Numbered from the stretch's first letter, positions 1-64,000 are shown. The stretch is 64,000 nt of DNA from Bryobacterales bacterium (GCA_003142185.1 PLOR01000093.1:1-64000); one strand, 5' to 3'. A program made the numbers and translations. The notes: generated by a model from the sequence alone, not told the origin.

Positions 1-12
1 CTCAAGCCGATG

Positions 13-25
13 CCCTGATACAAAG
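13..25. repeat. right end of a MITE-like repeat (partial copy)
   Basis: The 13 bases CCCTGATACAAAG match the right terminal repeat of the complete element at 50576-50728. Only this end lies in the window, so the rest of the copy, if present, is beyond the left edge. Confidence 0.5.
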
Positions 26-140
26 GCAGCCGCCGGGCTCCCACTCTCCATGTCGCACACACATTCGGCGTCCGCGCAAACTGGAGCATCCCCGGGCTCG
101 GTCTCGCCCGCCGCTTGCTATCCTAGCGATTCGGTGCACG

Positions 141-1235
141 ATGCCGCTGACGATCAAACCTAAACAGGATTGCCGCTGGGACCTGGTGGCGCTGGGCGAA
201 GTGATGCTGCGCTTCGATCCGGGCGACAAGCGGGTGGCCACGGCCCGCAGTTTCGACGTTTACGAAGGCGGCGGCGAATACAACGTCGCGCGCGGCCTCA
301 AGCGCTGCTTCGGTCTCGATACGGCGATCGTCACCGCTTTCGCCGACAACCCGGTGGGGCGGCTGCTGCAGGATCTGATCTTTCAGGGCGGTGTCGACCA
401 ATCGCTGGTGCGCTGGGCGCCATTCGATGGCGTCGGCCGCGCCGTGCGCAACGGGCTGAACTTCACCGAGCGCGGATTCGGCGCGCGCGCGGCGCTGGGA
501 TGTTCCGACCGCGGCCACACGGCCGTTTCGCAGCTCCAGCCCGGCCAGATCGATTGGGACGCCATCTTCGGCCGGCACGGCGCCCGCTGGTTCCACACCG
601 GCGGCATTTTTTGCGCCCTTTCCGAATCCACGCCCGCCGTGGCCATCGAGGCCATCGAGGCCGCGCGCCGCCACGGGGTGGTGGTGTCCTACGATCTCAA
701 CTATCGCGCCTCGCTCTGGCAAGCCATTGGCGGCATGCAGAAGGCGCAAGAGGTCAACCGGCGCATCGCGCCGCTGGTGGACGTGATGATCGGCAACGAA
801 GAGGACTTTTCGGCGGCGCTCGGCTTCGCGGTTCCCGGAATCGACGAGAGCCTTACCGATTTCAAAGTGGCCTCGTTCCGGCAGATGATCGAGCAGGTGT
901 TGCACGAGTTTCCCTTCGCCGTGGTCGCCACCACGCTGCGCAAGGCCGCCACCGCGACGCGCAACGACTGGGGCGCCATCTGTTACGCCGACGGCCAGTT
1001 TCACGAGGCCCGGCACCGGCCCGACCTGGAGATCTTCGACCGCGTGGGCGGCGGCGACTCGTTCGCCTCGGGATTGATCTATGGGTTCCTCACCGGCCAG
1101 CCGCCGCAGTGGGCCGTGGAGTGCGGCGCCGCCCATGGCGCGCTGGCGATGACCACGCCGGGCGATACTTCGATGGCCACCCTCGATGAAGTGCTGCGCC
1201 TGATGCGCGGCGGGGGCGCCCGCATCGCACGGTAA
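141..1235 (+). CDS. PfkB-family sugar kinase, probably 2-keto-3-deoxygluconate kinase
   Basis: A 364-residue ribokinase/PfkB-type kinase. Family members phosphorylate a sugar or sugar acid with ATP in the cytoplasm. The N-terminal strand and glycine-rich sugar-binding stretch (YEGGGEYNVARGL, residues 41-53) are followed by the YDLNYR motif (184-189) typical of KDG kinases, and by the anion-hole/catalytic signature GGGDSFASG (303-311), whose Asp is the expected base. The usual DTxGAGD is replaced by DRVGGGD, a variant common in the KdgK branch. Length is normal. The gene stands alone; no aldolase or uronate pathway gene is adjacent, so the exact substrate is inferred from family resemblance only. 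A palindromic repeat follows the stop codon. Confidence 0.85.
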   Translation: MPLTIKPKQDCRWDLVALGEVMLRFDPGDKRVATARSFDVYEGGGEYNVARGLKRCFGLDTAIVTAFADNPVGRLLQDLIFQGGVDQSLVRWAPFDGVGRAVRNGLNFTERGFGARAALGCSDRGHTAVSQLQPGQIDWDAIFGRHGARWFHTGGIFCALSESTPAVAIEAIEAARRHGVVVSYDLNYRASLWQAIGGMQKAQEVNRRIAPLVDVMIGNEEDFSAALGFAVPGIDESLTDFKVASFRQMIEQVLHEFPFAVVATTLRKAATATRNDWGAICYADGQFHEARHRPDLEIFDRVGGGDSFASGLIYGFLTGQPPQWAVECGAAHGALAMTTPGDTSMATLDEVLRLMRGGGARIAR

Positions 1236-1258
1236 GGTGGGGCAGGTTTCAACCTGCC
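1236..1258. repeat. palindromic intergenic repeat, family C
   Basis: An inverted repeat GGCAGGTTT-CAACCTGCC directly after the kinase stop codon. It shares the GTGGGGCAGGT...ACCTGCC core with copies at 28316-28342 and 62107-62132. A further GC-rich hairpin (GGTCGCGG...CCGCGACC, about 1274-1310) follows and might act as a bidirectional transcription stop between convergent genes, but it has no T-run. Confidence 0.6.
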
Positions 1259-1331
1259 AACGCCCGCTCCCTATGGTCGCGGCTCCGATGCGCGCGCAGA
1301 GGCCGCGACCGAGTTGGCTTCCTGACAGGCG

Positions 1332-2066
1332 CTAAGCCGCGCCGGCCGGCTTGCGGCCACCGAACACCGCCAGCTCAAAGACCTTCAGATAGCAGTCGAC
1401 GTCGGTGTAGCCGATCTCGCGCAACCACTGGCATTGCGCTTCGACCGGCGCCAGAATATTCGCCGCCTTGTCGGGACGGGCATAGTAGGTCTTCTCCACT
1501 TCGGCGCGGCTGCGATCGCGGTGGTGCCGCTCGAGGTGATCGAGGAAAAGGGCGTCATGCATCGACTCCACCCAGGGCGAGGCCGAAGCGACGTGCTCCA
1601 GATTGAGGAACAGTCCGCCGGGCGCGAGCAGCCCAAAAATCTCCCGATAGACTTCCCGCTTGCGGCCGTCCGGTTGATGATGAATGGAGTAACCCGACAC
1701 GATGGCGTCAAAAGGGCCACGGGCATCCGCGGAGGCGATCCAGGATGCGGCTCCGTAGTCGGCGTTGGCGCAGCGCACGGCATAGCTCTGTCGCGCAAAG
1801 CGATTTCCGGCCGCCTCCAGCATCGGTTCGGAGAAGTCTACCAGCACGCCGCGCGCTTGCGGGAAGCGCTCGAAGATCGCGGCACCGAGCGCGCCGTCGC
1901 CGCAGCCGAGGTCGAGAAAATCCCGCACCGGCCGGCCACCCGCTTCGAGAAGGCGCAGCATCACGTCCAACTGTTCCTGAGCCAGGGGAATCGCGGCGCG
2001 AACTCCCTCCAGGTAGGCGCTGGCGACAGCGGATGTCTTCCAGACTTCGTCGGTGTGCGCGGGCAT
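1332..2066 (-). CDS. class I SAM-dependent methyltransferase
   Basis: A 244-residue soluble protein with a Rossmann-type methyltransferase fold. Motif I, FLDLGCGDGALG (50-61), binds S-adenosylmethionine. The acidic residue after strand 2 (VLVDFSEPML) and the later D-A-I-V-S-G-Y-S-I-H-H segment match motifs II-IV of the Methyltransf_12/25 type, and 'LLAPGGLFLNLEH' is the usual post-motif strand. The substrate cannot be read from sequence. It is convergent with the sugar kinase and not tightly linked to other genes. The ATG at 2066 gives a full domain. Confidence 0.8.
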   Translation of the reverse strand: MPAHTDEVWKTSAVASAYLEGVRAAIPLAQEQLDVMLRLLEAGGRPVRDFLDLGCGDGALGAAIFERFPQARGVLVDFSEPMLEAAGNRFARQSYAVRCANADYGAASWIASADARGPFDAIVSGYSIHHQPDGRKREVYREIFGLLAPGGLFLNLEHVASASPWVESMHDALFLDHLERHHRDRSRAEVEKTYYARPDKAANILAPVEAQCQWLREIGYTDVDCYLKVFELAVFGGRKPAGAA

Positions 2067-2138
2067 CTTCCCAGTTTAGCCCCGGCATTCGGTGCCGTGC
2101 CGCGGCCCGGCGGGCGCTCCGGGCCGCGGCCGCGGAGT

Positions 2139-2654
2139 TCAGGCCGACAGCGGCAACACCTGGCGGCGAATCACGCCGCTGAAATAGTCGCGTAGCGGGT
2201 AGAGCGGATATGGCTCCAGTTCCGCGAATGTCCGGCCCAGCTTCTGCTCGATCCGGTAGACCGCGTGAAAGAAGTTGCCGCGATCCATGTGCAGCCTCCG
2301 GCAGCACAGTTTCCAGTCCGCGCCCAACAGAAAATGAAAGCGGAATATCCGGTTCTCCTCCTCGTCCAATGCTCGGCGGCTGACGAGGCAAAAATCCGCC
2401 ATATACTCTTCCGCCTTCCGGGAATAAACGCGCCGGCTGTTGCGGCCGCTGCAAAACTCCAGTGACACCGTGCCTATGTGGTCCGCCGACTGAGAGCACT
2501 CGCGAAACCGAGCCAAACAGGCCCTGAAGATCGCCCGTAAAGTGCAATTGCAGGGCACTTCCTTTCCAATCCGCACAAAACGCGTGCCATATCCATGGCA
2601 GTACGCGCACGATGCCTTAGCGACACCCACCGCGTTTGATCGGTTCCAACGCAT
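2139..2654 (-). CDS. conserved protein with Cys4-type knuckle and C-terminal helical region, function unknown
   Basis: A 171-residue protein. Its N-terminal part holds a CAYCHGYG...CNC cluster (about residues 15-38) resembling a small zinc knuckle or DnaJ-type cysteine pair. The C-terminal half (FHFLLGADWKLC...FHAVYRIEQKLGRTF) looks like a helix-turn-helix/sigma-region-4-like helical segment. No enzyme motif is seen. The frame is open up to 2756, but that far start would be a TTG lying inside the -35 box of the predicted promoter, so the ATG at 2654 preceded by AAAAGGA is preferred. It is divergent from the XRE-like gene at 2958 across an AT-rich spacer. A DNA-binding role is a guess from the C-terminal pattern. 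Confidence 0.6.
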   Translation of the reverse strand: MRWNRSNAVGVAKASCAYCHGYGTRFVRIGKEVPCNCTLRAIFRACLARFRECSQSADHIGTVSLEFCSGRNSRRVYSRKAEEYMADFCLVSRRALDEEENRIFRFHFLLGADWKLCCRRLHMDRGNFFHAVYRIEQKLGRTFAELEPYPLYPLRDYFSGVIRRQVLPLSA

Positions 2655-2728
2655 CTTATAGAGAATGTCCTTTTCCCGGTGACGGCACCCACCAGACTTG
2701 GCCGCCCCGATTGTCCTAACCTGTTCAC

Positions 2729-2756
2729 AATCTACGCCGGCAATAGAAAACGTCAA
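2729..2756 (-). promoter_or_regulatory. sigma-70-type promoter for the gene at 2139-2654
   Basis: On the minus strand TTGACG (2756-2751), a 16-base spacer and TAGATT (2734-2729). It lies about 75 bases upstream of the ATG at 2654 and in the AT-rich gap, which makes it the best promoter candidate for this gene. Confidence 0.55.
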
Positions 2757-2957
2757 ACAATTTCAAATAATATTTCATACTAAAACAATAGTTATTGGCG
2801 GTATTGTGTAGCGTTATCTCCAGTACTACCAGGTACTTATGCGGTATCCACACTTGCAGTGATTTGCAAGGTTTTATGTGATAATTCAAGCGCGAATTCA
2901 ATGGTTTTAGTACTAGACTATTTCCGCGAGAAATAGGCCTGCGGCCCCTTATCTCCT
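2757..2957. promoter_or_regulatory. AT-rich divergent intergenic region with dyad and extended -10 box
   Basis: This 200-base gap is clearly richer in A+T than its surroundings. It holds a short perfect dyad CAATA-GT-TATTG (2786-2797), with a further TATTGTG 5 bases on, and on the plus strand an extended -10 box TGTGATAAT (2877-2885) about 73 bases before the ATG at 2958. The dyad would suit autoregulation by the XRE-like protein. This is inference. Confidence 0.4.
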
Positions 2958-3215
2958 ATGCCCGGCTTCAGGCAACTCGAATCGCGCCTGGTATCGGCGC
3001 TGCGGGAAAGAATCCGCAGCGGTGAACTCACCGAGCGGGGCACCGCCCGGCTGACCGGTCTATCCCAACCTCACATCCATAACGTCCTGAAAGGGAAACG
3101 ATCTCTGTCCGCGGATGCGGCCGATACCATTCTTCTGGCAGTGCACTTGGACACGGTGGATCTGTTCCGGTCCAGCGAGCTGGTCGCCGGCCTGGGCCGC
3201 CGGTCGGCAAGTTAG
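2958..3215 (+). CDS. small XRE-like helix-turn-helix protein
   Basis: An 85-residue protein consisting almost entirely of a predicted XRE/Cro-type fold. The segment LTERGTARLTGLSQPHIHNV (24-43) reads as helix-turn-helix with the SQPHIHNVLKGKR recognition-helix pattern of phage-type repressors. Such proteins bind operator DNA as dimers. There is no obvious Shine-Dalgarno before ATG 2958. The next gene begins 61 bases after the stop, in the same direction, so the two may be co-transcribed. Its target is unknown; the AT-rich gap just upstream is the natural candidate. Confidence 0.7.
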   Translation: MPGFRQLESRLVSALRERIRSGELTERGTARLTGLSQPHIHNVLKGKRSLSADAADTILLAVHLDTVDLFRSSELVAGLGRRSAS

Positions 3216-3276
3216 AATCAGGTGGGGATTGCGCTGTCCGCTCGCGGTCGGGCACTATAGTACTGGAGGACACAGC

Positions 3277-3813
3277 GTGCGGCGCCTGCGCTCATGGCCC
3301 AAAGACGACCGCTTGCAACGGCTGGCGCAGCGCATTCGATCACTGGCGGAAACCGACGAGCACCGCTTGCGCCGCGTCCATGAGGTGGAAGCCGCGCGGC
3401 GCGCCGCCGCCCGCGAGTTACACTCCGTCTGCGCGGACTTGGTGGCCGCCGTCAACGGCATGCTGGACGGCAGCGAGGTCTTGCTGGACCCCCCCGAGTA
3501 TAGCGCCGCCTCCTACAGCGACGACTCACCCAACCTGGTGCAGATCAACGTCCACGGCCGGATCCTGCAGGTTATGTTCGCGGCCACGGCGGAGCTGGTT
3601 TCGACGGAGGACTTTCGGATTCCCTACATTCTCGAGGGTTCCGTCCGCGCCTTTAACCAGGAGATGTTGGACAAGGACCTGATCGAAGAGCAGCCGCTGT
3701 TCTACACCATGGAGCGAAATCGCAACATGTGGCGATACTTTGAGACCCGCACCTACCACTCCGGCCCCTTCGACCGCGACTACCTCATCTCGGTGATGGA
3801 ACAGATTCTCTGA
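3277..3813 (+). CDS. conserved hypothetical protein, coiled-coil N-terminus
   Basis: A 178-residue soluble protein starting at GTG 3277, which has a near-perfect ribosome site (GGAGGA, six bases upstream). The frame is open further upstream but without a better start. Residues 1-50 are rich in Arg, Glu and Ala and probably form an alpha-helical coil; the rest contains a mixed alpha/beta segment (NLVQINVHGRILQVMF, then IPYILEGSVRAFNQEMLD). No known family or active site was recognised. It follows the XRE-like gene by 61 bases on the same strand, which suggests a two-gene unit. Confidence 0.7.
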   Translation: MRRLRSWPKDDRLQRLAQRIRSLAETDEHRLRRVHEVEAARRAAARELHSVCADLVAAVNGMLDGSEVLLDPPEYSAASYSDDSPNLVQINVHGRILQVMFAATAELVSTEDFRIPYILEGSVRAFNQEMLDKDLIEEQPLFYTMERNRNMWRYFETRTYHSGPFDRDYLISVMEQIL

Positions 3814-3847
3814 GGGCGACGACCGCTCAGCGATTGCGGAAATCCGC

Positions 3848-5227
3848 TTACCGCTTCTTCTTGTGATGGTGCGGCTTAGCCGGCGCGGGCGCGGCGGCGG
3901 CTCTCTCGCTATGGCCGGCTTCGGGTTGCAGGCGGAGCAGCACATGGTCATGGATCCAGTGCTCGTCCCACCACTCCCGCGGATTGACCTGGACGCCGTC
4001 CACCTGCATGCCGAAATGCACGTGAATGCCGCCGGCCAAGCCGGTCTCGCCCGCGATTCCGATTCGCTGACCCTTGTCGACCCAGTCGCCCACCTTGACG
4101 CCGATCTCGCTCAAGTGGCCATAGATCGATTGCACCCCGTATCCGTGATCCAGCACAATGCAATTGCCGAAAATGCCCAAATCCCGCGCCCACACCACGC
4201 GCCCGTTATTGGCGGCGAACACTGGCCCGTGCGCGACATCGGAAAGATCGAAGCCCAGGTGCACCTGCCGATCGACTTTCTGGCCGTGGTAAACATAGTC
4301 GCGCAAGTCGGCGAAGTTGGCCTCTTCCTTGCCCCAGTGCAGGAACGCGCCTACCCAGAGAATCTTCTCCTGGGTCTCGAGGCGCAGATCGGCAAGCTGC
4401 TGGTTGTTGGCGCGGCGCATCGTGCCGTTGATGAAAAGGAAGCGCGCCAGCAGGTCCTTGCCAGGCGCTAGGGTGCCGCTCGAATCCACCGAATGCACCA
4501 GCTTGTCCATCAGCGCGTCGGTCAAATCGAAATCGCGCGCGCGGAACTTCTTCGGCTTGATGGTGACGGTCACGGGGGCGGTGGCTTCCGCGCCGGCCGC
4601 ATTGCGCGCGTAGACCACCGGCACAACGTCGCCGGTGAGATCCCAGGGATAGGCGATCATGCTGAACCGCTGCGCGGAGTGGTCTGGCATCGGGAAGCTG
4701 CGGAAACTGTACTTGCCGACGCGCACTCCGGCTTCGTTCCAGGAGCCGCCGGGAGTCAACATCACCAGTTCGGCGCCACCCTGGTTGATGTAGTGCCGTT
4801 CGCCATCGGCCGAAACGCGCGGCGGCTCGAGCACCACGGTGACGTCGAACGCCACGGAATCGGTGTGGCCGGCGAAATCGTTGGATACGGCTGCCACCAC
4901 CAGTTGGGCCGGCCCGTCTTTCAGGTTCGCGGCCTGGCTCTTGCCCGCGTTGAAGGTCACCGTCAGCGGCGCTTCGTGTCTGCGCCATAGCAGGCGCGTG
5001 GCGGCGTTCTTGGACTCAAACACCGGATACTCGGTGCCTCCCTGCGCCACGTACCCGCGCACTTCGCGCACGCCATGCGGATTGGCAAGCCGGACCGTGA
5101 CTGGAGTGCTTACACCGATGCTCGTCACCGCCGGGATTGCCTGGATCGCCGTATGGCCGGACAGCGCCACCAGCAACCCACCCGCAATGATCACAGCCGC
5201 CAGCACCGCCGCAAGAGCAATCTTCAT
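3848..5227 (-). CDS. M23-family (LytM) zinc peptidase, membrane anchored
   Basis: A 459-residue envelope protein. An N-terminal hydrophobic segment (about residues 2-22) is a signal anchor. A long beta-rich region (30-310, probably immunoglobulin-like) leads to a LytM/peptidase M23 domain at about 315-430. The zinc ligands are visible as H323-x3-D327 (HLGFD) and H402-x-H404 (HVHF), so it should be an active endopeptidase that cuts peptide cross-bridges of peptidoglycan. The tail is Ala/Pro/His/Lys rich. The start is set at ATG 5227, which overlaps the stop of the upstream S9 peptidase (ATGA); the longer frame to 5251 would lie inside that gene. The pair is translationally coupled. Confidence 0.85.
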   Translation of the reverse strand: MKIALAAVLAAVIIAGGLLVALSGHTAIQAIPAVTSIGVSTPVTVRLANPHGVREVRGYVAQGGTEYPVFESKNAATRLLWRRHEAPLTVTFNAGKSQAANLKDGPAQLVVAAVSNDFAGHTDSVAFDVTVVLEPPRVSADGERHYINQGGAELVMLTPGGSWNEAGVRVGKYSFRSFPMPDHSAQRFSMIAYPWDLTGDVVPVVYARNAAGAEATAPVTVTIKPKKFRARDFDLTDALMDKLVHSVDSSGTLAPGKDLLARFLFINGTMRRANNQQLADLRLETQEKILWVGAFLHWGKEEANFADLRDYVYHGQKVDRQVHLGFDLSDVAHGPVFAANNGRVVWARDLGIFGNCIVLDHGYGVQSIYGHLSEIGVKVGDWVDKGQRIGIAGETGLAGGIHVHFGMQVDGVQVNPREWWDEHWIHDHVLLRLQPEAGHSERAAAAPAPAKPHHHKKKR

Positions 5228-7260
5228 TTTTTCACCCAGATGTCCAGCCAATCGAGGAACGTCTTATACCAGAATAGACTGTTGCGCGGCTTCAACACCC
5301 AATGTCCTTCATCGGGAAAAACCACCAGCTTGGAGGGCACCTTTTGCAACTGCAGCGCGGTGAACAGCTCCAGGCCCTGCGTTTCCGGCACGCGGAAATC
5401 CAGCTCGCCGTGGAAGACCAGCGTCGGCGTATGGAATTCCTTGACAAAGCTGGAGGGTGACCACTTCTGGTAATCCTCCGGCTTGTCCCATGGCGTGCCG
5501 CCGTTTTCCCAGAGCGGAAACCACAGCTCTTCGGTGGCGCCGAATTCGCTGGTCAGATCGTAGACGCCATCGTGACTAATCAGCGCCTTGAACCGCTGCG
5601 TGTGGCCCAGTATCCAGTCGATCATGTAGCCGCCGTACGACCCTCCGGCCGCGGTCATGCGGCTGCCATCGGCGTACGGGATGTTGGCCACCACGTGGTC
5701 GGTGACCGCCATGATGTCGTCGAACACCTTGCCGCCCCAGTCGCCATTGATTTCGTCGATGAACTTCTGTCCGTAGCCCGTGGAGCCGCGCGGGTTCGGT
5801 TCCACCACCACGTAACCGGCGGCGGCGAACACCTGTGCGTTCCAGCGGTAGGTCCAGCTATGTCCCCAGTTGCCTTGCGGGCCGCCGTGAATCAGCATGA
5901 TGACGGGATACTTGCGGCCAGGGTCAAAGCCATAGGGCTTGATGAGGAAGCTATGAATGTGCGCGCCATCGGGCGCATCCACCCAGAATTCTTCGAGCGG
6001 CGTGAGCTGGTGCGAGTTCAACACAGCGTCGTTCAAATGGGTGAGCGCCGAAGGAGCGCCCCCGGAGGAAGCGGCGCGATAGATCTCGACCGGCGATTCT
6101 CCGGTCTGCTGCGTATAGACCATGGTCTTGCCGTCGCGCGCCAGCATCATGTCGTCGAGTTCGCTGTCGCCGGCCGCGGCGGTATGCATCTCGCCGCCCT
6201 TCGCCGAGATCCATTGGATGCCCTGCCGCCCGCGGTCGCCGGTGGTGAAGAACAGGCTGCTCGAATCCGGCGCCCAGACGAAGCTGTTCACCCACCGGTC
6301 GATGCTTTCGGTCAGGCTGGTGACTTTTCCGGTGGACCGTTCGAGCAGCATCAACCGCCAGCGGTCGCTCTCGTAGCCGGCCCGCGCCTGCGCCCGCCAG
6401 GCGAGATACTTGCCGTCGGGAGAATAGCGTGGCGTGGCATCGGCGCCCAGGCCGTTGGTGATCTTCACTGGTTGTTGCGGCTCCGCGCCGCCGCCCAGGG
6501 GCAACGCGAACAGATCGGTATTGGTGCTGACGGCGGGCACCGGATCGAGATTCACCGCATAGCAGAGTTCCGCGCCATCGGGTGAAATATCGTAATCGTC
6601 CGGCGCGCCGAGCGAAAACGGCGGCACCTCGCGGTCCCCCGGCGTCAGATCGCGGACGGCACCGCCGGCGGCGGGCGCCATCAGCAGATGGCTGCGGCGG
6701 CGCGACGCCCAGGCGGTCCAGTGCCGGTAGAGCAGATCGGTGTAGACACGCGCCTTTACCGGATTGGCGCTGTCGGCGTCGAGGTTCTTCTTGTTGCAAG
6801 CGTCGTCGGCGCCGCATTCCGGGTAGACGCTGCTCGAGAACACCAGGTACTTCCCATCGGGCGAGAAAATCTCGCCGTCGGCTTCGGTCGCCAGGCTGGT
6901 GATCTGTGTGGCATTGCCGCCGTCGGCGTCCATCAACCAGATCTGGGCCGAGCCGGCGCGGTCGGAGATATACGCGATACGCTTGCCGTCGGGCGACCAG
7001 CGCGGCCGGGTGTTGTTATCGCCGCTGTGCGTGATCTGGCGCGGCGCGCCGCCCTCGATCGGCACCGTCCAGACCTGCTGCGGTTTCCGGTTGGCGGCCA
7101 GGTCGACGGATTGCACGGTGAACGCCACCGTTTTGCCATCGGGCGAAATCTGCGGATCGCCGATCCGCTTCAGTTCCAGCAGGGCGTTGGCATCGAACGG
7201 CCGCTTCTGGGCGAACAACATCGCCACCGAAGCAAGCGCGAGTACAAGGCTGCGGCGCAT
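5224..7260 (-). CDS. secreted S9-family prolyl oligopeptidase (beta-propeller + alpha/beta hydrolase)
   Basis: A 678-residue exported serine peptidase. The signal peptide (residues 1-16, ending near FAQ) comes from ATG 7260; the frame extends to 7344 but adds a non-signal leader. TolB/WD40-like blades (SPDGK repeats, about 30-390) form the propeller that gates the catalytic domain. The S9 domain carries GGSYGG with Ser541, Asp621 in GELDF and His653 in DEGHW, a complete triad. Enzymes of this group (acylaminoacyl-peptidase/DPP-IV side) degrade short peptides outside the cytoplasm. Its stop codon overlaps the start of the M23 peptidase, so the two envelope peptidases are one operon. Confidence 0.9.
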   Translation of the reverse strand: MRRSLVLALASVAMLFAQKRPFDANALLELKRIGDPQISPDGKTVAFTVQSVDLAANRKPQQVWTVPIEGGAPRQITHSGDNNTRPRWSPDGKRIAYISDRAGSAQIWLMDADGGNATQITSLATEADGEIFSPDGKYLVFSSSVYPECGADDACNKKNLDADSANPVKARVYTDLLYRHWTAWASRRRSHLLMAPAAGGAVRDLTPGDREVPPFSLGAPDDYDISPDGAELCYAVNLDPVPAVSTNTDLFALPLGGGAEPQQPVKITNGLGADATPRYSPDGKYLAWRAQARAGYESDRWRLMLLERSTGKVTSLTESIDRWVNSFVWAPDSSSLFFTTGDRGRQGIQWISAKGGEMHTAAAGDSELDDMMLARDGKTMVYTQQTGESPVEIYRAASSGGAPSALTHLNDAVLNSHQLTPLEEFWVDAPDGAHIHSFLIKPYGFDPGRKYPVIMLIHGGPQGNWGHSWTYRWNAQVFAAAGYVVVEPNPRGSTGYGQKFIDEINGDWGGKVFDDIMAVTDHVVANIPYADGSRMTAAGGSYGGYMIDWILGHTQRFKALISHDGVYDLTSEFGATEELWFPLWENGGTPWDKPEDYQKWSPSSFVKEFHTPTLVFHGELDFRVPETQGLELFTALQLQKVPSKLVVFPDEGHWVLKPRNSLFWYKTFLDWLDIWVKK

Positions 7261-7314
7261 ACATGACGATTGTAATGCACCGCCCGGCCGCGGGCGGTAA
7301 AATTGGCTCTGGGC

Positions 7315-8394
7315 ATGCTCCAACGGTGGCACACTTTCCGGCACGCTCTGGAGCTGCGCATTCGCTATCGCGTCACGCGCGGCGGGCTGTGGTTTCTGGC
7401 CGCGCTTGCGGCAACTGCGCTGGCCGCGGTTGTGTCCGCTAATAACCTGTTGTTTCTGGTGCTGGCCGCGACGCTCGCCACGCTGCTGGTCTCCGGTTTG
7501 CTCGGCAGCCTCTCACTGGCCGGGCTGGAGGTCGACTTCGTGGCTCCGGAGCACGTTTTCGCCTGCCGTGGCTTTCCAGGCCAGATGCGCGTGCGCAATG
7601 TGAAGTGGCTGATGCCTTCGTTCTCCATCCGCGTGGAAGGCATTCAGAACGCGGGCGGGGCGCGCTTGCAGTCCGCGGTATATTTTCCGCTCATCCCGGC
7701 CGGAGTCACCCTTGAGAAAACCGTGGAGGCGCGGTTCCCGCGCCGCGGCGCTTACCGCGAAAACGGGTTCGCCTTCTCCACCGCGTTCCCGTTCGGATTT
7801 CTCCGCAGAACCGCGCGCGTCACCCTGCTCCGCGAGACGCTGGTCTACCCGCCGCTCGACCCGCTGGCCGGGTTCGAGGAGATGCTGCCGGCCATCACCG
7901 AGGAGATGGAAGCATACTATCGCGGCCTGGGGCGCGACTTCTACCGCATCCGCCCCTACGAAGCGCTAGAGAGCGCGCGCCACGTGGACTGGAAGGCCAC
8001 CGCGCACACCGGCGCCTTGCAGGTGCGGGAATTCGCCCGCGAGCAGGAGCGGACCGTGGAGTTGTTCCTGGACCGCGACGTGCCGCCCAGCCTCGACGAC
8101 TGGTTCGAGCACGCCATTCACTGCTGCGCGTTCCTGGCGTGGCGGCTTTCCGCGCAGGGCGCTTCCATCCACTTCCGCTCTAACGGCTACAGCCTGCGAC
8201 AGCCCGAGGATGGCGACATCTACGCCATCCTGCGGTACCTGGCGCTGGTCTATCCGCAGCCGAGGCCCGCGGTGGAAGGGCCGGTCGAGGAAACCAGCTA
8301 CAAGCTGGCGTTCAGCGCTTCGCCCGCGCGATTGCGCCACGCCGGCTGGATGGAAGCGCGCATCCTGTCGCCAGAGGGTCTGCCCGCGCCGTAG
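7315..8394 (+). CDS. DUF58 membrane protein
   Basis: A 359-residue protein with two close membrane helices near the N-terminus (about 24-65) and the DUF58 signature RIRPYEALESARHVDWKAT (around 220-240), where the metal-site-like D-W-K-A-T stretch is intact. DUF58 proteins usually sit beside a MoxR AAA+ ATPase and a transglutaminase-like protein and resemble von Willebrand A domains; here neither partner is nearby. ATG 7315 is preferred over an in-frame TTG at 7303. It is divergent from the S9 peptidase over a 54-base gap containing a GC palindrome (CCGCCCGGCCGCGGGCGG, 7281-7298). Confidence 0.85.
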   Translation: MLQRWHTFRHALELRIRYRVTRGGLWFLAALAATALAAVVSANNLLFLVLAATLATLLVSGLLGSLSLAGLEVDFVAPEHVFACRGFPGQMRVRNVKWLMPSFSIRVEGIQNAGGARLQSAVYFPLIPAGVTLEKTVEARFPRRGAYRENGFAFSTAFPFGFLRRTARVTLLRETLVYPPLDPLAGFEEMLPAITEEMEAYYRGLGRDFYRIRPYEALESARHVDWKATAHTGALQVREFAREQERTVELFLDRDVPPSLDDWFEHAIHCCAFLAWRLSAQGASIHFRSNGYSLRQPEDGDIYAILRYLALVYPQPRPAVEGPVEETSYKLAFSASPARLRHAGWMEARILSPEGLPAP

Positions 8395-8396
8395 CG

Positions 8397-8427
8397 CCGG
8401 CGATCTTGTCGCCGGTTCTTTTTCTTT
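8397..8427 (+). terminator. intrinsic terminator after the DUF58 gene
   Basis: Stem CCGGCGA / TCGCCGG with a TCTTG loop is followed by a T-rich tract TTCTTTTTCTTT. It lies three bases after the DUF58 stop and forms the left half of a family D repeat. Confidence 0.65.
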
Positions 8428-8464
8428 GACGGCAAAACACCGGCGGCAAGACCGCCGGCGTTAC
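8397..8464. repeat. palindromic intergenic repeat, family D
   Basis: Two related hairpins, CCGGCGATCTTGTCGCCGG and CCGGCGGCAAGACCGCCGG, about 27 bases apart. The second arm recurs at 37840-37866. The unit lies between convergent genes. Confidence 0.6.
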
Positions 8465-8468
8465 GGCA

Positions 8469-9047
8469 TTATTTCCGATTCGGCCTGAGCAGATCGATAC
8501 GGGTTCCGCTCGCCGAGCGCTCGATGAGATGGGCCAGCCGGCGCGCGCGCGTGTCTTCTTGCTTCGCGCTCATCACCCAGAAGGTCGCGGTTTTCCGGTA
8601 GCCGGGGGGTTGCGCATCGAAAAATGACGACGCCTTCCGGTTGGCGCGCAAGGCCGCATCGAGCGCCGGATCGAGCTGCGCCTGCTCGCGCTCGTACGAA
8701 TACTGCCGCGACTTCCGCTCATCGCGCTCGGCGTACACGCGGAGCCCCGGCGGCTTCATCAGCCCTCGGGCGGTAAGCTCCCCAACACGTTGGATGTTCA
8801 CCGCGCTCCAGATGCTGCCCGGTTTCCGCGGCGTGAACCGGATCGTATACGATTCCGCGTCGATTCGTTTGCGGACACCGTCGATCCAGCCGAATGAGAG
8901 CGCTTCGTCCAGAGCCTCCGGATAGGTGATGCCGCCGCGGCCCGACTCTTTCCTGTAGAACCCCATCAGCAGTTCGCGCGCGTCAGCGTGGTGCCGGGCG
9001 AGCCAGTCGCGAAAGTCCGCCGCCGATTTGAAGAACGCCGGTTTCAT
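8469..9047 (-). CDS. YdeI/OmdA-family protein
   Basis: A 192-residue protein of the YdeI/OmpD-associated family. The N-terminal FKSAADFRDWL...ELLMGFYRK and the motif YPEALDEALSFGWIDG (about 43-58) are diagnostic, followed by RFTPRKPGSIWS and a C-terminal OmdA segment (PPGYRK...). Family members are linked to peptide or bacteriocin tolerance in some bacteria, but the biochemical role is unknown. ATG 9047 is used because the longer frame to 9098 adds a low-quality leader. It is a single gene, convergent with DUF58. Confidence 0.8.
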   Translation of the reverse strand: MKPAFFKSAADFRDWLARHHADARELLMGFYRKESGRGGITYPEALDEALSFGWIDGVRKRIDAESYTIRFTPRKPGSIWSAVNIQRVGELTARGLMKPPGLRVYAERDERKSRQYSYEREQAQLDPALDAALRANRKASSFFDAQPPGYRKTATFWVMSAKQEDTRARRLAHLIERSASGTRIDLLRPNRK

Positions 9048-9117
9048 GCTAGCCTGACGTGCCGCACCCTGGCATCGAGAAGAGTCTCGACGCGCCACAA
9101 AAAAGCCGCGTGCGCCG

Positions 9118-10095
9118 CTACGTGTGCTGCCGCGCGAAATCCCAGGCGTGCTTCACGATGGTCTTCAACTCGCTCGAGCGCGGCTGCCAGCCCAGTTTGG
9201 ATTGCAGCTTGTCGGAGCTTGCCACCAGGCTCGCCGGATCGCCCTCGCGCCGCGTTCCCGTTACATACGGCACCTTTTGCCCGGTGACTTCTTCCACCGC
9301 GCGAATCACTTCCACAACAGAGTGCCCGGAGCCGGTCCCCACATTGAACTGGTCGCTCGAGCCTCCGGCCAGCAGGTATTCGAGCGCCAGGATATGCGCT
9401 TCGGCCAGATCCTCCACGTGGATGTAATCGCGGATGCAGGTTCCGTCGGGCGTGTCGTAGTCTTCGCCAAAGATCGTCACCGGCTTGCCGGAGAGCACGG
9501 CGCGCAGGACGAGCGGGATGAGGTGCGTTTCCGGCTCGTGCTGTTCGCCTAGCGCGCCATCGGGCGCACTCCCGGCGGCGTTGAAGTAGCGCAGGCACAC
9601 GCTGGTCAGATGGTGGATGCGATCGAACCAGCCGAGCAGCGTTTCCACCATCACCTTCGATTCGCCATACGGACTCATCGGTTGAATGGGGAAGGTTTCG
9701 AGAATCGGAACCGCGTGCGGATTGCCGTACACGGCGGCGGTGGAGGAGAACACGAGGTGCTTCACGCCGGCTGCGTGCATGGCGGATAGAAGCGATAGCG
9801 AACCCGTTACGTTGTTGACGAAGTACCGCTCCGGCTCCGCCATCGATTCGCCCACCGCGATGAAGGCCGCAAAATGAACCACCGCCTCGGTCTTCAATTG
9901 CCGCATCAACCCGGTGAGCGCGCTGGTCGAGGCCACATCCATTTCGTGCAGAAGCCCGGCTGGAACGTTTTGGCGGTACCCTTTGGAAAGGTTGTCCACC
10001 ACCGCAACGTCGTAGCCGCGTTCCAGCAGCAGACGAACCGTGTGCGAGCCAATATAACCCGCGCCGCCGGTCACGAGAATTCTTCGAGTGGACAC
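9118..10095 (-). CDS. galE: UDP-glucose 4-epimerase
   Basis: A 325-residue extended short-chain dehydrogenase. The NAD-binding motif GGAGYIGSH (10-18) and the catalytic pair Tyr143/Lys147 in SPYGESK are present, with the SST segment (117-119) supplying the catalytic hydroxyl residue. C-terminal segments NVGTG.GHSV and VTG(T)RREGDPASL match GalE closely. It interconverts UDP-glucose and UDP-galactose in the cytoplasm, feeding surface polysaccharide or galactose use. It is followed by the YdeI-like gene after 70 bases and preceded by a family A repeat. Confidence 0.93.
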   Translation of the reverse strand: MSTRRILVTGGAGYIGSHTVRLLLERGYDVAVVDNLSKGYRQNVPAGLLHEMDVASTSALTGLMRQLKTEAVVHFAAFIAVGESMAEPERYFVNNVTGSLSLLSAMHAAGVKHLVFSSTAAVYGNPHAVPILETFPIQPMSPYGESKVMVETLLGWFDRIHHLTSVCLRYFNAAGSAPDGALGEQHEPETHLIPLVLRAVLSGKPVTIFGEDYDTPDGTCIRDYIHVEDLAEAHILALEYLLAGGSSDQFNVGTGSGHSVVEVIRAVEEVTGQKVPYVTGTRREGDPASLVASSDKLQSKLGWQPRSSELKTIVKHAWDFARQHT

Positions 10096-10110
10096 GTGTT
10101 TAGAGTACCG

Positions 10111-10183
10111 GGTAGGGCATGCTTCAGCTTGCCCTGCAAATCAAGAAAAAACAGTAAACGGGCAAGCTAAAGCATGCCCCACC
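10111..10183. repeat. palindromic intergenic repeat, family A (complete copy)
   Basis: Arms GGTAGGGCATGCTTCAGCTTG and CAAGCTAAAGCATGCCCCACC face each other across about 24 bases. Single arms recur at 17911-17934 and 57982-58007. The perfect core is GGGCATGCTT.AGCTTGCCC. Confidence 0.75.
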
Positions 10184-10193
10184 AAGGAACGCG

Positions 10194-11144
10194 TCAGCGC
10201 ATGCGGTCGGCTTCGGCCTTCATGGCCTGGGCGTTGTGCCATGCCTCCTGCGCCATCGAGCCTTGAATGCCGGCGCACTGCTCGCTGAACTTGGCGCCTT
10301 CGAGAATTCTCGCCTTGTTCATGGTCATCTTGCCATATTGGTAGTTGGCGATACCGAGGTTGAGCAGCGCGGCCGCATACGTCGTTGAACTGCCCTTCGC
10401 GTAAGGCAGCGCGGCGCGCAGGTTCTTGTCGGCGTCCACCCAGCGCGAAGTGGCGGCATAGGACATGCCGGCCATGTAGTATGAGGGGCCGAGTGTCGCG
10501 TCGCGCTCGCGGTTCCATTCGGCTTCGCTCATCCCTTCCGGCGGCTTGGGATGCGAGTTCCACAGCGCGATGATGCGGATGGAATAGGCTATAGTGCGAT
10601 CGTTCTGTCCATGCGAAGCCGCGTTGCGGGCAAGGGGGTCCAGCAGGTATGGATTCCCGGGGAAGTTCGCCAGGGCCTTATCGGCGATCTCCGGAATCTT
10701 CGCGGCGGAGCCGGCCTTGGCGAGAGCTGCCAGGTACGGCCCATAGCCCAGGTCCAGATATTTGCTCTTGGGGTTCTGCTTCTCCAGCGTGGCAATCAGG
10801 TCCACCATTACGGGCGCGTCGGATTGCGCCGCGGTAGCGTAAAGCGCGTATTCGGCGTACGTGTCAATGGCGCGCAAGTCATCGAGGCGCTTCTTCAGTG
10901 CGTCCGGGTCGGTCTCCTCCGGCTTCGCGATCTCCTGGCGCGCCATGGCGCTGGTTTCAGCGGCCAGTTTCTTGATCGTTTCGACATCCTCTTTGTACGC
11001 CGCGTCCTGCTTGGCTGCCGCGTCCTTCGAACCCTTGGCTACCGCGTCCCGCAAGCCCTGGTAGTTTGTGTCCAAATCCTGAGCCGCTGCAACGGCGGCT
11101 CCGGCAGTCAGCAAAACCGCCATCAATAGACCGCATCGGTTCAT
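10194..11144 (-). CDS. secreted TPR-like protein of unknown function
   Basis: A 316-residue exported protein: signal peptide 1-21 (cleavage near AAAQ), a charged helical region (25-95), then helical hairpins resembling tetratricopeptide repeats (about 95-310; SYYMAGMSYAATSRWVDADKNLRAALPY is the clearest). TPR arrays bind other proteins; no enzyme motif is present. The ATG at 11144 is followed directly by a good signal sequence. It lies downstream of a remnant nucleotidyltransferase frame and is otherwise isolated. Confidence 0.75.
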   Translation of the reverse strand: MNRCGLLMAVLLTAGAAVAAAQDLDTNYQGLRDAVAKGSKDAAAKQDAAYKEDVETIKKLAAETSAMARQEIAKPEETDPDALKKRLDDLRAIDTYAEYALYATAAQSDAPVMVDLIATLEKQNPKSKYLDLGYGPYLAALAKAGSAAKIPEIADKALANFPGNPYLLDPLARNAASHGQNDRTIAYSIRIIALWNSHPKPPEGMSEAEWNRERDATLGPSYYMAGMSYAATSRWVDADKNLRAALPYAKGSSTTYAAALLNLGIANYQYGKMTMNKARILEGAKFSEQCAGIQGSMAQEAWHNAQAMKAEADRMR

Positions 11145-11280
11145 GGCAATTGTCCTCCCAATAATCCGGCTGTGAATCAGTTGGATTATAACCCCAGGCG
11201 CGGTTGATGGGAAGGGAACCGGATCTCAAAATCGGAAGCAGTCTGCCCGGAATTGGCGCTGGCGGTTGGCGCTTTCGCCG

Positions 11281-11343
11281 GTACTCAACTCCGTCCGAGT
11301 TCAACAACTCGAGAAACTCGCGCCAGTCTTTGTTCAGCGGCAT
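11281..11343 (-). pseudogene. 5' remnant of a nucleotidyltransferase-like (DUF6036-type) gene
   Basis: Translation from 11343 gives MPLNKDWREFLELLNSDGVE, which matches the opening of a nucleotidyltransferase family usually encoded just behind, and overlapping, a small protein like the one at 11285-11479. After about 21 codons the similarity stops: the expected hydrophobic VVGG strand and the GS/DxD nucleotidyltransferase motif are absent and the frame runs into unrelated sequence. The overlap of 59 bases with the small gene is as in intact pairs. Recognition of the family is from memory of its N-terminus. Confidence 0.55.
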
Positions 11344-11479
11344 CGGGGTGACGGCGGTCGCGGAGTTCGATCAGGATATTCAGGCGCTCCTCGGAGGACA
11401 TCGCCGCGTCATCGCGCGCGTCGGCCACATCGGCGTCCTCGAAGCTGGCGAATACCCTCACCCTTTTCTCCACGCTCAT
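11285..11479 (-). CDS. small acidic protein, partner of a lost nucleotidyltransferase
   Basis: A 64-residue protein: RVRVFASFEDAD...MSSEERLNILIELRDR, then a short basic tail ending VSRVVELGRS. This pattern is seen in small proteins encoded ahead of, and overlapping, nucleotidyltransferase-like genes in several soil bacteria, a layout suggestive of an antitoxin-like partner. Here the partner is truncated. A perfect -10 box lies immediately upstream of the ATG, so the transcript may be nearly leaderless. The function is not established. Confidence 0.6.
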   Translation of the reverse strand: MSVEKRVRVFASFEDADVADARDDAAMSSEERLNILIELRDRRHPDAAEQRLARVSRVVELGRS

Positions 11480-11482
11480 AAT

Positions 11483-11488
11483 TATAGC
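11483..11488 (-). promoter_or_regulatory. -10 box TATAAT before the small gene
   Basis: A perfect TATAAT ends three bases before ATG 11479. A transcript starting 6-8 bases downstream would begin at about the third codon, a GTG at 11473, so a leaderless GTG start is possible. No clear -35 box was seen. Confidence 0.35.
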
Positions 11489-11527
11489 CGGTTGGGCGCG
11501 CCTGCCCGAGGCCGCAGGATCTCAGTG

Positions 11528-12655
11528 TCACTTGGCCTTTGCCGGCGCCAGTTTCAGGATCATGCCCATGTCCGTCGCGATCCACATATTGTCTTCATCC
11601 ACCGCCGCCAGGATCGTGCGATGGGCTTCGGCACGGTAATCCACGTCCATCGCTTTCCACTGGATGTAATCCGTGCTGGCCATCACGCGCACTTTGCCCG
11701 GGACCACATCGCGCAGTTTCCCCTGCACGCCGGTACCGGCCAGGTAGGCCGTGCCATTCGGAGCCAGCCAGACGTCGCTGACGGCAAAGTCCGGCGTCTT
11801 GTAGATGCTGACGTTCCTGCCGGTATGCCAGTTGAGGCGGTAGACCTCACTCGGGTAGTAGAAGCCTTGCGAGTATACGGTCAGGCCCAGGCCGCGTCCG
11901 TCCGGCAGGAGACGCACTCGTTCCACCTCGCCGAACAGCGAGGCCGAACGGGAAGTCCAGGTCTTGCCACCGTCGTGCGTCGACAGGGTGTAATTCAGGT
12001 GGGGCAGGTCGGAGTGCAGCAGCGCCGACGCGGGGTCCATCCAATCGGGCGCCTCGTTGCCCCAGCGGCGCTGCGGTATGTTCCAACCGGTGATCAGCGC
12101 GGCATCCGGATTGGCGAAAGCAATCCACGTGTACGCGCTGTAAAGCGGGTCGCCCGGTGGCCCGGCCGCCGCCACCACCGGCTTCCAGTGTTGCGCCCCG
12201 TCGTGCGTTTCCAGCATCGACTTCCGCGCGCCCACGGCCCACCCGTTTTTTTCGTCGAGAAACGAGACGCGGAGGATTTCCGCCGGCGGCTTGGGCAGCT
12301 TGACCCAATTCTTGCCGGTTTCCGTGGTTCGCCAAAGACCTTTGGTGGTCACCAGCCAGCCCAGGTTCTCATTGAGAAAGAACAAGGAAACCGGCATCTC
12401 TGGCAGCGGCAGCCGCTGCCAGTGCTCGCCGGAATCCGAGGTTACCAGCGAGACCGGCTCCTCGCGCTTTCCATCGGTGATAAAGCCCACCGCCACGCCG
12501 CGCTGCGCCGAAGGGAAAGCGAGGTCCAGGAAGACCAGCCCGGACTTGCCCTCATCGTAGAAGTACTTCGTTTCCCAGCGTTGCGCCGCCAGCGGAGCTA
12601 CCAGCGCCGCGGACGCCGCCACCGCGCTGGCCCATCGAGTCAGGCCGAAGCTCAC
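11528..12655 (-). CDS. secreted Ycf48/BNR-repeat beta-propeller protein
   Basis: A 375-residue exported protein with a signal peptide (1-24) and a seven-bladed-propeller pattern. Asp-box/BNR motifs of form S/T-x-D/E-x-G-x-x-W recur: TSDSGEHW, TTETGKNW, THDGAQHW and THDGGKTW. This is the Ycf48/HCF136-like or sialidase-repeat fold; catalytic sialidase residues are not evident. Such proteins are common as extracellular scaffolds of unknown role in Acidobacteriota. The GAF gene ends 4 bases upstream of its start, so the two are co-transcribed. Confidence 0.75.
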   Translation of the reverse strand: MSFGLTRWASAVAASAALVAPLAAQRWETKYFYDEGKSGLVFLDLAFPSAQRGVAVGFITDGKREEPVSLVTSDSGEHWQRLPLPEMPVSLFFLNENLGWLVTTKGLWRTTETGKNWVKLPKPPAEILRVSFLDEKNGWAVGARKSMLETHDGAQHWKPVVAAAGPPGDPLYSAYTWIAFANPDAALITGWNIPQRRWGNEAPDWMDPASALLHSDLPHLNYTLSTHDGGKTWTSRSASLFGEVERVRLLPDGRGLGLTVYSQGFYYPSEVYRLNWHTGRNVSIYKTPDFAVSDVWLAPNGTAYLAGTGVQGKLRDVVPGKVRVMASTDYIQWKAMDVDYRAEAHRTILAAVDEDNMWIATDMGMILKLAPAKAK

Positions 12656-12659
12656 GATC

Positions 12660-13256
12660 CTATTGTTTCATCGAAACCGGGCCCGAGGAAAGTACCAGGT
12701 CCACATGGTTCGCCGAATCCACCGCGTCCGGCGACATGCGCGCCAGCACCAACACGCATCCGATCTGTTCGCCGACGGTGGTTAGCACTTCCATTTCGCT
12801 CCCTGTGTGCTGGTGCGGCATGCGGTGTTGCACGTTGATGACCCCAACCACGCGATTGCGCGCGATCACCGGAGACGAAAGAAACGCCTCATAGGTGTCC
12901 TCGGGCAGTTCCCCGAATGTCTTGAAGCGCGGGTCCTTGTAGGCCTCACGCGAGATCGCCACCAGGCGGCGCTCGCTGGCCACCCAGCCGGTCAGGCCTT
13001 CCTTGCGCCGCAGCCGCACTTTGCCAATGGTGGAAGGGTGCGGCGTGTTGGAGGCGCACAACACCAGGTCCTCGCCATCCGCCAGGTACACCAGGCAGGA
13101 ATCGCACTGCGTGTACTCCACTACGAGCGAGACCACCCCTTGCAGAACCTCCTGCAAGCTCATTTCCCGCACCATGAACCGGCTGATCTTCTGGAACAGG
13201 CGCAGTTGCTGTTCCGTGCGCTCCAGGCGCACCTCGAGATCTTTGGGTTTGGGCAC
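12660..13256 (-). CDS. GAF-domain protein
   Basis: A 198-residue cytoplasmic protein. An N-terminal coiled coil (LEVRLERTEQQLRLFQKIS) precedes a GAF domain (about 30-170) with the typical RRKEGLTGWVASERR and SPVIARNRVVGVINVQH strands. GAF domains bind small ligands such as cyclic nucleotides or sense redox state. There is no output domain, so it would act through a partner. It lies immediately upstream of the Ycf48-like gene and about 100 bases from the PilZ gene, all on the same strand. Confidence 0.85.
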   Translation of the reverse strand: MPKPKDLEVRLERTEQQLRLFQKISRFMVREMSLQEVLQGVVSLVVEYTQCDSCLVYLADGEDLVLCASNTPHPSTIGKVRLRRKEGLTGWVASERRLVAISREAYKDPRFKTFGELPEDTYEAFLSSPVIARNRVVGVINVQHRMPHQHTGSEMEVLTTVGEQIGCVLVLARMSPDAVDSANHVDLVLSSGPVSMKQ

Positions 13257-13359
13257 GACGCTTCTATTATAGCCCTGGCTTCCGGCGCAACCGGTCCCTC
13301 ACGGCCGCGGCTCCGACGGGAGCAGTTGCCGGGATTGGACTGGTTATTCCCGACGAAGA

Positions 13360-13725
13360 TCAAGCCGTTGAGGCGACCGCCGCAATTGCCTCCGGCGCGA
13401 TCTTCCCGCGCGTCTTGAATTCGTAGCGTTCAATGCGAACCGCAGCCTGTCCGGGCTGCGAACGAATCACGCGGCCGACCGCAACGAACTTCAACGGGCA
13501 GTTTCCATTGAGTTGCGCGGGCCAATCCACGGACAGTTCCACCGAGCGGCCCACCGGCAGCAGATCTTCGGTGGTGAAGAGGATTCCGCCGCTGCCCATG
13601 TTCAGGGTGCTGCCAGAGCCGCTGGCGCGATCGCCATGGTAATTCAACAGCCGGTATCGCACGCCTTCGCGCAGAGGAAACCGGCTGGTTCCGCGTCGAT
13701 CCATTTTTTCTCCGAACTCCCTCAT
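13360..13725 (-). CDS. PilZ-domain protein
   Basis: A 121-residue single-domain PilZ protein. The RRGTSRFPLR segment near the N-terminus provides the RxxxR c-di-GMP-binding arginines and LNMGSGGILF is the D/NxSxxG motif, so ligand binding is plausible. The start at ATG 13725 (alternative 13704, MDRRG) keeps both motifs; the longer frame to 13758 overlaps the divergent promoter. It probably acts as a c-di-GMP receptor; the target is unknown. The nearby GAF gene and distant type II secretion genes do not identify it. Confidence 0.85.
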   Translation of the reverse strand: MREFGEKMDRRGTSRFPLREGVRYRLLNYHGDRASGSGSTLNMGSGGILFTTEDLLPVGRSVELSVDWPAQLNGNCPLKFVAVGRVIRSQPGQAAVRIERYEFKTRGKIAPEAIAAVASTA

Positions 13726-13765
13726 TGTCCGATGCTTCCTATTGAAAAGTGCTTGCACTTCAGAA

Positions 13766-13774
13766 TGCTATAAT
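13766..13774 (+). promoter_or_regulatory. extended -10 promoter upstream of larB
   Basis: TGCTATAAT is a perfect extended -10 box. No good -35 lies 17 bases upstream, as is common for extended -10 promoters. The start of transcription would be near 13781, giving a leader of about 150 bases before larB, with no recognised riboswitch. Confidence 0.5.
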
Positions 13775-13931
13775 GCGCGGCCTCTGGCAATAGACAAAAA
13801 GGCCCAAAACAATAGTTTAGACCCGTACCTTAGGAGTAAGGTGTTCGTCGATCCGCGTGCACGTTTCGGCCATCTACTACCTAAGAAGAAACCCTCCAAA
13901 GGCCTGATTTTGTCGTCTGGTATGCTGAGGC

Positions 13932-14678
13932 ATGGACCAAACCCTATTCCGCTCTCTTTTGGAGCAGGTGCGGAGCGGAGAAGTTGCGGTCGACCAGGCC
14001 CTGGAACGGATGCGCCACCTGCCGTTTGAGGACCTGGGATTCGCCAAAGTGGATCATCACCGTGCGTTGCGCCATGGCATGCCGGAAGTCATCCTGGCCA
14101 AGGGAAAGACGCCGGATCAAGTGGTGGCGATTGCACGTGCGCTGCTCGAAAACGCCCCCAATGTGCTGATCACGCGCGCCGACCGGGAATGCGCCGCCGT
14201 GGTCAGCGAGCAGATTCCGGATGCTGATTACTCGGCGGTGGCCGGCACGATTCGTTTCTGGCGCGACCGGTCGATCCGCGGAAAAGGCAAAATCGCGGTG
14301 GTGTGCGCCGGCACCAGCGACCTGCCGGTGGCGGAGGAAGCGCGCATCACGGCCGAAGTGATGGGCAACCAAGTGGAATGCACGCACGATATCGGCGTGG
14401 CGGGCATCCACCGGCTGATGTACCACCGCGAACGCCTCACTTCCGCACGGGTGGTGGTGGTATGCGCCGGCATGGAAGGCGCGCTGCCGAGCGCGATCGG
14501 CGGGATGGTCTCCTGCCCGGTAATCGCGGTGCCCACCAGCATCGGCTATGGCGCCAGCTTTCACGGTTTGGCGGCGCTGCTCGGCATGTTGAACAGTTGC
14601 GCCAGCAATGTGGCCGTGGTCAACATCGACAACGGGTTCGGCGCCGGCTACGTCGCGAGTATGATCAACCGCGAGTGA
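13932..14678 (+). CDS. larB: nickel-pincer cofactor biosynthesis protein LarB
   Basis: A 248-residue protein matching LarB, the carboxylase/hydrolase that converts nicotinic acid adenine dinucleotide to the dicarboxylated mononucleotide, the first step to the nickel-pincer cofactor. The C-terminal PurE-like domain shows [15 protein letters not shown], the [15 protein letters not shown] segment, [14 protein letters not shown] and a final [10 protein letters not shown], all characteristic. The N-terminal helical part (1-60) is normal length. The kinase gene follows 41 bases later on the same strand. larE lies 13 kb away on the other strand and larC is not in the window. Confidence 0.92.
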
Positions 14679-14719
14679 TGAAGTTTCCGCATTAAACGCG
14701 ATATTGTAGATAAACCGCG

Positions 14720-17353
14720 ATGGATGCACCACCCCGATCTCAGACAGAAACGGTGGCAATTGGAGCGGCTGCTCATCCTCCCACGCAGCCGAGCCACCTG
14801 TCCACCTCCGTGCCCGAGGAAGGCCGATTTGTCGCGGGCACGCTGGTGGCCGGGCGATACCGCATTATCTCGCTGCTCGGCCGCGGCGGCATGGGCGAAG
14901 TCTACCGCGCTACGGACCTCACGCTAGCGCAACCGGTGGCTCTCAAGTTTCTTTCCGATTCGGGGCCCGAGTCGCGCCACATGCTGGAGCGGTTCCACAA
15001 CGAAGTCCGCGTCGCCCGGCAGGTTTCCCATCCCAACGTGTGCCGGGTTTACGACGTCGGCGAGGCGGATGGCGTCCCTTACATCTCCATGGAGTATGTG
15101 GATGGGGAGGACCTGGCATCTTTGCTGCAGCGCATCGGCAGGCTGCCGGCCGACAAGGCGCTCGAAATCGCGCGCAAGGTCTGCGCCGGTGTCGCCGCTG
15201 CCCACGATAAGGGCGTGATCCACCGCGATTTGAAGCCCGCCAACATCATGCTCGACAAGCGCGGCAACGTGGTGATCATGGATTTCGGCCTGGCGGCCAT
15301 CGCCGCGCAGTTGTTCGGAGCCGAAGCCCGCAGCGGAACCCCGGCCTACATGTCGCCGGAGCAATTGCGCGGCGAAGAGGTGACCGCCCGCAGCGACATC
15401 TACGCGCTGGGCCTGGTGCTTTACGAAGTATTCACCGGCAAGCGGGCGTACGAAGGCGCCAGCGCGGCTGAGCTGATCCGGCTGCAGGAAAACGCGCAGA
15501 TTACCAGCATGTCGTCGATCGCCGCCGATATCGACCCGGCGGTGGAGAAGGTCATCCGCCGATGTCTCGATCCCGTGACGGCGCGGCGCCCGGTTACCGC
15601 GCTCTCGGTGGCCGCCGCGCTCCCCGGCGGCGATCCGCTGGCCGCTGCGCTGGCCGCCGGCGAGACGCCATCGCCGGAGCTGGTTGCCGCATCCGGCAAT
15701 ACCGAGGGGCTGGCGCTGAAGATCTCCGTGCCGCTGGCGCTTGGTTTGGCCGCTCTCATCATCGCCTTGCCGTTCGTACGAACCAACGTCGAGCTGCACA
15801 GCTTCGTTCCAGCGGATCTCTCCGCGGATACGCTGGCCGACAAGATCCGCGAACAGGCCGTCGAGTTCGGCTATCGAACGGCGCCGGCCGACCGCAAGTA
15901 CGACCTGCATTGGGACTGGGATGCCGTGATGGCTAGCCGCCCGAAAACACCGACCAGGCAGGATATGCGCCGATGGTACGAGGCCGAGCCGCCCTTGCGC
16001 CTCGGCTGCCGCGAGAGCCCGCTGCCACTGATCGCCGAACCGGATGGCGAAGTGACGGAAGAGCGGCCCGCGCCGATCGTTTCAGGCATGATCGAGGCAT
16101 GGGTCAACAGCAAGGGCGAACTGCGAAGGTTTCGCGCGGTGCCCCCGCAGGTGGACGCTTCGGCTGCCGCCCAGGCAATCGACCCGCAGATCATCTCGCG
16201 CGCCACCGGCTTCGATCTTTCAAAATGGCAGGAAGCCGCGCCCAGGTACACGCCGCTCTATGCTTTCGACTGGCTGAAGGCCTGGAAAGGCCGGCATCCG
16301 GCGCTGCCGCTCGATGTCACGGTGCAGGCGTCCGGCTGGCGCGGCCGCGTCACCGAGGTGCAGGTGATCTGGCCGTGGACCACCGCGGAGCGGGCGCCCG
16401 ACTCGCGCCAGAACACTTCCAGCCATCCCACGGTGACGCTCATCGAGAAAGCGACGTCCGGATTGGTGATCCTGTTTTCGGTGTTTCTGGCCGTGCGCAA
16501 TCTCAGAGCGGGGCGCGGCGACCGTCGCGGCGCGGTCCGTTTGGCAACCGCCTTCTTCGTTCTGCAGGCGGTCGCGTGGGTGTTCTGGGCCCACTGGGTC
16601 GCCGACATCGGAATGCTGGAGATATTCGCCACCAATGCCGCGGGCTGGCTCAGTTCCGCGGTTCTCATCTGGTTCCTGTATATCGGCCTCGAACCGGAGG
16701 TGCGGGCGCGCTGGCCGAAATCGATCGTCACCTGGAGCCGCGTTTTGGCCGGCCGTTGGCAGGACCCGCTGGTGGGCGCGGATGTGCTGTGGGGAGCGCT
16801 GGTCGCGCTGGCTATTGTGGCACTCTTCGTCGGGCCGAATTGGTGGTCCGTCGCGCACGGCGGCCCCGGCCCCGCGGCGAATGCGGACGTCGGCTCGAAC
16901 ACGCGGCACTGGATTGCAGGCATCTTGAACAGGACGTACAACGCCACGGAATTTGGCCTGATCGTGGTGTTTGCAATCTTCTGCCTGCGCGTCATTTTGC
17001 GCAAGGACTGGCTGGCTTCCATCGCCGCCGCAATTCTCCTAACGGCCCAGGAAAGCGGAGCTTGGCAGGACCATTCAGTCGTATCGGTCGCGTTGTATCT
17101 ACTGATCTTCACCGCGCTGACATTCGTCATGCTGCGCCTCGGCCTGGTGTCCACCATGGTGGCGATTTTCTTTGCTAACGTTCTGCTGCAGACGCCGGGC
17201 GCGCAAACGCTGTCCAAGCCCTACGAGTGGACCGTGGTGGCATATCCCGCGCTGGCGCTGGTGATCGTAGCCTGGGCATTCTGGCGCACGTCAGGCCATC
17301 ATCTTCTCGCCGTCAAGCCTGAGACATCGTTGTCGCAGGCCGCGACGAACTGA
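14720..17353 (+). CDS. transmembrane Ser/Thr protein kinase with C-terminal multi-pass domain
   Basis: An 877-residue Hanks-type kinase. The kinase domain (about 46-300) has a complete active site: glycine loop GRGGMG (54-59), Lys76, HRD (168-170), N175, DFG (188-190) and SPE (212-214). One membrane helix (336-353) leads to an apparently extracytoplasmic region (355-550, rich in charged and proline residues), then about eight hydrophobic helices (roughly 565-865). Most bacterial kinases of this class end after one helix and a sensor domain; a long polytopic tail is unusual and could be a membrane sensor. Start ATG 14720 follows larB by 41 bases; no strong ribosome site is visible. Confidence 0.9.
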   Translation: MDAPPRSQTETVAIGAAAHPPTQPSHLSTSVPEEGRFVAGTLVAGRYRIISLLGRGGMGEVYRATDLTLAQPVALKFLSDSGPESRHMLERFHNEVRVARQVSHPNVCRVYDVGEADGVPYISMEYVDGEDLASLLQRIGRLPADKALEIARKVCAGVAAAHDKGVIHRDLKPANIMLDKRGNVVIMDFGLAAIAAQLFGAEARSGTPAYMSPEQLRGEEVTARSDIYALGLVLYEVFTGKRAYEGASAAELIRLQENAQITSMSSIAADIDPAVEKVIRRCLDPVTARRPVTALSVAAALPGGDPLAAALAAGETPSPELVAASGNTEGLALKISVPLALGLAALIIALPFVRTNVELHSFVPADLSADTLADKIREQAVEFGYRTAPADRKYDLHWDWDAVMASRPKTPTRQDMRRWYEAEPPLRLGCRESPLPLIAEPDGEVTEERPAPIVSGMIEAWVNSKGELRRFRAVPPQVDASAAAQAIDPQIISRATGFDLSKWQEAAPRYTPLYAFDWLKAWKGRHPALPLDVTVQASGWRGRVTEVQVIWPWTTAERAPDSRQNTSSHPTVTLIEKATSGLVILFSVFLAVRNLRAGRGDRRGAVRLATAFFVLQAVAWVFWAHWVADIGMLEIFATNAAGWLSSAVLIWFLYIGLEPEVRARWPKSIVTWSRVLAGRWQDPLVGADVLWGALVALAIVALFVGPNWWSVAHGGPGPAANADVGSNTRHWIAGILNRTYNATEFGLIVVFAIFCLRVILRKDWLASIAAAILLTAQESGAWQDHSVVSVALYLLIFTALTFVMLRLGLVSTMVAIFFANVLLQTPGAQTLSKPYEWTVVAYPALALVIVAWAFWRTSGHHLLAVKPETSLSQAATN

Positions 17354-17380
17354 ACCGAACGCCATGGGCCGTGAAAAAAA

Positions 17381-17449
17381 TGGCCGCGGATGAACACAGA
17401 TAAGAGCACAGGAGTCTTATCGGTGTTCATCTGTGTTTATCTGTGGCTC
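17381..17449. repeat. inverted repeat element, family E
   Basis: GCGGATGAACACAGATAAG faces CGGTGTTCATCTGTGTTTATC across a short spacer containing GAGTCTTAT. The same element, with the same central GAGTCTTATC, recurs at 51616-51699. Confidence 0.75.
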
Positions 17450-17461
17450 GAAATGAGCTCT

Positions 17462-17893
17462 TTACGTTTCCCAGGCGCGGTGCGGGACGCCTCGGTCACG
17501 GTCTTTGACGCGGTCGTATAGATACAAAGTGGAGACGGTGCCTAGCGATTGGTTGTAATAGCTCTGTTGGCCCACCAACTGCCACAAGTCCTCTTCGAAA
17601 TCGTGCAAGGCTTTCAGATCGTCGGCCAAAGCCGGTTTTTGTTTTTCGGAAGGCGTGCGGAAGAATTTCTGGTAGCCGCCGTCCACCAGCGCGCCGATTT
17701 CGGCGCCCATAAGAATGCCCGCCTGGCAGACGGCAACGGCCGCGCCGTCCTGTTCTTTCAAATCGATCGCGCACGGCCCGCGCGTCACCCGCAGCCCTGC
17801 GACCGACGGCGTGACCGCGAAGCCCGCGGCGCGCAATTTGTCGATGCGCTGATCGAAAGTGGGGATCTCCACGCGCGCTCGGCGAAAGAACAT
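17462..17893 (-). CDS. conserved hypothetical protein
   Basis: A 143-residue soluble protein of mixed alpha/beta character with no signal peptide or recognised motif. The sequence runs through a small beta-rich segment (VTPSVAGLRVTRGPCAIDLKE), a helical linker and a C-terminal aromatic-rich region (LWQLVGQQSYYNQSLG). It starts 49 bases after the glycosyltransferase stop, on the same strand, with a family A repeat in between, so co-transcription is possible. Confidence 0.65.
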   Translation of the reverse strand: MFFRRARVEIPTFDQRIDKLRAAGFAVTPSVAGLRVTRGPCAIDLKEQDGAAVAVCQAGILMGAEIGALVDGGYQKFFRTPSEKQKPALADDLKALHDFEEDLWQLVGQQSYYNQSLGTVSTLYLYDRVKDRDRGVPHRAWET

Positions 17894-17910
17894 AGCCTTT
17901 ATTATACAAA

Positions 17911-17934
17911 GGGCAAGCTAAAGCATGCCCCACC
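17911..17934. repeat. family A repeat, single arm
   Basis: GGGCAAGCTAAAGCATGCCCC followed by ACC, identical to the right arm of the copy at 10111-10183. It lies in the short gap between two co-directional genes. Confidence 0.7.
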
Positions 17935-17941
17935 AGCGCGG

Positions 17942-18910
17942 CTAACGCGTGCCTGCCACGCCGCGCGGCTTGCGAGTGCGGATTTCGCGAATCGCGTATA
18001 TGCGCCGGCCCTGGCTTTCGAAGTAGGTGCGCATCAGCATCTCGCCGATGAACCCGGTGTTGAACATGATCAGCCCGGCGAGCAGCAGCAGGCCCCCGAG
18101 AACCATCAGCGGGCCGTGCTCGGCGATGATATCCTGCCCGAGAATCTTGTTCACGCCGAGATAGAGCATGATGCCGCCGCCCAGCGTGGTTCCGGCCAGC
18201 CCCAGCGTGCCGAAGAAATGCATCGGCCGGGTCAAATACCGGAGCAGAAACCGGATGGTGACGATATCGAACAGGACGCGGAAGGTGCGCCCCAGGCCAT
18301 AGTGGGAATCGCCGGCCGTGCGCAGGGAGTTGCTGATGGGAACCTCGGCGATGCGCGCGCCATAGAAACTGGCCAGCGCCGGAATGAAGCGGTGCAATTC
18401 GCCGTAGAGATGGACATCTTTCAGCACCTCGGCGCGATAGGCCTTGAAGGTGGTGCCGAAATCGCGCAACTCCACGCCGGAGGCCTTGGCCATCAGCCAA
18501 TTGGCGATGCGCGAGGGAATCTTGCGCAGCAGCGCGTTGTCCACGCGGTGTTGCCGCCAGCCGCTGGCGATATCGTATCCCTGTTCGACTTTTTCGAGCA
18601 GCGCGGGAATGTCCTCAGGCGCGTGCTGCAGGTCGCCATCCATCGCGATGACAATCTCGCCCTGCGCTTCGTGAAAGCCGGCGGAGAGCGCCGCGGTCTG
18701 CCCGAAATTGCGGCGCAGCCGGATCACCGTGAGATGGCCGTCGATCTCCACCAGGTTGGCCAGCAGCTCGAAGCTGCGGTCGCTCGATGCGTCGTCGACG
18801 AACAGCACCTCGTACGGCCGCTTCAACCGATCGAGCACCGCCGTCAGCCGGTCATAGAGCGGCAGGATGGAAGGCTCCTCGTTGTGGATCGGAATGACGA
18901 TCGAAAGCAT
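17942..18910 (-). CDS. family 2 glycosyltransferase, polyprenyl-phosphate type
   Basis: A 322-residue membrane glycosyltransferase of the DPM1/ArnC/GtrB group. The GT-A domain (1-220) shows VIPIHNEEPSI, VLFVDDASSD and AMDGDLQHAPED, whose DxD-like DGD binds the metal-nucleotide sugar, followed by ASGWRQHR. Two or three membrane helices (about 230-295) close the protein. Such enzymes move a sugar from a nucleotide donor to a polyprenyl phosphate for envelope glycosylation or lipid A/teichoic modification. No flippase partner is next to it. Confidence 0.88.
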   Translation of the reverse strand: MLSIVIPIHNEEPSILPLYDRLTAVLDRLKRPYEVLFVDDASSDRSFELLANLVEIDGHLTVIRLRRNFGQTAALSAGFHEAQGEIVIAMDGDLQHAPEDIPALLEKVEQGYDIASGWRQHRVDNALLRKIPSRIANWLMAKASGVELRDFGTTFKAYRAEVLKDVHLYGELHRFIPALASFYGARIAEVPISNSLRTAGDSHYGLGRTFRVLFDIVTIRFLLRYLTRPMHFFGTLGLAGTTLGGGIMLYLGVNKILGQDIIAEHGPLMVLGGLLLLAGLIMFNTGFIGEMLMRTYFESQGRRIYAIREIRTRKPRGVAGTR

Positions 18911-18993
18911 GGCGGACGGCTAAAACCTCAGTTTAGCATCCGCCATCGAACGCGCTCCGCTTCCGAGCCATCGCCGGCGGCGAGCACCTGCCT

Positions 18994-19785
18994 TCACTCG
19001 GGCCGCGAAGCTGCTGGTGGAGAGCCAATTAATGGCGGCGGCGCGTTGAGGCGGCCGCCCAACCGCTCCAGCAGCTCCCTGACGCGCCGGCGGCTCACTT
19101 CCAGCGTCGCTCCGTTCGTCAACACGACGTCGGCGGTTCCGCCAATCAGCGGGCGGACCTCAGTCACCGACTCCAGATTCACGATCGTTGCGCGGGAAAG
19201 GCGGAAGAAAAGCGCCGCATCCAGGCGCTCCTCGAGATCGCTGAGAGTAGGTTCGAGCACATGCGCCCGGTCTCGAGTATGCAGCCTGGTGAGGCCCCCC
19301 TCGGAGGAAAAGTACAGGACCTCACGTTGCGGGACGACTTTGTATCGACCGCCGCAGCGGGCCAGCAGCCGCGCGCTGGCTCCGGGCACCGCCCGCGTCA
19401 GGCGATCCACATCGTCGTCGGCATCGTTCGGCGCTCTCCGGCGGATCCGCTCGATGGCCTGCGCCAGCCGGTGAAGGCTCACCGGTTTCAGCAGGTAGTC
19501 TACGGCGTGCAGCTCAAAAGCCTTTACGGCATATGTGTCAAAAGCCGTGCAGAAGACGATCTTGGGACGCGGCCGTGGCAGGCACGCTGCCACCTCAAGG
19601 CCGCTCACACCGGGCATTTGGATGTCGAGCAGCAGCAAGTCGGGCTGCAGCTCCACGGTTTTCTGAATAGCCTCTTCGCCGTCGGCGGCTTCCCCGATGA
19701 CCTCCAGATCCGCGATCGAGCTGAGTAGCTGGCGCAGACGCTCGCGCGCGATGTCTTCGTCGTCCACCAGCAACGCCCGGATCAT
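18994..19785 (-). CDS. LytTR-type response regulator
   Basis: A 263-residue regulator. The receiver domain (1-115) holds the acidic pocket DDED (8-11), phosphoacceptor Asp54 in LLLDIQMPG and the conserved Lys in YLLKPVS. A LytTR DNA-binding domain (about 145-245) carries the typical FRLSRATIVNLESV motif. The start is ATG 19785, overlapping the kinase stop by four bases (ATGA); the open frame further upstream is antisense-like sequence inside the kinase gene. It should be phosphorylated by the adjacent kinase and bind imperfect direct repeats at target promoters; none was identified. Confidence 0.93.
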   Translation of the reverse strand: MIRALLVDDEDIARERLRQLLSSIADLEVIGEAADGEEAIQKTVELQPDLLLLDIQMPGVSGLEVAACLPRPRPKIVFCTAFDTYAVKAFELHAVDYLLKPVSLHRLAQAIERIRRRAPNDADDDVDRLTRAVPGASARLLARCGGRYKVVPQREVLYFSSEGGLTRLHTRDRAHVLEPTLSDLEERLDAALFFRLSRATIVNLESVTEVRPLIGGTADVVLTNGATLEVSRRRVRELLERLGGRLNAPPPLIGSPPAASRPE

Positions 19786-21671
19786 GGCGCCACCTCGACC
19801 GGCTGTGCCGTCCGCGGCATCTCCACGCTGACCACGGTCATACCAGACGTTCCATCGCGCGCGATGGCGAGGTGCGCGGCGTCGCCGAAATAGCCCCGCA
19901 GCCGGTCGCGTATGTTGCGCAGGCCGTGGCCCTCTCCGGGTTGGTGAAAGAGCCTTGTCGCGGAGTCCTCGAAGCCCGGCCCGTTGTCGCGGACCTCGAT
20001 CCGGAGACGGTCTTGGGCAGCCTCGACATCGACCTCGATCCTGCCCGGCGCGCGAATGGCGCTCACCCCGTGCTTGACGGCGTTTTCCACCAGGGTCTGC
20101 ACGATCATCGCGGGGATCCGCGCCTCCGCAGCTTCGTCGCCGGCCCGAATCGTAAATTCCAGCCGGTCTCCGAAACGCGTCCGCTCGATATCGAGGTAAG
20201 CGCGGACCGCCTCCAGTTCTTCGTCCAAAGGCACCCACTCCCGTTCGGAGCGCCGCAGGGTGTACCGAAACACCTCCGCTAACTGCTCAATGGTCCGCTC
20301 GGCGCGGTCCGGGCGGCGTGGAATCAGTCCCGCAATTGTATTCAGCGCGTTGAACATGAAGTGCGGATTGACTTGTGCGCGAAGCGCCCTGAGCTCCGAC
20401 CGCTCGGCTTCGAGCAGCAGGTCCTGCTCTCGCCTTTTTCGCTGGGCGCGCTCCTCGCGCAATCGCAGGTTATCGAGCAGGAACGAATACGTCTCCGCCA
20501 GCGATGAGAGCAGGGTGACGTCTTCGCTGAGGAAGCGAGGACCGTGAACCCGCGGCTGGATCGAGATCAGACCTATCTGCTCGCCAGCGGGACCGATCGC
20601 CGCCTGCATGCATCCGCCGGCATTCTCGGCCGGCGGAAAGGGTCCGGGACCAAGCAGCACTTCAGCCCCGGACTGGAATATCTCGCCCAGGAGCCGCTCG
20701 GCGCGGCCGGCGAGTTCGTTCTCGCCGATGGCGCTCTGCAATCCACTGAGGAAGTACTTACTGGCCTGCGCTGGAAGAAAGCGGCGGCCCAGGAAGTGCC
20801 GGTCGAGCCAGACCGATAACTTGCGCTGACCCCAAGGCGCCACCAGCACGATCGGTAAGACGAGAAGCGCCCAAGCCATGACGGCGGTCCGTGTGCCCCA
20901 CCACAGCCGCAGCAGGAAAGGCGCCATAGCAAGAAAATACGCCGCCAGAATCAGCAGGAAGCAAAAAGTGAATGCTCCCTTCTTGATAAGAACGTCAAAG
21001 AAAGTGGTCCGCTCGGTATAGTATGTGATGACGAATCCGAAGCCCAGCGGCAGTGTCTGTGCCAGTACGTTGCCCCAGTCTCCCTTCGGCGCGAGGTAAA
21101 CACACGCCCAGATGCCACAAAGAAGCAGCAGCCAGCGCCGCTGGTTCCGCGAGAGCCGGTCGGTATCGGGGCGGCGGGACGCCCACAAGAGCAGACCGGA
21201 GCCCGTCGCCGCGGCAACCATGAGCGCGCGGTATGTGAGCAGCGTTGGCGGGTCGCTCAGATAATCCTGGTATGGGCGGCTAAGCGCGCCAAGCGCCAAC
21301 ACCGCGAACAAAAGCCCCAGTGCATAGACGGCAAAGAGACCGGCCTGCCATATCCGGCGTGCGGGCAGTCCCTCCTTCTCGTTCTTGTAGAAGAAATGGA
21401 ATAGCAAGGAGGGAAGCAGAGCGTTGGCGGCGATCTGAGGGTACACCAGGAACGGTTGGCCGTAGTAAACCATCCCCCACGAGAGGTAATCGACTAGGCT
21501 GGAGACAAAAAGGACGGCACAAGCTACCGTGATGCACAGATAGAGGTACCCGCCCCAGTGGCTCCCACGCTTCCGGAACTCGTGGAGCCAAAGGAAAGAC
21601 AGCAGGATAAACGTAATCCCGTTAAAACTGCGCAGCAGGACTTCCAGCCAGGGATAATACCTGCTCACCAT
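19782..21671 (-). CDS. LytS-like sensor histidine kinase with 7-8 membrane helices
   Basis: A 629-residue membrane kinase. Hydrophobic helices fill residues 8-285, a GAF-like segment follows (about 305-400), then a His_kinase (LytS/YehU) phosphoacceptor QVNPHFMFNALNTI with His437, and a HATPase domain with N-box LVENAVKHG (Asn530) and glycine boxes DNGPGFE (562-568) and GHGLRNI (581-587). Ribosome site GGAGGAA abuts the ATG; GTG three bases later (21668) has better spacing. It is coupled to the LytTR regulator. The signal may come from membrane or wall state; the divergent-free neighbourhood gives no direct clue. Confidence 0.92.
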   Translation of the reverse strand: MVSRYYPWLEVLLRSFNGITFILLSFLWLHEFRKRGSHWGGYLYLCITVACAVLFVSSLVDYLSWGMVYYGQPFLVYPQIAANALLPSLLFHFFYKNEKEGLPARRIWQAGLFAVYALGLLFAVLALGALSRPYQDYLSDPPTLLTYRALMVAAATGSGLLLWASRRPDTDRLSRNQRRWLLLLCGIWACVYLAPKGDWGNVLAQTLPLGFGFVITYYTERTTFFDVLIKKGAFTFCFLLILAAYFLAMAPFLLRLWWGTRTAVMAWALLVLPIVLVAPWGQRKLSVWLDRHFLGRRFLPAQASKYFLSGLQSAIGENELAGRAERLLGEIFQSGAEVLLGPGPFPPAENAGGCMQAAIGPAGEQIGLISIQPRVHGPRFLSEDVTLLSSLAETYSFLLDNLRLREERAQRKRREQDLLLEAERSELRALRAQVNPHFMFNALNTIAGLIPRRPDRAERTIEQLAEVFRYTLRRSEREWVPLDEELEAVRAYLDIERTRFGDRLEFTIRAGDEAAEARIPAMIVQTLVENAVKHGVSAIRAPGRIEVDVEAAQDRLRIEVRDNGPGFEDSATRLFHQPGEGHGLRNIRDRLRGYFGDAAHLAIARDGTSGMTVVSVEMPRTAQPVEVAP

Positions 21672-21801
21672 TTCCTCCGGGCATGTTGCGCATGCCTGTT
21701 ACGCACAGCGGACTCGGCCTCACCGCTTGCCGGCGCGTGTGGCTCCGATTTCAAGGAGCCTCAACGACGCTCCGGCCGGGGCGCCGTGCAACGGCATTTT
21801 C

Positions 21802-21807
21802 ATTATA
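21802..21807 (-). promoter_or_regulatory. -10 box TATAAT upstream of the two-component operon
   Basis: A perfect TATAAT on the minus strand, 131 bases before the kinase start, in the 166-base gap after the glycosidase gene. The -35 region is weak. It would let the kinase/regulator pair be transcribed separately from the glycosidase. Confidence 0.4.
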
Positions 21808-21837
21808 TGACTCCCCCCTTCCGAAGCCGGAGCGCGC

Positions 21838-23691
21838 CTACGGATGGAGCGTCACGAACGTTACTCCATAACCGCCGAGCGACACCGTCATTCTCGCCGC
21901 CGGCGCGATAGCCACCTCGGCCGGCCCGTTCACGGTGTCCGTATTGGCGTCAATCGTGAGCTGGGTGGCCGTGGTAAATGTTCCCAGCGCCGTGACGTCC
22001 AGAATTACCGTGCGCGGATCGCCGGGCCCGTTGTTGTCATTCGGAGCATGTACGGCATGGTCCGCCATCATCACCACCACGGAACCATCGCTGTTTCTGG
22101 TGGCCAGAATCTCGACCGTGGAGGTTTCCGTCGCGTTGAGATCGAGAATGTCCGGCCCGGGCGTCACGCCGTCCCAGGGAAACTTCCGCAGCAGCCAGTA
22201 TTCCACCCAATAGCTCAGGTAATTGAGGTTGGTATTTTCATTTACGAGGCCCCGTTGCGCATCGTCGGTGAAATCCCATTGCACCAGTCCCTGGTTGCCC
22301 GCTTTGCCAATCTGCGAGAACACGTACGGCTGCCAAGCGGCTAAGAAGGCGTTGGTGCCTCGCAGATCAAGGATAGACGCGCCGTTCGCTGGGGGAAAGG
22401 CGACGTTGACACCGCTTTCCGTGACCCACACCGGCACATTGGCCAGGTCCGGCCGGGTACTGAGTTCCTGGTAAAAGTAGCGGATGTCATTCGCGAAGCT
22501 GGGTATGGTAGCAAAGATCTTGGCATCGGTTTCGGTCTGCTGCGCAGTTGAATACAGGTGCAGCGTGACCGCGTCCACCTGAGCGTTCACGCCGCCGTCT
22601 GCCGGCGAGGCGACAAACCAGGGAAGGTTGTTCCGCGGATCGCCCATCAGATAGTCTCCCAGATAGGTCGCGTCGGCGAGTTCGAGCGCGGTGAACTTAA
22701 TGGTGGGATCCACCGCTTTCATGGCCGGCACAACCGTGTTGTAGAGCTGGATGTACTGGGTCGGCAACAAGTTGTTGGTATTGTACTCGTTGAATACCTC
22801 CCACCATGTGATGTGAGTACCAGCCGGCGCCTGAAAGTGCTGGCCGCCCCAGTCGAACCCTCCGGTATTGTAATAGCGCACCAGGTTCGCGCAGTACTGC
22901 GCGAAGGTCTGCAAGTTCGCGTCGTTGAAGACGAACTGCACGCCGCTCCCATCGTTGCTGGGGATGTTGAGGAAGGGCGGCGCCTCGCTGACGGCGAATA
23001 TGGGGCTGTGATCGCTTACCCCGAGAACGGCCATCACAGTCGGGTCGAGATTGTTGAAATTCCAGTCGCTCGCCTGCCCGGTATTGGTTTGCATCGGAAT
23101 GTAGTCCAGGGCGATCGCGATGCGTATATGCTTCGGGCCCAGAGCGTTGACGGTGTCCCAATTTGGCGGCAGAAAGTACTCTTGTCTCCATATGTCGGGC
23201 TCGAATACCGTGCCCATGAATTCCTGGAGCTTGCCGCCCACACCCGAGATCGAGTCCACCGTGTTGCCGACGGTCGCGACGATTCCGACCTCCACCGTGA
23301 GCGGCTGGCTCGTTGTAGGTCCGCCGTCACTGGCTTGAATACTCACCGTGTACGTCCCGGCGGGCGTAGCCTCGCTCGCCACGAGCGTAACGGTTCCCGC
23401 CGAGCCGCTTCCCGGCTGGACGAACCGTGCCTGCATGCCGGCCGGCAGTTCCGCGGCGGTCAACGTGACGCTGTTTGTATTCCCCGCGTCTCTTTGAATG
23501 GCCACGCCCACCGGAGCGGGCGTCCCGTCTTGCGGCGCGAGCACGCTGGAGGTGGAAAGCGTCAGCGTAAAGTCGAGTGTCTGACTGCCACCGCCTTCGA
23601 CTGGGCCGCTGCCGGTCGGACACCCGGTCAGCAAGCCGGCCAGCACTGCTAGCCCGGCGACCCACCTTGCCTGCATAAACGGCTTTCTCAT
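21838..23691 (-). CDS. lipoprotein glycoside hydrolase, clan GH-A (GH39-like)
   Basis: A 617-residue predicted lipoprotein: signal sequence with lipobox LLTG-C24, a beta-sandwich domain (about 40-138), a TIM-barrel-type hydrolase (145-500) and a C-terminal beta domain. WWEVFNEYN places the acid/base as Asn301-Glu302, and VWVTESGVN places the nucleophile at Glu425, the spacing and context of clan GH-A enzymes such as GH39 xylosidases. The likely substrate is a plant or microbial polysaccharide, but the family call is by motif only. It lies 48 bases downstream of the outer-membrane-protein gene on the same strand. Confidence 0.8.
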   Translation of the reverse strand: MRKPFMQARWVAGLAVLAGLLTGCPTGSGPVEGGGSQTLDFTLTLSTSSVLAPQDGTPAPVGVAIQRDAGNTNSVTLTAAELPAGMQARFVQPGSGSAGTVTLVASEATPAGTYTVSIQASDGGPTTSQPLTVEVGIVATVGNTVDSISGVGGKLQEFMGTVFEPDIWRQEYFLPPNWDTVNALGPKHIRIAIALDYIPMQTNTGQASDWNFNNLDPTVMAVLGVSDHSPIFAVSEAPPFLNIPSNDGSGVQFVFNDANLQTFAQYCANLVRYYNTGGFDWGGQHFQAPAGTHITWWEVFNEYNTNNLLPTQYIQLYNTVVPAMKAVDPTIKFTALELADATYLGDYLMGDPRNNLPWFVASPADGGVNAQVDAVTLHLYSTAQQTETDAKIFATIPSFANDIRYFYQELSTRPDLANVPVWVTESGVNVAFPPANGASILDLRGTNAFLAAWQPYVFSQIGKAGNQGLVQWDFTDDAQRGLVNENTNLNYLSYWVEYWLLRKFPWDGVTPGPDILDLNATETSTVEILATRNSDGSVVVMMADHAVHAPNDNNGPGDPRTVILDVTALGTFTTATQLTIDANTDTVNGPAEVAIAPAARMTVSLGGYGVTFVTLHP

Positions 23692-23739
23692 TCGCGTCTG
23701 GCCCTCCCCTACCGTCGTCCTGCGCGTGTAGCGCGATGT

Positions 23740-24369
23740 TTAGAAACGAAACACGAGTCCCGCCGAGAGCCGGAAGTTGTTCTGGTGGCTGGCAGTGAAG
23801 TTTGTCCTCAGCCAATCGATTTGCCCCAGGCGAATGGCAAGTTGCTGACCCGCGTCCGTCCGGTGGCGCCGTCTGGTGTACGCCGTAAAATCCACGCCGG
23901 TGCCCATGCCGATCGCGGCCTTAGTCTCCACGAAGCCGAGCGGTACGAGCACCTCGGGAGCGCTCAACACTGTCGAGGCGTGCGCCTCGCCGAACAAGGC
24001 GTGAACGAAAATCGACCACCGGCCGGACCGGTACGTAAACCGGGGCCCGAATAGGTAGCTGTGGTCGTGCATGCTGAGGGTGGACGGCGTCCCCCCGCTG
24101 TTCCAGGTTAAATCGGCGTAGAGGCCGCTGGCTTCGGCTACCACGGCGAGCCACTGGGTGGCGTTGACAGCGACTGAGCCGGTCCAGCCTTTCGATCCGA
24201 TGGGCGGAAACTCACCGCTCCCCGAGCCCGGGACAAACTCATCTGCGATATAGCCCCGTGTCTGCACATACGAATACCCACCGAAGACCTCTAGCCTGGG
24301 TACGTCCTGCGCGGATGCAACCGCCGAAACGACCAACGTCAGGCCGATCACCCAAAAACTCTCTCGCAT
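23740..24369 (-). CDS. outer-membrane beta-barrel protein
   Basis: A 209-residue exported protein starting at ATG 24369, which has an excellent ribosome site (AAGGAGG, five bases upstream). After the signal peptide (1-20, ending ASAQ) the chain alternates as short amphipathic strands (LEVFGGYSYV, WTGSVAVNATQW, YLFGPRFTYRSG) and ends in Phe (GLVFRF), the C-terminal signature recognised by the BAM complex. An eight-stranded OmpX/OmpA-like barrel is likely. The frame upstream of 24369 is open by chance. It precedes the glycosidase gene and probably shares its transcript. Confidence 0.85.
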   Translation of the reverse strand: MRESFWVIGLTLVVSAVASAQDVPRLEVFGGYSYVQTRGYIADEFVPGSGSGEFPPIGSKGWTGSVAVNATQWLAVVAEASGLYADLTWNSGGTPSTLSMHDHSYLFGPRFTYRSGRWSIFVHALFGEAHASTVLSAPEVLVPLGFVETKAAIGMGTGVDFTAYTRRRHRTDAGQQLAIRLGQIDWLRTNFTASHQNNFRLSAGLVFRF

Positions 24370-24535
24370 GGCTTCCTCCTTTTCGCGTTTCCTGCTTCCA
24401 GCTTCGAAGTTACTGCGCGGGGGCGGGTTCCCAAAGCGAAAAGCGTGCCAGCGGCGGATCGGTTTGGATGAGTGGCTGGTCCCGTCGTACGACCGGCGAA
24501 CGATGGTGTGCTCCCCAGCGGAGCGCGCCGCGGTT

Positions 24536-24565
24536 TCGGACACCCATATCCCGGAATCGGACACC
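24536..24565 (+). promoter_or_regulatory. paired activator-site candidate upstream of the permease
   Basis: TCGGACACC occurs at 24536-24544 and again at 24557-24565, exactly 21 bases apart, two turns of the helix. They lie about 55-80 bases upstream of the -24/-12 element, where bacterial enhancer-binding proteins bind. Confidence 0.5.
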
Positions 24566-24614
24566 GGATTGTGACGAAACGGCTGCACTCCCCCTGTTCA
24601 TGGCGCATAATGGA

Positions 24615-24629
24615 TGGCAATGGAATTGC
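24615..24629 (+). promoter_or_regulatory. sigma-54 (-24/-12) promoter of the permease gene
   Basis: TGGCA-N6-TTGC: the -24 GG and -12 GC are ten bases apart as required, and the sequence TGGCAATGGAATTGC matches the sigma-54 consensus at all key bases except the C after TGGCA. Transcription would start near 24641, twelve bases before ATG 24653. Confidence 0.6.
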
Positions 24630-24652
24630 CCGTTTCCACTATGGGAATCTCC

Positions 24653-27082
24653 ATGAACGGTCTTCTGCTCGATTTCCGGTACGCGGCACGCGCGTTGCGC
24701 AAATCGCCGGGCGCCACTGTAGTAGCGGCGCTGGCCCTGGCGCTCGGCATCGGCGTGAATACTTCGTGTTTTATCTGGGTCAACGCCCTGGTGCTCCACC
24801 CCCTCCCCTATCCGCACCTGGAGCGGATCATGACCCTATCGGAAACCGTCCCCAGGTTCAGCGCGCAACGGGACCTGATGGTGGCACCGGCGAACGCTCT
24901 GGACTGGAGAGAGCAGAACCACGCCTTTGAACAACTCGCGTTCTACCGGCCATGGGATGCGAATCTCACCGGGGTGCACGAACCGGAGCGGATCGAGGCC
25001 TGCCTGGTCACGGCCAACTTCTTCGCGCTGTTGGGAATGAAGCCGGTGCTGGGGCGGGCCTTTTCGAAGCAGGAAGAAGAGCCGGCCGCGAACCCGGTGG
25101 TGATGGTGAGTCACGGCTTCTGGCAGCGGCGTCTGGCCTCGAACCCGAATGCGGTGGGTCAGACGATCTCGCTCGACAACCGCAGCTACGCGATTGCCGG
25201 CGTGATGCCGGCCGATTTCGATTACCCGTTGGCCACCGATCTATGGGCGCCGCTGGTGATGGATTCGCGGGAAAGGAATCAGCGCACCGCCCAAACCTTG
25301 CTGGTGCTGGGCCGTTTGCGGCCGGGGGTTTCCGTGGCCGAGGCCCGCGCGGCGATGGACATCATCGGCCGCCGGCTGGAGAAACAGTATCCGCAAACCA
25401 ACGAGGCGCGATCCATCGGCGTGACACCGCTGCGCGAACTCACCAACGAGGTAACGGACCGGTTCGTCTTGTTGCTGTGGGGCACCGCGAGTTTCGTGCT
25501 GCTGTTGGCCTGCGCCAATATCGCCAACCTGCAGCTTGCCCGCGCCACCACGCGCCAGAAGCAATTCGCCGTGCAAGCCGCGCTGGGCGCCAGCCGCCTC
25601 CGCATCGCACTACGACTGCTGGCCGAAAGCACCTTGGTGGCCTTTTTGGGAGGCTGCGGGGGAGTATGGCTGGCGTCCTGGGATCTGACGTTCGCCAAAT
25701 CGCAGGTCCCATCCGAGGTGTTGCGCTTCGTCGCCGGCATGAGAACCATGCATATCGATGGCCGGGTGGCCGCATTCACGGTGGTGGTTTCGCAGATCGC
25801 GGGAATTCTGTGTTCGGCGCCGGCAGTTCTGGTGGTGCTGCGAAGGAACGCCGCCGAAAACCTGAGCGAAACCCTGAAGGAAGGCGGCCGCAATCCGAGT
25901 TCCGGATCTGCCCGCAGCCGCATGCGGAGCGCCTTGGTAACAGCCGAGGTTGCCATGGCGCTGATTTTGCTGGTGGGCGCCGGACTCATGGTGGAAACCT
26001 TTAACCACCTGTTGACCGCCAATCCCGGATACAATCCCAAAAACCTGCTGACGATGCAGATCGCTCTGCCGGAGTCCTCTTACCACGCGCCCGAGCAGAT
26101 CTCGGCGTACTACGACCGTGCGCTCGCGGCGCTCGATGGCCTCTCTGGCGTACGGGCAACCGCCGCTTCCGCAGAAATGGGACACGCCGGCGGATTTTAT
26201 GTCGAAGGCCGGCCCGATCCCCGCCCGGGAGAGGCGCGGCCTCGCGTGCTGGCGGTGAGCGGCCACTATTTTGACACCATGGGATTCCCCATTCTCCGTG
26301 GGCGCGCGATCTCGCCGCAGGATGGAGCCGATGCCCCTCGAGTGGTAGTCCTCAGCGAAACCATGGTGCGGCATTACTGGCCGGACTATCCTCGGAGCCA
26401 GGACCCGGTCGGCAGCCGGGTCAGGCTGGGCAATTCGCAGTCGCCGTGGCTGACCGTCATCGGCGTCTCCGGGGACGTCAAGAACTGGTTCTTCGGCCAG
26501 CCGGACCCGTTGGTTTACCTTCCTTGTGCGCAGGCTCCTTCGCCTGTGATGACGGTGCTGCTGCGGACCACCGGCGATCCGCTCGCATCGGCCAGCGGTG
26601 CGCGCGCGCTGGTACGCGGCGTGGACCGCAATCCCCCCATCTATGACGTCGAGACCATGGAGCAGCACCTGGCCTGGCAAACTTCCGGCGTGGGGGGTGC
26701 TGCACTTACCATGGAGATCTATGCCGTGGTCGCGCTGCTGCTGGCGATCACGGGGATTTACGCGGTCACTTCGTACGCCGTGGCGCAGCGGACGCACGAA
26801 ATCGGCGTCCGCATGGCCTTGGGAGCGCGCCAGGCCGACGTATTGAAAATGGTCATCGGCCAGTCGTTCCGCATGGCCGGCGTCGGATTGGCGATCGGGC
26901 TGCCGTTGGCTTTCGTTCTGACGCGGGTCGTATCCAGCCTGCTCTTTAACGTGATCCCGGTGGACTTCCGCGCCTTTGCGGGGTTCACGCTCTTGCTCGG
27001 TTTGGCTACGCTGCTGGCCGCTTGGGTCCCCGCGCAGCGCGCCGCGAAAGTGGATCCCGCCGTAGCACTGCATAACGAATAA
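24653..27082 (+). CDS. large FtsX/MacB-type permease (acidobacterial orphan permease, ADOP)
   Basis: An 809-residue permease with two copies of the MacB-periplasmic-core plus FtsX unit and no ATPase domain. The start of each unit is visible: LLLDFRYAARALRKSPGAT at the N-terminus, and FtsX helices near 265-435 and 680-800 (QRTHEIGVRMALGARQADVLKMV is the FtsX signature). Such duplicated permeases without an ATPase partner are abundant in Acidobacteriota. Start ATG 24653 is chosen because the upstream in-frame ATGs lie within or before the sigma-54 promoter. Substrates are unknown; efflux or lipoprotein handling is assumed by analogy with MacB. Confidence 0.88.
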   Translation: MNGLLLDFRYAARALRKSPGATVVAALALALGIGVNTSCFIWVNALVLHPLPYPHLERIMTLSETVPRFSAQRDLMVAPANALDWREQNHAFEQLAFYRPWDANLTGVHEPERIEACLVTANFFALLGMKPVLGRAFSKQEEEPAANPVVMVSHGFWQRRLASNPNAVGQTISLDNRSYAIAGVMPADFDYPLATDLWAPLVMDSRERNQRTAQTLLVLGRLRPGVSVAEARAAMDIIGRRLEKQYPQTNEARSIGVTPLRELTNEVTDRFVLLLWGTASFVLLLACANIANLQLARATTRQKQFAVQAALGASRLRIALRLLAESTLVAFLGGCGGVWLASWDLTFAKSQVPSEVLRFVAGMRTMHIDGRVAAFTVVVSQIAGILCSAPAVLVVLRRNAAENLSETLKEGGRNPSSGSARSRMRSALVTAEVAMALILLVGAGLMVETFNHLLTANPGYNPKNLLTMQIALPESSYHAPEQISAYYDRALAALDGLSGVRATAASAEMGHAGGFYVEGRPDPRPGEARPRVLAVSGHYFDTMGFPILRGRAISPQDGADAPRVVVLSETMVRHYWPDYPRSQDPVGSRVRLGNSQSPWLTVIGVSGDVKNWFFGQPDPLVYLPCAQAPSPVMTVLLRTTGDPLASASGARALVRGVDRNPPIYDVETMEQHLAWQTSGVGGAALTMEIYAVVALLLAITGIYAVTSYAVAQRTHEIGVRMALGARQADVLKMVIGQSFRMAGVGLAIGLPLAFVLTRVVSSLLFNVIPVDFRAFAGFTLLLGLATLLAAWVPAQRAAKVDPAVALHNE

Positions 27083-27144
27083 AGGAGTTCGTTTACTCCC
27101 GAACGGCGTCAATCGCGCCACTCGTCTTTTCGCCTGATCCTACC

Positions 27145-27163
27145 AATGTACCGTGGTACCATT
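27145..27163 (+). promoter_or_regulatory. dyad operator candidate before the small gene
   Basis: AATGTACCGTGGTACCATT is an imperfect palindrome that ends six bases before ATG 27169. It also contains a GTACC direct repeat. The position suits autoregulation of the small gene downstream. Confidence 0.4.
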
Positions 27164-27168
27164 TAAGC

Positions 27169-27429
27169 ATGAAAGAAAAACAGGCTCACCTCAAAATCGA
27201 GCGCGTCCAGACCGGCGTGCGCATGGAGAAGCGGGTGCTCAAGGTGCTGAAGGCGCTGGCCGAGTATCATGACCTATCGCTGGGCGATCTCCTCGAAGGG
27301 ATTGTCCTGCACGCCTTCGAAGGCAAGGCCCCGTTTAGCCGCGAGACTCTCAAGCTGGTGGCGGAGCTGAAGCGAATCTACAAGCTGGAACTGGATGCAA
27401 CGGCCAGTCATCGCCTGGTGGAGGAGTAA
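27169..27429 (+). CDS. small conserved protein, possibly ribbon-helix-helix-like
   Basis: An 86-residue protein. The N-terminal strand-like HLKIERVQTGVRMEKR is followed by helices (VLKVLKALAEYHDLSLGDLLEGIVLHAF), a layout reminiscent of small DNA-binding ribbon-helix-helix proteins, then a tail LKRIYKLELDATASHRLVEE. It lies 86 bases after the permease on the same strand, with a dyad just ahead of its start. Small proteins of this type recur near such permeases in related genomes as far as I recall. DNA binding is inference. Confidence 0.6.
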   Translation: MKEKQAHLKIERVQTGVRMEKRVLKVLKALAEYHDLSLGDLLEGIVLHAFEGKAPFSRETLKLVAELKRIYKLELDATASHRLVEE

Positions 27430-27456
27430 AGCGCGGGGGCGCCAGTCCGCCTTGCC

Positions 27457-28302
27457 CTACTTCTTCAGGTTCAGCACTTCGTTGAGAGAGCCTTGCCGGT
27501 AGCCTTCCAGGTCCAGCGTGACGTAGCGGAAGCCCAGCGACTTGAAGATCTCGGTGAAGCGGGCTGCCATCTCCAGCGTCAAGGCTTTCGCCATCTCCTC
27601 GCGCGCGATTTCGACACGCACGACGTCGCCATGGAAGCGCACGCGGAACTGGCGAAAGCCGAGCGCTTTGATCTGTTCCTCGCCGGCTTCGACTGTTTTG
27701 ACCGTTTCCACTGTCACAGGCGTGCCGTAGGGAATGCGCGAGCTGAGACACGCCGATGCGGGCCGGTCCCACGTCGGCAAGCCCGCCACGCGCGAAAGTT
27801 CACGGATATCGGCTTTGGAAAGGCCCGCATCGGCCAAGGGCGCTGCCACGCGGTGTTGGGTAGCGGCGGTCTGGCCCGGCCGGTAATCGCCCAGGTCATC
27901 TACGTTCACGCCGTAAATGATGTGCTCGAAGCCGCGCCGGCGGCCCACCTCTTCCAGTCGCGTGAACAACTCGTCCTTGCAGTGGAAGCAGCGGTCGGGA
28001 TTGTTCTGCGTATAATCCGGGTTGGCGAACTCGCGGGTCTCGATGTATTCGTGGGCGATGCCAAATTGCGCGGCGAACGCTTCGGCATCGCGCTTGTGCG
28101 ATTCCGGAATGGAGGCGGAATCGGCCGTGACCGCCAGCGCTCCGGCGCCCACCGCGCGGTGCGCCGCCCACGCCAGATAGGCAGAATCCGTGCCGCCGGA
28201 AAAAGCCACCAGCATGCGGCCCATGCCCCGCAGGTTTTCGAAGAGCCGCTCTTCTTTTTCCCGCAAGCGCGCCGGACTCGTGAGTTCAACTAGAGCGGGC
28301 AT
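27457..28302 (-). CDS. larE: ATP-dependent sacrificial sulfur transferase LarE
   Basis: A 281-residue member of the PP-loop ATP pyrophosphatase superfamily. The PP-loop FSGGTDSAYLA (34-44) adenylates the pincer precursor; Cys105/Cys108 lie in RCFHCK and Cys185 in PASACLSSRIPYG, the segment that supplies the cysteine sulfur donated by LarE. It inserts the two sulfurs of the nickel-pincer nucleotide used by lactate racemase-type enzymes. It follows gyrA by 46 bases on the same strand with a palindromic repeat between, and the larB gene is 13 kb away. Confidence 0.92.
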   Translation of the reverse strand: MPALVELTSPARLREKEERLFENLRGMGRMLVAFSGGTDSAYLAWAAHRAVGAGALAVTADSASIPESHKRDAEAFAAQFGIAHEYIETREFANPDYTQNNPDRCFHCKDELFTRLEEVGRRRGFEHIIYGVNVDDLGDYRPGQTAATQHRVAAPLADAGLSKADIRELSRVAGLPTWDRPASACLSSRIPYGTPVTVETVKTVEAGEEQIKALGFRQFRVRFHGDVVRVEIAREEMAKALTLEMAARFTEIFKSLGFRYVTLDLEGYRQGSLNEVLNLKK

Positions 28303-28315
28303 ATCGTTTAGCGGC

Positions 28316-28342
28316 GGTTGGCAGGTCGGGGACCTGCCCCAC
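28316..28342. repeat. family C palindromic repeat
   Basis: GGTTGGCAGGTC-GGGGACCTGCCCCAC between gyrA and larE. The hairpin GGCAGGTC/GACCTGCC could pause transcription, but no T-run follows on either strand. Confidence 0.6.
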
Positions 28343-28348
28343 TTTAGT

Positions 28349-30892
28349 CTACTGGACCGGCAGCAGCTCCTGCGTACCGCCGTTGCCGTTTTCCGTATCG
28401 GGGATCACACTTGCCGCAGCCACCTTGTCGCCTTCCTCGAGGCTCACCAGGCGCACGCCCTGCGACGAGCGGCCCACCTGGCGAATGGTCGAGGACTCGA
28501 TGCGAATGATCTTGCCATTCTGGCTGACGATCATCAAATCGGAATCTTCGTTCACCGAAAGCACCGCGACCACCTTGCCGGTCTTGTTGGTGGTCTTCAT
28601 GTTGATGACGCCCTTGCCGCCGCGCGCGGTCAGCCGGTAAACCTCCAGCTTGGTGCGCTTGCCGAAGCCGTTTTCCGCGATCGAAAGAATCAGACCGTCC
28701 TTTTCGACGACTTCCATACCCACCAGGAAATCGCCCTCCGGCAGAGCCATCGCGCGCACGCCGCGCGCCGTCCGGCCCATCGCGCGCACCTGGCTTTCGG
28801 CGAACCGAATGGCCTGCCCCTGGTGCGAGCCGAGGAAAATGAAATTGCTGCCGTTCGTGATATTGGCGCCGATCAGCTCATCGCCTTCGTCGAGCGATAC
28901 CGCGATGATGCCACGCGCCATGGGATTGTCGAACTCGGTCAGTTCGGACTTCTTGATCACGCCGTGGCGCGTCACCATCACGATGAACTGGTCGGGCACG
29001 AAGCCCGCCACCGCTAGAAACGCCTTCACGGTTTCATCCGGCTGCAGGTTGATGAGATTCGAAATGTGCTTGCCCTTGCCGGTGGTGGTGGCGTCGGGAA
29101 TTTCGTAGGCCTTCAACCAATACACACGCCCGCGCGTGGTGAAGATCAGCAGGTAGGCGTGCGTGGAGGCAATAATCAGGTGCTCGACGAAGTCTTCCGT
29201 GCGCGTCCCCATCCCGATGCGCCCCTTGCCGCCGCGCGTCTGCCGCCGGTAGGTATCGACGGACGTGCGTTTCATGTAGCCGCCGCGCGTCACCGTCACC
29301 GCCGTGTCTTCCACGGCCACCAGGTCCTCCAGGCGAATTTCGCCCGCATCGTCGATGATCTGGGTGCGGCGCTCGTCGCCGTACTCCTTCTGAACTTCCT
29401 TCAATTCCTTGACGATCAGATCGCGCAGTACTTTGTCGGAGCCCAGGATCTCGAGGTACTCGGCAATGCGGCGCTGGAGTTCAGCCAGCTCATCCAGGAT
29501 CTTCTGCCGCTCCATGCCGGTCAGGCGCTGGAGTTGCATTTCGATGATGGCCTGCGCCTGCCGCTCGCTGAAATCGAAACGCGCGATCAGCGAATCGCGC
29601 GCCTCGCGCGGCGCCTTGGCGGCGCGGATCAGCCGGATGACTTCATCCAGATTGTCGAGCGCCTTCTGGAAGCCCAGCAAGATGTGCTCGCGCTCGCGCG
29701 CTTTGCGCAGTTCGTACTCGGTGCGCCGCCGCACCACGTCCACACGATGATCGATGAAGCACTTGATGATCTCCAACAGGCCCAGTTCGCGCGGCTGCCC
29801 GTTGACGATGGAGAGCATGATGATGCCGAAGCCGGTTTGCAGTTGCGTGTGCTTGTAGAGGTTGTTGAGCACCACCTCCGCCTGCTCGCCGCGTTTTAGC
29901 TCGATGGTGATGCGCATGCCGTCGCGGTCGCTATGGTCGAGCACGTCCGACACGCCCTCGATGAGCTTCTCGTTCACCAGCGAGGCGATCTGTTCGAGCA
30001 GCTTCGACTTGTTCACCTGGTAGGGAATCTCGGTGACCACGATCTGCTCTCTGTCCTTGCCGACTTTTTCGATCGCGGCCTTGGCGCGCAGCTTGAGATG
30101 GCCGCGGCCCCTGGTATACGCGTCGATGATTCCCTGCCGGCCGAGGATGAACCCGCCGGTCGGGAAGTCCGGCCCGGGCACCATTTCGAGGATCTTCGCG
30201 AGCGGCGTTCCGGGATGCTGCACCAACTGGATCGCCGCATTGACCACTTCGGTCAGGTTATGCGGCGGAATGTTGGTCGCCATGCCAACCGCGATGCCGG
30301 ACGAACCGTTCACCAGCAGGTTCGGCACTCGCGTCGGCAGCACTTCCGGCTCCTGCTCACTGCCATCGTAGTTAGGTTTGAAATCGACGGTGTCCTTGTC
30401 GATGTCTTCGAGCACCGCCGTGGCCACCCACGACATGCGCGCTTCGGTGTACCGGGAGGCCGCCGGCGGGTCGCCATCCACCGAACCGAAGTTGCCCTGC
30501 CCGTCAACCAGCGGATAGCGCATCGAGAAATCCTGGGCCAGGCGGACCAGCGCATCGTAGATGGCCATGTCGCCGTGCGGATGATACTTGCCCATGCAAT
30601 CGCCGACGATGCGGGCGCACTTGCGGGTGGCCTTATTGGGAGCCAGGCCCATCTGCTGCATCGTGTAAAGAATGCGCCGATGCACCGGCTTCAACCCGTC
30701 GCGAATGTCCGGCAGCGCACGGCCGACGATCACGCTCATGGCGTAATCCAGATAGCTGCGCCGCATCTCCTCTTCGATGTTGATCGGGACGAGGTTCTTG
30801 TTGCCGTCGCCGCCCGGCGTTCCGGGCAAAGGCAGCGTCCCGCCGGATGGCGGCGGAGGCGGACCCTGAGGTGGTAATTCCTGGTCTGGCAA
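28349..30892 (-). CDS. gyrA: DNA gyrase subunit A
   Basis: An 847-residue type IIA topoisomerase subunit that cuts and rejoins DNA during negative supercoiling. The N-terminal tail is proline-rich (7-25), followed by the breakage-reunion domain with catalytic Tyr148 ([11 protein letters not shown]), and a C-terminal beta-pinwheel beginning with the GyrA box QTRGGKG, which separates it from ParC. Length is typical. The quinolone region reads [10 protein letters not shown], so the residue equivalent to E. coli Ser83 is Met109, while the Asp87 equivalent is kept. It is probably monocistronic or read into larE; gyrB is not in the window. Confidence 0.97.
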
Positions 30893-31019
30893 GTTGGCTC
30901 CTGTTGCGGGGTAAGTCCTATTTTAGCAAATGCTTAGTCGGCGGAACAAACATTTACGGTTTCGCCAGTTATTCGCCCGCTAAGCCTGTCGTTGGCGCGG
31001 CCATGTATGATGGGGGTTC

Positions 31020-32765
31020 GTGACTCAACTCCGGAGCCGGAAGCGCGCCCAGCCCGCGCCCGTTTCGCCGTCCCGCACTGCGTCTTCGCGCCGCTTGGGC
31101 TTGCTGCTAGCCGTGCTTTCCGCCGTACTCTGCCTCGGCCTGCTATCGCCGGAGATTCGCGATTCGGATTTCTGGTGGCATTTGCGGACCGGCCAGTACA
31201 TCGTGGAAACGCGCTCGCTGCCCGTCCCCGACCCGTTTGCCTATACGACCGCCGCGGCTCCGTTGGCGTACCCCGGCGAAGAAGGCGTGCGGCACTTCAA
31301 CCTGACTCACGAGTGGCTGGCGCAGGCGGTCTTCTACGCGGCTTACCGCGCCGCCGGCTTTCCCGGTCTGGTGGTGTTTCGCGCGCTGCTGCTGGCGGCC
31401 TTTTGCGGCCTCGCTGGCCTGGTGGCGTGGCGGCGTTCGGGAGTTCTCGACCGAGGTTGGATGGCCGGTCTTATAGCGGCAGCCATCGCAGTTCCGTTCG
31501 CGCTCGACCGGCCGCAGTTCCTCACGTATTTGTTCCTTGCGCTGACGGTGGCGATTCTGGAATCGCGCCGGCGGTTATGGCTGCTCCCGCCATTGTTTTT
31601 GATTTGGGCCAACTGCCACGGCGGCTTCTTCCTGGGCTGGGTGGTGCTGGCGGCGTACTGCGCCGAAGCGCTAGTGGCCCGCTTGCGGAATAGGTCGCCT
31701 GCCGAAGCGCGCGCCCTGTGGATGTGGTCCGCCGCGGCGGTACTGGCTTCGGGAATCAATCCCAACGGCTTCCGCGCCGTGCACGTTTTGCTCCTCTATC
31801 GATCGAGCGCGATGCAATCCTACCTGCTTGAATGGGCGCGTCCGTCGCTGTGGCCGCCGCCTCTGTTTGCCCTGCTGCTGGCGGCCGCGGCGGGCACGAT
31901 GGTGTGGGCGCGGCGCACGGTTCGCATCGGCGACTGGCTGTTGCTGGCCGCCTTTGCCGCAGCCGCATTTAGCGCCGAACGGAACACCATCTTCATCGGC
32001 TTTTTCGCGCCGGTTTTTCTGGCGAGTTATCTGCCGTGGAAACGCGCGCTGCCTGCGGCAGCCGGCTGGGTCGCGGCTGGAGCGCTGGCCGCCGGCATCG
32101 TCTGGGGAACCGCGGCGGGCGATTTCTTCGAACTTCGCGCGGCCGAATGGCCTTACCCGGCGGGCGCTGCCGACTTTCTCGCGTCGCACCAGGTTACCGA
32201 CCGCATGTTCAATACTTACGAATACGGCGGCTACCTGATGTGGCGGCTGTGGCCGCGCGAGCACGTCTTCATCGATGGCCGCGCGCTGAGCGACCGGGTA
32301 TTTGGCGATTACGCCCGCATCCTCTACAATCACGATGCCTCCGGCGGCAAAAACGCCGCGCAGTTACTCGATCAGTACGGCGTCAACGTGATCGTGATGA
32401 ACACGTTCGAGTATGCGACCGGCACTGTGTATCTGCTGGCTCCCGCGATAGCCTATTCCGCTCAAACGGAGTGGAAGCTGGTCTATCGCGACGCCCAGGC
32501 GCTGGTGTGGATGCGGCGCCCGCCCGCCGGCGTCAAGCCGCTCAATTCGATGGAAGTCTTCGGCCAGATGGAAGCCGAGTGCGGCCTGCACCTCGACCGC
32601 GAGCCTGGCCGTCCCCGCTGCGCGCGCAGCCTGGCGCAGACCTTCGCCAAGATCCACGACTTCACGCGCGCCCGCCGCTGGCTAGGAATCTATCTCGACC
32701 ACCCACACCCATCCGACCCCGAAGCCGAGCAAGCTTACCGGCAGTATGTTGGTGCGGGAAAGTGA
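31020..32765 (+). CDS. polytopic membrane protein, GT-C-like
   Basis: A 581-residue protein with a GTG start preceded by GGGGG. About ten hydrophobic helices run from 25 to 360. The first luminal-type loop carries DSDFWWHLRTGQ and later NLTHEWLAQ, the acidic-plus-aromatic pattern of GT-C glycosyltransferase and related polyprenyl-sugar enzymes, but no family could be named. The soluble C-terminus (370-581) has FNTYEYGGYLMWRLWP..VFIDGRALSD, a segment seen in many uncharacterised bacterial membrane proteins. It is divergent from gyrA over 127 bases. Confidence 0.8.
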   Translation: MTQLRSRKRAQPAPVSPSRTASSRRLGLLLAVLSAVLCLGLLSPEIRDSDFWWHLRTGQYIVETRSLPVPDPFAYTTAAAPLAYPGEEGVRHFNLTHEWLAQAVFYAAYRAAGFPGLVVFRALLLAAFCGLAGLVAWRRSGVLDRGWMAGLIAAAIAVPFALDRPQFLTYLFLALTVAILESRRRLWLLPPLFLIWANCHGGFFLGWVVLAAYCAEALVARLRNRSPAEARALWMWSAAAVLASGINPNGFRAVHVLLLYRSSAMQSYLLEWARPSLWPPPLFALLLAAAAGTMVWARRTVRIGDWLLLAAFAAAAFSAERNTIFIGFFAPVFLASYLPWKRALPAAAGWVAAGALAAGIVWGTAAGDFFELRAAEWPYPAGAADFLASHQVTDRMFNTYEYGGYLMWRLWPREHVFIDGRALSDRVFGDYARILYNHDASGGKNAAQLLDQYGVNVIVMNTFEYATGTVYLLAPAIAYSAQTEWKLVYRDAQALVWMRRPPAGVKPLNSMEVFGQMEAECGLHLDREPGRPRCARSLAQTFAKIHDFTRARRWLGIYLDHPHPSDPEAEQAYRQYVGAGK

Positions 32766-32849
32766 TGGAATCGCGAAGGCGCTGAGATCGTGATGAGATA
32801 CGACAAGATGTGAGACAAGTCGCGCGCGCGCCCCTTTCATCTGGATCCT

Positions 32850-33173
32850 TCACGGCCGCGCCTCCTGCGCGACGTTTTCGGCGCGATGCACCCGGACCTT
32901 CACCTCGACGCGCGAACCGAGCCGGTTGATGATCGACATCAGGCGATCCACTGTGAACCGCCCGAGGTCCGCATTGCGGATGCGCGAGAAGTCGGCCGCC
33001 GCAATACCGGTGCGGCTATGCGCCGCGCGCACAGTCAGGTGTTCCCGATCCAACGCCTTAATGATTTCGGCGGCCAGGATGGCCTTGAATTGTCCGGCAT
33101 CGGCATTCTCATGCCCCAGGTCGCGAAACACATTACCGCTTCCCCGCACCAGTTCCAGTTTTTCGCTTTTCAT
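32850..33173 (-). CDS. XRE-family antitoxin-like protein (HigA type)
   Basis: A 107-residue helix-turn-helix protein. LTVRAAHSRTGIAAADFSRIRN (47-68) is the HTH, followed by the FTVDRLMSIINRLGSRVEV motif typical of the short XRE antitoxins paired with HigB/Gp49-like toxins. It should neutralise the toxin encoded just upstream and repress the operon. Start ATG 33173 overlaps the toxin stop (ATGA). The toxin-first order is that of higBA rather than relBE. Confidence 0.85.
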   Translation of the reverse strand: MKSEKLELVRGSGNVFRDLGHENADAGQFKAILAAEIIKALDREHLTVRAAHSRTGIAAADFSRIRNADLGRFTVDRLMSIINRLGSRVEVKVRVHRAENVAQEARP

Positions 33174-33517
33174 CGCAACATCTCCTTCAATCTCTTCAAA
33201 CGGTCCTCTATGAGGTCGATTTCGCGTCGCGGCGTCCTGATGCCCTGCGTCGATTTCTTCTGGAACGCGTGAATGACCCAGACTTCATCAGCTAGTTGCA
33301 CCGCGTAGACCACGCGGAACGCATCGCCCCGGAACGGCAGCGCAATCTCGAACACGCCCGAGCCCAGACCGTGCATCGGCTTTGCAACGTCGGCTTTGCC
33401 GCCCTCTGCTGCGATGGTCAGGGCCGCAAGGCAGATCGACCTGGCTCCTTCGGGAAACGTCTCGAACTCCCTCAGCGCCGCTCCGATCCATGAAACGGGC
33501 CGTGTCTTTCTGGTCAT
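33170..33517 (-). CDS. HigB/Gp49-like (DUF891) toxin
   Basis: A 115-residue RelE-superfamily protein. The characteristic strands are visible: GVFEIALPFRGDAFRVVYAV, VWVIHAFQKKS, then TPRREIDLIEDRLKRLKEML. HigB/Gp49 toxins cleave ribosome-bound mRNA. ATG 33517 is preferred: the frame opens further to 33682 but that leader spans the operator. The gene is coupled to the antitoxin by a four-base overlap and the dyad operator lies 39 bases upstream. Confidence 0.85.
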   Translation of the reverse strand: MTRKTRPVSWIGAALREFETFPEGARSICLAALTIAAEGGKADVAKPMHGLGSGVFEIALPFRGDAFRVVYAVQLADEVWVIHAFQKKSTQGIRTPRREIDLIEDRLKRLKEMLR

Positions 33518-33555
33518 TGGCCGTCCGCTGCTTCGCTCCTCCTCATATCGCTCAT

Positions 33556-33575
33556 TGTTGTCATATTTGACAACA
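33556..33575 (-). promoter_or_regulatory. operator of the toxin-antitoxin pair
   Basis: A perfect eight-base inverted repeat TGTTGTCA-TATT-TGACAACA. A third half-site (TGTCAA) follows a few bases on. This is the expected autoregulatory site of a HigA-type antitoxin. Confidence 0.7.
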
Positions 33576-33717
33576 GATGTCAAGTGGAATTCTTGCGGGA
33601 TGGTAGCGTATGTGTTGCCGGTAAGGATCGCCGGAAATCGGCTCGGATACAATTGGGAGCGTGGTAGCCCTAATTGCCACACTAAAAGCTAAATAGAGTT
33701 TGTTCCGCCCATTTTCG

Positions 33718-35226
33718 ATGAAGCCTGTAGATCGACGTGTATTCCAAGAATGGCTGTTGATACTGACTGCCCTCTTCGCCATTGTGTGGGCGGTGATCCG
33801 GGCCTGCGTGCAATCGATCACGATGGATGAGGCTGACACTTATGCCTGGTTTGTCGCCACATCGAACGTCTGGTACCCGTTCTCGAACAACCATATCCTG
33901 AACACACTGCTGATGTGGGTCTCGACCCATGCATTCGGCCCGTCCGTCATCGCGATTCGGGCGCCCGCACTCCTAGGCGCGACTTTTTACGTTGGTATTT
34001 GCTACTTTTTGTGCCGGAGCATTACGGAACGGTTCAGTATTCGGCTCCCCGTTTTTATTTGTTTGACTTACAATCCATTTATTTTTGACTACATGGTGGC
34101 GGCGCGCGGCTACGGCCTAGCGAACGCCTTCCTGCTGGCAGCGATTGCGGTTCCGGTGTGGCATCGCGTGAAGAGCCGGCCTTCACTGCGCCAGTCCTGT
34201 GTGCTGGCATCGCTGGCGCTGGGGCTATCGTTCGCGGCGAATTATTCATTCGCTTTTGCCGGCCTGGCGGTGTTTTTCGCCATTACGGCGTGGGCGATAC
34301 GGCGGCGCGCGGGGGAACCCGTCCTGCACATTGTGGGACTTTGCGCCTTGCCCGGGCTATTCGTCGCGCTCCTGCTGTGCGGTTATCCCATGATGCACTG
34401 GTGGGGCTATGGCTATGACATAGGCGCGCATTCGCTTAGAGAAATGAGGCAGAGCCTGGTGCAGTCTTCTCTCTATCAGTTGGACCCACGATTCCGAGCG
34501 ACCGGATGGTATCAGGCGATGAGTTTTCTGCGGCCGCTGCTGCCGCCGCTTCTCGTGGTTCTCTGTCTTAGTCAGATTGTTGCAACAAGGCTCGACGGTT
34601 CCTGGCGTGAGGACACGCACGCCCGTTGGCTGGGAAGATTCGCCGCCGCGCTCGCCGCCATCGTGACGGTGTATGTGGTGATGCACTGGCTGGCATTCAG
34701 GTTCTACCGGCTGCCCCTGCCGCTGGGCCGGGCGGGAATCTTTCTGCTGCCGTTGTGCACTCTTCTGGGAGGTCTCATCGTGGCATCGCCGGCCCGGTCG
34801 CCGGTCTCACAGTGGCTCCGCCGCAGCCTCATCACGGTGTCCCTCTGCCTGGCTTTCTACCTTCTGCTCTGTCTGCGCCTGTCCTACTTCAAGGAATATC
34901 AATGGGACGCGGATGCAAAGGAAGTTTATTCTGTGTTGGCGCGGTACAACCATGAATACGGTGTCACCGATGTCGGAATGTTCGATTTGTGCTTCCCTTC
35001 GCTCAACTACTATCGAGTGCTGTCGAAGCGAGAGACATTCCGTGAGTTTCACCCGGAGCCTCCCAACCCTCCTGCCGACAAATCAATCTATGTCATGAGT
35101 CGAGTGAATCAGCGGAGCTTCATTGAAAAAGAGAAGCTGATCATTGTTTACCGGGGCAGATTCTCGGATACAGTGATCGCGGTTAAACCCAATGGGCCGA
35201 TTCCGCCAACCATGATCGACCACTGA
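33718..35226 (+). CDS. polytopic membrane protein, GT-C-like, lower GC
   Basis: A 502-residue protein with about ten membrane helices. After the first helix comes ITMDEADTYAWFVATSN, where DEAD supplies the acidic residues expected of GT-C glycosyltransferases, and FSNNHILNTLLMW, a pattern of the PMT_2-like dolichyl/polyprenyl mannosyltransferase group. The gene is visibly richer in A+T than its neighbours in places (around 34030-34090), suggesting acquisition. ATG 33718 is used rather than an in-frame TTG at 33700. It directly follows the toxin-antitoxin module. Confidence 0.78.
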   Translation: MKPVDRRVFQEWLLILTALFAIVWAVIRACVQSITMDEADTYAWFVATSNVWYPFSNNHILNTLLMWVSTHAFGPSVIAIRAPALLGATFYVGICYFLCRSITERFSIRLPVFICLTYNPFIFDYMVAARGYGLANAFLLAAIAVPVWHRVKSRPSLRQSCVLASLALGLSFAANYSFAFAGLAVFFAITAWAIRRRAGEPVLHIVGLCALPGLFVALLLCGYPMMHWWGYGYDIGAHSLREMRQSLVQSSLYQLDPRFRATGWYQAMSFLRPLLPPLLVVLCLSQIVATRLDGSWREDTHARWLGRFAAALAAIVTVYVVMHWLAFRFYRLPLPLGRAGIFLLPLCTLLGGLIVASPARSPVSQWLRRSLITVSLCLAFYLLLCLRLSYFKEYQWDADAKEVYSVLARYNHEYGVTDVGMFDLCFPSLNYYRVLSKRETFREFHPEPPNPPADKSIYVMSRVNQRSFIEKEKLIIVYRGRFSDTVIAVKPNGPIPPTMIDH

Positions 35227-35246
35227 GTGAGCGTCGTTGGTGAAGA

Positions 35247-35519
35247 CTACAAAAACGCCATGGTCTTGACGCCGGAGATGTCGAAGGGTCTGCGGCAGCG
35301 GGGGTTCTTGCAGGCTGCCTTGTTGTCGACCAGCACCATATAGCTCTGCGCTTTGGCAAACTTGGCTCGGTCGCGCTCATCGCCACCGGGCGGCAGGCGG
35401 TCCTTCTTCTTGCGCACCACCCAGTGCAGATCGTAGGACTCCACGCTGCGGCAGTACGGGCAGTTCAGGGTCGCAGGCTTGGTCGCCTGACTTTCGGTGT
35501 AGTAAGCTCGCTCGTCCAT
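35247..35519 (-). CDS. small zinc-ribbon protein
   Basis: A 90-residue protein with two cysteine pairs, CPYC (20-23) and CKNPRC (71-76), flanking a 47-residue basic linker, the layout of a zinc ribbon. There is no catalytic motif. It may bind nucleic acid or protein. The TM-anchored gene at 35560 ends 40 bases upstream on the same strand, so the two may be a unit; convergent with the membrane protein before it. Confidence 0.65.
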   Translation of the reverse strand: MDERAYYTESQATKPATLNCPYCRSVESYDLHWVVRKKKDRLPPGGDERDRAKFAKAQSYMVLVDNKAACKNPRCRRPFDISGVKTMAFL

Positions 35520-35559
35520 CAGCGTTCCCCGGTTCTCGACAGCACGGCCGCCGGCGCCC

Positions 35560-36078
35560 TCATGACTGCGGCCCGCGAAGATAGGTGTGCCCGTGCAGGC
35601 GGTATTTCAGGTCGCGGAAGAAATCGTAAACGTGGTTGCGGCTCGTACACTCGCTCTCCGGCGGGAAGCCGAGCGCGCGCGTGCCGTTTTCCACCCACAG
35701 CCGCTTGTCTCCCGCCTTGCCGGCATCGACATCGACGATGGTTCCCGAGCCACAGGATTCGCCGTTGAGCACCTGGAACGTCCCAGGCGGCACGGCTTGC
35801 GGTCCCCAGTCCTTGAGGAACTCCTCGAGAGGATACGCGCTGCACGGCTGTGCGGCGGTACATCCCCACAAAACGTACGCCTGCTGGTATTGGCCCGACT
35901 GAAGGGCATTCAGGAAAGCTCGTGTTTGCCGCTCGGCGGCGTTGGGAATAAAAAGGAAGTTGACCAGACAGCCAATCAGCGTCACAGCGGCGACCGCCAG
36001 CAGGACGAAGAGTCCCGTCTTGATCCGTTTGCCGCGGCGCTCATCGCTCGCGCCGTACTGGTCGAGATAGCCGCCCAT
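35560..36078 (-). CDS. single-pass membrane protein of unknown function
   Basis: A 172-residue protein with a cytoplasmic basic N-terminus (DERRGKRIKTG), one membrane helix (22-44) and an extracytoplasmic domain with four cysteines (WGCTAAQPCS, ESCGSG, SECTSR) that may form disulfides. FLNALQSGQYQQAYVLW suggests a DUF4878/lumazine-like NTF2 fold, common in such anchored proteins. It starts 19 bases after the OmpH-like gene's stop, in the same direction, probably co-transcribed. Confidence 0.68.
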   Translation of the reverse strand: MGGYLDQYGASDERRGKRIKTGLFVLLAVAAVTLIGCLVNFLFIPNAAERQTRAFLNALQSGQYQQAYVLWGCTAAQPCSAYPLEEFLKDWGPQAVPPGTFQVLNGESCGSGTIVDVDAGKAGDKRLWVENGTRALGFPPESECTSRNHVYDFFRDLKYRLHGHTYLRGPQS

Positions 36079-36097
36079 TTCCTCCTCGAAACCTGCG

Positions 36098-36640
36098 TTA
36101 CTTGCCTACCGGCGCCGCCGCCACCGGGTGAGCTTTGTCGTAGGCTGCGGTAGCGTCGGCAGTGATGTCCAGGACGGGCTTGAAGTACACCAGGGACTGC
36201 TCCTCCACCACCAGGTCGATGCCCTTATCCTCGGCGAGTTTCTTGACGACCTCTGTCATGCGCAGAGTGGCTTTGGACAAGATCTCCTGGCGGTCGGCCT
36301 GCACGTCGGCCTGCAAGTCCTCCTGTACGCGCTGCGCTTCCTTCTGCAGCCTGGTCCCCTGCGCCCGCAGTTCGGATTCGGCCTGCGGCGTCAGTTGGCC
36401 GGTACCCTGCTCCAGCCGCTGCGAGACTTGCGCCATCTGTTCCTGCGTCTGCCGCAGCGCGTCCGCGCGCGGTTTGTAGCGGGCTTCCATTTCGGCGCTG
36501 GCTTTCTTGATGTCAGCCGTATCGAACACGGCTTTTTGCAGGCTGATCGTTGCAATCTTGGGCTGCGCAAATGAGAGCGGAGCAAGGGCTAAAAAGGCCG
36601 CGCAGGCCGCAACCGGCCCCAGGCCCATCCGAAGTGACAT
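36098..36640 (-). CDS. OmpH/Skp-family periplasmic chaperone
   Basis: A 180-residue exported protein. The signal peptide (1-25, cut near SFAQ) follows a strong ribosome site (AGGAG) before ATG 36640. The mature chain starts with the strand KIATISLQKAVFDTAD and continues as a long coiled-coil (45-130) before the strands GIDLVVEEQSLVYF, the exact OmpH/Skp plan. It would escort outer-membrane proteins across the periplasm. The open frame upstream to 37012 is a chance extension. bamA and lpxD, its usual neighbours, are not here. Confidence 0.88.
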   Translation of the reverse strand: MSLRMGLGPVAACAAFLALAPLSFAQPKIATISLQKAVFDTADIKKASAEMEARYKPRADALRQTQEQMAQVSQRLEQGTGQLTPQAESELRAQGTRLQKEAQRVQEDLQADVQADRQEILSKATLRMTEVVKKLAEDKGIDLVVEEQSLVYFKPVLDITADATAAYDKAHPVAAAPVGK

Positions 36641-36705
36641 GAAAAAGACTCCTAAATGGTGTTTAGAAATATTAGGGTAGCACACTGCCATCCGGGTACC
36701 CCGTG

Positions 36706-37722
36706 CTATTGGCGGGCACGTTTGCCGGGATCGAGGGCGAGCGCTTTTTCGATCACGCTTTCCCGATCGCCATTCTCCCACTGCGCGTGGATCTCGCTGT
36801 CGGGCATGCCGGCCACGCGGCCCAGCAGCAGAAAGGGCGGCAGCGCGTAGCGCAAAGTCGTCCAGCGGGCCATTTCCTTGAGCGAGCCCAGGGCGCGCTC
36901 GCGAATCAGGTCGAGCGCTCCCGCATTGGGCGAATCGGTGAGCACCACCAGCGCGCGCGCGGCTTGCAGACGGTCCTCGAGCACGATCGAATGCAGCATT
37001 TCCACCAACCACGTGGGCGCGATGCGGATATTCCGGTCCGGTTGCTTGCCGGCATAGACCGCGATGGCCGCCAGGGCGCGCATGGCATTGGCGCGGACAG
37101 CCCCGTCCGGGTCGCCGATGGCGTATTGCAACTCGCCGGCGGCCTGCTGCTTGTCGGCGCCATAGCCGATCACGGCGGCCGCCACTGCGCGCTGGCTCTC
37201 ATCGGCGGAGTTGCGCAGCACATCGCGCAGCCAGTCGAAGTGGTCCGCCGCAAAGGTGAGAAAACGGGGCTGGAAAGAGCGCGCTTCCGGGTCATCCATC
37301 ATCGAATAGCCCGCCGTGAAATCTTCGGTGGTGTTGCCGCGCGCCGCCGCGCGTGCCACCGCGGCGAGGAAATCCGCGTAAGTATCCAGGATTTCCTGCG
37401 GCAGCGTGGCATTGCCGGCTGGCGGAGAGTGGAAGGCGGGGTGCGGCGCGCCTTTTTCCTCAATCCCAATGAACAGGTCTACCGACGTACCCTCGCAACA
37501 GAGCGCCTCCACGCGCACCAGTACGACGCCGGAAATCTTGTCGATCTGGTCCTCGATATCGCCCTTCGACGCCGTCAGCGTCCCGCCTTTCTTGAGGCCC
37601 GTCGCTGCCTGGATCTTCTCGGCGGTAACCTTGCGCAGTCCGTAGTAGTTGATGTCGCCGATCCGGGGCGCCTGTGCCACCGCGGCACACGCCAGGCATA
37701 GCAACGCAATCAGTTTTCTCAC
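36706..37722 (-). CDS. exported protein with POTRA-like and HEAT-repeat regions
   Basis: A 338-residue exported protein starting at GTG 37722 with a signal peptide (about 1-17). Residues 20-85 (INYYGLRKVTAEKIQAATGLKKGG and VVLVRVEALCCEGTSVDLFIGI) resemble a POTRA domain of outer-membrane assembly proteins. The rest (150-330) is helical with HEAT-like repeats such as VRANAMRALAAIAVYAG. The pairing of one POTRA-like domain with HEAT repeats is unusual. It lies 65 bases upstream of the ompH-like gene on the same strand, so an envelope-assembly role is plausible. Confidence 0.7.
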   Translation of the reverse strand: MRKLIALLCLACAAVAQAPRIGDINYYGLRKVTAEKIQAATGLKKGGTLTASKGDIEDQIDKISGVVLVRVEALCCEGTSVDLFIGIEEKGAPHPAFHSPPAGNATLPQEILDTYADFLAAVARAAARGNTTEDFTAGYSMMDDPEARSFQPRFLTFAADHFDWLRDVLRNSADESQRAVAAAVIGYGADKQQAAGELQYAIGDPDGAVRANAMRALAAIAVYAGKQPDRNIRIAPTWLVEMLHSIVLEDRLQAARALVVLTDSPNAGALDLIRERALGSLKEMARWTTLRYALPPFLLLGRVAGMPDSEIHAQWENGDRESVIEKALALDPGKRARQ

Positions 37723-37839
37723 GAGAGATGAGACGCGCGGCAATTCCAGGCAAGAGGTGCAATTCGGGGACCGTTCGGCGGGAGCGGTCAGAGAAAGGGA
37801 ACGGGTTGGCAGGCATTCCTGCCGATGTGGCCCGCAAGA

Positions 37840-37866
37840 AACCGGCGGCAAGACCGCCAGGCGCTA
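37840..37866. repeat. family D repeat arm
   Basis: ACCGGCGGCAAGACCGCCAG followed by GCGCTAC, matching the second hairpin of the element at 8397-8464. Confidence 0.6.
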
Positions 37867-37871
37867 CAAAG

Positions 37872-38064
37872 AAAAACCGCACCGGACATCGCCCCTTAAG
37901 ACCTGCAAGGCTTTATCCGATGCGGCTCGCCCAAGTTGGGCTGGGATCCGGCGTCGGGCTGACTGGTTTCGACCGCAACACGGCCCACTTCTGGTCAGGT
38001 CCGCGTCCTATTCTTTCCTTACCAGAAATGCCAGACAACTACCGCAACCTGTGATCCCCCGGAG
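37872..38064 (-). ncRNA. candidate structured RNA or leader ending in a terminator
   Basis: No gene occupies 37723-38373. On the minus strand this stretch folds locally: TTCTGGTAAGG with CCTGACCAGAA (hairpin near 38000-38030), GCCCAA/TTGGGC, and a final stem CCGCATCGG/CCGGTGCGG (37925-37917 with 37885-37877) followed by TTTTTCTTT, an intrinsic-terminator pattern. It ends 150 bases before the POTRA-like gene, so it could be an attenuating leader or an independent RNA. No known riboswitch core, tmRNA, SRP or RNase P signature was recognised. Confidence 0.4.
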
Positions 38065-38083
38065 AGACTATAAGACCGTTCGA

Positions 38084-38240
38084 TAAAAAAACCCCTCTGC
38101 GGCAACCAACAAGGGAAGAATAGTGAGCAAAGCCTATTACAAACACCGGCTCCCGCAAGCACGCTGTCCCGTCGGCTCACTCTTCTTCCACCTGCCTGTT
38201 GCTGCAGAGGGCAGGTTAAAAAAGTTACTTCGCCAATTCA
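38084..38240 (-). ncRNA. 6S-like small RNA candidate
   Basis: The minus-strand transcript would form one long rod: GCAAC/GTTGC plus CCCTCTGC/GCAGAGGG (closing stem, 14 pairs with one G-U), an internal loop, GGAAGAA/TTCTTCC, a small bubble, GTGAGC/GCTCAC, and an apical region of about 46 bases. The closing stem is followed at once by seven U's, giving a terminator. A perfect -35 box lies upstream. Length (about 155) and stem-bubble-stem shape are those of 6S RNA, which binds sigma-70 RNA polymerase; sequence identity to 6S has not been checked. Confidence 0.5.
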
Positions 38241-38245
38241 CAATA

Positions 38246-38274
38246 CGTTTAGCAATCGGACGTCCGCGTGTCAA
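38246..38274 (-). promoter_or_regulatory. promoter of the 6S-like RNA
   Basis: TTGACA (38274-38269), 17-base spacer, TAAACG (38251-38246). The -35 box is perfect and the spacing optimal; the -10 is weak. Transcription would start near 38240. Confidence 0.5.
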
Positions 38275-38347
38275 ATGCCGTAACCCCTTTTGAATAGAAT
38301 GTTTTTTGGTTCGGCTGGCGGGCGGGTGGGACACTCTGGGCGGGCGG

Positions 38348-38372
38348 TGTGTCGCTATGACACAATTTGTGT
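38348..38372 (+). promoter_or_regulatory. overlapping dyads at the start of the gene at 38374
   Basis: TGTGTC-GCTAT-GACACA (38348-38364) overlaps ACACAA-T-TTGTGT (38360-38372), which ends one base before ATG 38374. Stacked dyads over a start codon suggest an operator or translation-control hairpin. Confidence 0.45.
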
Positions 38373-38373
38373 G

Positions 38374-39771
38374 ATGGGGCCTGTTGTGCTCGGCATTCTG
38401 ATTCTCGCGCTGGCGCCGGCAGCCGGGTGGGCACAGGGCCCCGGCGCAGCCGACCCGGTGGTGGTATCGGGCGACCATCCGCGCCTCTTCCTGCGAGCTG
38501 GCCGGCTGCGGCTGCTGCGCCGCGAACGCGAACGCCACTCGATGCGCTGGCAGCAATTCGAAGCGCTGATTTCCGGCAATGCTCCCATGCCCGAACCGGG
38601 CTTCGCCCAGGCTCTCTACTACCAGGTCTCGGGCGCTCGCGCCGCCGGACGCCGCGCCGTCGAGTGGGCGCTCTCCGCCTCCGACCTGCGCCAGATGGCC
38701 CTGGTCTACGATTGGTGCCAGGACGTACTGACGGCGGCCGAACGCGACCAACTCGCGTCCCACATCGCGCGGCGCACCAGCGAAACCGGGGCTCTCGAGT
38801 CCATCCCCGGCGTGCGCTCTCGCGTGCTTGCCGCGGTGGCGCTGTTCGACGAAGCGCCAGCCGCCGCGCCGGACCTGCCGCGAAAGGAATTGGATCGCGC
38901 GGTTCACTCCTGGTGGGAAGGCAAGCTGGCGCCGGCGCTGGCCGCCGGCACCGCGGTGGTCCCGCGCGAGGATGCCTACGCGATGATGGAACTGCTGCAC
39001 GCGCTCGCCGACTCAGCCCGCCTGGATCTGCGCGAATCCGCGCCCGCCTACTTCGCTGCGTTCCCGATCGAGCACCTGATGAGCTACTATCCGGCGCCGT
39101 ACCACGTGGCGGAGGGCGACATTTATTTGGGCGCCACGCACCGCACCGGCGGCCCCGATCTCGATTCCGCGGCCTTCTCCCGCGCCGCCGAGCTGGCCAT
39201 GGTGGCCTTTGACGTCAACGCGCCCTCCACGCAAGTTTTGCAAGGCTGGCTGATGCACGACCGCTTCCAACTGCGCACGCCGCTCGGTGCCCCGTATGAA
39301 TTCCTCTGGGCCAACCCGTATCAGCCCGGCCTCAGCTACTATCAGGTGCCGCTGGTTTACTATAGTCCCCTCTCGGGCCGTTTGTACGTACGTTCCAGTT
39401 GGGAAGATGATGCCGAATGGTTCGGGCTCTTCGACGGCGCGATCGAGTGGTTTCGCGACGGCCGGGTTACCACGCTGAATCCACATGACGCCCCGCATGC
39501 CGCCGCGGAGCCGCTGTTGCTGGATGCAGCCGCCATCTGCTTCGCCGGCCCGGATGGCAGGGAGCGCGGCCAGTGGCGTTTGACGCTCGAAGATGCGCAG
39601 CCCGTGTTCGTCGTTGGGCTCGAGCCCCGCCGCGCCTACCTGGTGGAAGTCGACGACGAAGAAATATATGAGGCCGCAGCCGACCCGGCCGGCACTCTAC
39701 AGATCGATGACGTGCCCCATGGCCGAGCCGCCGGCATAAGGTTGCACGCGATCATACCCGCGCATCGGTAG
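38374..39771 (+). CDS. exported protein with alpha-toroid pattern, heparinase/alginate-lyase-like
   Basis: A 465-residue exported protein (signal peptide 1-20, ending GWAQ). HPRLFLRAGRLRLLRRERE near the N-terminus is the opening of many heparinase II/III-like and alginate-lyase-like proteins, and the following helices (LYDWCQDVLTAAERDQLASHI) fit their alpha/alpha toroid, with a C-terminal beta part (SYYQVPLVYYSPLSGRLYVRSSW). Catalytic His/Tyr residues could not be placed with confidence, so polysaccharide lyase activity is a guess. The in-frame region upstream of ATG 38374 lacks a start with a ribosome site. Confidence 0.72.
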   Translation: MGPVVLGILILALAPAAGWAQGPGAADPVVVSGDHPRLFLRAGRLRLLRRERERHSMRWQQFEALISGNAPMPEPGFAQALYYQVSGARAAGRRAVEWALSASDLRQMALVYDWCQDVLTAAERDQLASHIARRTSETGALESIPGVRSRVLAAVALFDEAPAAAPDLPRKELDRAVHSWWEGKLAPALAAGTAVVPREDAYAMMELLHALADSARLDLRESAPAYFAAFPIEHLMSYYPAPYHVAEGDIYLGATHRTGGPDLDSAAFSRAAELAMVAFDVNAPSTQVLQGWLMHDRFQLRTPLGAPYEFLWANPYQPGLSYYQVPLVYYSPLSGRLYVRSSWEDDAEWFGLFDGAIEWFRDGRVTTLNPHDAPHAAAEPLLLDAAAICFAGPDGRERGQWRLTLEDAQPVFVVGLEPRRAYLVEVDDEEIYEAAADPAGTLQIDDVPHGRAAGIRLHAIIPAHR

Positions 39772-39864
39772 CAGGCTGGCAGGCGAAAACGCCTGCTCCA
39801 CCTGGCGGCAGCGAGTGGGACAGACGCCCGGTTTCGGATCCGAAGCGGACTTTCGTCTGTCAAC
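39768..39864. repeat. two small inverted repeats between convergent genes
   Basis: A hairpin GCAGGC-GAAAAC-GCCTGC (near 39780-39797) is followed by GGGACAGACG...CGTCTGTC (39816-39861), which resembles the outer arms of family B. Both lie at the junction of convergent genes. Confidence 0.5.
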
Positions 39865-39867
39865 CGC

Positions 39868-40743
39868 TTACACCTTCGCGGCGTGCGCTGGCCTGTGCTC
39901 GGCCACGTATTGGCGGAGGCGCGCGTGGAACGCCGCGGCCAGCGCGGTCTGCGCAGCCAGCGTGCGGCCCACTTTGGCGCCCTCGATTTCCTCGACCGGC
40001 AGCAAGTCGCGCGTGGTGGAGGTGATGAACACTTCGTCGGCGGCTTGGAGATCGCCCGGCAGCAGCGGCTTCTCGCGGACCTCGAGGCCCGGCACACGGA
40101 TTTCGTCGAGCAGGACTTCGCGCGTGACGCCGGGCAGACAGCCGGAGCTGAGCGGCGGCGTCCAGACCTGGTTCCCGTTGGCGATGAAGATGTTGGCCGA
40201 AGTGCATTCGGCCACCTCGCCGCGCTCGTTGAGCAGGATCGCTTCGTCGAAGCCGCGCTGCTGCGCGTTTTCGAGCCAGGTCAGATTCATCGCCCAGGAG
40301 AGGATCTTGGCGCCGGCGAACTCGCAGGTGGCGTGGCGCGCCTGCGTCTGGACGGCCAATTTGACGCCATGGCCCCAATCCTTGGTATCGGCCGTCAGCG
40401 CGATCAGGTCGCTGGCGCGGCCGGTCGAAGGGCCGGCCCACATGCCGCCGCCGTTGCGGACAATCGCGACGCGGAGGGTCGAATCGTAGGCGTGGTTGGC
40501 TTCCACCAGCTCCAGCAGCCTGCCGCGCAGCACCTCTGGACCTTCGGGCAGCGGCACGTGAAACAGCGCGGCATCGCGTTGAATGCGGGCCCAGTGGCGT
40601 TCGAAAGCGAAAAGCACGCCTTCGGCCACGCGCAGGGTACTGAAAACGCCCCAGCCCGCCAGCAGGCCGACTTGCCCCGCAGCCAGCGTTTCGGACGAGG
40701 CTTCCTGAATGCGATCGTTGTGAAGAATAAACCTGTGCAGCAC
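39868..40743 (-). CDS. class IV PLP-dependent aminotransferase / aminodeoxychorismate lyase-like
   Basis: A 291-residue fold-type IV PLP enzyme. The Schiff-base lysine is in AGAKILSWAMN, and the conserved acidic PLP-nitrogen ligand is in GEVAECTSANIF. DEAILLNERGEVAE and GCLPGVTREVLL are family hallmarks. Members are branched-chain or D-amino-acid transaminases and aminodeoxychorismate lyase (pabC); the sequence does not decide which, although the short N-terminus (FILHNDRIQEASSETLAAG) is closer to the PabC/D-amino acid branch. No folate or leucine genes are adjacent. Confidence 0.85.
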   Translation of the reverse strand: MLHRFILHNDRIQEASSETLAAGQVGLLAGWGVFSTLRVAEGVLFAFERHWARIQRDAALFHVPLPEGPEVLRGRLLELVEANHAYDSTLRVAIVRNGGGMWAGPSTGRASDLIALTADTKDWGHGVKLAVQTQARHATCEFAGAKILSWAMNLTWLENAQQRGFDEAILLNERGEVAECTSANIFIANGNQVWTPPLSSGCLPGVTREVLLDEIRVPGLEVREKPLLPGDLQAADEVFITSTTRDLLPVEEIEGAKVGRTLAAQTALAAAFHARLRQYVAEHRPAHAAKV

Positions 40744-40777
40744 GCCTCTATTCTATCGCGCGGCGCAGTGGTGGCCC

Positions 40778-40866
40778 GGTAGGACAGACCATCGCGCCTT
40801 TCGTGGTCTGCCATTTTTCGCTGGAGCACGAAAACCTGACAGACGACCAAAAGCGATGGTCCTACC
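40778..40866. repeat. palindromic repeat, family B
   Basis: GGTAGGACAGACCATCG at one end and CGATGGTCCTACC at the other, with inner arms GGTCTG and CTGACAGACGA. It sits between two genes and touches the last codons of the lipid kinase. Other copies are at 52552-52669, 54364-54453 and 60707-60794. Confidence 0.75.
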
Positions 40867-41818
40867 GCTGGCAGAGTGCGGCGCGTTGCTGCTGCAGCTC
40901 GGGACGGTACTCGGGCGGCACCAGCAGCGTCAAGGCGTCGGGGACGATGCGGATCTCGGCCGGCAGGTGGCCGGCGAATTCGCCATCGATTTGCAGGCAG
41001 ACGCGCTCATCCCGCGGCTTCGACGCCGATACGCGCCGGGCGCGCAACACGACGATGCCCCGCATGCCCTCGACACGATTGGCGACGAGACCAGCGAAAT
41101 ACCGCACATAGCGCAGGGTGGAGCGGCCCTGGAACAAGACGAGCTCGAAATGGTCGTCGAACAGGCTGACGTCGCGGGCGATCTCGAAATCGCCGCCGTA
41201 GTTGCGGACTTTGCTGATCAGGGCAAACGAACAGCGGTGCGTCACGCCATCGGCCTCAATCGAGAACTCCGGCAGCCGGCGCCCCAGCATGCTCCAGCCG
41301 GCCAGCCAGTATGCCAGCTTGCCGATGCGCGCCTTCAACGGTGCACTGACCTGGTAGACGATCTGGGCGTCCAGGCCGATGCCCGCCATCAGCAGAAAAT
41401 GCCGGGTGGTGGCGCCGGCCTCCGAATTCACTTGCCCGATCGAAATACGCTGTGGGCGGCATTCGCCCAGGCGGCGCGCGGCACCCAGGAAATCGCCGCC
41501 GAGTTTCATCTCCATCGCCAGCACGTTGGCGGTGCCCGCCGGCAGCACTCCCAGCGGCACCTGGGAATGCGCCATGCCTTCGGCCACTTCGTTGAGGGTG
41601 CCGTCGCCGCCGGCGGCCAGAATCAGATCCGCGCCGCCCGCGATCTGTTCCCGCGCCAGCGCGCCCGCGGTGCGTGGACCGGTGGTGGGGCAGCACGTCA
41701 CCTGATGCCCGTCTTGTTCCAGGATTGCGGCGGCGCGCGCGATCAGCGCGCCTCCTTTCCGCCCCAACTTGCCCGCGCATGGGTTATAAATGAGGACGGT
41801 CTTGCTGTAGCTGGTGAT
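40862..41818 (-). CDS. diacylglycerol kinase-family lipid kinase (YegS/BmrU)
   Basis: A protein of about 300-318 residues with the DAGK catalytic fold. GGDGTLNEVAEGM is the ATP-binding loop and PLGVLPAGTANVLA the following motif; strands such as QRISIGQVNSEAG and the C-terminal beta sandwich are normal. The first beta-strand, TVLIYNPCAGKLGRKG, is encoded upstream of the first usual start codon (TTG 41767), and the frame opens only at 41845. ATC 41818, behind GGGAGAG, is offered as the start; if TTG 41767 is used the conserved N-terminal strand is lost. It is divergent from ligA. Confidence 0.82.
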   Translation of the reverse strand: MTSYSKTVLIYNPCAGKLGRKGGALIARAAAILEQDGHQVTCCPTTGPRTAGALAREQIAGGADLILAAGGDGTLNEVAEGMAHSQVPLGVLPAGTANVLAMEMKLGGDFLGAARRLGECRPQRISIGQVNSEAGATTRHFLLMAGIGLDAQIVYQVSAPLKARIGKLAYWLAGWSMLGRRLPEFSIEADGVTHRCSFALISKVRNYGGDFEIARDVSLFDDHFELVLFQGRSTLRYVRYFAGLVANRVEGMRGIVVLRARRVSASKPRDERVCLQIDGEFAGHLPAEIRIVPDALTLLVPPEYRPELQQQRAALCQR

Positions 41819-41844
41819 AGTGGACTCTCCCGCTTCCTGGTTAG

Positions 41845-43854
<2,010 letters not shown>

Positions 43855-43892
43855 CGGCCGGGCGGACGCGCTCATCCAAGCCGCACCGCGCG

Positions 43893-46298
43893 CTACGGGT
43901 GGTCGTCTCTCATCAGCTTGCTCACGCGCTTCAGATTGCTCCTGATCTCGTCGGTGGCGTCGATCAGTTGATTGGTGTCATAAATCACGCGCGGGGTCAA
44001 AAAGATGATCAGTTCGGTGCGCGATGTGCTGACTTGTTTGGTGCCGAACAGCATGCCCAGGACCGGGATGCGATTCAGATACGGGATACCACCCGTGGAT
44101 TCTGTCTTGGATTCGAGGATGGCCCCGCCGATGGCAACCGTGTCGCCATCCTGCATCGTGAGCTGCGTGCTCATGGAGCGGTTGGAGAACGACGGAGAAT
44201 CACCGACGTTGGTAGACGACGACCCCGCCAAGGGAGCGCTCACCTGCTGGTTGACGATCATCGTCACCACGCCGCTCGAGTTGATGTGCGCCAGGATGTT
44301 CAGCGTCACGCCCGTGCTCTGGTTGCTCACGCCCTGGACAAGTTGCGAGTTGCCACCCGTAACTCCCGACAAGCCGGTGGAAGTGGCCACCGGAACCTGG
44401 CTGCCCACGTTCATGGTGGCCGGCACGCTATCGGTGGCGATGATGCTAGGCGAAGAGATCACTTTGGAGCGGCCGCTGCTTTCCTGCGCCTGCAGCGTAC
44501 CGAGCAGTTGTTTGGCCTTCAGAACCAGCGTGCCGGCCTGCAGCAGCACGCCGCCCGGGCCGGCCGCGAGAAATGGCGCCGTCGATGCCGCGATACCGCC
44601 GTTCAGGCTTTGCGAGGAGGTTGCTCCCGTCACACTATTGGTCGCGGTGCTACCGGTGGAGAGCGTGGTTGCGTTGCTGCTTCCCGCCGATTGCAGATAG
44701 GTTTGCAAGCCCGCCGCGAAATTGCCCGACAGGTCTACCTCGTAAATCTTGCAGTCGATCAACACCTGCCGCGGCGCCACATCCAACTGCCGCAGCAGAT
44801 TCTGAATATCCTCCCAGTCCTGCGGCGTTCCCTGCACCAGGAGCGTGTTATCGAACGGATTGGGGATGACGTGCGGCATGTGGGCGGGCGGTTCGCCGCC
44901 GGTGGTCCCCTGGCCCAAGTAGCTGCCGGTGCGGTCGGCCATGGCCGACTGCGCCGTTCCATTGGCGGTCAAACCCTGCCCCTGCATGGGCGCCCCTTGG
45001 GTCTGATATCCGCCGTAACCGCCGTAACCGCCGGACATATTGCCGTAGCCCGTCCCCATGGATCCGCCGTAGCTCATGGAGCCGCCGCCGTAGCCACCGC
45101 CCATGCCGCCGCCGCCGTAGCCACCGCCCATGCCGCCACCGCCATAGCCACCGCCCATGCCGCCGCCGCCATAGCCACCGCCCATGCCGCCGCCGCCCAT
45201 GCCGTAGCCCGTGCCATTCAAGCCGAGGCCCGAAGCGTACATGCTATTGTTAGCTTGCTCGGCCAATCCGATCAGCGCCATCGGATTCCCGGTGTACAGC
45301 GCCATGATCGCCATGGCCACCGTCTCGGCGCGGCCATACTTCAAGCGGTACACCCAGTTATTGGTCGATCCCGCCGTCACTTTCACAGGGATGTCCAGCT
45401 TGTCGATCCACTTCTGTACTTCCGCGAAGATGCCCGGATTGGGAGCCACGGCAATCAGGGTGTTGATGCGGTCTACCGGAATGAACCGCACGGCTGAGCT
45501 CTTCTCGGAGAGCGCGTAGGCTTTGAAGACCGTGTCCAGTTCCTTGGCCAGGTCGGTGGGACGGCTGTTCTCGATGTCGAAAAGGCGGACGCGCTTGGAC
45601 GCGAAGGTGTCGCTGTCAAACATCGCGATCAGTTCCATCGTCCGCCGCATGTTGCGGCCGTTGTCTTCGAGAATCAGCAGATTCGCCGGATCATAGGTGG
45701 AGTGCGTGGCGCCTTCGCCGTAGAATGGCGTCAGCAGTTTGTCCATGTCCACGGCGGTGGCGTACTTGAGGAAAATCAGGTTCAGAACCATCTGCTCGTC
45801 GTCGGGCAGCGTCTTGGCGTCCGCGTTGATGATCGGCTCCAGCGGAAGCTGGGACACCGCGTTGACCGGCACGATCCGGTACAGGTCGCCGACCTTCACG
45901 ATGGTGCTGGCATTGACCCGGAGGATGGTTTGGAGAAGCGTCATCAGATCCACCGGCTTCACTTCGCCGTAGGTGTGAATGGTGACCGAGCCTCTGACCC
46001 GCGGATCGATCATTATATTGATCTTCAGCAGCTTGGAGATCAGGTTGACCATCTCGATGAGATTCACGTTGTCCATCGAGAGCAGACCCTGGTCGGCCAT
46101 CTTCGGCTCCTGCGCCGGCGCGGTGGCCTTGGCGGGCGCGGCCTGCTGCGCCGGCGCCGGCTGCGCTGGCTGCGGCTGCGGTTGCTGCGCCTGCCGCTGC
46201 TGCGTAATGTCCTCGATCGATCTCGACGGAGCCTGCGCCAGCAACGCCGGAATCATGGCGCCGGCGAGCGCGAGCGAAAGAAAGAAGCTGCGGTGCAT
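43893..46298 (-). CDS. gspD: type II secretion secretin GspD
   Basis: An 801-residue outer-membrane secretin. A signal peptide (1-21), a Gln/Pro/Ala-rich linker (30-65), N-domains N0-N2 (70-360, including VNLIEMVNLISKLLKINIMIDPRVRG) and the secretin domain (about 500-790, with VPVATSTG, TMQDGDTVAIGG and the C-terminal LIIFLTPRVI strand) are visible. A Gly/Met/Tyr repeat insert is placed at about 360-425. It forms the exit channel of the machine. The lipoprotein pilotin signal is absent, so assembly may need another factor. Start is four bases after the preceding small gene's stop. Confidence 0.93.
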   Translation of the reverse strand: MHRSFFLSLALAGAMIPALLAQAPSRSIEDITQQRQAQQPQPQPAQPAPAQQAAPAKATAPAQEPKMADQGLLSMDNVNLIEMVNLISKLLKINIMIDPRVRGSVTIHTYGEVKPVDLMTLLQTILRVNASTIVKVGDLYRIVPVNAVSQLPLEPIINADAKTLPDDEQMVLNLIFLKYATAVDMDKLLTPFYGEGATHSTYDPANLLILEDNGRNMRRTMELIAMFDSDTFASKRVRLFDIENSRPTDLAKELDTVFKAYALSEKSSAVRFIPVDRINTLIAVAPNPGIFAEVQKWIDKLDIPVKVTAGSTNNWVYRLKYGRAETVAMAIMALYTGNPMALIGLAEQANNSMYASGLGLNGTGYGMGGGGMGGGYGGGGMGGGYGGGGMGGGYGGGGMGGGYGGGSMSYGGSMGTGYGNMSGGYGGYGGYQTQGAPMQGQGLTANGTAQSAMADRTGSYLGQGTTGGEPPAHMPHVIPNPFDNTLLVQGTPQDWEDIQNLLRQLDVAPRQVLIDCKIYEVDLSGNFAAGLQTYLQSAGSSNATTLSTGSTATNSVTGATSSQSLNGGIAASTAPFLAAGPGGVLLQAGTLVLKAKQLLGTLQAQESSGRSKVISSPSIIATDSVPATMNVGSQVPVATSTGLSGVTGGNSQLVQGVSNQSTGVTLNILAHINSSGVVTMIVNQQVSAPLAGSSSTNVGDSPSFSNRSMSTQLTMQDGDTVAIGGAILESKTESTGGIPYLNRIPVLGMLFGTKQVSTSRTELIIFLTPRVIYDTNQLIDATDEIRSNLKRVSKLMRDDHP
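45045..45215 (-). repeat. tandem 27-bp repeat inside gspD
   Basis: About four near-identical 27-base units (roughly 45087-45206), with degenerate flanks. Each encodes nine residues of the form GGYGGGGMG. The repeat keeps the frame, so it is a coding low-complexity insert between the N-domains and the secretin domain, and likely varies in number between strains. Confidence 0.85.
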
Positions 46299-46301
46299 CG
46301 G

Positions 46302-46685
46302 TTACTCCCGCCCGCTTGCCGGGCCCGCCTGCTGGCGCGCCCAGAAGGCTTGCTCCGCCGCGTCCAGCTCCGATTTCTTGGTCCGCCACCGGTAAACGCC
46401 GAAGGGGCCCGGCCGTTCAAAGCGGACGGCGTCGCCATCGTCCCAGGCCCTGGTGTTGTCCCATGCCTCGGGGCGTGCGGGAGCCACCGATTGGGCTTCC
46501 GCCCGCGTAATGCCGAACGGAGTCCGGCGGTAGATCCACGTCTTGCCTTGCGCGTCGGTATGGCGGTAGAGGTTGGACTCCACCACTACCGCGCCGGCGG
46601 GTATGGCGAGCGTCGCCGTCCCGCCAGCCGGCTCGGCCGCTCGCAGCGCCATCATCGAAACCAAAAGTATTAGAAATGTTTTCAT
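46302..46685 (-). CDS. small exported protein in the secretion operon
   Basis: A 127-residue exported protein (signal peptide 1-16). The mature part begins with a beta-rich segment (TATLAIPAGAVVVESNLYRHTDAQGKTWIYRRTPFGITR) and ends in helices with many aromatic residues (VYRWRTKKSELDAAEQAFW). No family was recognised. It lies between gspC and gspD, 58 bases after gspC and four bases before gspD, so it is probably a periplasmic accessory of this secretion system. Confidence 0.7.
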   Translation of the reverse strand: MKTFLILLVSMMALRAAEPAGGTATLAIPAGAVVVESNLYRHTDAQGKTWIYRRTPFGITRAEAQSVAPARPEAWDNTRAWDDGDAVRFERPGPFGVYRWRTKKSELDAAEQAFWARQQAGPASGRE

Positions 46686-46743
46686 TGCTTACTCTCCCAG
46701 ATCTACAAACTTCGCGCAGGCATTGGTGGGTAGCGCCTGACCT

Positions 46744-47469
46744 TCACTGCACCGGCTCCCAGAGACAGGCCGAACCGAACGGCGTGCGACTCATCACCTT
46801 GCGGTAGCCATCCACCACCGATCCGACCGCCGACGTGTCGCCCGGGTTGCAAAGCTTGACGCCGAAGTGGGTCGCCTCGCCGGGTCCGGGCGCCGCCGGC
46901 GGCGGAGGCGGGGGCGCGTATACGGGAGCAGGCACATCGGTCCGCACCGCGGCAGCCTGCATGGCGGGACTCGTGTTATCTTCCAACTCGTACACCGACT
47001 TGTGAATCACCTGGTCTCTCCACGCGAACTCGATCTCTCTTGTATTGACGCTGCGCAGCGTGAATTCGCCGATCGTCTCACCCGGATGCACCGCCTCGTG
47101 CTCCGAACTTTTCGTGACGCTGAGGATGGCGATCGGCCTGCCATCCAGATTCATGTATCCGTGATAGACCGGCAGCGGCGGCACCGGCGGGGGAGGCGGG
47201 GGCACCGGAGGCGGCGGGAGCGGAACGTTGGGATCGCGCGAGCGGTCCAGCAGGTCTTTCTGCGCCACTTCTTTGTAAGCGGACGGCAGCACCGCCGGCG
47301 GGTTGGGCAACGGCTGCCAGGGCGCCGTTGGCGGCGCGGCCACGGGGCGGCCCAGGGTCGCGGCCTGATGCGCCTTGGCGGCGCGCCACCCGTCCCGCAA
47401 TTCGATGGTGGTCCATACCACGGCGCCCGCCAGAGCCAAATTGAGGACGATCCAGAGCTTGCGATTCAC
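46744..47469 (-). CDS. gspC: GspC-like inner-membrane protein
   Basis: A 241-residue protein: short cytoplasmic end, one membrane helix (5-23), a linker, a Pro-rich stretch (about 82-98) and a beta-rich domain (VYHGYMNLDGRPIAILSVTKSSEHEAVHPGETIG, 100-165) like the GspC homology region that contacts the secretin, then another Pro-rich tail. There is no PDZ domain. Assignment relies on position between gspM and gspD and on the HR-like motif; it may be a diverged GspC. Its start overlaps the gspM stop (ATGA). Confidence 0.75.
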   Translation of the reverse strand: MNRKLWIVLNLALAGAVVWTTIELRDGWRAAKAHQAATLGRPVAAPPTAPWQPLPNPPAVLPSAYKEVAQKDLLDRSRDPNVPLPPPPVPPPPPPVPPLPVYHGYMNLDGRPIAILSVTKSSEHEAVHPGETIGEFTLRSVNTREIEFAWRDQVIHKSVYELEDNTSPAMQAAAVRTDVPAPVYAPPPPPPAAPGPGEATHFGVKLCNPGDTSAVGSVVDGYRKVMSRTPFGSACLWEPVQ

Positions 47470-48062
47470 GCTCCCTGCCCCCCTTTCTTCTCGGGCAACA
47501 GTTTGCGCGCCACCAGCGCACCCACCGAAAGATGCACCTGTATGTTCTTGTTCTTGTCGTTGCCGCCGTTGACGCGGAGCTCGTTGGTGGCCAGGATCTG
47601 CGGCTGGTCGGCCAGCCCCGCCAACAGGTTCACCAGTTGATCGATGCCGCAGACGAAGGCCACCTCGACGCTGACTTCGCCGTAGTCGCCGCTCACCACC
47701 GCTTCGCCCATGCGCTCGACGCCGCGCACTTCGATGCCGTTGGCCTTGGCGACGCCCTGCACGAGCTCCAGCAACTGGGCCTGCGCCTGGGCCTTGGTGT
47801 CGGCCTTGAGGATGCCTTTTTCGCGCGTGGCCAACTCCGCCTGCGCATGGCGGAGCCGCCCTTCCTTACCCGGAACGGAGGCCGCCTTGACGCGCAACGA
47901 TTCCAGCCGGTTCTCGGCGATGGGAATGGCTTCGGCGGCCGGAACCGATCCCGCGTCGGAGCCCGCAAACAGGCCGAACCGCCAGGCCGCGGCAGGAATC
48001 AACAGCGCCGCGCCCGCCACCAGCCACGCCCGCGAGCGGCGGTCCAGGTTCCCGATGGTCAT
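47466..48062 (-). CDS. gspM: GspM/PilO-like protein
   Basis: A 198-residue bitopic protein with one membrane helix (about 14-32), a coiled coil (48-105) and a ferredoxin-like C-terminal domain (110-190, GIEVRGVERMGEAVVSGDYGEVSVEVAFVCG). This is the GspM/PilO arrangement, which pairs with GspL to couple the cytoplasmic ATPase to the pseudopilus. ATG 48062 overlaps the gspL stop by four bases (ATGA); the long open frame to 49013 is a shadow inside gspL. Confidence 0.82.
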   Translation of the reverse strand: MTIGNLDRRSRAWLVAGAALLIPAAAWRFGLFAGSDAGSVPAAEAIPIAENRLESLRVKAASVPGKEGRLRHAQAELATREKGILKADTKAQAQAQLLELVQGVAKANGIEVRGVERMGEAVVSGDYGEVSVEVAFVCGIDQLVNLLAGLADQPQILATNELRVNGGNDKNKNIQVHLSVGALVARKLLPEKKGGQGA

Positions 48063-49384
48063 GACTTCCCCCTGGTGGTGTGAATCTGGAACGTCTCTCC
48101 GGCGCCCGCTGCCGCGTGCTGGTCCATATCCATTTGCGAATTCCGGAACAGCGGCGAAGAGTCGAGAATCTTCAGCAGCGGCGCGGCCTGCGGCGCCTCC
48201 CCATTGATCCGCGCCGAATCGCGCGTCAGCTCGAGGGCGTTGGTCCACGCCGGCGGCTCTACCAGGCGGGTGAGCTCGCTGAGCGCGTCCAGATCGGCGC
48301 GCGTGCGTCCGCGGTATTGGTCGAGCAGCGCGGTGCGGGCGCGCGTTCGCTCGGTTTCCCGGTCCAGCGCGGCGGCGCGCACGGCGCCGGGTTGGACGCG
48401 CGCGATTTGGGCCTCCAGCGTCTTCAGATACCGGCGATCTTCGAACTTCGGCCACGCGATCATGCCGATCAGCGCCGCCAGCGCCAGCCCGGCGAGCACC
48501 GCTGTGGGAACGAACATGGCGCGCGAGCGCGAGCGCCGGTACTCGCGCGGCAAAACGTTCGCCGCCGGCGCCAGCCGGGGACAGGCCCCTGCCAGCGCCG
48601 TGGCGTACGGCAGTGCGTTGCGGGATAAATCGTTTTCCACCGGATTGACGGTGGGCCGGGGCAGCAATTCCTCCAGCGTCGTCGGCTGGGTTTCCGGCGG
48701 CAGCCGCAGCTCGGCCAAAGCCAGCGCCGCGGCGCGTTCCGGCGCCATCTCGAACTCGGCGGAAAACACCGGCCGCCACGGGCTTTCGCCGTATACCTCT
48801 ACCGCGCCCTCCGGCGTGCGGCCGAGCCCCACGAAGCCTTCCCCGTCGCGATGGCCGTTCAGGCGGACGGCGGTGTGCACCGCGGCAGCGGAGAAGGTGA
48901 AACTGGAAATGGCAATGCCCGCCGCCGTAAACAGCTCCATGTAATGCTCGATCGCGGTGCGGCGCGCGATGCCCAGCAGCACGCCGCCCGAAGGCAGCGG
49001 GGACCAGCCCCACGCCACCTCATCATCGCCGTAGGGATGCAGCGTGTCGATTTGCAGCCGGATGGCGCTTTCCGTATCGCGGGCCGCCACGCCCGGCAAC
49101 GCCAGTTGGCGGACAATCGTTTCGCGCCGCGGCAGCAGCACGGTGGCGCTCAGGTGGCCGGCGCCGGCGGATTTCAAGAAGCGGCTGTATTCGCCGCCCC
49201 ATTCCGCGGCGGGACGCCCGTCGAAGCCCGCGATGACCAGGCGTCCCAGCACCCGGACGCCGGTCGGCCGTACCCGCGCCACCACCACTTCCAAGTCCGT
49301 GGCGCCGATGGCGATGCCCACGCCGGAACCGAATTCGAGCAGCTTGCGCACGTCTTTGGGAATCGCCAGCGGCATCGATGTCAT
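48059..49384 (-). CDS. gspL: GspL/PilM-PilN-like protein
   Basis: A 441-residue protein. The cytoplasmic actin-like (ASKHA/PilM) part (about 10-280; IAIGATDLEVVVARV, RRETIVRQLALPGV, SAIRLQIDTLHPY) binds GspE; a membrane helix (about 290-310) and a PilN-like coiled coil with a beta domain follow. ATG 49384 overlaps the gspK stop (ATGA), in line with the other junctions; a GTG at 49393 and an ATG at 49375 are alternatives. It links the motor to the pseudopilus. Confidence 0.85.
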   Translation of the reverse strand: MTSMPLAIPKDVRKLLEFGSGVGIAIGATDLEVVVARVRPTGVRVLGRLVIAGFDGRPAAEWGGEYSRFLKSAGAGHLSATVLLPRRETIVRQLALPGVAARDTESAIRLQIDTLHPYGDDEVAWGWSPLPSGGVLLGIARRTAIEHYMELFTAAGIAISSFTFSAAAVHTAVRLNGHRDGEGFVGLGRTPEGAVEVYGESPWRPVFSAEFEMAPERAAALALAELRLPPETQPTTLEELLPRPTVNPVENDLSRNALPYATALAGACPRLAPAANVLPREYRRSRSRAMFVPTAVLAGLALAALIGMIAWPKFEDRRYLKTLEAQIARVQPGAVRAAALDRETERTRARTALLDQYRGRTRADLDALSELTRLVEPPAWTNALELTRDSARINGEAPQAAPLLKILDSSPLFRNSQMDMDQHAAAGAGETFQIHTTRGKS

Positions 49385-50349
49385 TCGCTCCACGCCGTGT
49401 CGTACCAGCGCAAAATGTGAATCGGGGCGTCATAGCCCGGCGGCATGTACTTGACCATCGCCGCCACGGTGCGCCGCAGGTCGGAGAGTTGCCCGTTGTC
49501 CAGGCGCAGGCGCGCGGTGGCCCGTATGGTGACGATGGAGCGGCCACCCACCCGCAGCCTGCCGGCCGCCTCGCCCGCCATTCCCGCCACATCCCCAAGC
49601 TGCTCCTGCAGAATGGGACCCGCGTTGCGCCGCGCCGCCACCGCGGCAATCGCGGCCGGGTTCATCCCCACCGCGGCCAGCACCGCCGGCGAGGCGGTGT
49701 TCACATCCACCTGCGAACTACGCCCGTAGACCGAAAGGCAGTCCACCAGCCCCGCGCGGCGCGCCAGATGCATGCCGCCGGCCGCGTCTTGCTGCGGGGC
49801 ATAGGTTCCGTAAAACAGTTCGGGTGTTACGCCGGGCACGGACAACAATTCCTCAATCTCTTGTAAGGACGCGCCCGCGGGCTGAAAAGACGGTCCCTGC
49901 GTCAGGCCCGGTGGACCAGCCGCGCCGGTGCGTGCCTGGTCGATCGAGTGGGCCAGCGCGTCCGCCCGGACCTCGTCCAGCCCCAGCGCCATTCCCAGCC
50001 GGGTGAGATCTTCGAGGGTGGCTCGGTTGACGTTCAGCTTGGCCGTTTCGGGAATGAATTCCACCCGCACGTCGCCGCTCGCGAAATGGTAGATCACTTG
50101 GGTGGCGCCCTGCGGGATTGTGCTGGCAGCGGGGTTCTGGATACCCCACAGAACCTCGACCGCGGCGCGATCGATGCCCGCCGCAGCCAGGTAATAGCTG
50201 CGCAAGCCATCGAGCGCGGTGGACGTGCGTTCGGTTTCTCCGTGAATCGTGGTCGCCAGCGAAAACCCGATCGCCGCCAGCGCCGCCGAAAGCCAGAGCA
50301 CCGCTAGCAGCGCGCTGCCGCGGCGCCGATGCGCGTTTCGAGCCACCAC
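49381..50349 (-). CDS. gspK: minor pseudopilin GspK
   Basis: A 322-residue minor pseudopilin. The short leader ends in RRRG followed by SALLAVLWLSAALAAIGF, a type IV prepilin cleavage site and membrane helix. GspK-specific segments follow: ERTSTALDGLRSYYLAAAGIDRA, AKLNVNRATLEDLTRL and the later SQVDVNTASPAVLAAVG helix-hairpin-helix. It caps the pseudopilus tip with GspI and GspJ. GTG 50349 (or 50346) keeps a standard leader; the frame is open to 50772 but passes through the MITE-like element. Its end overlaps gspL. Confidence 0.9.
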   Translation of the reverse strand: MVARNAHRRRGSALLAVLWLSAALAAIGFSLATTIHGETERTSTALDGLRSYYLAAAGIDRAAVEVLWGIQNPAASTIPQGATQVIYHFASGDVRVEFIPETAKLNVNRATLEDLTRLGMALGLDEVRADALAHSIDQARTGAAGPPGLTQGPSFQPAGASLQEIEELLSVPGVTPELFYGTYAPQQDAAGGMHLARRAGLVDCLSVYGRSSQVDVNTASPAVLAAVGMNPAAIAAVAARRNAGPILQEQLGDVAGMAGEAAGRLRVGGRSIVTIRATARLRLDNGQLSDLRRTVAAMVKYMPPGYDAPIHILRWYDTAWSE

Positions 50350-50575
50350 CGTGAGGGAGTCACCGTGGGCCTGCGGCTCTGCCAAGGGGATGAAGCCAAG
50401 CGCCGTGGCGCGGGCCGTCAGGCCTGCAGAGCCGAGAGTCATCTCGGCTTTTCTTCCCAGAGTGCTGGCATGATCTTCAACCGAGCGGTTGCCGGCGACC
50501 GTGTTCGTCCCCTTCCGCGCGGCGCTCGCTACGCCGGCCGCGGGTGTGCGCCATGGAAGTGGGCGCCTTGCGGCT

Positions 50576-50728
50576 GGCTTTGTATCAGGGCACGGCTTCA
50601 GCCGTGCCGCAACGCATCGGTAGCCAAAGGCTTTAGCCACTGAGTCTCTCCTGAGTCCGCAGGGGCTGAAGCCCAAATCCTTCTCCCGATCCTTCGGCAC
50701 GGCTAAAGCCTTGCCCTGATACAAAGCC
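50576..50728. mobile_element. MITE-like element with 15-bp perfect terminal repeats
   Basis: GGCTTTGTATCAGGG (50576-50590) and its exact reverse complement CCCTGATACAAAGCC (50714-50728) bound a 153-base element containing a hairpin CACGGCTTCAGCCGTG. There is no gene. It separates gspJ from gspK. A matching right end starts the window (13-25). The flanking 50350-50575 and 50729-50849 contain nothing else recognisable. Confidence 0.7.
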
Positions 50729-50849
50729 TCCTGACAGAGCAAAGTGTTGTGTGCCCCTACGCTCAGATTCATGCGAATTCACCAGGAATGGAGCGTTTCG
50801 CCATTTCTGCGTCGCACACCCGGCGGCCGCTCCGCAGCGCGTCATATTA

Positions 50850-51677
50850 TCAAAAGTCCTCATAATGGATCTGCCAGGATCGGTGAATGCGGATCGGCGC
50901 CGTCACCGTGATCGGCTGCAGGTGTGAAGGATCGGCTACCAGCGGCGCCATTTCCACTCGAATCGCCACCGGCCAGCCGGTGCCCGTCGCGGTCGTCATC
51001 CATTGCGGCGGCAAGAACTGGGGCTGCCTCGGGGGCGATGGCGGCGTCACCAGATAAGAGAACCGGCAATAGGCCAGTTTGTCCGCCAGCACAAACGATT
51101 TTGGACTGGCCACAACGGGCGTGAAATGCACCATCATCCCGGCCACTGGGTCGGGGGTCATATCGGCGCAGGCGCCGCCGGCGCCAATCCGCGTGTATGG
51201 CGTCTCGTTCACCACCAGCCGCACTCCCGCACCCTCCTCGCCCGGAATCACGAACATCTCGAGGATCTGCGCCGGGCCGCGCCAGCCTTGCTGCAACGAG
51301 AATGTGGAAACCAGCCGCATGGCTTGCGGCTCGGCCTGAAAAAACACGAAGGTGGAATTCTGCAAGTCCGGGCGTCCCATGCATGGCGGCTGCACCGGGA
51401 CCAGCCCTTCCAATTCCTGCACCAGCACTCGCTGCGCGCCGGCCACGCGCCGGTTGGCGAGCAGCTTTTCATCCGTCTTGTGCAGCGCCTGCAAGGCCAC
51501 TTCGAGAGAAAGCAGCATAGCCACCGAAAGCGCGCTCAGCAACGTTACGGCGATCAGGACCTCAATCAGCGTCACGCCGGCCTGCCGGCTTCGCGCGTCA
51601 GAAGCAGTGAAAGAACCATGGCCACAGATAAACACAGATGAACACGGATCGAGAACAAGAGTCTTATCAGTGTTCAT
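50850..51677 (-). CDS. gspJ: minor pseudopilin GspJ
   Basis: A 275-residue minor pseudopilin (234 without the leader). RSRQAG then VTLIEVLIAVTLLSAL is a perfect prepilin peptidase site (G/VTLIE) with the conserved Glu5. The C-terminal globular region (YCRFSYLVT, WPVAIRVEM) fits GspJ. The only in-frame starts are ATG 51677 and GTG 51635, both inside the family E repeat, so the leader peptide is encoded by the repeat. Neither has a clear ribosome site. It forms the tip complex with GspK and GspI. Confidence 0.88.
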   Translation of the reverse strand: MNTDKTLVLDPCSSVFICGHGSFTASDARSRQAGVTLIEVLIAVTLLSALSVAMLLSLEVALQALHKTDEKLLANRRVAGAQRVLVQELEGLVPVQPPCMGRPDLQNSTFVFFQAEPQAMRLVSTFSLQQGWRGPAQILEMFVIPGEEGAGVRLVVNETPYTRIGAGGACADMTPDPVAGMMVHFTPVVASPKSFVLADKLAYCRFSYLVTPPSPPRQPQFLPPQWMTTATGTGWPVAIRVEMAPLVADPSHLQPITVTAPIRIHRSWQIHYEDF

Positions 51678-51699
51678 CGGTGTTCATCCGTGGCCAGAA
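51616..51699. repeat. family E inverted repeat overlapping the gspJ start
   Basis: TGGCCACAGATAAACACAGA faces TGTTCATCGGTGTTCATCCG followed by TGGCCA; 23 of 26 arm positions pair. The centre carries GAGTCTTATC as in the copy at 17381-17449. It lies between gspI and gspJ and contains the gspJ start codons. Confidence 0.78.
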
Positions 51700-51705
51700 A
51701 CCGCA

Positions 51706-52101
51706 TCATGGCCCCAGCACTCTGCGGCGCAGGCCCTCGATCTTAAAGGTCCGGCGCTGGCCGGAGGCCATCCACCATATCTCCAGCCGCACGTGGTCAA
51801 GCGCGATGGCGCCCGGGGCGGGCGTCGGCGGCGCTTCAAAGGGCGTGATCTGCGCTACCCATCCCGCCACTAACCCGCCGGTCAAATCGGTGTCGAACGT
51901 CCCGCTCGGCGGCGCGGCGGGGTCCGCCAGGATGTCGTTCATCCGCAGGCGTGCCAACTGCGCCACCCGGTCGTAGTCGCGCAGCCGCGCGGCATTGCGT
52001 ACCGAGCCGGAAATGGCCGCCAGCAGCCCCACCACGGCGATCGCCATGATGAGCGTGGCGACGATCATTTCGAGCAGGGTGAATCCGCGCGTGCGCCTCA
52101 C
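51706..52101 (-). CDS. gspI: minor pseudopilin GspI
   Basis: A 131-residue minor pseudopilin. MRRTRG then FTLLEMIVATLIMAIAVVGL is a textbook prepilin leader, cleavage site and Glu5 helix. The C-terminus has VRLEIWWMASGQRRTFKIEGLRR, a GspI-like end. Its start overlaps the gspH stop (ATGA). It initiates pseudopilus tip assembly. Confidence 0.9.
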   Translation of the reverse strand: MRRTRGFTLLEMIVATLIMAIAVVGLLAAISGSVRNAARLRDYDRVAQLARLRMNDILADPAAPPSGTFDTDLTGGLVAGWVAQITPFEAPPTPAPGAIALDHVRLEIWWMASGQRRTFKIEGLRRRVLGP

Positions 52102-52565
52102 TCTGTATGGACGGTTTCCACGCGCGGAAAGCCGGTCATGGGGTCCAATTGCACCCTGCGCCGTCCGCCATGGCGGTTGGAATACTCGACGCCAATGGCT
52201 GGCGCCGTACCGCCGGGGACGATCAGAAGCTGGCGGCCGCCGCCCTCGGAGCCGTCGCCGTCCGGCAACACCTTGTCCATGGTGATGCCTTGCGGCACCT
52301 GGAATCGCCGCGCGAAGCCGTCGCTGCCGTCCGCGGAAATGGTTCCGTCTTTGAGCGAGATCGACACCACCACCGGGTGTTCGCTGCGTTCGGCGTGGGT
52401 CACCGCCCCGTTCAGGAAACTGGCGATGGCGTCGCCGGTGGAGGCCAACCGCACGCTGTCCAGGCCGGCCGAAACCGAGGGAATCGAGACGCTTACCACG
52501 ATCCCGATCACGGCCACCACCACCAGCATCTCGATCAGCGTCACGCCCGAAGTAGGACGGACCAT
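52098..52565 (-). CDS. gspH: minor pseudopilin GspH
   Basis: A 155-residue pseudopilin. MVRPTSG then VTLIEMLVVVAVIGIVVSVSIP gives the leader, cleavage site and Glu5. The later GDAIASFLNGAVTHAERSEHPVVVSI matches the GspH helix and following strand. ATG 52565 is the only sensible start; it falls inside the left arm of a family B repeat. The open frame to 52763 runs through the whole repeat. It overlaps gspI by four bases. Confidence 0.9.
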   Translation of the reverse strand: MVRPTSGVTLIEMLVVVAVIGIVVSVSIPSVSAGLDSVRLASTGDAIASFLNGAVTHAERSEHPVVVSISLKDGTISADGSDGFARRFQVPQGITMDKVLPDGDGSEGGGRQLLIVPGGTAPAIGVEYSNRHGGRRRVQLDPMTGFPRVETVHTE

Positions 52566-52669
52566 CGGTCTTTGTGGTCTGTCAGCGCTCGCCACAGCGC
52601 GACGCCCTGACAGACGTGGCAAACGCGGCAGACATGACAGACGACCAAACCCGATCGTCTGTCCTTCCC
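52552..52669. repeat. family B repeat overlapping the gspH start
   Basis: Arms GTAGGACGGACCATCG and CGATCGTCTGTCC with inner GGTCTGTC and GACAGACG motifs; slightly longer than other copies owing to an extra CAGAC unit. It fills the gap between gspG and gspH. Confidence 0.75.
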
Positions 52670-52674
52670 CCGGC

Positions 52675-53118
52675 CTACTGGCTTTTCCAACTGACGATAT
52701 CGGCATTGATTCCGTCGCCGCCGGGCTGGCCATCGGCGCCGTAGCTGATAATATCCGGCTCATCGCCGTGGTCGCCGGGGAACTTGTACAGCCAATCGTG
52801 GCCCCACGGATCTTTCGGAATCTCCTGCGGCATATACGGCCCGTTCCACTCGGCCGCGTCCGCCGGCTTCACGCGCAGCGCCGCCAGGCCCTGCTCGGTA
52901 GTGGGAAAGTTCCCGTTGTCCAGCTTGTAGGTGCCGAGCGCGCCCATGAAACCTTGTATCTGCGCGCGCGCCGCCGTGATTTTGGCCTTGTCTACGTTGC
53001 TCCAGAGCCGCGGGCCCACCAGGGCCACGAACAGCCCAATGATCGTCACCACGACCAGCATTTCGATCAGGGTGACGCCGGCCGCGCCCCGCTTCCGCCT
53101 GTTCGCCGTCTGCTTCAT
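52675..53118 (-). CDS. gspG: major pseudopilin GspG
   Basis: A 147-residue major pseudopilin that polymerises into the piston. The leader MKQTANRRKRGAAG is cut before VTLIEMLVVVTIIGLFVALVGP. The GspG core is clear: AARAQIQGFMGALGTYKLDN, FPTTEQGLAALR and PYMPQEIPKDPWGHDW, with calcium-site residues near the C-terminus (SYGADGQPGGDG). ATG 53118 follows the gspF stop directly; an upstream ATG at 53133 overlaps gspF. Confidence 0.95.
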   Translation of the reverse strand: MKQTANRRKRGAAGVTLIEMLVVVTIIGLFVALVGPRLWSNVDKAKITAARAQIQGFMGALGTYKLDNGNFPTTEQGLAALRVKPADAAEWNGPYMPQEIPKDPWGHDWLYKFPGDHGDEPDIISYGADGQPGGDGINADIVSWKSQ

Positions 53119-53119
53119 T

Positions 53120-54337
53120 TCACACCGCCACATCGTTGATGCTCGTTATCGCGAGCAGCATACTCAAAACCAAACCGCCGACCACTATGCCCATCACCAG
53201 AATCACCACTGGCTCGAAAATGCTGGTGAAGCGGCGGATGGCCGCCCGTGTCTCATTTTCGTAAATCTCGGCCATGCGGGCAAACATCTGGTCCAGCCGG
53301 CCGGTTTCCTCGCCCACCGTCAGCAGATGCGCGGCCAGCGGCGGGAACACGCCCGCCTTGCGCGTGGGCCCCGCGATGCCCTCGCCGCGCTTCACCCCGT
53401 TGGCCACCCCAACCAGCGAATTTGCGATCATCCGGTTGTTCAGCGTAGCCGCGCCGATCGCGATCGACTGCACCAGCGGAACCGAGTTTTCGAGCAGCGT
53501 GGCCATGGCGCGCGCGAACCGCGCCGTCTCCGCCTTGAGCAACGCCACGCCCAGCAGCGGCACTTTCAGCCGGGCACCGTCCCACCACAACCGGCCCGCC
53601 GCCGTGCGCGTGTAAACGCGCCACAAGATGGCGACCACCGCCAGCCCGCCCAGCACGAACCAGCCGTAGCTCTTGACCAGGTCGCTCACTTCCAGCATGA
53701 TCCGCGTCGGCGCCGGCATCTTCATGTGCCCATCGGCGAAGATTACCGCGAAGCGCGGCACCACGAAGCTCAGCAGGATGAAAACCGAGGCCGCGGCCAC
53801 CGTCGCCAGCAGCGCCGGATAGATCATCGCCGAGACGATGAAGTTGCGCAGCTCGTCGCGCGAGCGTTCGAACTCGGCCAGCCTCGAAAAGATGACGGCC
53901 AAGGCGCCCGAGGCTTCGCCGGCCCGCACCATATTGATGTAGAGGTCGGAAAAGTATTCGCCGTGCGACGCCAGGCTGTCGGCCAGCGTACGGCCGCCCT
54001 TCAGCACGCGCAGCACGTCCAGTACGATGAAGCGGAACTGCGCCCGGTCGGTCAGCTCGGCCGTGATCGAAAGCGCACGGTCGAGCGGCACGCCTGCGTT
54101 CAGCAGCGTGGAGAGCTCCTGCGTGAAGAAGAGCACGTCGCTGCGCCTGCGGCCACCGAAGCTCGGCAGCTTGATTTCGAGTGACGACGCGGTTTTCGGC
54201 GTCGCGCCCACATAAACCGGCGTCAGCCCCTGCTTGCGCAACTCTCGCGCAATCCCTTTCTCGTCGTTACCGGACAGGCTCCCGGTGCGGATCTTCCCGT
54301 CCGAGGCCACCGCGCGGAAAAAGAACGTGGCTGGCAT
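53120..54337 (-). CDS. gspF: inner-membrane platform protein GspF
   Basis: A 405-residue polytopic protein with two T2SSF domains (about 70-190 and 270-395). Motifs VLFFTQELSTLLNAGVPLDRAL and FARAMATLLENSVPLVQSI mark the two repeats; helices lie near 170, 220 and 380. It connects the GspE ATPase to the pseudopilus. The N-terminal FFRAVASDGKIRTGSLSGNDE is usual. A family B repeat separates it from gspE. Confidence 0.95.
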   Translation of the reverse strand: MPATFFFRAVASDGKIRTGSLSGNDEKGIARELRKQGLTPVYVGATPKTASSLEIKLPSFGGRRRSDVLFFTQELSTLLNAGVPLDRALSITAELTDRAQFRFIVLDVLRVLKGGRTLADSLASHGEYFSDLYINMVRAGEASGALAVIFSRLAEFERSRDELRNFIVSAMIYPALLATVAAASVFILLSFVVPRFAVIFADGHMKMPAPTRIMLEVSDLVKSYGWFVLGGLAVVAILWRVYTRTAAGRLWWDGARLKVPLLGVALLKAETARFARAMATLLENSVPLVQSIAIGAATLNNRMIANSLVGVANGVKRGEGIAGPTRKAGVFPPLAAHLLTVGEETGRLDQMFARMAEIYENETRAAIRRFTSIFEPVVILVMGIVVGGLVLSMLLAITSINDVAV

Positions 54338-54363
54338 CAGAGTGCCGCGCCTTCGCCGTGAGA

Positions 54364-54453
54364 GGTAGGACAGACCATCGCCTTGCGTGGTCTGTCATCG
54401 CTCGCCAGACGCGAAGCCCTGACAGACGACAAAACCCGATCGTCTGTCCCACC
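54364..54453. repeat. family B repeat between gspE and gspF
   Basis: GGTAGGACAGACCATCG ... CGATCGTCTGTCCCACC with inner GGTCTGTC and GACAGACGA. This is the cleanest copy of the family. Confidence 0.8.
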
Positions 54454-54482
54454 TCTGCCTCGCGAATCATCGTCCATCCGCA

Positions 54483-56183
54483 CTAAAACTCCTGCGTCAC
54501 GCGCATCACTTCTTCGACCGTGGTCACGCCATCCCGTATTTTTTGCCAGCCGTCCTCACGCAGGTTGCGCATGCCGCTGCGCCGCGCCGCCTCGGTCAGC
54601 CTCGAAGCGTCGGCGTTTTCCATGATCAGCCGCCGGATCTCTTCGTTGAGCTGCATCATCTCGAAGATGCCGACGCGCGAAATGTAGCCGCTGCCGTTGC
54701 AGACCGCGCAACCCGCTCCGCGGTAGCTCCGGACGCGCGTGCCATCCGGCGCCACCGCCTCGCCCGCCGGCCGCTTGCAATCCTGGCAGATGACGCGCAC
54801 CAGCCGCTGCGCCAGCACGGCCACCAGCGACGAAGTCAGCAGGTAGCTTTCGACCCCCATATCGGCGAGGCGCGTGACGGCGCTCGGTGCGTCGTTGGTG
54901 TGCAGCGTGGAAAACACCAGGTGGCCGGTCAACGCGGCGCGGATGGCGATGTCAGCCGTCTCGCGGTCGCGGATTTCGCCCACCATGATCACGTCCGGGT
55001 CCTGCCGCACGATGTGCCGCAGCCCGGCGGCGAACGTCAGCCCGATCTGCGGATTCACGTGGATCTGGTTGATCCCGTCCATCTGGTATTCGACCGGGTC
55101 TTCAATCGTGATGATCTTCTTGTCGGGAAGGTTGATGCGCTTCAGCGCCGAATAGAGCGTGGTCGATTTTCCGCTGCCGGTCGGCCCGGTGACCAGGAAA
55201 ATGCCATGAGGCAGATTGGTAAAATGCTCCATCTGCGCCAGCATGCGATCGTCGAAGCCCAGCCGGCGCAGGTCGAAAAAATCGCCCGCCGAGCGGTCCA
55301 GCAGGCGCATCACCACGCTTTCCCCATACAGCGTCGGCAGCGTGGAAACGCGCAGGTCCACCTCGCGGCCCAGAATTTTGATCTTGATGCGGCCGTCCTG
55401 CGGCAGCCGCCGCTCCGCGATATTCAGCTTGGCCATCAGCTTCAGGCGGGAAATGATGGCCGCCTTCAGCTCGCGCGGCGGCGTTTCCTGGGCGGACAGC
55501 ACGCCATCCACGCGAAATCGCACGCGGAATTCCTTCTCGAACGGTTCGATGTGGATGTCGCTCGACCGTTTTTCGAGCGCATCGGCAATCATGGCGTTCA
55601 CGAGGCGAATCACCGGCGCTTCGCTGGCCATGTCGCGCAAGTGCTCGAGATCGGCCAGCGCCTCCTCGTCTCCGCCGTCCCCGGACAACACCTGGCGCTC
55701 GCCATCGGCGTAATGCTTGTCCACCGCGTCGACGATTTCCTGCTCGGCCGCCAGCGCCGTCTGAATCTCCAAACCGGAAAAAGACCCGATCGCGGCCGCG
55801 GTTTCGAAGTCCATCGGGTCGGCCATGGCGACCGTCAGCACGGAGCCGTTCAGCGCCACCGGAAACGCGCGCGATTGACGCAGGAAACGGTACGACAGCC
55901 CTTCGATCTCCGGCGCCGCGGGCGGCGGCCCGTCAATCGTCACCAGCGGCACGTCCAACTGTTCGCTCAGCGCCGCCAGCACGTCGCGCTGCGCCACCAG
56001 CCCCATATCCACCAGGATTTTGCCCAGCTTGTCGCCGCGCTCACGCTGCAGTTCGAGCGCGCGCTCCAGGTCCTCGGCTTCGATCTTCCCGCGCTCGATC
56101 AGCATCTCGCCCAGCCGCTGGAAGCGCAGCACGCCCACGGGGGGCGCTGCACTGGCCTGCGGTGCGAGGTGCTCGGGCGTCAC
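54483..56183 (-). CDS. gspE: type II secretion ATPase GspE
   Basis: A 566-residue AAA-like motor. An N-terminal GspE_N/MshEN-type region (20-160) is followed by the secretion ATPase domain with SSDIHIEPFEKEFRVRFRVDG, Walker A GPTGSGKST (333-341), an Asp box (ITIEDPVEYQ) and Walker B (VIMVGEIRDRETADIA). A zinc tetracysteine site is present (CQDC ... CAVC, about 468-497). GTG 56183 overlaps the previous stop (GTGA). It powers pseudopilus assembly at the cytoplasmic face. The B repeat follows its stop, so transcription may be modulated before gspF. Confidence 0.95.
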   Translation of the reverse strand: MTPEHLAPQASAAPPVGVLRFQRLGEMLIERGKIEAEDLERALELQRERGDKLGKILVDMGLVAQRDVLAALSEQLDVPLVTIDGPPPAAPEIEGLSYRFLRQSRAFPVALNGSVLTVAMADPMDFETAAAIGSFSGLEIQTALAAEQEIVDAVDKHYADGERQVLSGDGGDEEALADLEHLRDMASEAPVIRLVNAMIADALEKRSSDIHIEPFEKEFRVRFRVDGVLSAQETPPRELKAAIISRLKLMAKLNIAERRLPQDGRIKIKILGREVDLRVSTLPTLYGESVVMRLLDRSAGDFFDLRRLGFDDRMLAQMEHFTNLPHGIFLVTGPTGSGKSTTLYSALKRINLPDKKIITIEDPVEYQMDGINQIHVNPQIGLTFAAGLRHIVRQDPDVIMVGEIRDRETADIAIRAALTGHLVFSTLHTNDAPSAVTRLADMGVESYLLTSSLVAVLAQRLVRVICQDCKRPAGEAVAPDGTRVRSYRGAGCAVCNGSGYISRVGIFEMMQLNEEIRRLIMENADASRLTEAARRSGMRNLREDGWQKIRDGVTTVEEVMRVTQEF

Positions 56184-56740
56184 TGATTGGTCACCATGGC
56201 TGCGATCTGCGCGCCGCTCAGAATCGCGTGCCGCGTGCCCTTCACCACCATCTGGCCGGGTAGGCCGGTGGTGTCCTCGTAGGGCAAATAGACGAAGTTC
56301 ACGGCCACCACAATCTGCTGGTCGTCCGGCACCGCCAGATCCTTGGCGGCCGATTGCAGCATGGAGTTCATCAGCCGCTCGACCACCGGCAGGCGGGCCA
56401 GCTTGCGCTGCCGCACCTTCTCCTTGTCCTGTTGGCTGATGTTGGGCTGGAACGGGCTCAACCCGGGCGTGAAGACAGGGCTCAACTCGGTCGTGAACAC
56501 GGCCCCGAAGCCATCCAGGTAGATGCCGCGCGTGTTGCCCAGCACGTCGATGGGGTCAGTCACCGCGAACATCCGAAAACTGCGGTCGAAGCCGCGAGCG
56601 AGACCCGCCAGCGAGGTCAGCGTTACGCGTGGCGGGGCGGTCTCGATGCCGCCGCTCACACGGGCGTTGGCCGAAACCGGCCGCGCCACCTGCGCCGAAA
56701 GCGGCGCCAAAGCCAGCAGGATGGCAAGTACGGGTCTCAT
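56180..56740 (-). CDS. exported protein of unknown function leading into gspE
   Basis: A 186-residue exported protein (signal peptide 1-16). RSFRMFAVTDPIDVLGNTRGIYLDGFGAVFTTELSP is a recognisable but uncharacterised segment; the C-terminus has LAVPDDQQIVVAVNFVYLPYEDTTGLPGQM. Overlaps on both sides (ATGA with the anti-sigma gene, GTGA with gspE) bind it into the operon. It may be a periplasmic sensor or accessory of the secretion machine; this is inferred only from position. Confidence 0.72.
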   Translation of the reverse strand: MRPVLAILLALAPLSAQVARPVSANARVSGGIETAPPRVTLTSLAGLARGFDRSFRMFAVTDPIDVLGNTRGIYLDGFGAVFTTELSPVFTPGLSPFQPNISQQDKEKVRQRKLARLPVVERLMNSMLQSAAKDLAVPDDQQIVVAVNFVYLPYEDTTGLPGQMVVKGTRHAILSGAQIAAMVTNQ

Positions 56741-57339
56741 TTCGCCTCCAAGGCGGGCTGCCGCGGCGGGCCGTATTCGGCCGCCGACATAAACAAGGCG
56801 TGCTGACGCCGGTTGTCAACCTCCAGCTCCGCGGCCACCATCAGCAGCCTCTGCCGCTCGGCAGCCACCTCGTCTTTAAGCTGCCGGGTGCGCGCCGCCA
56901 CGGCCCGGTCGGCCGCCTGGTCGATGCGGGCCTGAATGGCGGCTTCGGAAACCTCCGGCGCCGCCTGCGCGGTCTGCACTGTGGGTACTTGAACCAACCG
57001 CACCGGTTGGACCGGCGCCGGCCGCGCCAGTGCGAACACCACCAGCGCCGCCGAAACGAGCGCCGCCGAGCCGAAGCCCAGCCGCGCCGGCGTGTTCCAG
57101 AACCCGCTCCACCAGCGGCGCCAGGCCGAAGGCTCGAAGACGGGATCGGAAACAAAAGCGATACGCCGCGGAATCTCTTCCTCCCGCAGGCTCAAGAGCG
57201 TGGTTCCGGTCAACCGCAGCCGGCTCAGTTCTTCCCGGCAAGTACGGCAGCCGGTGACGTGAGCTTCCACTTGCTTGCGCTCCGCGCCGTCCAGCTCCTC
57301 GAAAAAGTAATCTTTCAAATCGAATGGCGAGCAACTCAT
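56737..57339 (-). CDS. membrane-anchored anti-sigma factor (zf-HC2)
   Basis: A 200-residue protein. The N-terminal zinc-binding anti-sigma motif is H27-x3-C31-x2-C34 (EAHVTGCRTCREEL), one membrane helix lies at about 85-107, and a coiled coil (135-180) is outside. It should hold the adjacent ECF sigma factor at the membrane until a signal releases it. ATG 57339 overlaps the sigma stop. That it lies at the head of a secretion operon suggests it senses envelope state or secretion load. Confidence 0.88.
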   Translation of the reverse strand: MSCSPFDLKDYFFEELDGAERKQVEAHVTGCRTCREELSRLRLTGTTLLSLREEEIPRRIAFVSDPVFEPSAWRRWWSGFWNTPARLGFGSAALVSAALVVFALARPAPVQPVRLVQVPTVQTAQAAPEVSEAAIQARIDQAADRAVAARTRQLKDEVAAERQRLLMVAAELEVDNRRQHALFMSAAEYGPPRQPALEAK

Positions 57340-57902
57340 GACACACCTCGTGCCTCAATCGGAGCCAGCTCGATCTTCAGCAGTTCCAGCGCCGTATACA
57401 GGCGGCTTTTGATGGTGGAAACCGGGCAGGAAAGAATCTCGGCCATTTCCTCGAATTTGAACCCCTGGTAGATCTTCAGCGTCACGGCCTCGCGCTGTTC
57501 GGGCGTTAACCGCTCCAGCGCGCTGGCCACCGCCAGGCTCAATTCGATGGGAAATACCGGGTTGCCTCCCACCGCGATTCCGGTCTCCGTCGCCACCGGC
57601 GGCAAATCCGCCACATCGCTCTCCGGCCTTCGCTTGCGAAACATGGAATAGGCCTCGTTATGGGCGATGCGATACAGCCACGGCGCGAACCGCGCCGCGT
57701 CATCCAGCTTGCGAAGATTCTGATACGCTTTCAGAAACACGTCCTGCGTCAAATCCAAAGCGTCTTCACGATTGGCGGTCAGCCGAAGAAGATAGTTGTA
57801 GACACGCTTCTCCCACCGGGACACAAGGAGGTTGAACGCCTCCACGTTGCCCCGGGCAGCCTGGCGAATCAGATCGCCATCCTCGACCGCCCGAAAGATC
57901 AA
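57336..57902 (-). CDS. ECF-family RNA polymerase sigma factor (RpoE-like)
   Basis: A 188-residue sigma factor. Region 2 is YNYLLRLTANREDALDLTQDVFLKAYQNL with the -10-binding RFAPWLYRIAHNEAYSMFRKR; region 4 is LTPEQREAVTLKIYQGFKFEEMAEILSCPVSTIKSRLYTALELL. TTG 57902 is chosen because it has AGGAG seven bases upstream; the frame is open to 58031 but that part is the family A repeat. It likely directs transcription of its own operon or of secreted substrates. It heads the fourteen-gene secretion cluster. Confidence 0.9.
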   Translation of the reverse strand: MIFRAVEDGDLIRQAARGNVEAFNLLVSRWEKRVYNYLLRLTANREDALDLTQDVFLKAYQNLRKLDDAARFAPWLYRIAHNEAYSMFRKRRPESDVADLPPVATETGIAVGGNPVFPIELSLAVASALERLTPEQREAVTLKIYQGFKFEEMAEILSCPVSTIKSRLYTALELLKIELAPIEARGVS

Positions 57903-57981
57903 GCCTTGGCTCCTGGTGTGTAGACGCGCGGGGTCCGGCAAAAGTCGGACTCCTACTTCTTGAGTGTAGCCGAACAGTATT

Positions 57982-58007
57982 GGTAGGGCATGCTTTAGCT
58001 TGCCCGT
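57982..58007. repeat. family A repeat, single arm
   Basis: GGTAGGGCATGCTTTAGCTT followed by GCCCGTT, the left-arm form of the element at 10111-10183. It lies just upstream of the sigma factor gene and gives a false 43-residue extension to it. Confidence 0.7.
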
Positions 58008-58106
58008 TAGTTTGCCTTTCCAATTCTCCAAGCCAACGCCGCGAGGTGCCAGCGCTGGCTCTCGCGGCCTTCACTGTTGGCGCGTATTTGGCTGCTGCTA
58101 TGGCAA

Positions 58107-58135
58107 TTGCGCCGAAAAGCGCCCGGGCGTATACT
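58107..58135 (+). promoter_or_regulatory. sigma-70-type promoter of the gene at 58277
   Basis: TTGCGC, 17-base spacer, TATACT. Transcription would start near 58142, leaving a 135-base leader before ATG 58277. Confidence 0.6.
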
Positions 58136-58276
58136 GTTTGTGAAACTCATCACATATCGGGAGAAAACTTGCCATGGTGCGACAGGGAGGTGCGGCCTCT
58201 TCCGTCCCCTTTCAGCGACTTGCGGCCTTCGGCCCAGGGACGTGGCCCGGTCCTTCAAGGAAGAGAGAGAGACGGT

Positions 58277-58723
58277 ATGGAAGGTCTTTCGATACCCACA
58301 GTAGTTTTGATGCTGGCATGTGCTGCCTTCGGACAAACACAAGATACCGGCGTCGGCTGGGGTAGCGGAAATAATACGCCCAGTTCCACAATAGGGCCGC
58401 GCATCTACCTGGAGGCCACCAGCCATGGCAATCTGTGGTCCGCCACGCGCGACCAGACCATGGAGCTGAGCACGGATTTTGCCAAGACCTGTAACGTAAA
58501 AATAACCCTGAACCAGCAGGCGGCGGATTACACCCTGAAGTTGGATCATGTCGAGGTGGGCTTCAGCCGCTCCAATCAGTTCCAACTTGCCGACAAGAAT
58601 GGTGACGTGCTGTTCACCACCCGCACCGCAAGCGTTGCTGGTGCCGTCAGAAATGTGTGTGGGTTCTTGAATGGCAAGCCTCCGAAGAAAAGCAAGAAAG
58701 ACAAAACCGCCGCAGCAAATTGA
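58277..58723 (+). CDS. small exported protein of unknown function
   Basis: A 148-residue exported protein (signal peptide 1-17, ending AAFGQ). The mature part reads as alternating strands (RIYLEATSHGNLWSA, VKITLNQQAADYTLKLDHVEVGF, QFQLADKNGDVLFTTRTASV) and a lysine-rich tail, a small beta-sandwich. No family name could be given. ATG 58277 is preferred; the frame extends to 57980 through the leader and repeat. It has its own good promoter and is divergent from the secretion operon. Confidence 0.7.
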   Translation: MEGLSIPTVVLMLACAAFGQTQDTGVGWGSGNNTPSSTIGPRIYLEATSHGNLWSATRDQTMELSTDFAKTCNVKITLNQQAADYTLKLDHVEVGFSRSNQFQLADKNGDVLFTTRTASVAGAVRNVCGFLNGKPPKKSKKDKTAAAN

Positions 58724-58863
58724 AAGGCTGGTTGTATGCGGAGGCTGCGCAAGTGTCATTGCGGCACGGCGCCCGTGACTCCCGCATGGCCGCGTGAAGC
58801 CTGGGGCGACAGATTTGCCGCGACACGCGTGATACCATGTAGGTTTCCCAAGCTGAGGTTTTC

Positions 58864-59565
58864 GTGGCTAGAATCACCCGTAAAGAGTTAAAAAGTGACA
58901 AGTTCGCCCTCGAAGTCGGGCAGACGGTAAGCTTCTTCGAAGAGCACCGGCAAGAAATTCTCCGTTACGGCGCGATTGCGCTGGGCGCGGCCGTCCTGAT
59001 CGCCGGCTTCCTGGTATATCAGAAACACCAGCGGGCCGGACGCGAAGAGGCGCTGAGCAGTGCCATCCTGGTGCAGGAAGCGCCGATTGAGGCCGCGCCC
59101 CGTCCCGGTGCCCTCACCTTCCCCACCCAGGCGGCCAAGGATGAGGCGACCACGAAGGCCTTTTCCAGCCTGGCGGCCAAGTACCCGGGAAGCACCGAAG
59201 GCGAAGTCGCCCAGTATTACCTCGGCGCCATCGAGGCCGACGCGTCGAAGATGCCCGAGGCGGAAAAGCGCTTTCAGGAAGTGGCGCGGCACGGCAACGC
59301 CAATTTCGCGTCTCTCGCCAAGTTTTCGCTCGCTCAGATTTACTATTCCGATGGCCGCGACGCGCAAGGCGAAGCCATCCTGCGCGATCTGATGGATCAT
59401 CCCACTACGCTGGTATCGAAGGAGCAGGCGACCATCACACTGGCCCGCTACCTCATGATTAAGCGGCCGGCCGAGGCGCGCAAGTTGCTCGATCCGCTGA
59501 AGACCGTCGGCGGCCCGGTGGGACAATTGGTGCTGTCCCTTTACGGCCAACTGCCGCCGCAGTAG
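58864..59565 (+). CDS. membrane-anchored TPR protein (YfgM/TPR_21-like)
   Basis: A 233-residue protein: a short cytoplasmic region, one membrane helix (about 36-56) and an extracytoplasmic helical domain with tetratricopeptide-like repeats (EAEKRFQEVARHGNANFASLAKFSLAQIYYSDG). This matches YfgM, which binds the SecYEG translocon and hands substrates to periplasmic chaperones. GTG 58864 is the start. The dGTPase gene starts 11 bases after its stop, so the two are co-transcribed. Confidence 0.8.
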   Translation: MARITRKELKSDKFALEVGQTVSFFEEHRQEILRYGAIALGAAVLIAGFLVYQKHQRAGREEALSSAILVQEAPIEAAPRPGALTFPTQAAKDEATTKAFSSLAAKYPGSTEGEVAQYYLGAIEADASKMPEAEKRFQEVARHGNANFASLAKFSLAQIYYSDGRDAQGEAILRDLMDHPTTLVSKEQATITLARYLMIKRPAEARKLLDPLKTVGGPVGQLVLSLYGQLPPQ

Positions 59566-59575
59566 TGGCTGCCGG

Positions 59576-60697
59576 ATGATCGAGCGTCTGCGGTTCCCGG
59601 TCGCCCAAAGCCGGGGCCGGCAATATCCCGAACCGGCCCACCCCTATCGCAACCCCTTCCAACGCGACCGCGACCGGATTGTCCATTCACGCGCCTTCCG
59701 CCGCCTGGAAGCCAAGATGCAGGTGTTCGCGCCCGGCATCTCCGATCATTTTCGCAACCGGCTGACGCACACCATTGAGGTGACCCAAATCGCGCGCACC
59801 GCGGCCAGGGTCCTCGGGCTGGACGAAGACCTTACCGAAGCGCTGGCGCTGGCGCACGACATCGGCCATCCGCCATTCGCCCACGCCGGAGAGGACGAAC
59901 TGAACCGCCAGATGCAGCGCTATGGCGACCGCTTCGATCACAACCTGCACGCGCTGCGCATCGTGGAAAACTTCGAGCAGCGCTACGCCCGTTTTCCAGG
60001 CCTGAACCTGACGTTTGAAGTGCGCGAGGGAATGGTCAAGCACTCGCACGATTTCGGTCCTGGCGAGCGGCCGGAGCTGGATCGCTACCTGCCCGGATTG
60101 CGGCCCTTGCTGGAGGCCCAATTGATCGATCTGGCCGATGAAATCGCCTACAACGCCGCCGATCTCGATGACGCGTTTTCGGCCGGCATGTTCACCGCCA
60201 ACGAGATCGCCGAACGCGTGCCTCAATATGGCGCGATTCTCGAAGCCGTGGAAACTCAATTCCCCGGCGCCAGCGCGCGCGAACAGTTCCACGAAGCGCT
60301 GCGCCAGTTGATCGACGCTCTGGTTTCGGGCCTGGTCGAAGGAACCGCGGCCAACGCCGCGCGCGCCGCGGTGGCTGACGCGGAGGCCGTTCGCCATCTA
60401 CCCGATCGCGTGGCGACGTTCACCGCGGAAACCGCCGCCGCCAGCCGCGCTCTCAAGCAATTCCTCTTCGCCAGGGTGTACGCAACGCCCGAACTGGCCG
60501 AGGACCGGCGGCGCTCCGTCTCCATGATCGCGGAATTGTTCGGCTTCTTCGTCGAGGACCCGCGCCGGCTGCCCGACCCCTACACCCGCTTGGCCGAAAC
60601 CGACCCGCCCCACCGCGTAGTCTGCGATTACATCGCCGGCATGACCGACGCCTTCTGCAGGCGCACCTACGAACAGGCTTTCGGATTGCCGGGCTGA
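59576..60697 (+). CDS. dgt: dGTPase-like HD-domain deoxynucleotide triphosphohydrolase
   Basis: A 373-residue HD enzyme that hydrolyses dNTPs to nucleoside and tripolyphosphate. The HD metal site is His65 (NRLTHTIEV), His94-Asp95 (ALAHDIGHPPFAHAGE) and a later Asp (LIDLADEIAYNAADLDDAF). Near the start, AHPYRNPFQRDRDRIVHSRAFRRLEAKMQVF is the dGTPase signature. Length fits the short dGTPase subgroup. It is co-directional with the YfgM-like gene. Confidence 0.9.
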   Translation: MIERLRFPVAQSRGRQYPEPAHPYRNPFQRDRDRIVHSRAFRRLEAKMQVFAPGISDHFRNRLTHTIEVTQIARTAARVLGLDEDLTEALALAHDIGHPPFAHAGEDELNRQMQRYGDRFDHNLHALRIVENFEQRYARFPGLNLTFEVREGMVKHSHDFGPGERPELDRYLPGLRPLLEAQLIDLADEIAYNAADLDDAFSAGMFTANEIAERVPQYGAILEAVETQFPGASAREQFHEALRQLIDALVSGLVEGTAANAARAAVADAEAVRHLPDRVATFTAETAAASRALKQFLFARVYATPELAEDRRRSVSMIAELFGFFVEDPRRLPDPYTRLAETDPPHRVVCDYIAGMTDAFCRRTYEQAFGLPG

Positions 60698-60706
60698 GCG
60701 GACAAT

Positions 60707-60794
60707 GTAGGACAGACCATCGCTTTTTGTGGTCTGTCGTCGCTCGCCAAACACGGCGCCTGACAGACGACGGAAACCGATCGTCTGTCCCACC
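60707..60794. repeat. family B repeat
   Basis: GTAGGACAGACCATCG ... CGATCGTCTGTCCCACC with inner GGTCTGTC and GACAGACGA, between the dGTPase and MFS genes. It matches the copy at 54364-54453 almost exactly. Confidence 0.78.
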
Positions 60795-60831
60795 AAGCCG
60801 CTCCGGCCTCCCACATTACAATAAAAGCTGA

Positions 60832-62106
60832 ATGAAACTCCCGGCGACGTTGCGCGCCCTCGGGTACCGAAATTTCCAGCTTTTCTTCGGCGGGCAACTG
60901 ATTTCCCTCATCGGCACCTGGATGCAGAACATTGCCCAGGCGTGGCTGGTGTACCGCCTCACCGGCTCCTCGGTGCTGCTGGGCGCGGTGAGTTTCGCGG
61001 GCCAGATTCCGATCTTTTTCCTGGCGCCGCTGGGAGGAATCGTGGCCGACCGCCGCAGCCGGCGGCGCATCGTGATCGGCACGCAAACCGCTTCCATGCT
61101 GCTGGCTTTCGCGCTCGCCGGCCTCACGCTCACCAAAACGGTGCACGTCTGGCATGTTTTCGTGCTGGCGTCGTTGCTAGGTGCGGTGAACGCTTTCGAC
61201 ATCCCGGCGCGCCAGTCGTTTCAGGTGGAGATGGTGGGCAAGGCCGACCTGATGAACGCCATCGCGCTCAATTCCTCCATGTTCAACGCCTCGCGGATAA
61301 TCGGTCCGGCCATCGCCGGAATCCTGGTGGCCGCCATCGGCGAAGGCTGGTGCTTTTTCGCCAACGCCGTGAGCTACATCGCGGTCATTACCGGCTTATT
61401 GTTGATGAACGTCGAGGAGCGCGAGCGCAGCGCGTCGAGCGAATCCCCTTGGGCGAGCGTGGTGGAGGGATTTCGCTTCGTGGGCCGCAACATGCCGGTG
61501 CGCGCGATCCTGATGCTGCTGGGCGTGGTCAGCCTCACCGGGATGCCGTACACGGTGTTGATGCCGATCTTCGCCGACCGCATTCTGCACGGCGGCCCGC
61601 GCGCGATGGGCTGGCTGATGGGCTGGGCCGGAGTAGGGGCGGTGGCGGGAGCGCTACTGTTGGCCAGCCGCACTGAATTGAAAGGGCTAGGCCGGTGGCT
61701 GCCGGTGGCGTCGTTTGCCTTCGGCGCGACGCTGATCGGATTTGCCTGGTCGCGGGTGTTCTGGCTGTCCGCCTGCATCCTGGTGCCGGTGGGATACAGC
61801 ATGATGATCGAAATGGCTTCGTCGAACACGCTGCTGCAGAGCATGGTGCCCGACGAGTTGCGCGGGCGGGTGATGTCGGTCTATTCGATGGTGTTCATGG
61901 GAATGGCGCCATTCGGCGCGCTGCTCGCCGGCGTGGCGGCCGACCGCGTCGGCGCCCCTTGGACGGTCACCGGCAGCGGCATCGTCTGCATGACCGCGGC
62001 GGTGGTCTACTGGACCCAACTGGCACGCATCCGCGGGCCGGCGCGCCAATTGATCGCGGCGCAACAGGCGGCCAACGCAGACCCCGTGGAAGAGCCGCGA
62101 GGCTGA
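60832..62106 (+). CDS. MFS transporter (MFS_3/EntS-like)
   Basis: A 424-residue polytopic protein with about twelve membrane helices. ALGYRNFQLFFGGQLISLIGTWMQNIAQAWLVYRLTGS is the standard opening of the enterobactin-exporter-like MFS_3 group, and the loop GGIVADRRSRRRIVIG between helices 2 and 3 is motif A. Export of a small molecule is likely; no siderophore genes are near. It is followed by a strong terminator. Confidence 0.88.
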   Translation: MKLPATLRALGYRNFQLFFGGQLISLIGTWMQNIAQAWLVYRLTGSSVLLGAVSFAGQIPIFFLAPLGGIVADRRSRRRIVIGTQTASMLLAFALAGLTLTKTVHVWHVFVLASLLGAVNAFDIPARQSFQVEMVGKADLMNAIALNSSMFNASRIIGPAIAGILVAAIGEGWCFFANAVSYIAVITGLLLMNVEERERSASSESPWASVVEGFRFVGRNMPVRAILMLLGVVSLTGMPYTVLMPIFADRILHGGPRAMGWLMGWAGVGAVAGALLLASRTELKGLGRWLPVASFAFGATLIGFAWSRVFWLSACILVPVGYSMMIEMASSNTLLQSMVPDELRGRVMSVYSMVFMGMAPFGALLAGVAADRVGAPWTVTGSGIVCMTAAVVYWTQLARIRGPARQLIAAQQAANADPVEEPRG

Positions 62107-62132
62107 GGTGGGGCAGGTCTTGACCTGCCCCA
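62107..62132. repeat. family C palindromic repeat
   Basis: GTGGGGCAGGTC-TTGACCTGCCCCAC, a near-perfect palindrome after the MFS stop; the best copy of this family. Confidence 0.7.
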
Positions 62133-62157
62133 CGCCCGCTTGCGGGCGTGGTTTTTT
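62130..62157 (+). terminator. strong intrinsic terminator of the MFS gene
   Basis: CCACGCCCGC-TT-GCGGGCGTGG followed by six T's: a ten-pair GC stem and U-tract. It abuts the family C repeat. Confidence 0.9.
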
Positions 62158-62172
62158 CCCAACTTCTGGAAC

Positions 62173-62829
62173 TCAGTGCGTGGGCTCCGCGGCGTCAACG
62201 CGCAACTGGCCGTTGCGCAACTCCATCGATTCGCTCGCGTCGAAGACGAAACGCCCGGCCAGCAAATCGCGCACCGCATACGCCGCTTTACCGACGCCCT
62301 CGGGGCTGTGGTGCGGGCTTCGCGTGAATATGTGATACAGCTCGTGCGCCAGCACTCTCCCCACGGCGCGGCCAAACACCAGATCCCGGCCACCGGCGGG
62401 CACGCCCAGCAAGTCCGCCTGGAGGAAAGTACGGATGCGGTCGCAATCGACCGCGCCGAATGGCAGGATGACGCCGTCGCTTTCATGGGTCCAGCCCAGC
62501 GCGCCTGGCTGCACCCGGTGCGGGCTGAGGCCGTTCACATCGCATCTGCCCCGGAAGCGGATCACCGCTAGTTGGATCGAGACTTCGCTGCCGGTTGCTC
62601 CGGCCAGCGAGCGCCACTCCAGGCCGATTCCCAGGCGGCCCATGATGGCTTCCGCCTCGCCGCGAATCGCGTCCATCACCGCCGCCGGCGGCGCCTGCTG
62701 AAACTCGGTGTAAAGAGTCGCCGGAGAAAGCGGCGGGATCGATTGCGCGCACAATGCCGCGGCACCTGCGAGAGGTACGGATAGGAACGAGACACGCCGT
62801 AACAGCTTCGTGGCTCTATCGGCAAACAA
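62173..62829 (-). CDS. exported protein with HExxH metalloprotease-like motif
   Basis: A 218-residue exported protein (signal peptide about 1-29, ending LCAQS). LAHELYHIFTRSPHH contains HELYH, the zinc-site motif of metallopeptidases, in a helix (about 162-176); the third ligand could not be placed. The N-terminal part is helical, the centre beta-rich with two Cys (RCDVNG, VDCDRI) that may form a disulfide. No family was recognised. It is convergent with the MFS transporter and 32 bases after the next gene on its strand. Confidence 0.72.
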   Translation of the reverse strand: MFADRATKLLRRVSFLSVPLAGAAALCAQSIPPLSPATLYTEFQQAPPAAVMDAIRGEAEAIMGRLGIGLEWRSLAGATGSEVSIQLAVIRFRGRCDVNGLSPHRVQPGALGWTHESDGVILPFGAVDCDRIRTFLQADLLGVPAGGRDLVFGRAVGRVLAHELYHIFTRSPHHSPEGVGKAAYAVRDLLAGRFVFDASESMELRNGQLRVDAAEPTH

Positions 62830-62861
62830 GGCGCGACCTTCGCTTCCTTCGGGCTCCCCCG

Positions 62862-63419
62862 CTACCGGGCGGGCCGGCCTGTGGCATCAGACAGGCCGGA
62901 AATCAATTCCCGATGCTCCCTCAGCATCTTTCTGGCTGTGTGGCAAGCGAAGCAGATCGGCTTCGCCGCCGATAGCGTTTCCTGCAACTCCTCCGCCGGG
63001 ATCTCGCTCCATTCCACGCTTACTCTATCGGCACGAAGCACGGCGGGTTTAGCGCTCGCCAGCGTGAATACGCCGATCGACATGCCGCAGGAATAGCAAT
63101 CCTTGCCGGCGTACCAGTTCAATAAGATATTGCGAACCAGGCAGCCTTCCGGCGAAGCTTCAATCTGACTCAAACACTCCTGGCCGCAGCCGGCCTTTTC
63201 CGGCCAGCGGGAACAGGACTCCAGGCGTAAGTGCGGCGCCTTTCCCAGCGCCGTGGCCATGACATGAAGCGAATCCAGTGTTACCCCAGCGGGATTGTGA
63301 TTCTCCGGGCAGGTAACTACCCGGCGGCCTCTGTATTTCCACCAGGTGCCGCCAAAACGCCAGGCCACGATGCTACATAGCCCCGCCGCGATTGCCACCA
63401 CCAGGAACGGCACAGCCAT
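62862..63419 (-). CDS. membrane-anchored cysteine-rich protein
   Basis: A 185-residue protein: one N-terminal membrane helix (3-20), then an extracytoplasmic domain with nine cysteines, including VTCPENHNPAGV near the start, CSRWPEKAGCGQEC, CYSCG and CFACH. CFACH is a CxxCH heme-c motif, and CYSC is a second thiol pair; CPENHNPAGV resembles a motif of uncharacterised Cys-rich bacterial proteins. It may bind one heme or metal ions. A weak AT-rich promoter region (63420-63480) precedes it. Confidence 0.65.
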   Translation of the reverse strand: MAVPFLVVAIAAGLCSIVAWRFGGTWWKYRGRRVVTCPENHNPAGVTLDSLHVMATALGKAPHLRLESCSRWPEKAGCGQECLSQIEASPEGCLVRNILLNWYAGKDCYSCGMSIGVFTLASAKPAVLRADRVSVEWSEIPAEELQETLSAAKPICFACHTARKMLREHRELISGLSDATGRPAR

Positions 63420-63638
63420 ATTACGCTCCCTTTTTCACTGAATTGCAATGCCTATTAAACTGATTTGCAACATTACAACCGTTTGGGAATAGTTTGGGCG
63501 CAGGAGCAAACTCATTGAGAGGAAACGGCCGGGTTGCGGTCACCGCACTTGGCCCGCACGGGACAGAGCACCTGGCCCCAGCCCGCTGCGTGCTTTCACC
63601 CGATGCGGAAGACCCTGGTGCTGTAACGCGACTGCACG

Positions 63639-64000
63639 TCAGACCGACAGTTGCCTTCTCTTCCTGTAGCTTCGCGCCAGCTCCATGTAGACGCCTAAGT
63701 CGCGGTCCAGGTCGGATTGGGTGCCGTCGAAGTAGAAATTGCGGATGGGGATGCCGCCCAGGTCGCGGCTCAGTTGGGGATAGATGGCTTCGCAGACGAT
63801 GCCGTTCATGCAGGTAAAGGGGCTAATATCGATGATGCCGGCCGCGCCCTTCTTCGCCAGGTAAACTGCCTTGCCGACGTTGAGCACCATCTCGCCGAAA
63901 GCGCCCTCGCGCGGCAGGTAGGGGCGCGCGCATTCCAGAACCTCGTAGATATCGGGCTCTTCGCGGCTGGCGAAATCCTCGCGGAAGATCTCCACCAGGC
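63639..64000 (-). CDS. C-terminus of an acyl-CoA dehydratase activase-like (DUF2229) protein, cut by the window
   Basis: The last about 120 residues of a larger protein whose start lies beyond the right edge. AAGIIDISPFTCMNGIVCEAIYPQLS and IPIRNFYFDGTQSDLDRDLGVYMELA are typical of the C-terminal region of the large BadF/HgdC-DUF2229 activase family, where cysteines contribute to an iron-sulfur cluster (two visible here). Such proteins activate 2-hydroxyacyl-CoA dehydratases or act in related radical chemistry. The gap 63420-63638 before it holds nothing recognisable. Confidence 0.7.
   Translation of the reverse strand, partial: LVEIFREDFASREEPDIYEVLECARPYLPREGAFGEMVLNVGKAVYLAKKGAAGIIDISPFTCMNGIVCEAIYPQLSRDLGGIPIRNFYFDGTQSDLDRDLGVYMELARSYRKRRQLSV

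Follow-up and report, generated by a model that had tools for sequence, protein, structure and literature searches.

Introduction

A type II secretion system (T2SS) operon in a bacterium of the order Bryobacterales (Acidobacteriota) is headed by the genes of an ECF sigma factor and a membrane anti-sigma factor. The question raised by this locus is whether the pair is a controller dedicated to the secretion machine or a neighbour that happens to be transcribed with it. To our knowledge, hardly anything is known of T2SS regulation outside the Proteobacteria. A literature search found no description of T2SS regulation in Acidobacteria or of the present arrangement; one elsewhere is possible. The reading preferred here, held at a probability of about 0.77, is that the cluster acts as an ECF switch which amplifies itself and is dedicated to one T2SS.

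Gene content of the operon

The operon was located on the minus strand of a 64,000 nt stretch of DNA, called the window in the following, and runs from 57902 down to 43893 (Table 1). The window belongs to a genome of 5.79 Mb in 119 contigs, placed in the Bryobacterales through the closest relatives that carry a name. The gene order is sigma, anti-sigma, sec, gspE, F, G, H, I, J, K, L, M, C, a gene for a small exported protein, and gspD, where sec is the name used for the exported protein encoded between the anti-sigma factor and gspE. All genes named in an earlier note on this DNA were present, in a single direction. The note had described ATGA/GTGA overlaps at most joints; such 4-base overlaps do exist, at seven of the 14 joints and hence not at most of them. 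It had also called the T2SS complete, which is true in a relative sense only: gspN, gspO (prepilin peptidase), gspS and gspAB are not within the cluster. Dispersed palindromic repeats were observed at four joints (E/F, G/H, I/J and J/K), with more copies within the window, and because they occupy these joints it is not certain where gspH, gspJ and gspK start. The cluster is neighboured by TPR, dGTPase-type HD, MFS, ligA and DAGK genes, ligA being named from its sequence.

Table 1. Position of the genes, predicted promoters and repeat-bearing joint of the operon in the window
Feature	Position	Strand	Remarks
P1, predicted ECF-type promoter of the operon, GACTTTTGCCGGACCCCGCGCGTC	57923..57946	-	-35 GACTTT, -10 CGTC, start-to-start 20
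ECF sigma factor	57336..57902	-	TTG start; Sigma70_r2 3.5e-18, r4_2 5.9e-14; conserved in 74 loci
Membrane anti-sigma factor	56737..57339	-	zf-HC2 27.7 bits, cut-off 22.2
sec, exported, uncharacterised family	56180..56740	-	GxYLxGYG motif; companion of the sigma pair
gspE, secretion ATPase with MshEN domain	54483..56183	-	TIGR02533 631.9, cut-off 630.25
E/F joint with dispersed palindromic repeat	54338..54482	-	copies at 52549-52664, 60707-60794, 40778-40861
gspF, inner-membrane platform	53120..54337	-	T2SSF 5e-51
gspG, major pseudopilin	52675..53118	-	T2SSG (PF08334) 1.5e-38
gspH, minor pseudopilin	52098..52565	-	N_methyl; position and conservation; start codon likely within the G/H-joint repeat
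gspI, minor pseudopilin	51706..52101	-	N_methyl; conservation
gspJ, minor pseudopilin	50850..51677	-	N_methyl; start uncertain, repeat overlapped by leader
gspK	49381..50349	-	T2SSK_1st and HHH_3, weak; conserved position; start uncertain, frame open to 50772
P2, predicted ECF promoter copy inside the gspK coding sequence, GTCTTTTCAGCCCGCGGGCGCGTC	49868..49891	-	sense strand of gspK
gspL	48059..49384	-	weak PilM/PilN similarity; conserved position
gspM (XpsM type)	47466..48062	-	NF040576 62.6, cut-off 60; T2SSM_b
gspC-like inner-membrane protein	46744..47469	-	no database match; position conserved in relatives
Small exported protein	46302..46685	-	no database match; between gspC and gspD in relatives
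gspD, secretin with glycine-rich insert	43893..46298	-	TIGR02517 380.4, cut-off 351.35

The sigma factor (188 aa) consists of regions 2 and 4 only (PF04542 and PF08281), and its TTG start at 57902 is backed by a conserved N-terminus and a GGAG ribosome site. The anti-sigma factor has an Hx3Cx2C zinc motif (HVTGCRTC), one membrane helix (84-104) and an outer helix of 57 residues; in its AlphaFold model, with a mean pLDDT of 82, helices span residues 8-50, 84-104 and 132-188. The zinc ligands are lost in one family (f3). GspE passes the cut-off of its T2SS model and stays below that of the PilB model (599.3 against 675.65), and GspD also matches type_II_gspD_N0, as a secretin with an N0 domain. 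The pseudopilins H, I and J were recognised by their N-methyl motif. GspK and GspL score below the gathering or curated cut-offs and GspC gave no match at all, these three being named from their place in the cluster and from conservation among relatives. The MshEN-type domain of GspE scores 63.9 in the NCBIfam model for c-di-GMP binding, above the cut-off of 38, which makes a second layer of control possible.

Strong promoters and terminators of their own after the anti-sigma gene had been named in the earlier note as an observation that would count against a single unit. A simple scan of the region gave three sigma-70-like promoters, with 2.0 expected from shuffles, and ten T-tailed terminators, with 11.0 expected; neither number is above chance, and no such element stands out. 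An internal promoter-like site does occur in gspK, but with the same motif as that found at the sigma gene.

Linkage of the sigma pair and the T2SS across the phylum

With sec as a probe, 41 relatives were searched and sec was found in 30 of them. In the loci retrieved around these matches, sec is flanked by the anti-sigma gene on one side and gspE on the other, and the sigma gene comes first in every case in which the contig is long enough to show it. A search for gspE in 198 genomes sampled from all over the phylum, with more than 600 bits required of an orthologue, gave 31 genomes. Reading of the surrounding DNA placed sigma, anti-sigma and sec directly before gspE in 23 of these and found them missing in eight. 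The eight were also without sec; five of them belong to one genus, and in four of the five loci of this genus gspE follows secA and guaB-like genes. An independent search of the same 198 genomes with a sec alignment resulted in 23 strong matches, which were exactly the 23 pair-bearing genomes, and sigma, anti-sigma and sec were therefore gained or lost together. Order and strand were the same in all loci in which the four lead genes were recognised (74/74), a count that is conditional because the loci were often or partly picked through sec or gspE, and in which some genomes are counted twice. One locus (L064) carries a different ECF pair. The linkage of the sigma pair and the T2SS is ancient, and the lack of conservation in relatives that the earlier note had given as its other counter-indication was not observed among the relatives examined.

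A conserved promoter sequence at the sigma gene

Alignment of the sigma upstreams revealed the pattern tCcGACTTTTT-N-GCGTCTT about 20-30 nt before the start codon. A sigma motif upstream of the cluster had been suggested as something to look for, and the search gave a conserved ECF-type promoter, GWCTTTT-N13-CGTC, before the sigma gene. Its loose form (GACTTT, GTCTTT or TCTTTTT together with CGTC) was present in 45 of the 46 Bryobacterales sigma upstreams, compared to 0.35% of shuffled sequences, and the start-to-start spacing from GACTTT is 20 in nearly all of them. In other families the site was observed in 18 of 21 sigma upstreams (C[AG]TC form); there the -10 box is usually CATC, and within the order it is CGTC. 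Judged from the sequence, the geometry of the motif is that of an ECF promoter. As this promoter stands at the sigma gene, the sigma factor would activate its own transcription. An inverted repeat around the -35 box was also considered and was rejected, as no enrichment compared to shuffled flanks was seen.

The exact pattern was found 38 times in 81 genomes of the family, compared to six matches for the reversed pattern, and most of the 38 lie directly before the sigma gene. A large regulon in the window's genome was rejected: the exact pattern gave seven matches and the reversed control six, so that the pattern is not specific by itself in this genome. The case for the predicted promoter is one of comparison between genomes and not of the window's genome alone. 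In two genomes (G239 and G015) the operon is split after gspE; here a separate copy of the site precedes the relocated gspF-to-gspD block, 15-18 nt away from gspF. The site also recurs in front of one exported-protein gene, 'LPM' (G000:C44:9190-9807), no more than 28 nt from the start of the gene. This was seen in the window's genome and seven further ones, all from close genera; a site of this kind occurred in 0.03% of shuffles. The remaining matches away from sigma genes were mostly single, at genes for a histidine kinase (L206), a secreted protein (L198) and a Ysc84-domain protein (L181), and only 'LPM' recurs.

The earlier view of the sigma pair as a dedicated part of the T2SS unit is supported by the phylum-wide linkage and by the ECF-type sites, since a matching promoter at the sigma gene, inside gspK and at the relocated gspF blocks gives the machine what appears to be one dedicated controller. 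Such control is strongly indicated by these sequence comparisons, and recognition of P1 and P2 by the sigma factor is predicted from conservation of the motif.

Alternative explanations of the sites and of sec

Other ECF factors are present in these genomes, and the conserved sites could in principle be read by one of them or by some other sigma factor, the ECF pair being a co-transcribed neighbour with targets elsewhere. This is regarded as very unlikely. Almost every locus has the site in front of the sigma gene itself, the -10 box of the site varies with the lineage of the sigma factor, and the exact matches in the family gather before the sigma gene. The site is also absent from five genomes of one genus that have a gspE orthologue and no sigma pair. 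Exceptions to this pattern are L063, with a promoter-like site before gspE and no sigma pair at the locus, and L064, the locus with a different ECF pair. For the copy inside gspK, an explanation by coding constraint has to be weighed, in which the DNA only follows from the peptide P-S/T-F-x4-A-S and has no promoter role. In favour of this, the GspK proteins of the order share the peptide, and the DNA motif is not present in every gspK gene: the copy was found in 27 of 35 distinct genes, never in antisense, and was absent from eight. Outside the order no gspK copy was found, and the site occurs almost only before the sigma gene. The choice of codons speaks against this explanation. Serine at the site is TCT in 12 of 12 cases (background 4.4%), threonine is ACT in eight of eight rows, one of them a duplicate (background 8.0%), and phenylalanine is TTT in 17 of 20 (background 30%). 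Precisely at the promoter bases, synonymous codons that are otherwise rare (TCT, ACT, TTT and TTA) have been retained, and serine (TCT) and threonine (ACT) both fit the W of GWCTTTT. Rare codons fixed in this way point to selection on the DNA, which leaves coding constraint as an unlikely explanation, and selection appears to have maintained the predicted promoter copy within a coding gene.

The role of sec allows two readings as well. No Pfam or NCBIfam family was found for sec, and a Pfam search with 20 diverse members resulted in scattered weak matches only. The AlphaFold model (pLDDT 88) has the order alpha-beta-beta-alpha-beta-beta-alpha-beta, and assignment to a known fold was rejected, the best Foldseek E being 0.085 and the VIA-align Z values at most 7.5, within the range of chance arrangements. 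Under the alternative reading, sec is not a signalling partner but forms part of the machine or helps to assemble it, perhaps as a pilotin-like factor or as one that stabilises the secretin; its position directly before gspE and its export would suit this. The predicted alpha-beta-beta-alpha-beta-beta fold is similar to ring-building/KH-like secretion domains (EscJ, PrgK and FliF) at a middling Z of about 6, but values below 8 may reflect merely a common arrangement. A scan of named bacterial genomes for GxYLxGYG gave Bryobacterales, other Acidobacteriota and three contigs from elsewhere, one from Neomarinimicrobiota, one from Eisenbacteria and one labelled Gemmatimonadetes. The Neomarinimicrobiota and Eisenbacteria contigs carry sigma, anti-sigma and sec without gsp genes alongside. 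All seven genomes examined from the Eisenbacteria group, including the Gemmatimonadetes-labelled one, have two sec genes. One of these is a lone copy, which could favour a structural role, and the other stands behind an anti-sigma gene with no T2SS alongside; the sigma gene is also visible in six of these loci, and the seventh (L244) stops inside the anti-sigma gene. T2SS genomes without the sigma pair are, moreover, also without sec. A structural role is therefore considered rather unlikely. sec is an uncharacterised family that travels with the ECF/anti-sigma pair and, because the trio occurs without a T2SS in other phyla, it is probably better seen as part of the switch than of the machine. 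In a tree, the T2SS-linked sigma factors and those of the trios are placed, with moderate support, away from the remaining ECF factors of the loci. The short sigma upstreams of the Eisenbacteria and Neomarinimicrobiota trios show no clear site with a spacing of 20.

The earlier note had suggested that both of its unknown secreted proteins may belong to the regulatory circuit. Only for sec, present or absent together with the pair, did this gain support; the small protein between gspC and gspD was seen only within the family and the order, and no counterpart turned up in the remaining families of the phylum.

Proposed mechanism

In the proposed dedicated switch, the anti-sigma factor would retain the ECF sigma factor at the inner membrane until it is itself removed by an envelope signal. 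The earlier note had proposed that the outer coiled coil of the anti-sigma factor may sense such a signal. The freed sigma factor would guide RNA polymerase to P1 (GACTTTT-N13-CGTC), from which its own gene, the anti-sigma gene, sec and gspE onward would be transcribed, and P2 inside gspK would boost the distal genes gspL-M-C-D. In some relatives an additional exported-protein gene would join the regulon. sec may act in the periplasm as a component of the switch; its likeliest role would be to tune the anti-sigma factor by way of that factor's outer helix. A wider proposal is made only tentatively and is more doubtful than the switch itself: sec could be the first representative of a novel class of periplasmic ECF/anti-sigma partners in at least three phyla, and in Acidobacteriota it could report the state of the machine to the sigma factor and so couple building to need, with a small regulon and a promoter hidden in gspK.

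The cluster provides what appears to be a dedicated regulator of T2SS in numerous lineages of a phylum that is abundant in soil, together with the site to which it is predicted to bind and candidate members of its regulon. In addition, sec is defined as a protein family that is uncharacterised, and a predicted promoter appears to be under selection inside a coding gene.

Comparison with known systems

In P. aeruginosa, overexpression of vreI induces the hxc T2SS genes immediately downstream (PMC2729926), and hxc transcripts are raised in a vreR mutant (PMC7035377). Since VreI raises the expression of neighbouring hxc, it provides a precedent, within another architecture, for a T2SS controlled by an ECF factor. 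The two systems are alike in that an ECF sigma gene adjoins a T2SS cluster, and in P. aeruginosa the sigma factor raises T2SS expression. The VreI system (PUMA3) is, however, a cell-surface signalling system with the TonB-receptor-like VreA, and it also governs a two-partner secretion system. vreI appears to share an operon with vreA; the Bryobacterales pair has a predicted promoter of its own and stands at the head of the gsp operon. The Bryobacterales locus has instead a zinc-finger anti-sigma factor with a coiled periplasmic part, plus the sec protein, and no TonB-dependent receptor or VreA-like gene was found among the neighbours of the sigma pair.

About half of the membrane-bound class I anti-sigma factors have the Hx3Cx2C motif (PMC7406223). 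The Bryobacterales pair resembles class I ECF/anti-sigma systems in its two-domain sigma factor and in the adjacent anti-sigma factor with this motif and one membrane helix; it differs from them in the constant presence of sec, the fixed linkage to a T2SS and the single long periplasmic helix. The GspC-GspM and GspD core, in which GspC, GspK and GspL are putative and GspM is of the XpsM type, is shared with the Proteobacteria T2SS of the Xps/Xcp type. Compared to these, the Bryobacterales cluster has gspC near its end, before gspD, lacks gspN, encodes a GspC and a GspL that are unrecognised by curated models, and carries its regulator genes in front.

Predicted control of GspE

GspE, the secretion ATPase of the operon, was found to contain an MshEN domain, and its score for the c-di-GMP-binding motif of NCBIfam was 63.9, against a cut-off of 38. 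Together, these two features suggest that GspE may be under second-messenger control.

Promoter motif at other loci

The ECF-type promoter motif of the operon was also observed directly upstream of a gene whose product is exported and of unknown family, both in the genome containing the window and in close genera. The gene is a possible second member of the regulon. Two loci, L063 and L064, carry a gspE orthologue without the sigma-anti-sigma-sec trio, and in both a promoter-like site is present 5' of gspE. In L064, a different ECF and anti-sigma pair is located divergently, approximately 1 kb upstream.

Variation within the operon and of sec

Four of the operon joints contain dispersed palindromic repeats, which belong to at least three families. 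The likely start codon of gspH is provided by a joint repeat, and the leader of gspJ is overlapped by a dispersed palindromic repeat. A glycine-rich MGGGYGGG repeat forms an insert between the N-domains of gspD. In family f3 of the Bryobacterales (L051-L054) the Hx3Cx2C zinc ligands of the anti-sigma factor were lost, with the gene order unchanged.

A second, lone sec paralogue, with no sigma pair within the locus, precedes a small membrane protein gene in the Eisenbacteria group (L232, L233, L237-L240 and L242). In a Neomarinimicrobiota locus, L131, sec is roughly threefold longer, and the sec profile matches it in three pieces.

Coordinates of the features described
Feature	Sequence	Position
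gspE gene	window	54483-56183
Joint repeat	window	54338-54482
Joint repeat	window	52560-52674
Joint repeat	window	51610-51705
Joint repeat	window	50400-50849
gspD insert	window	~45040-45215
Exported-protein gene	G000:C44	9190-9807
Same gene, locus numbering	L136	859-1476
Long sec gene	L131	5242-6516
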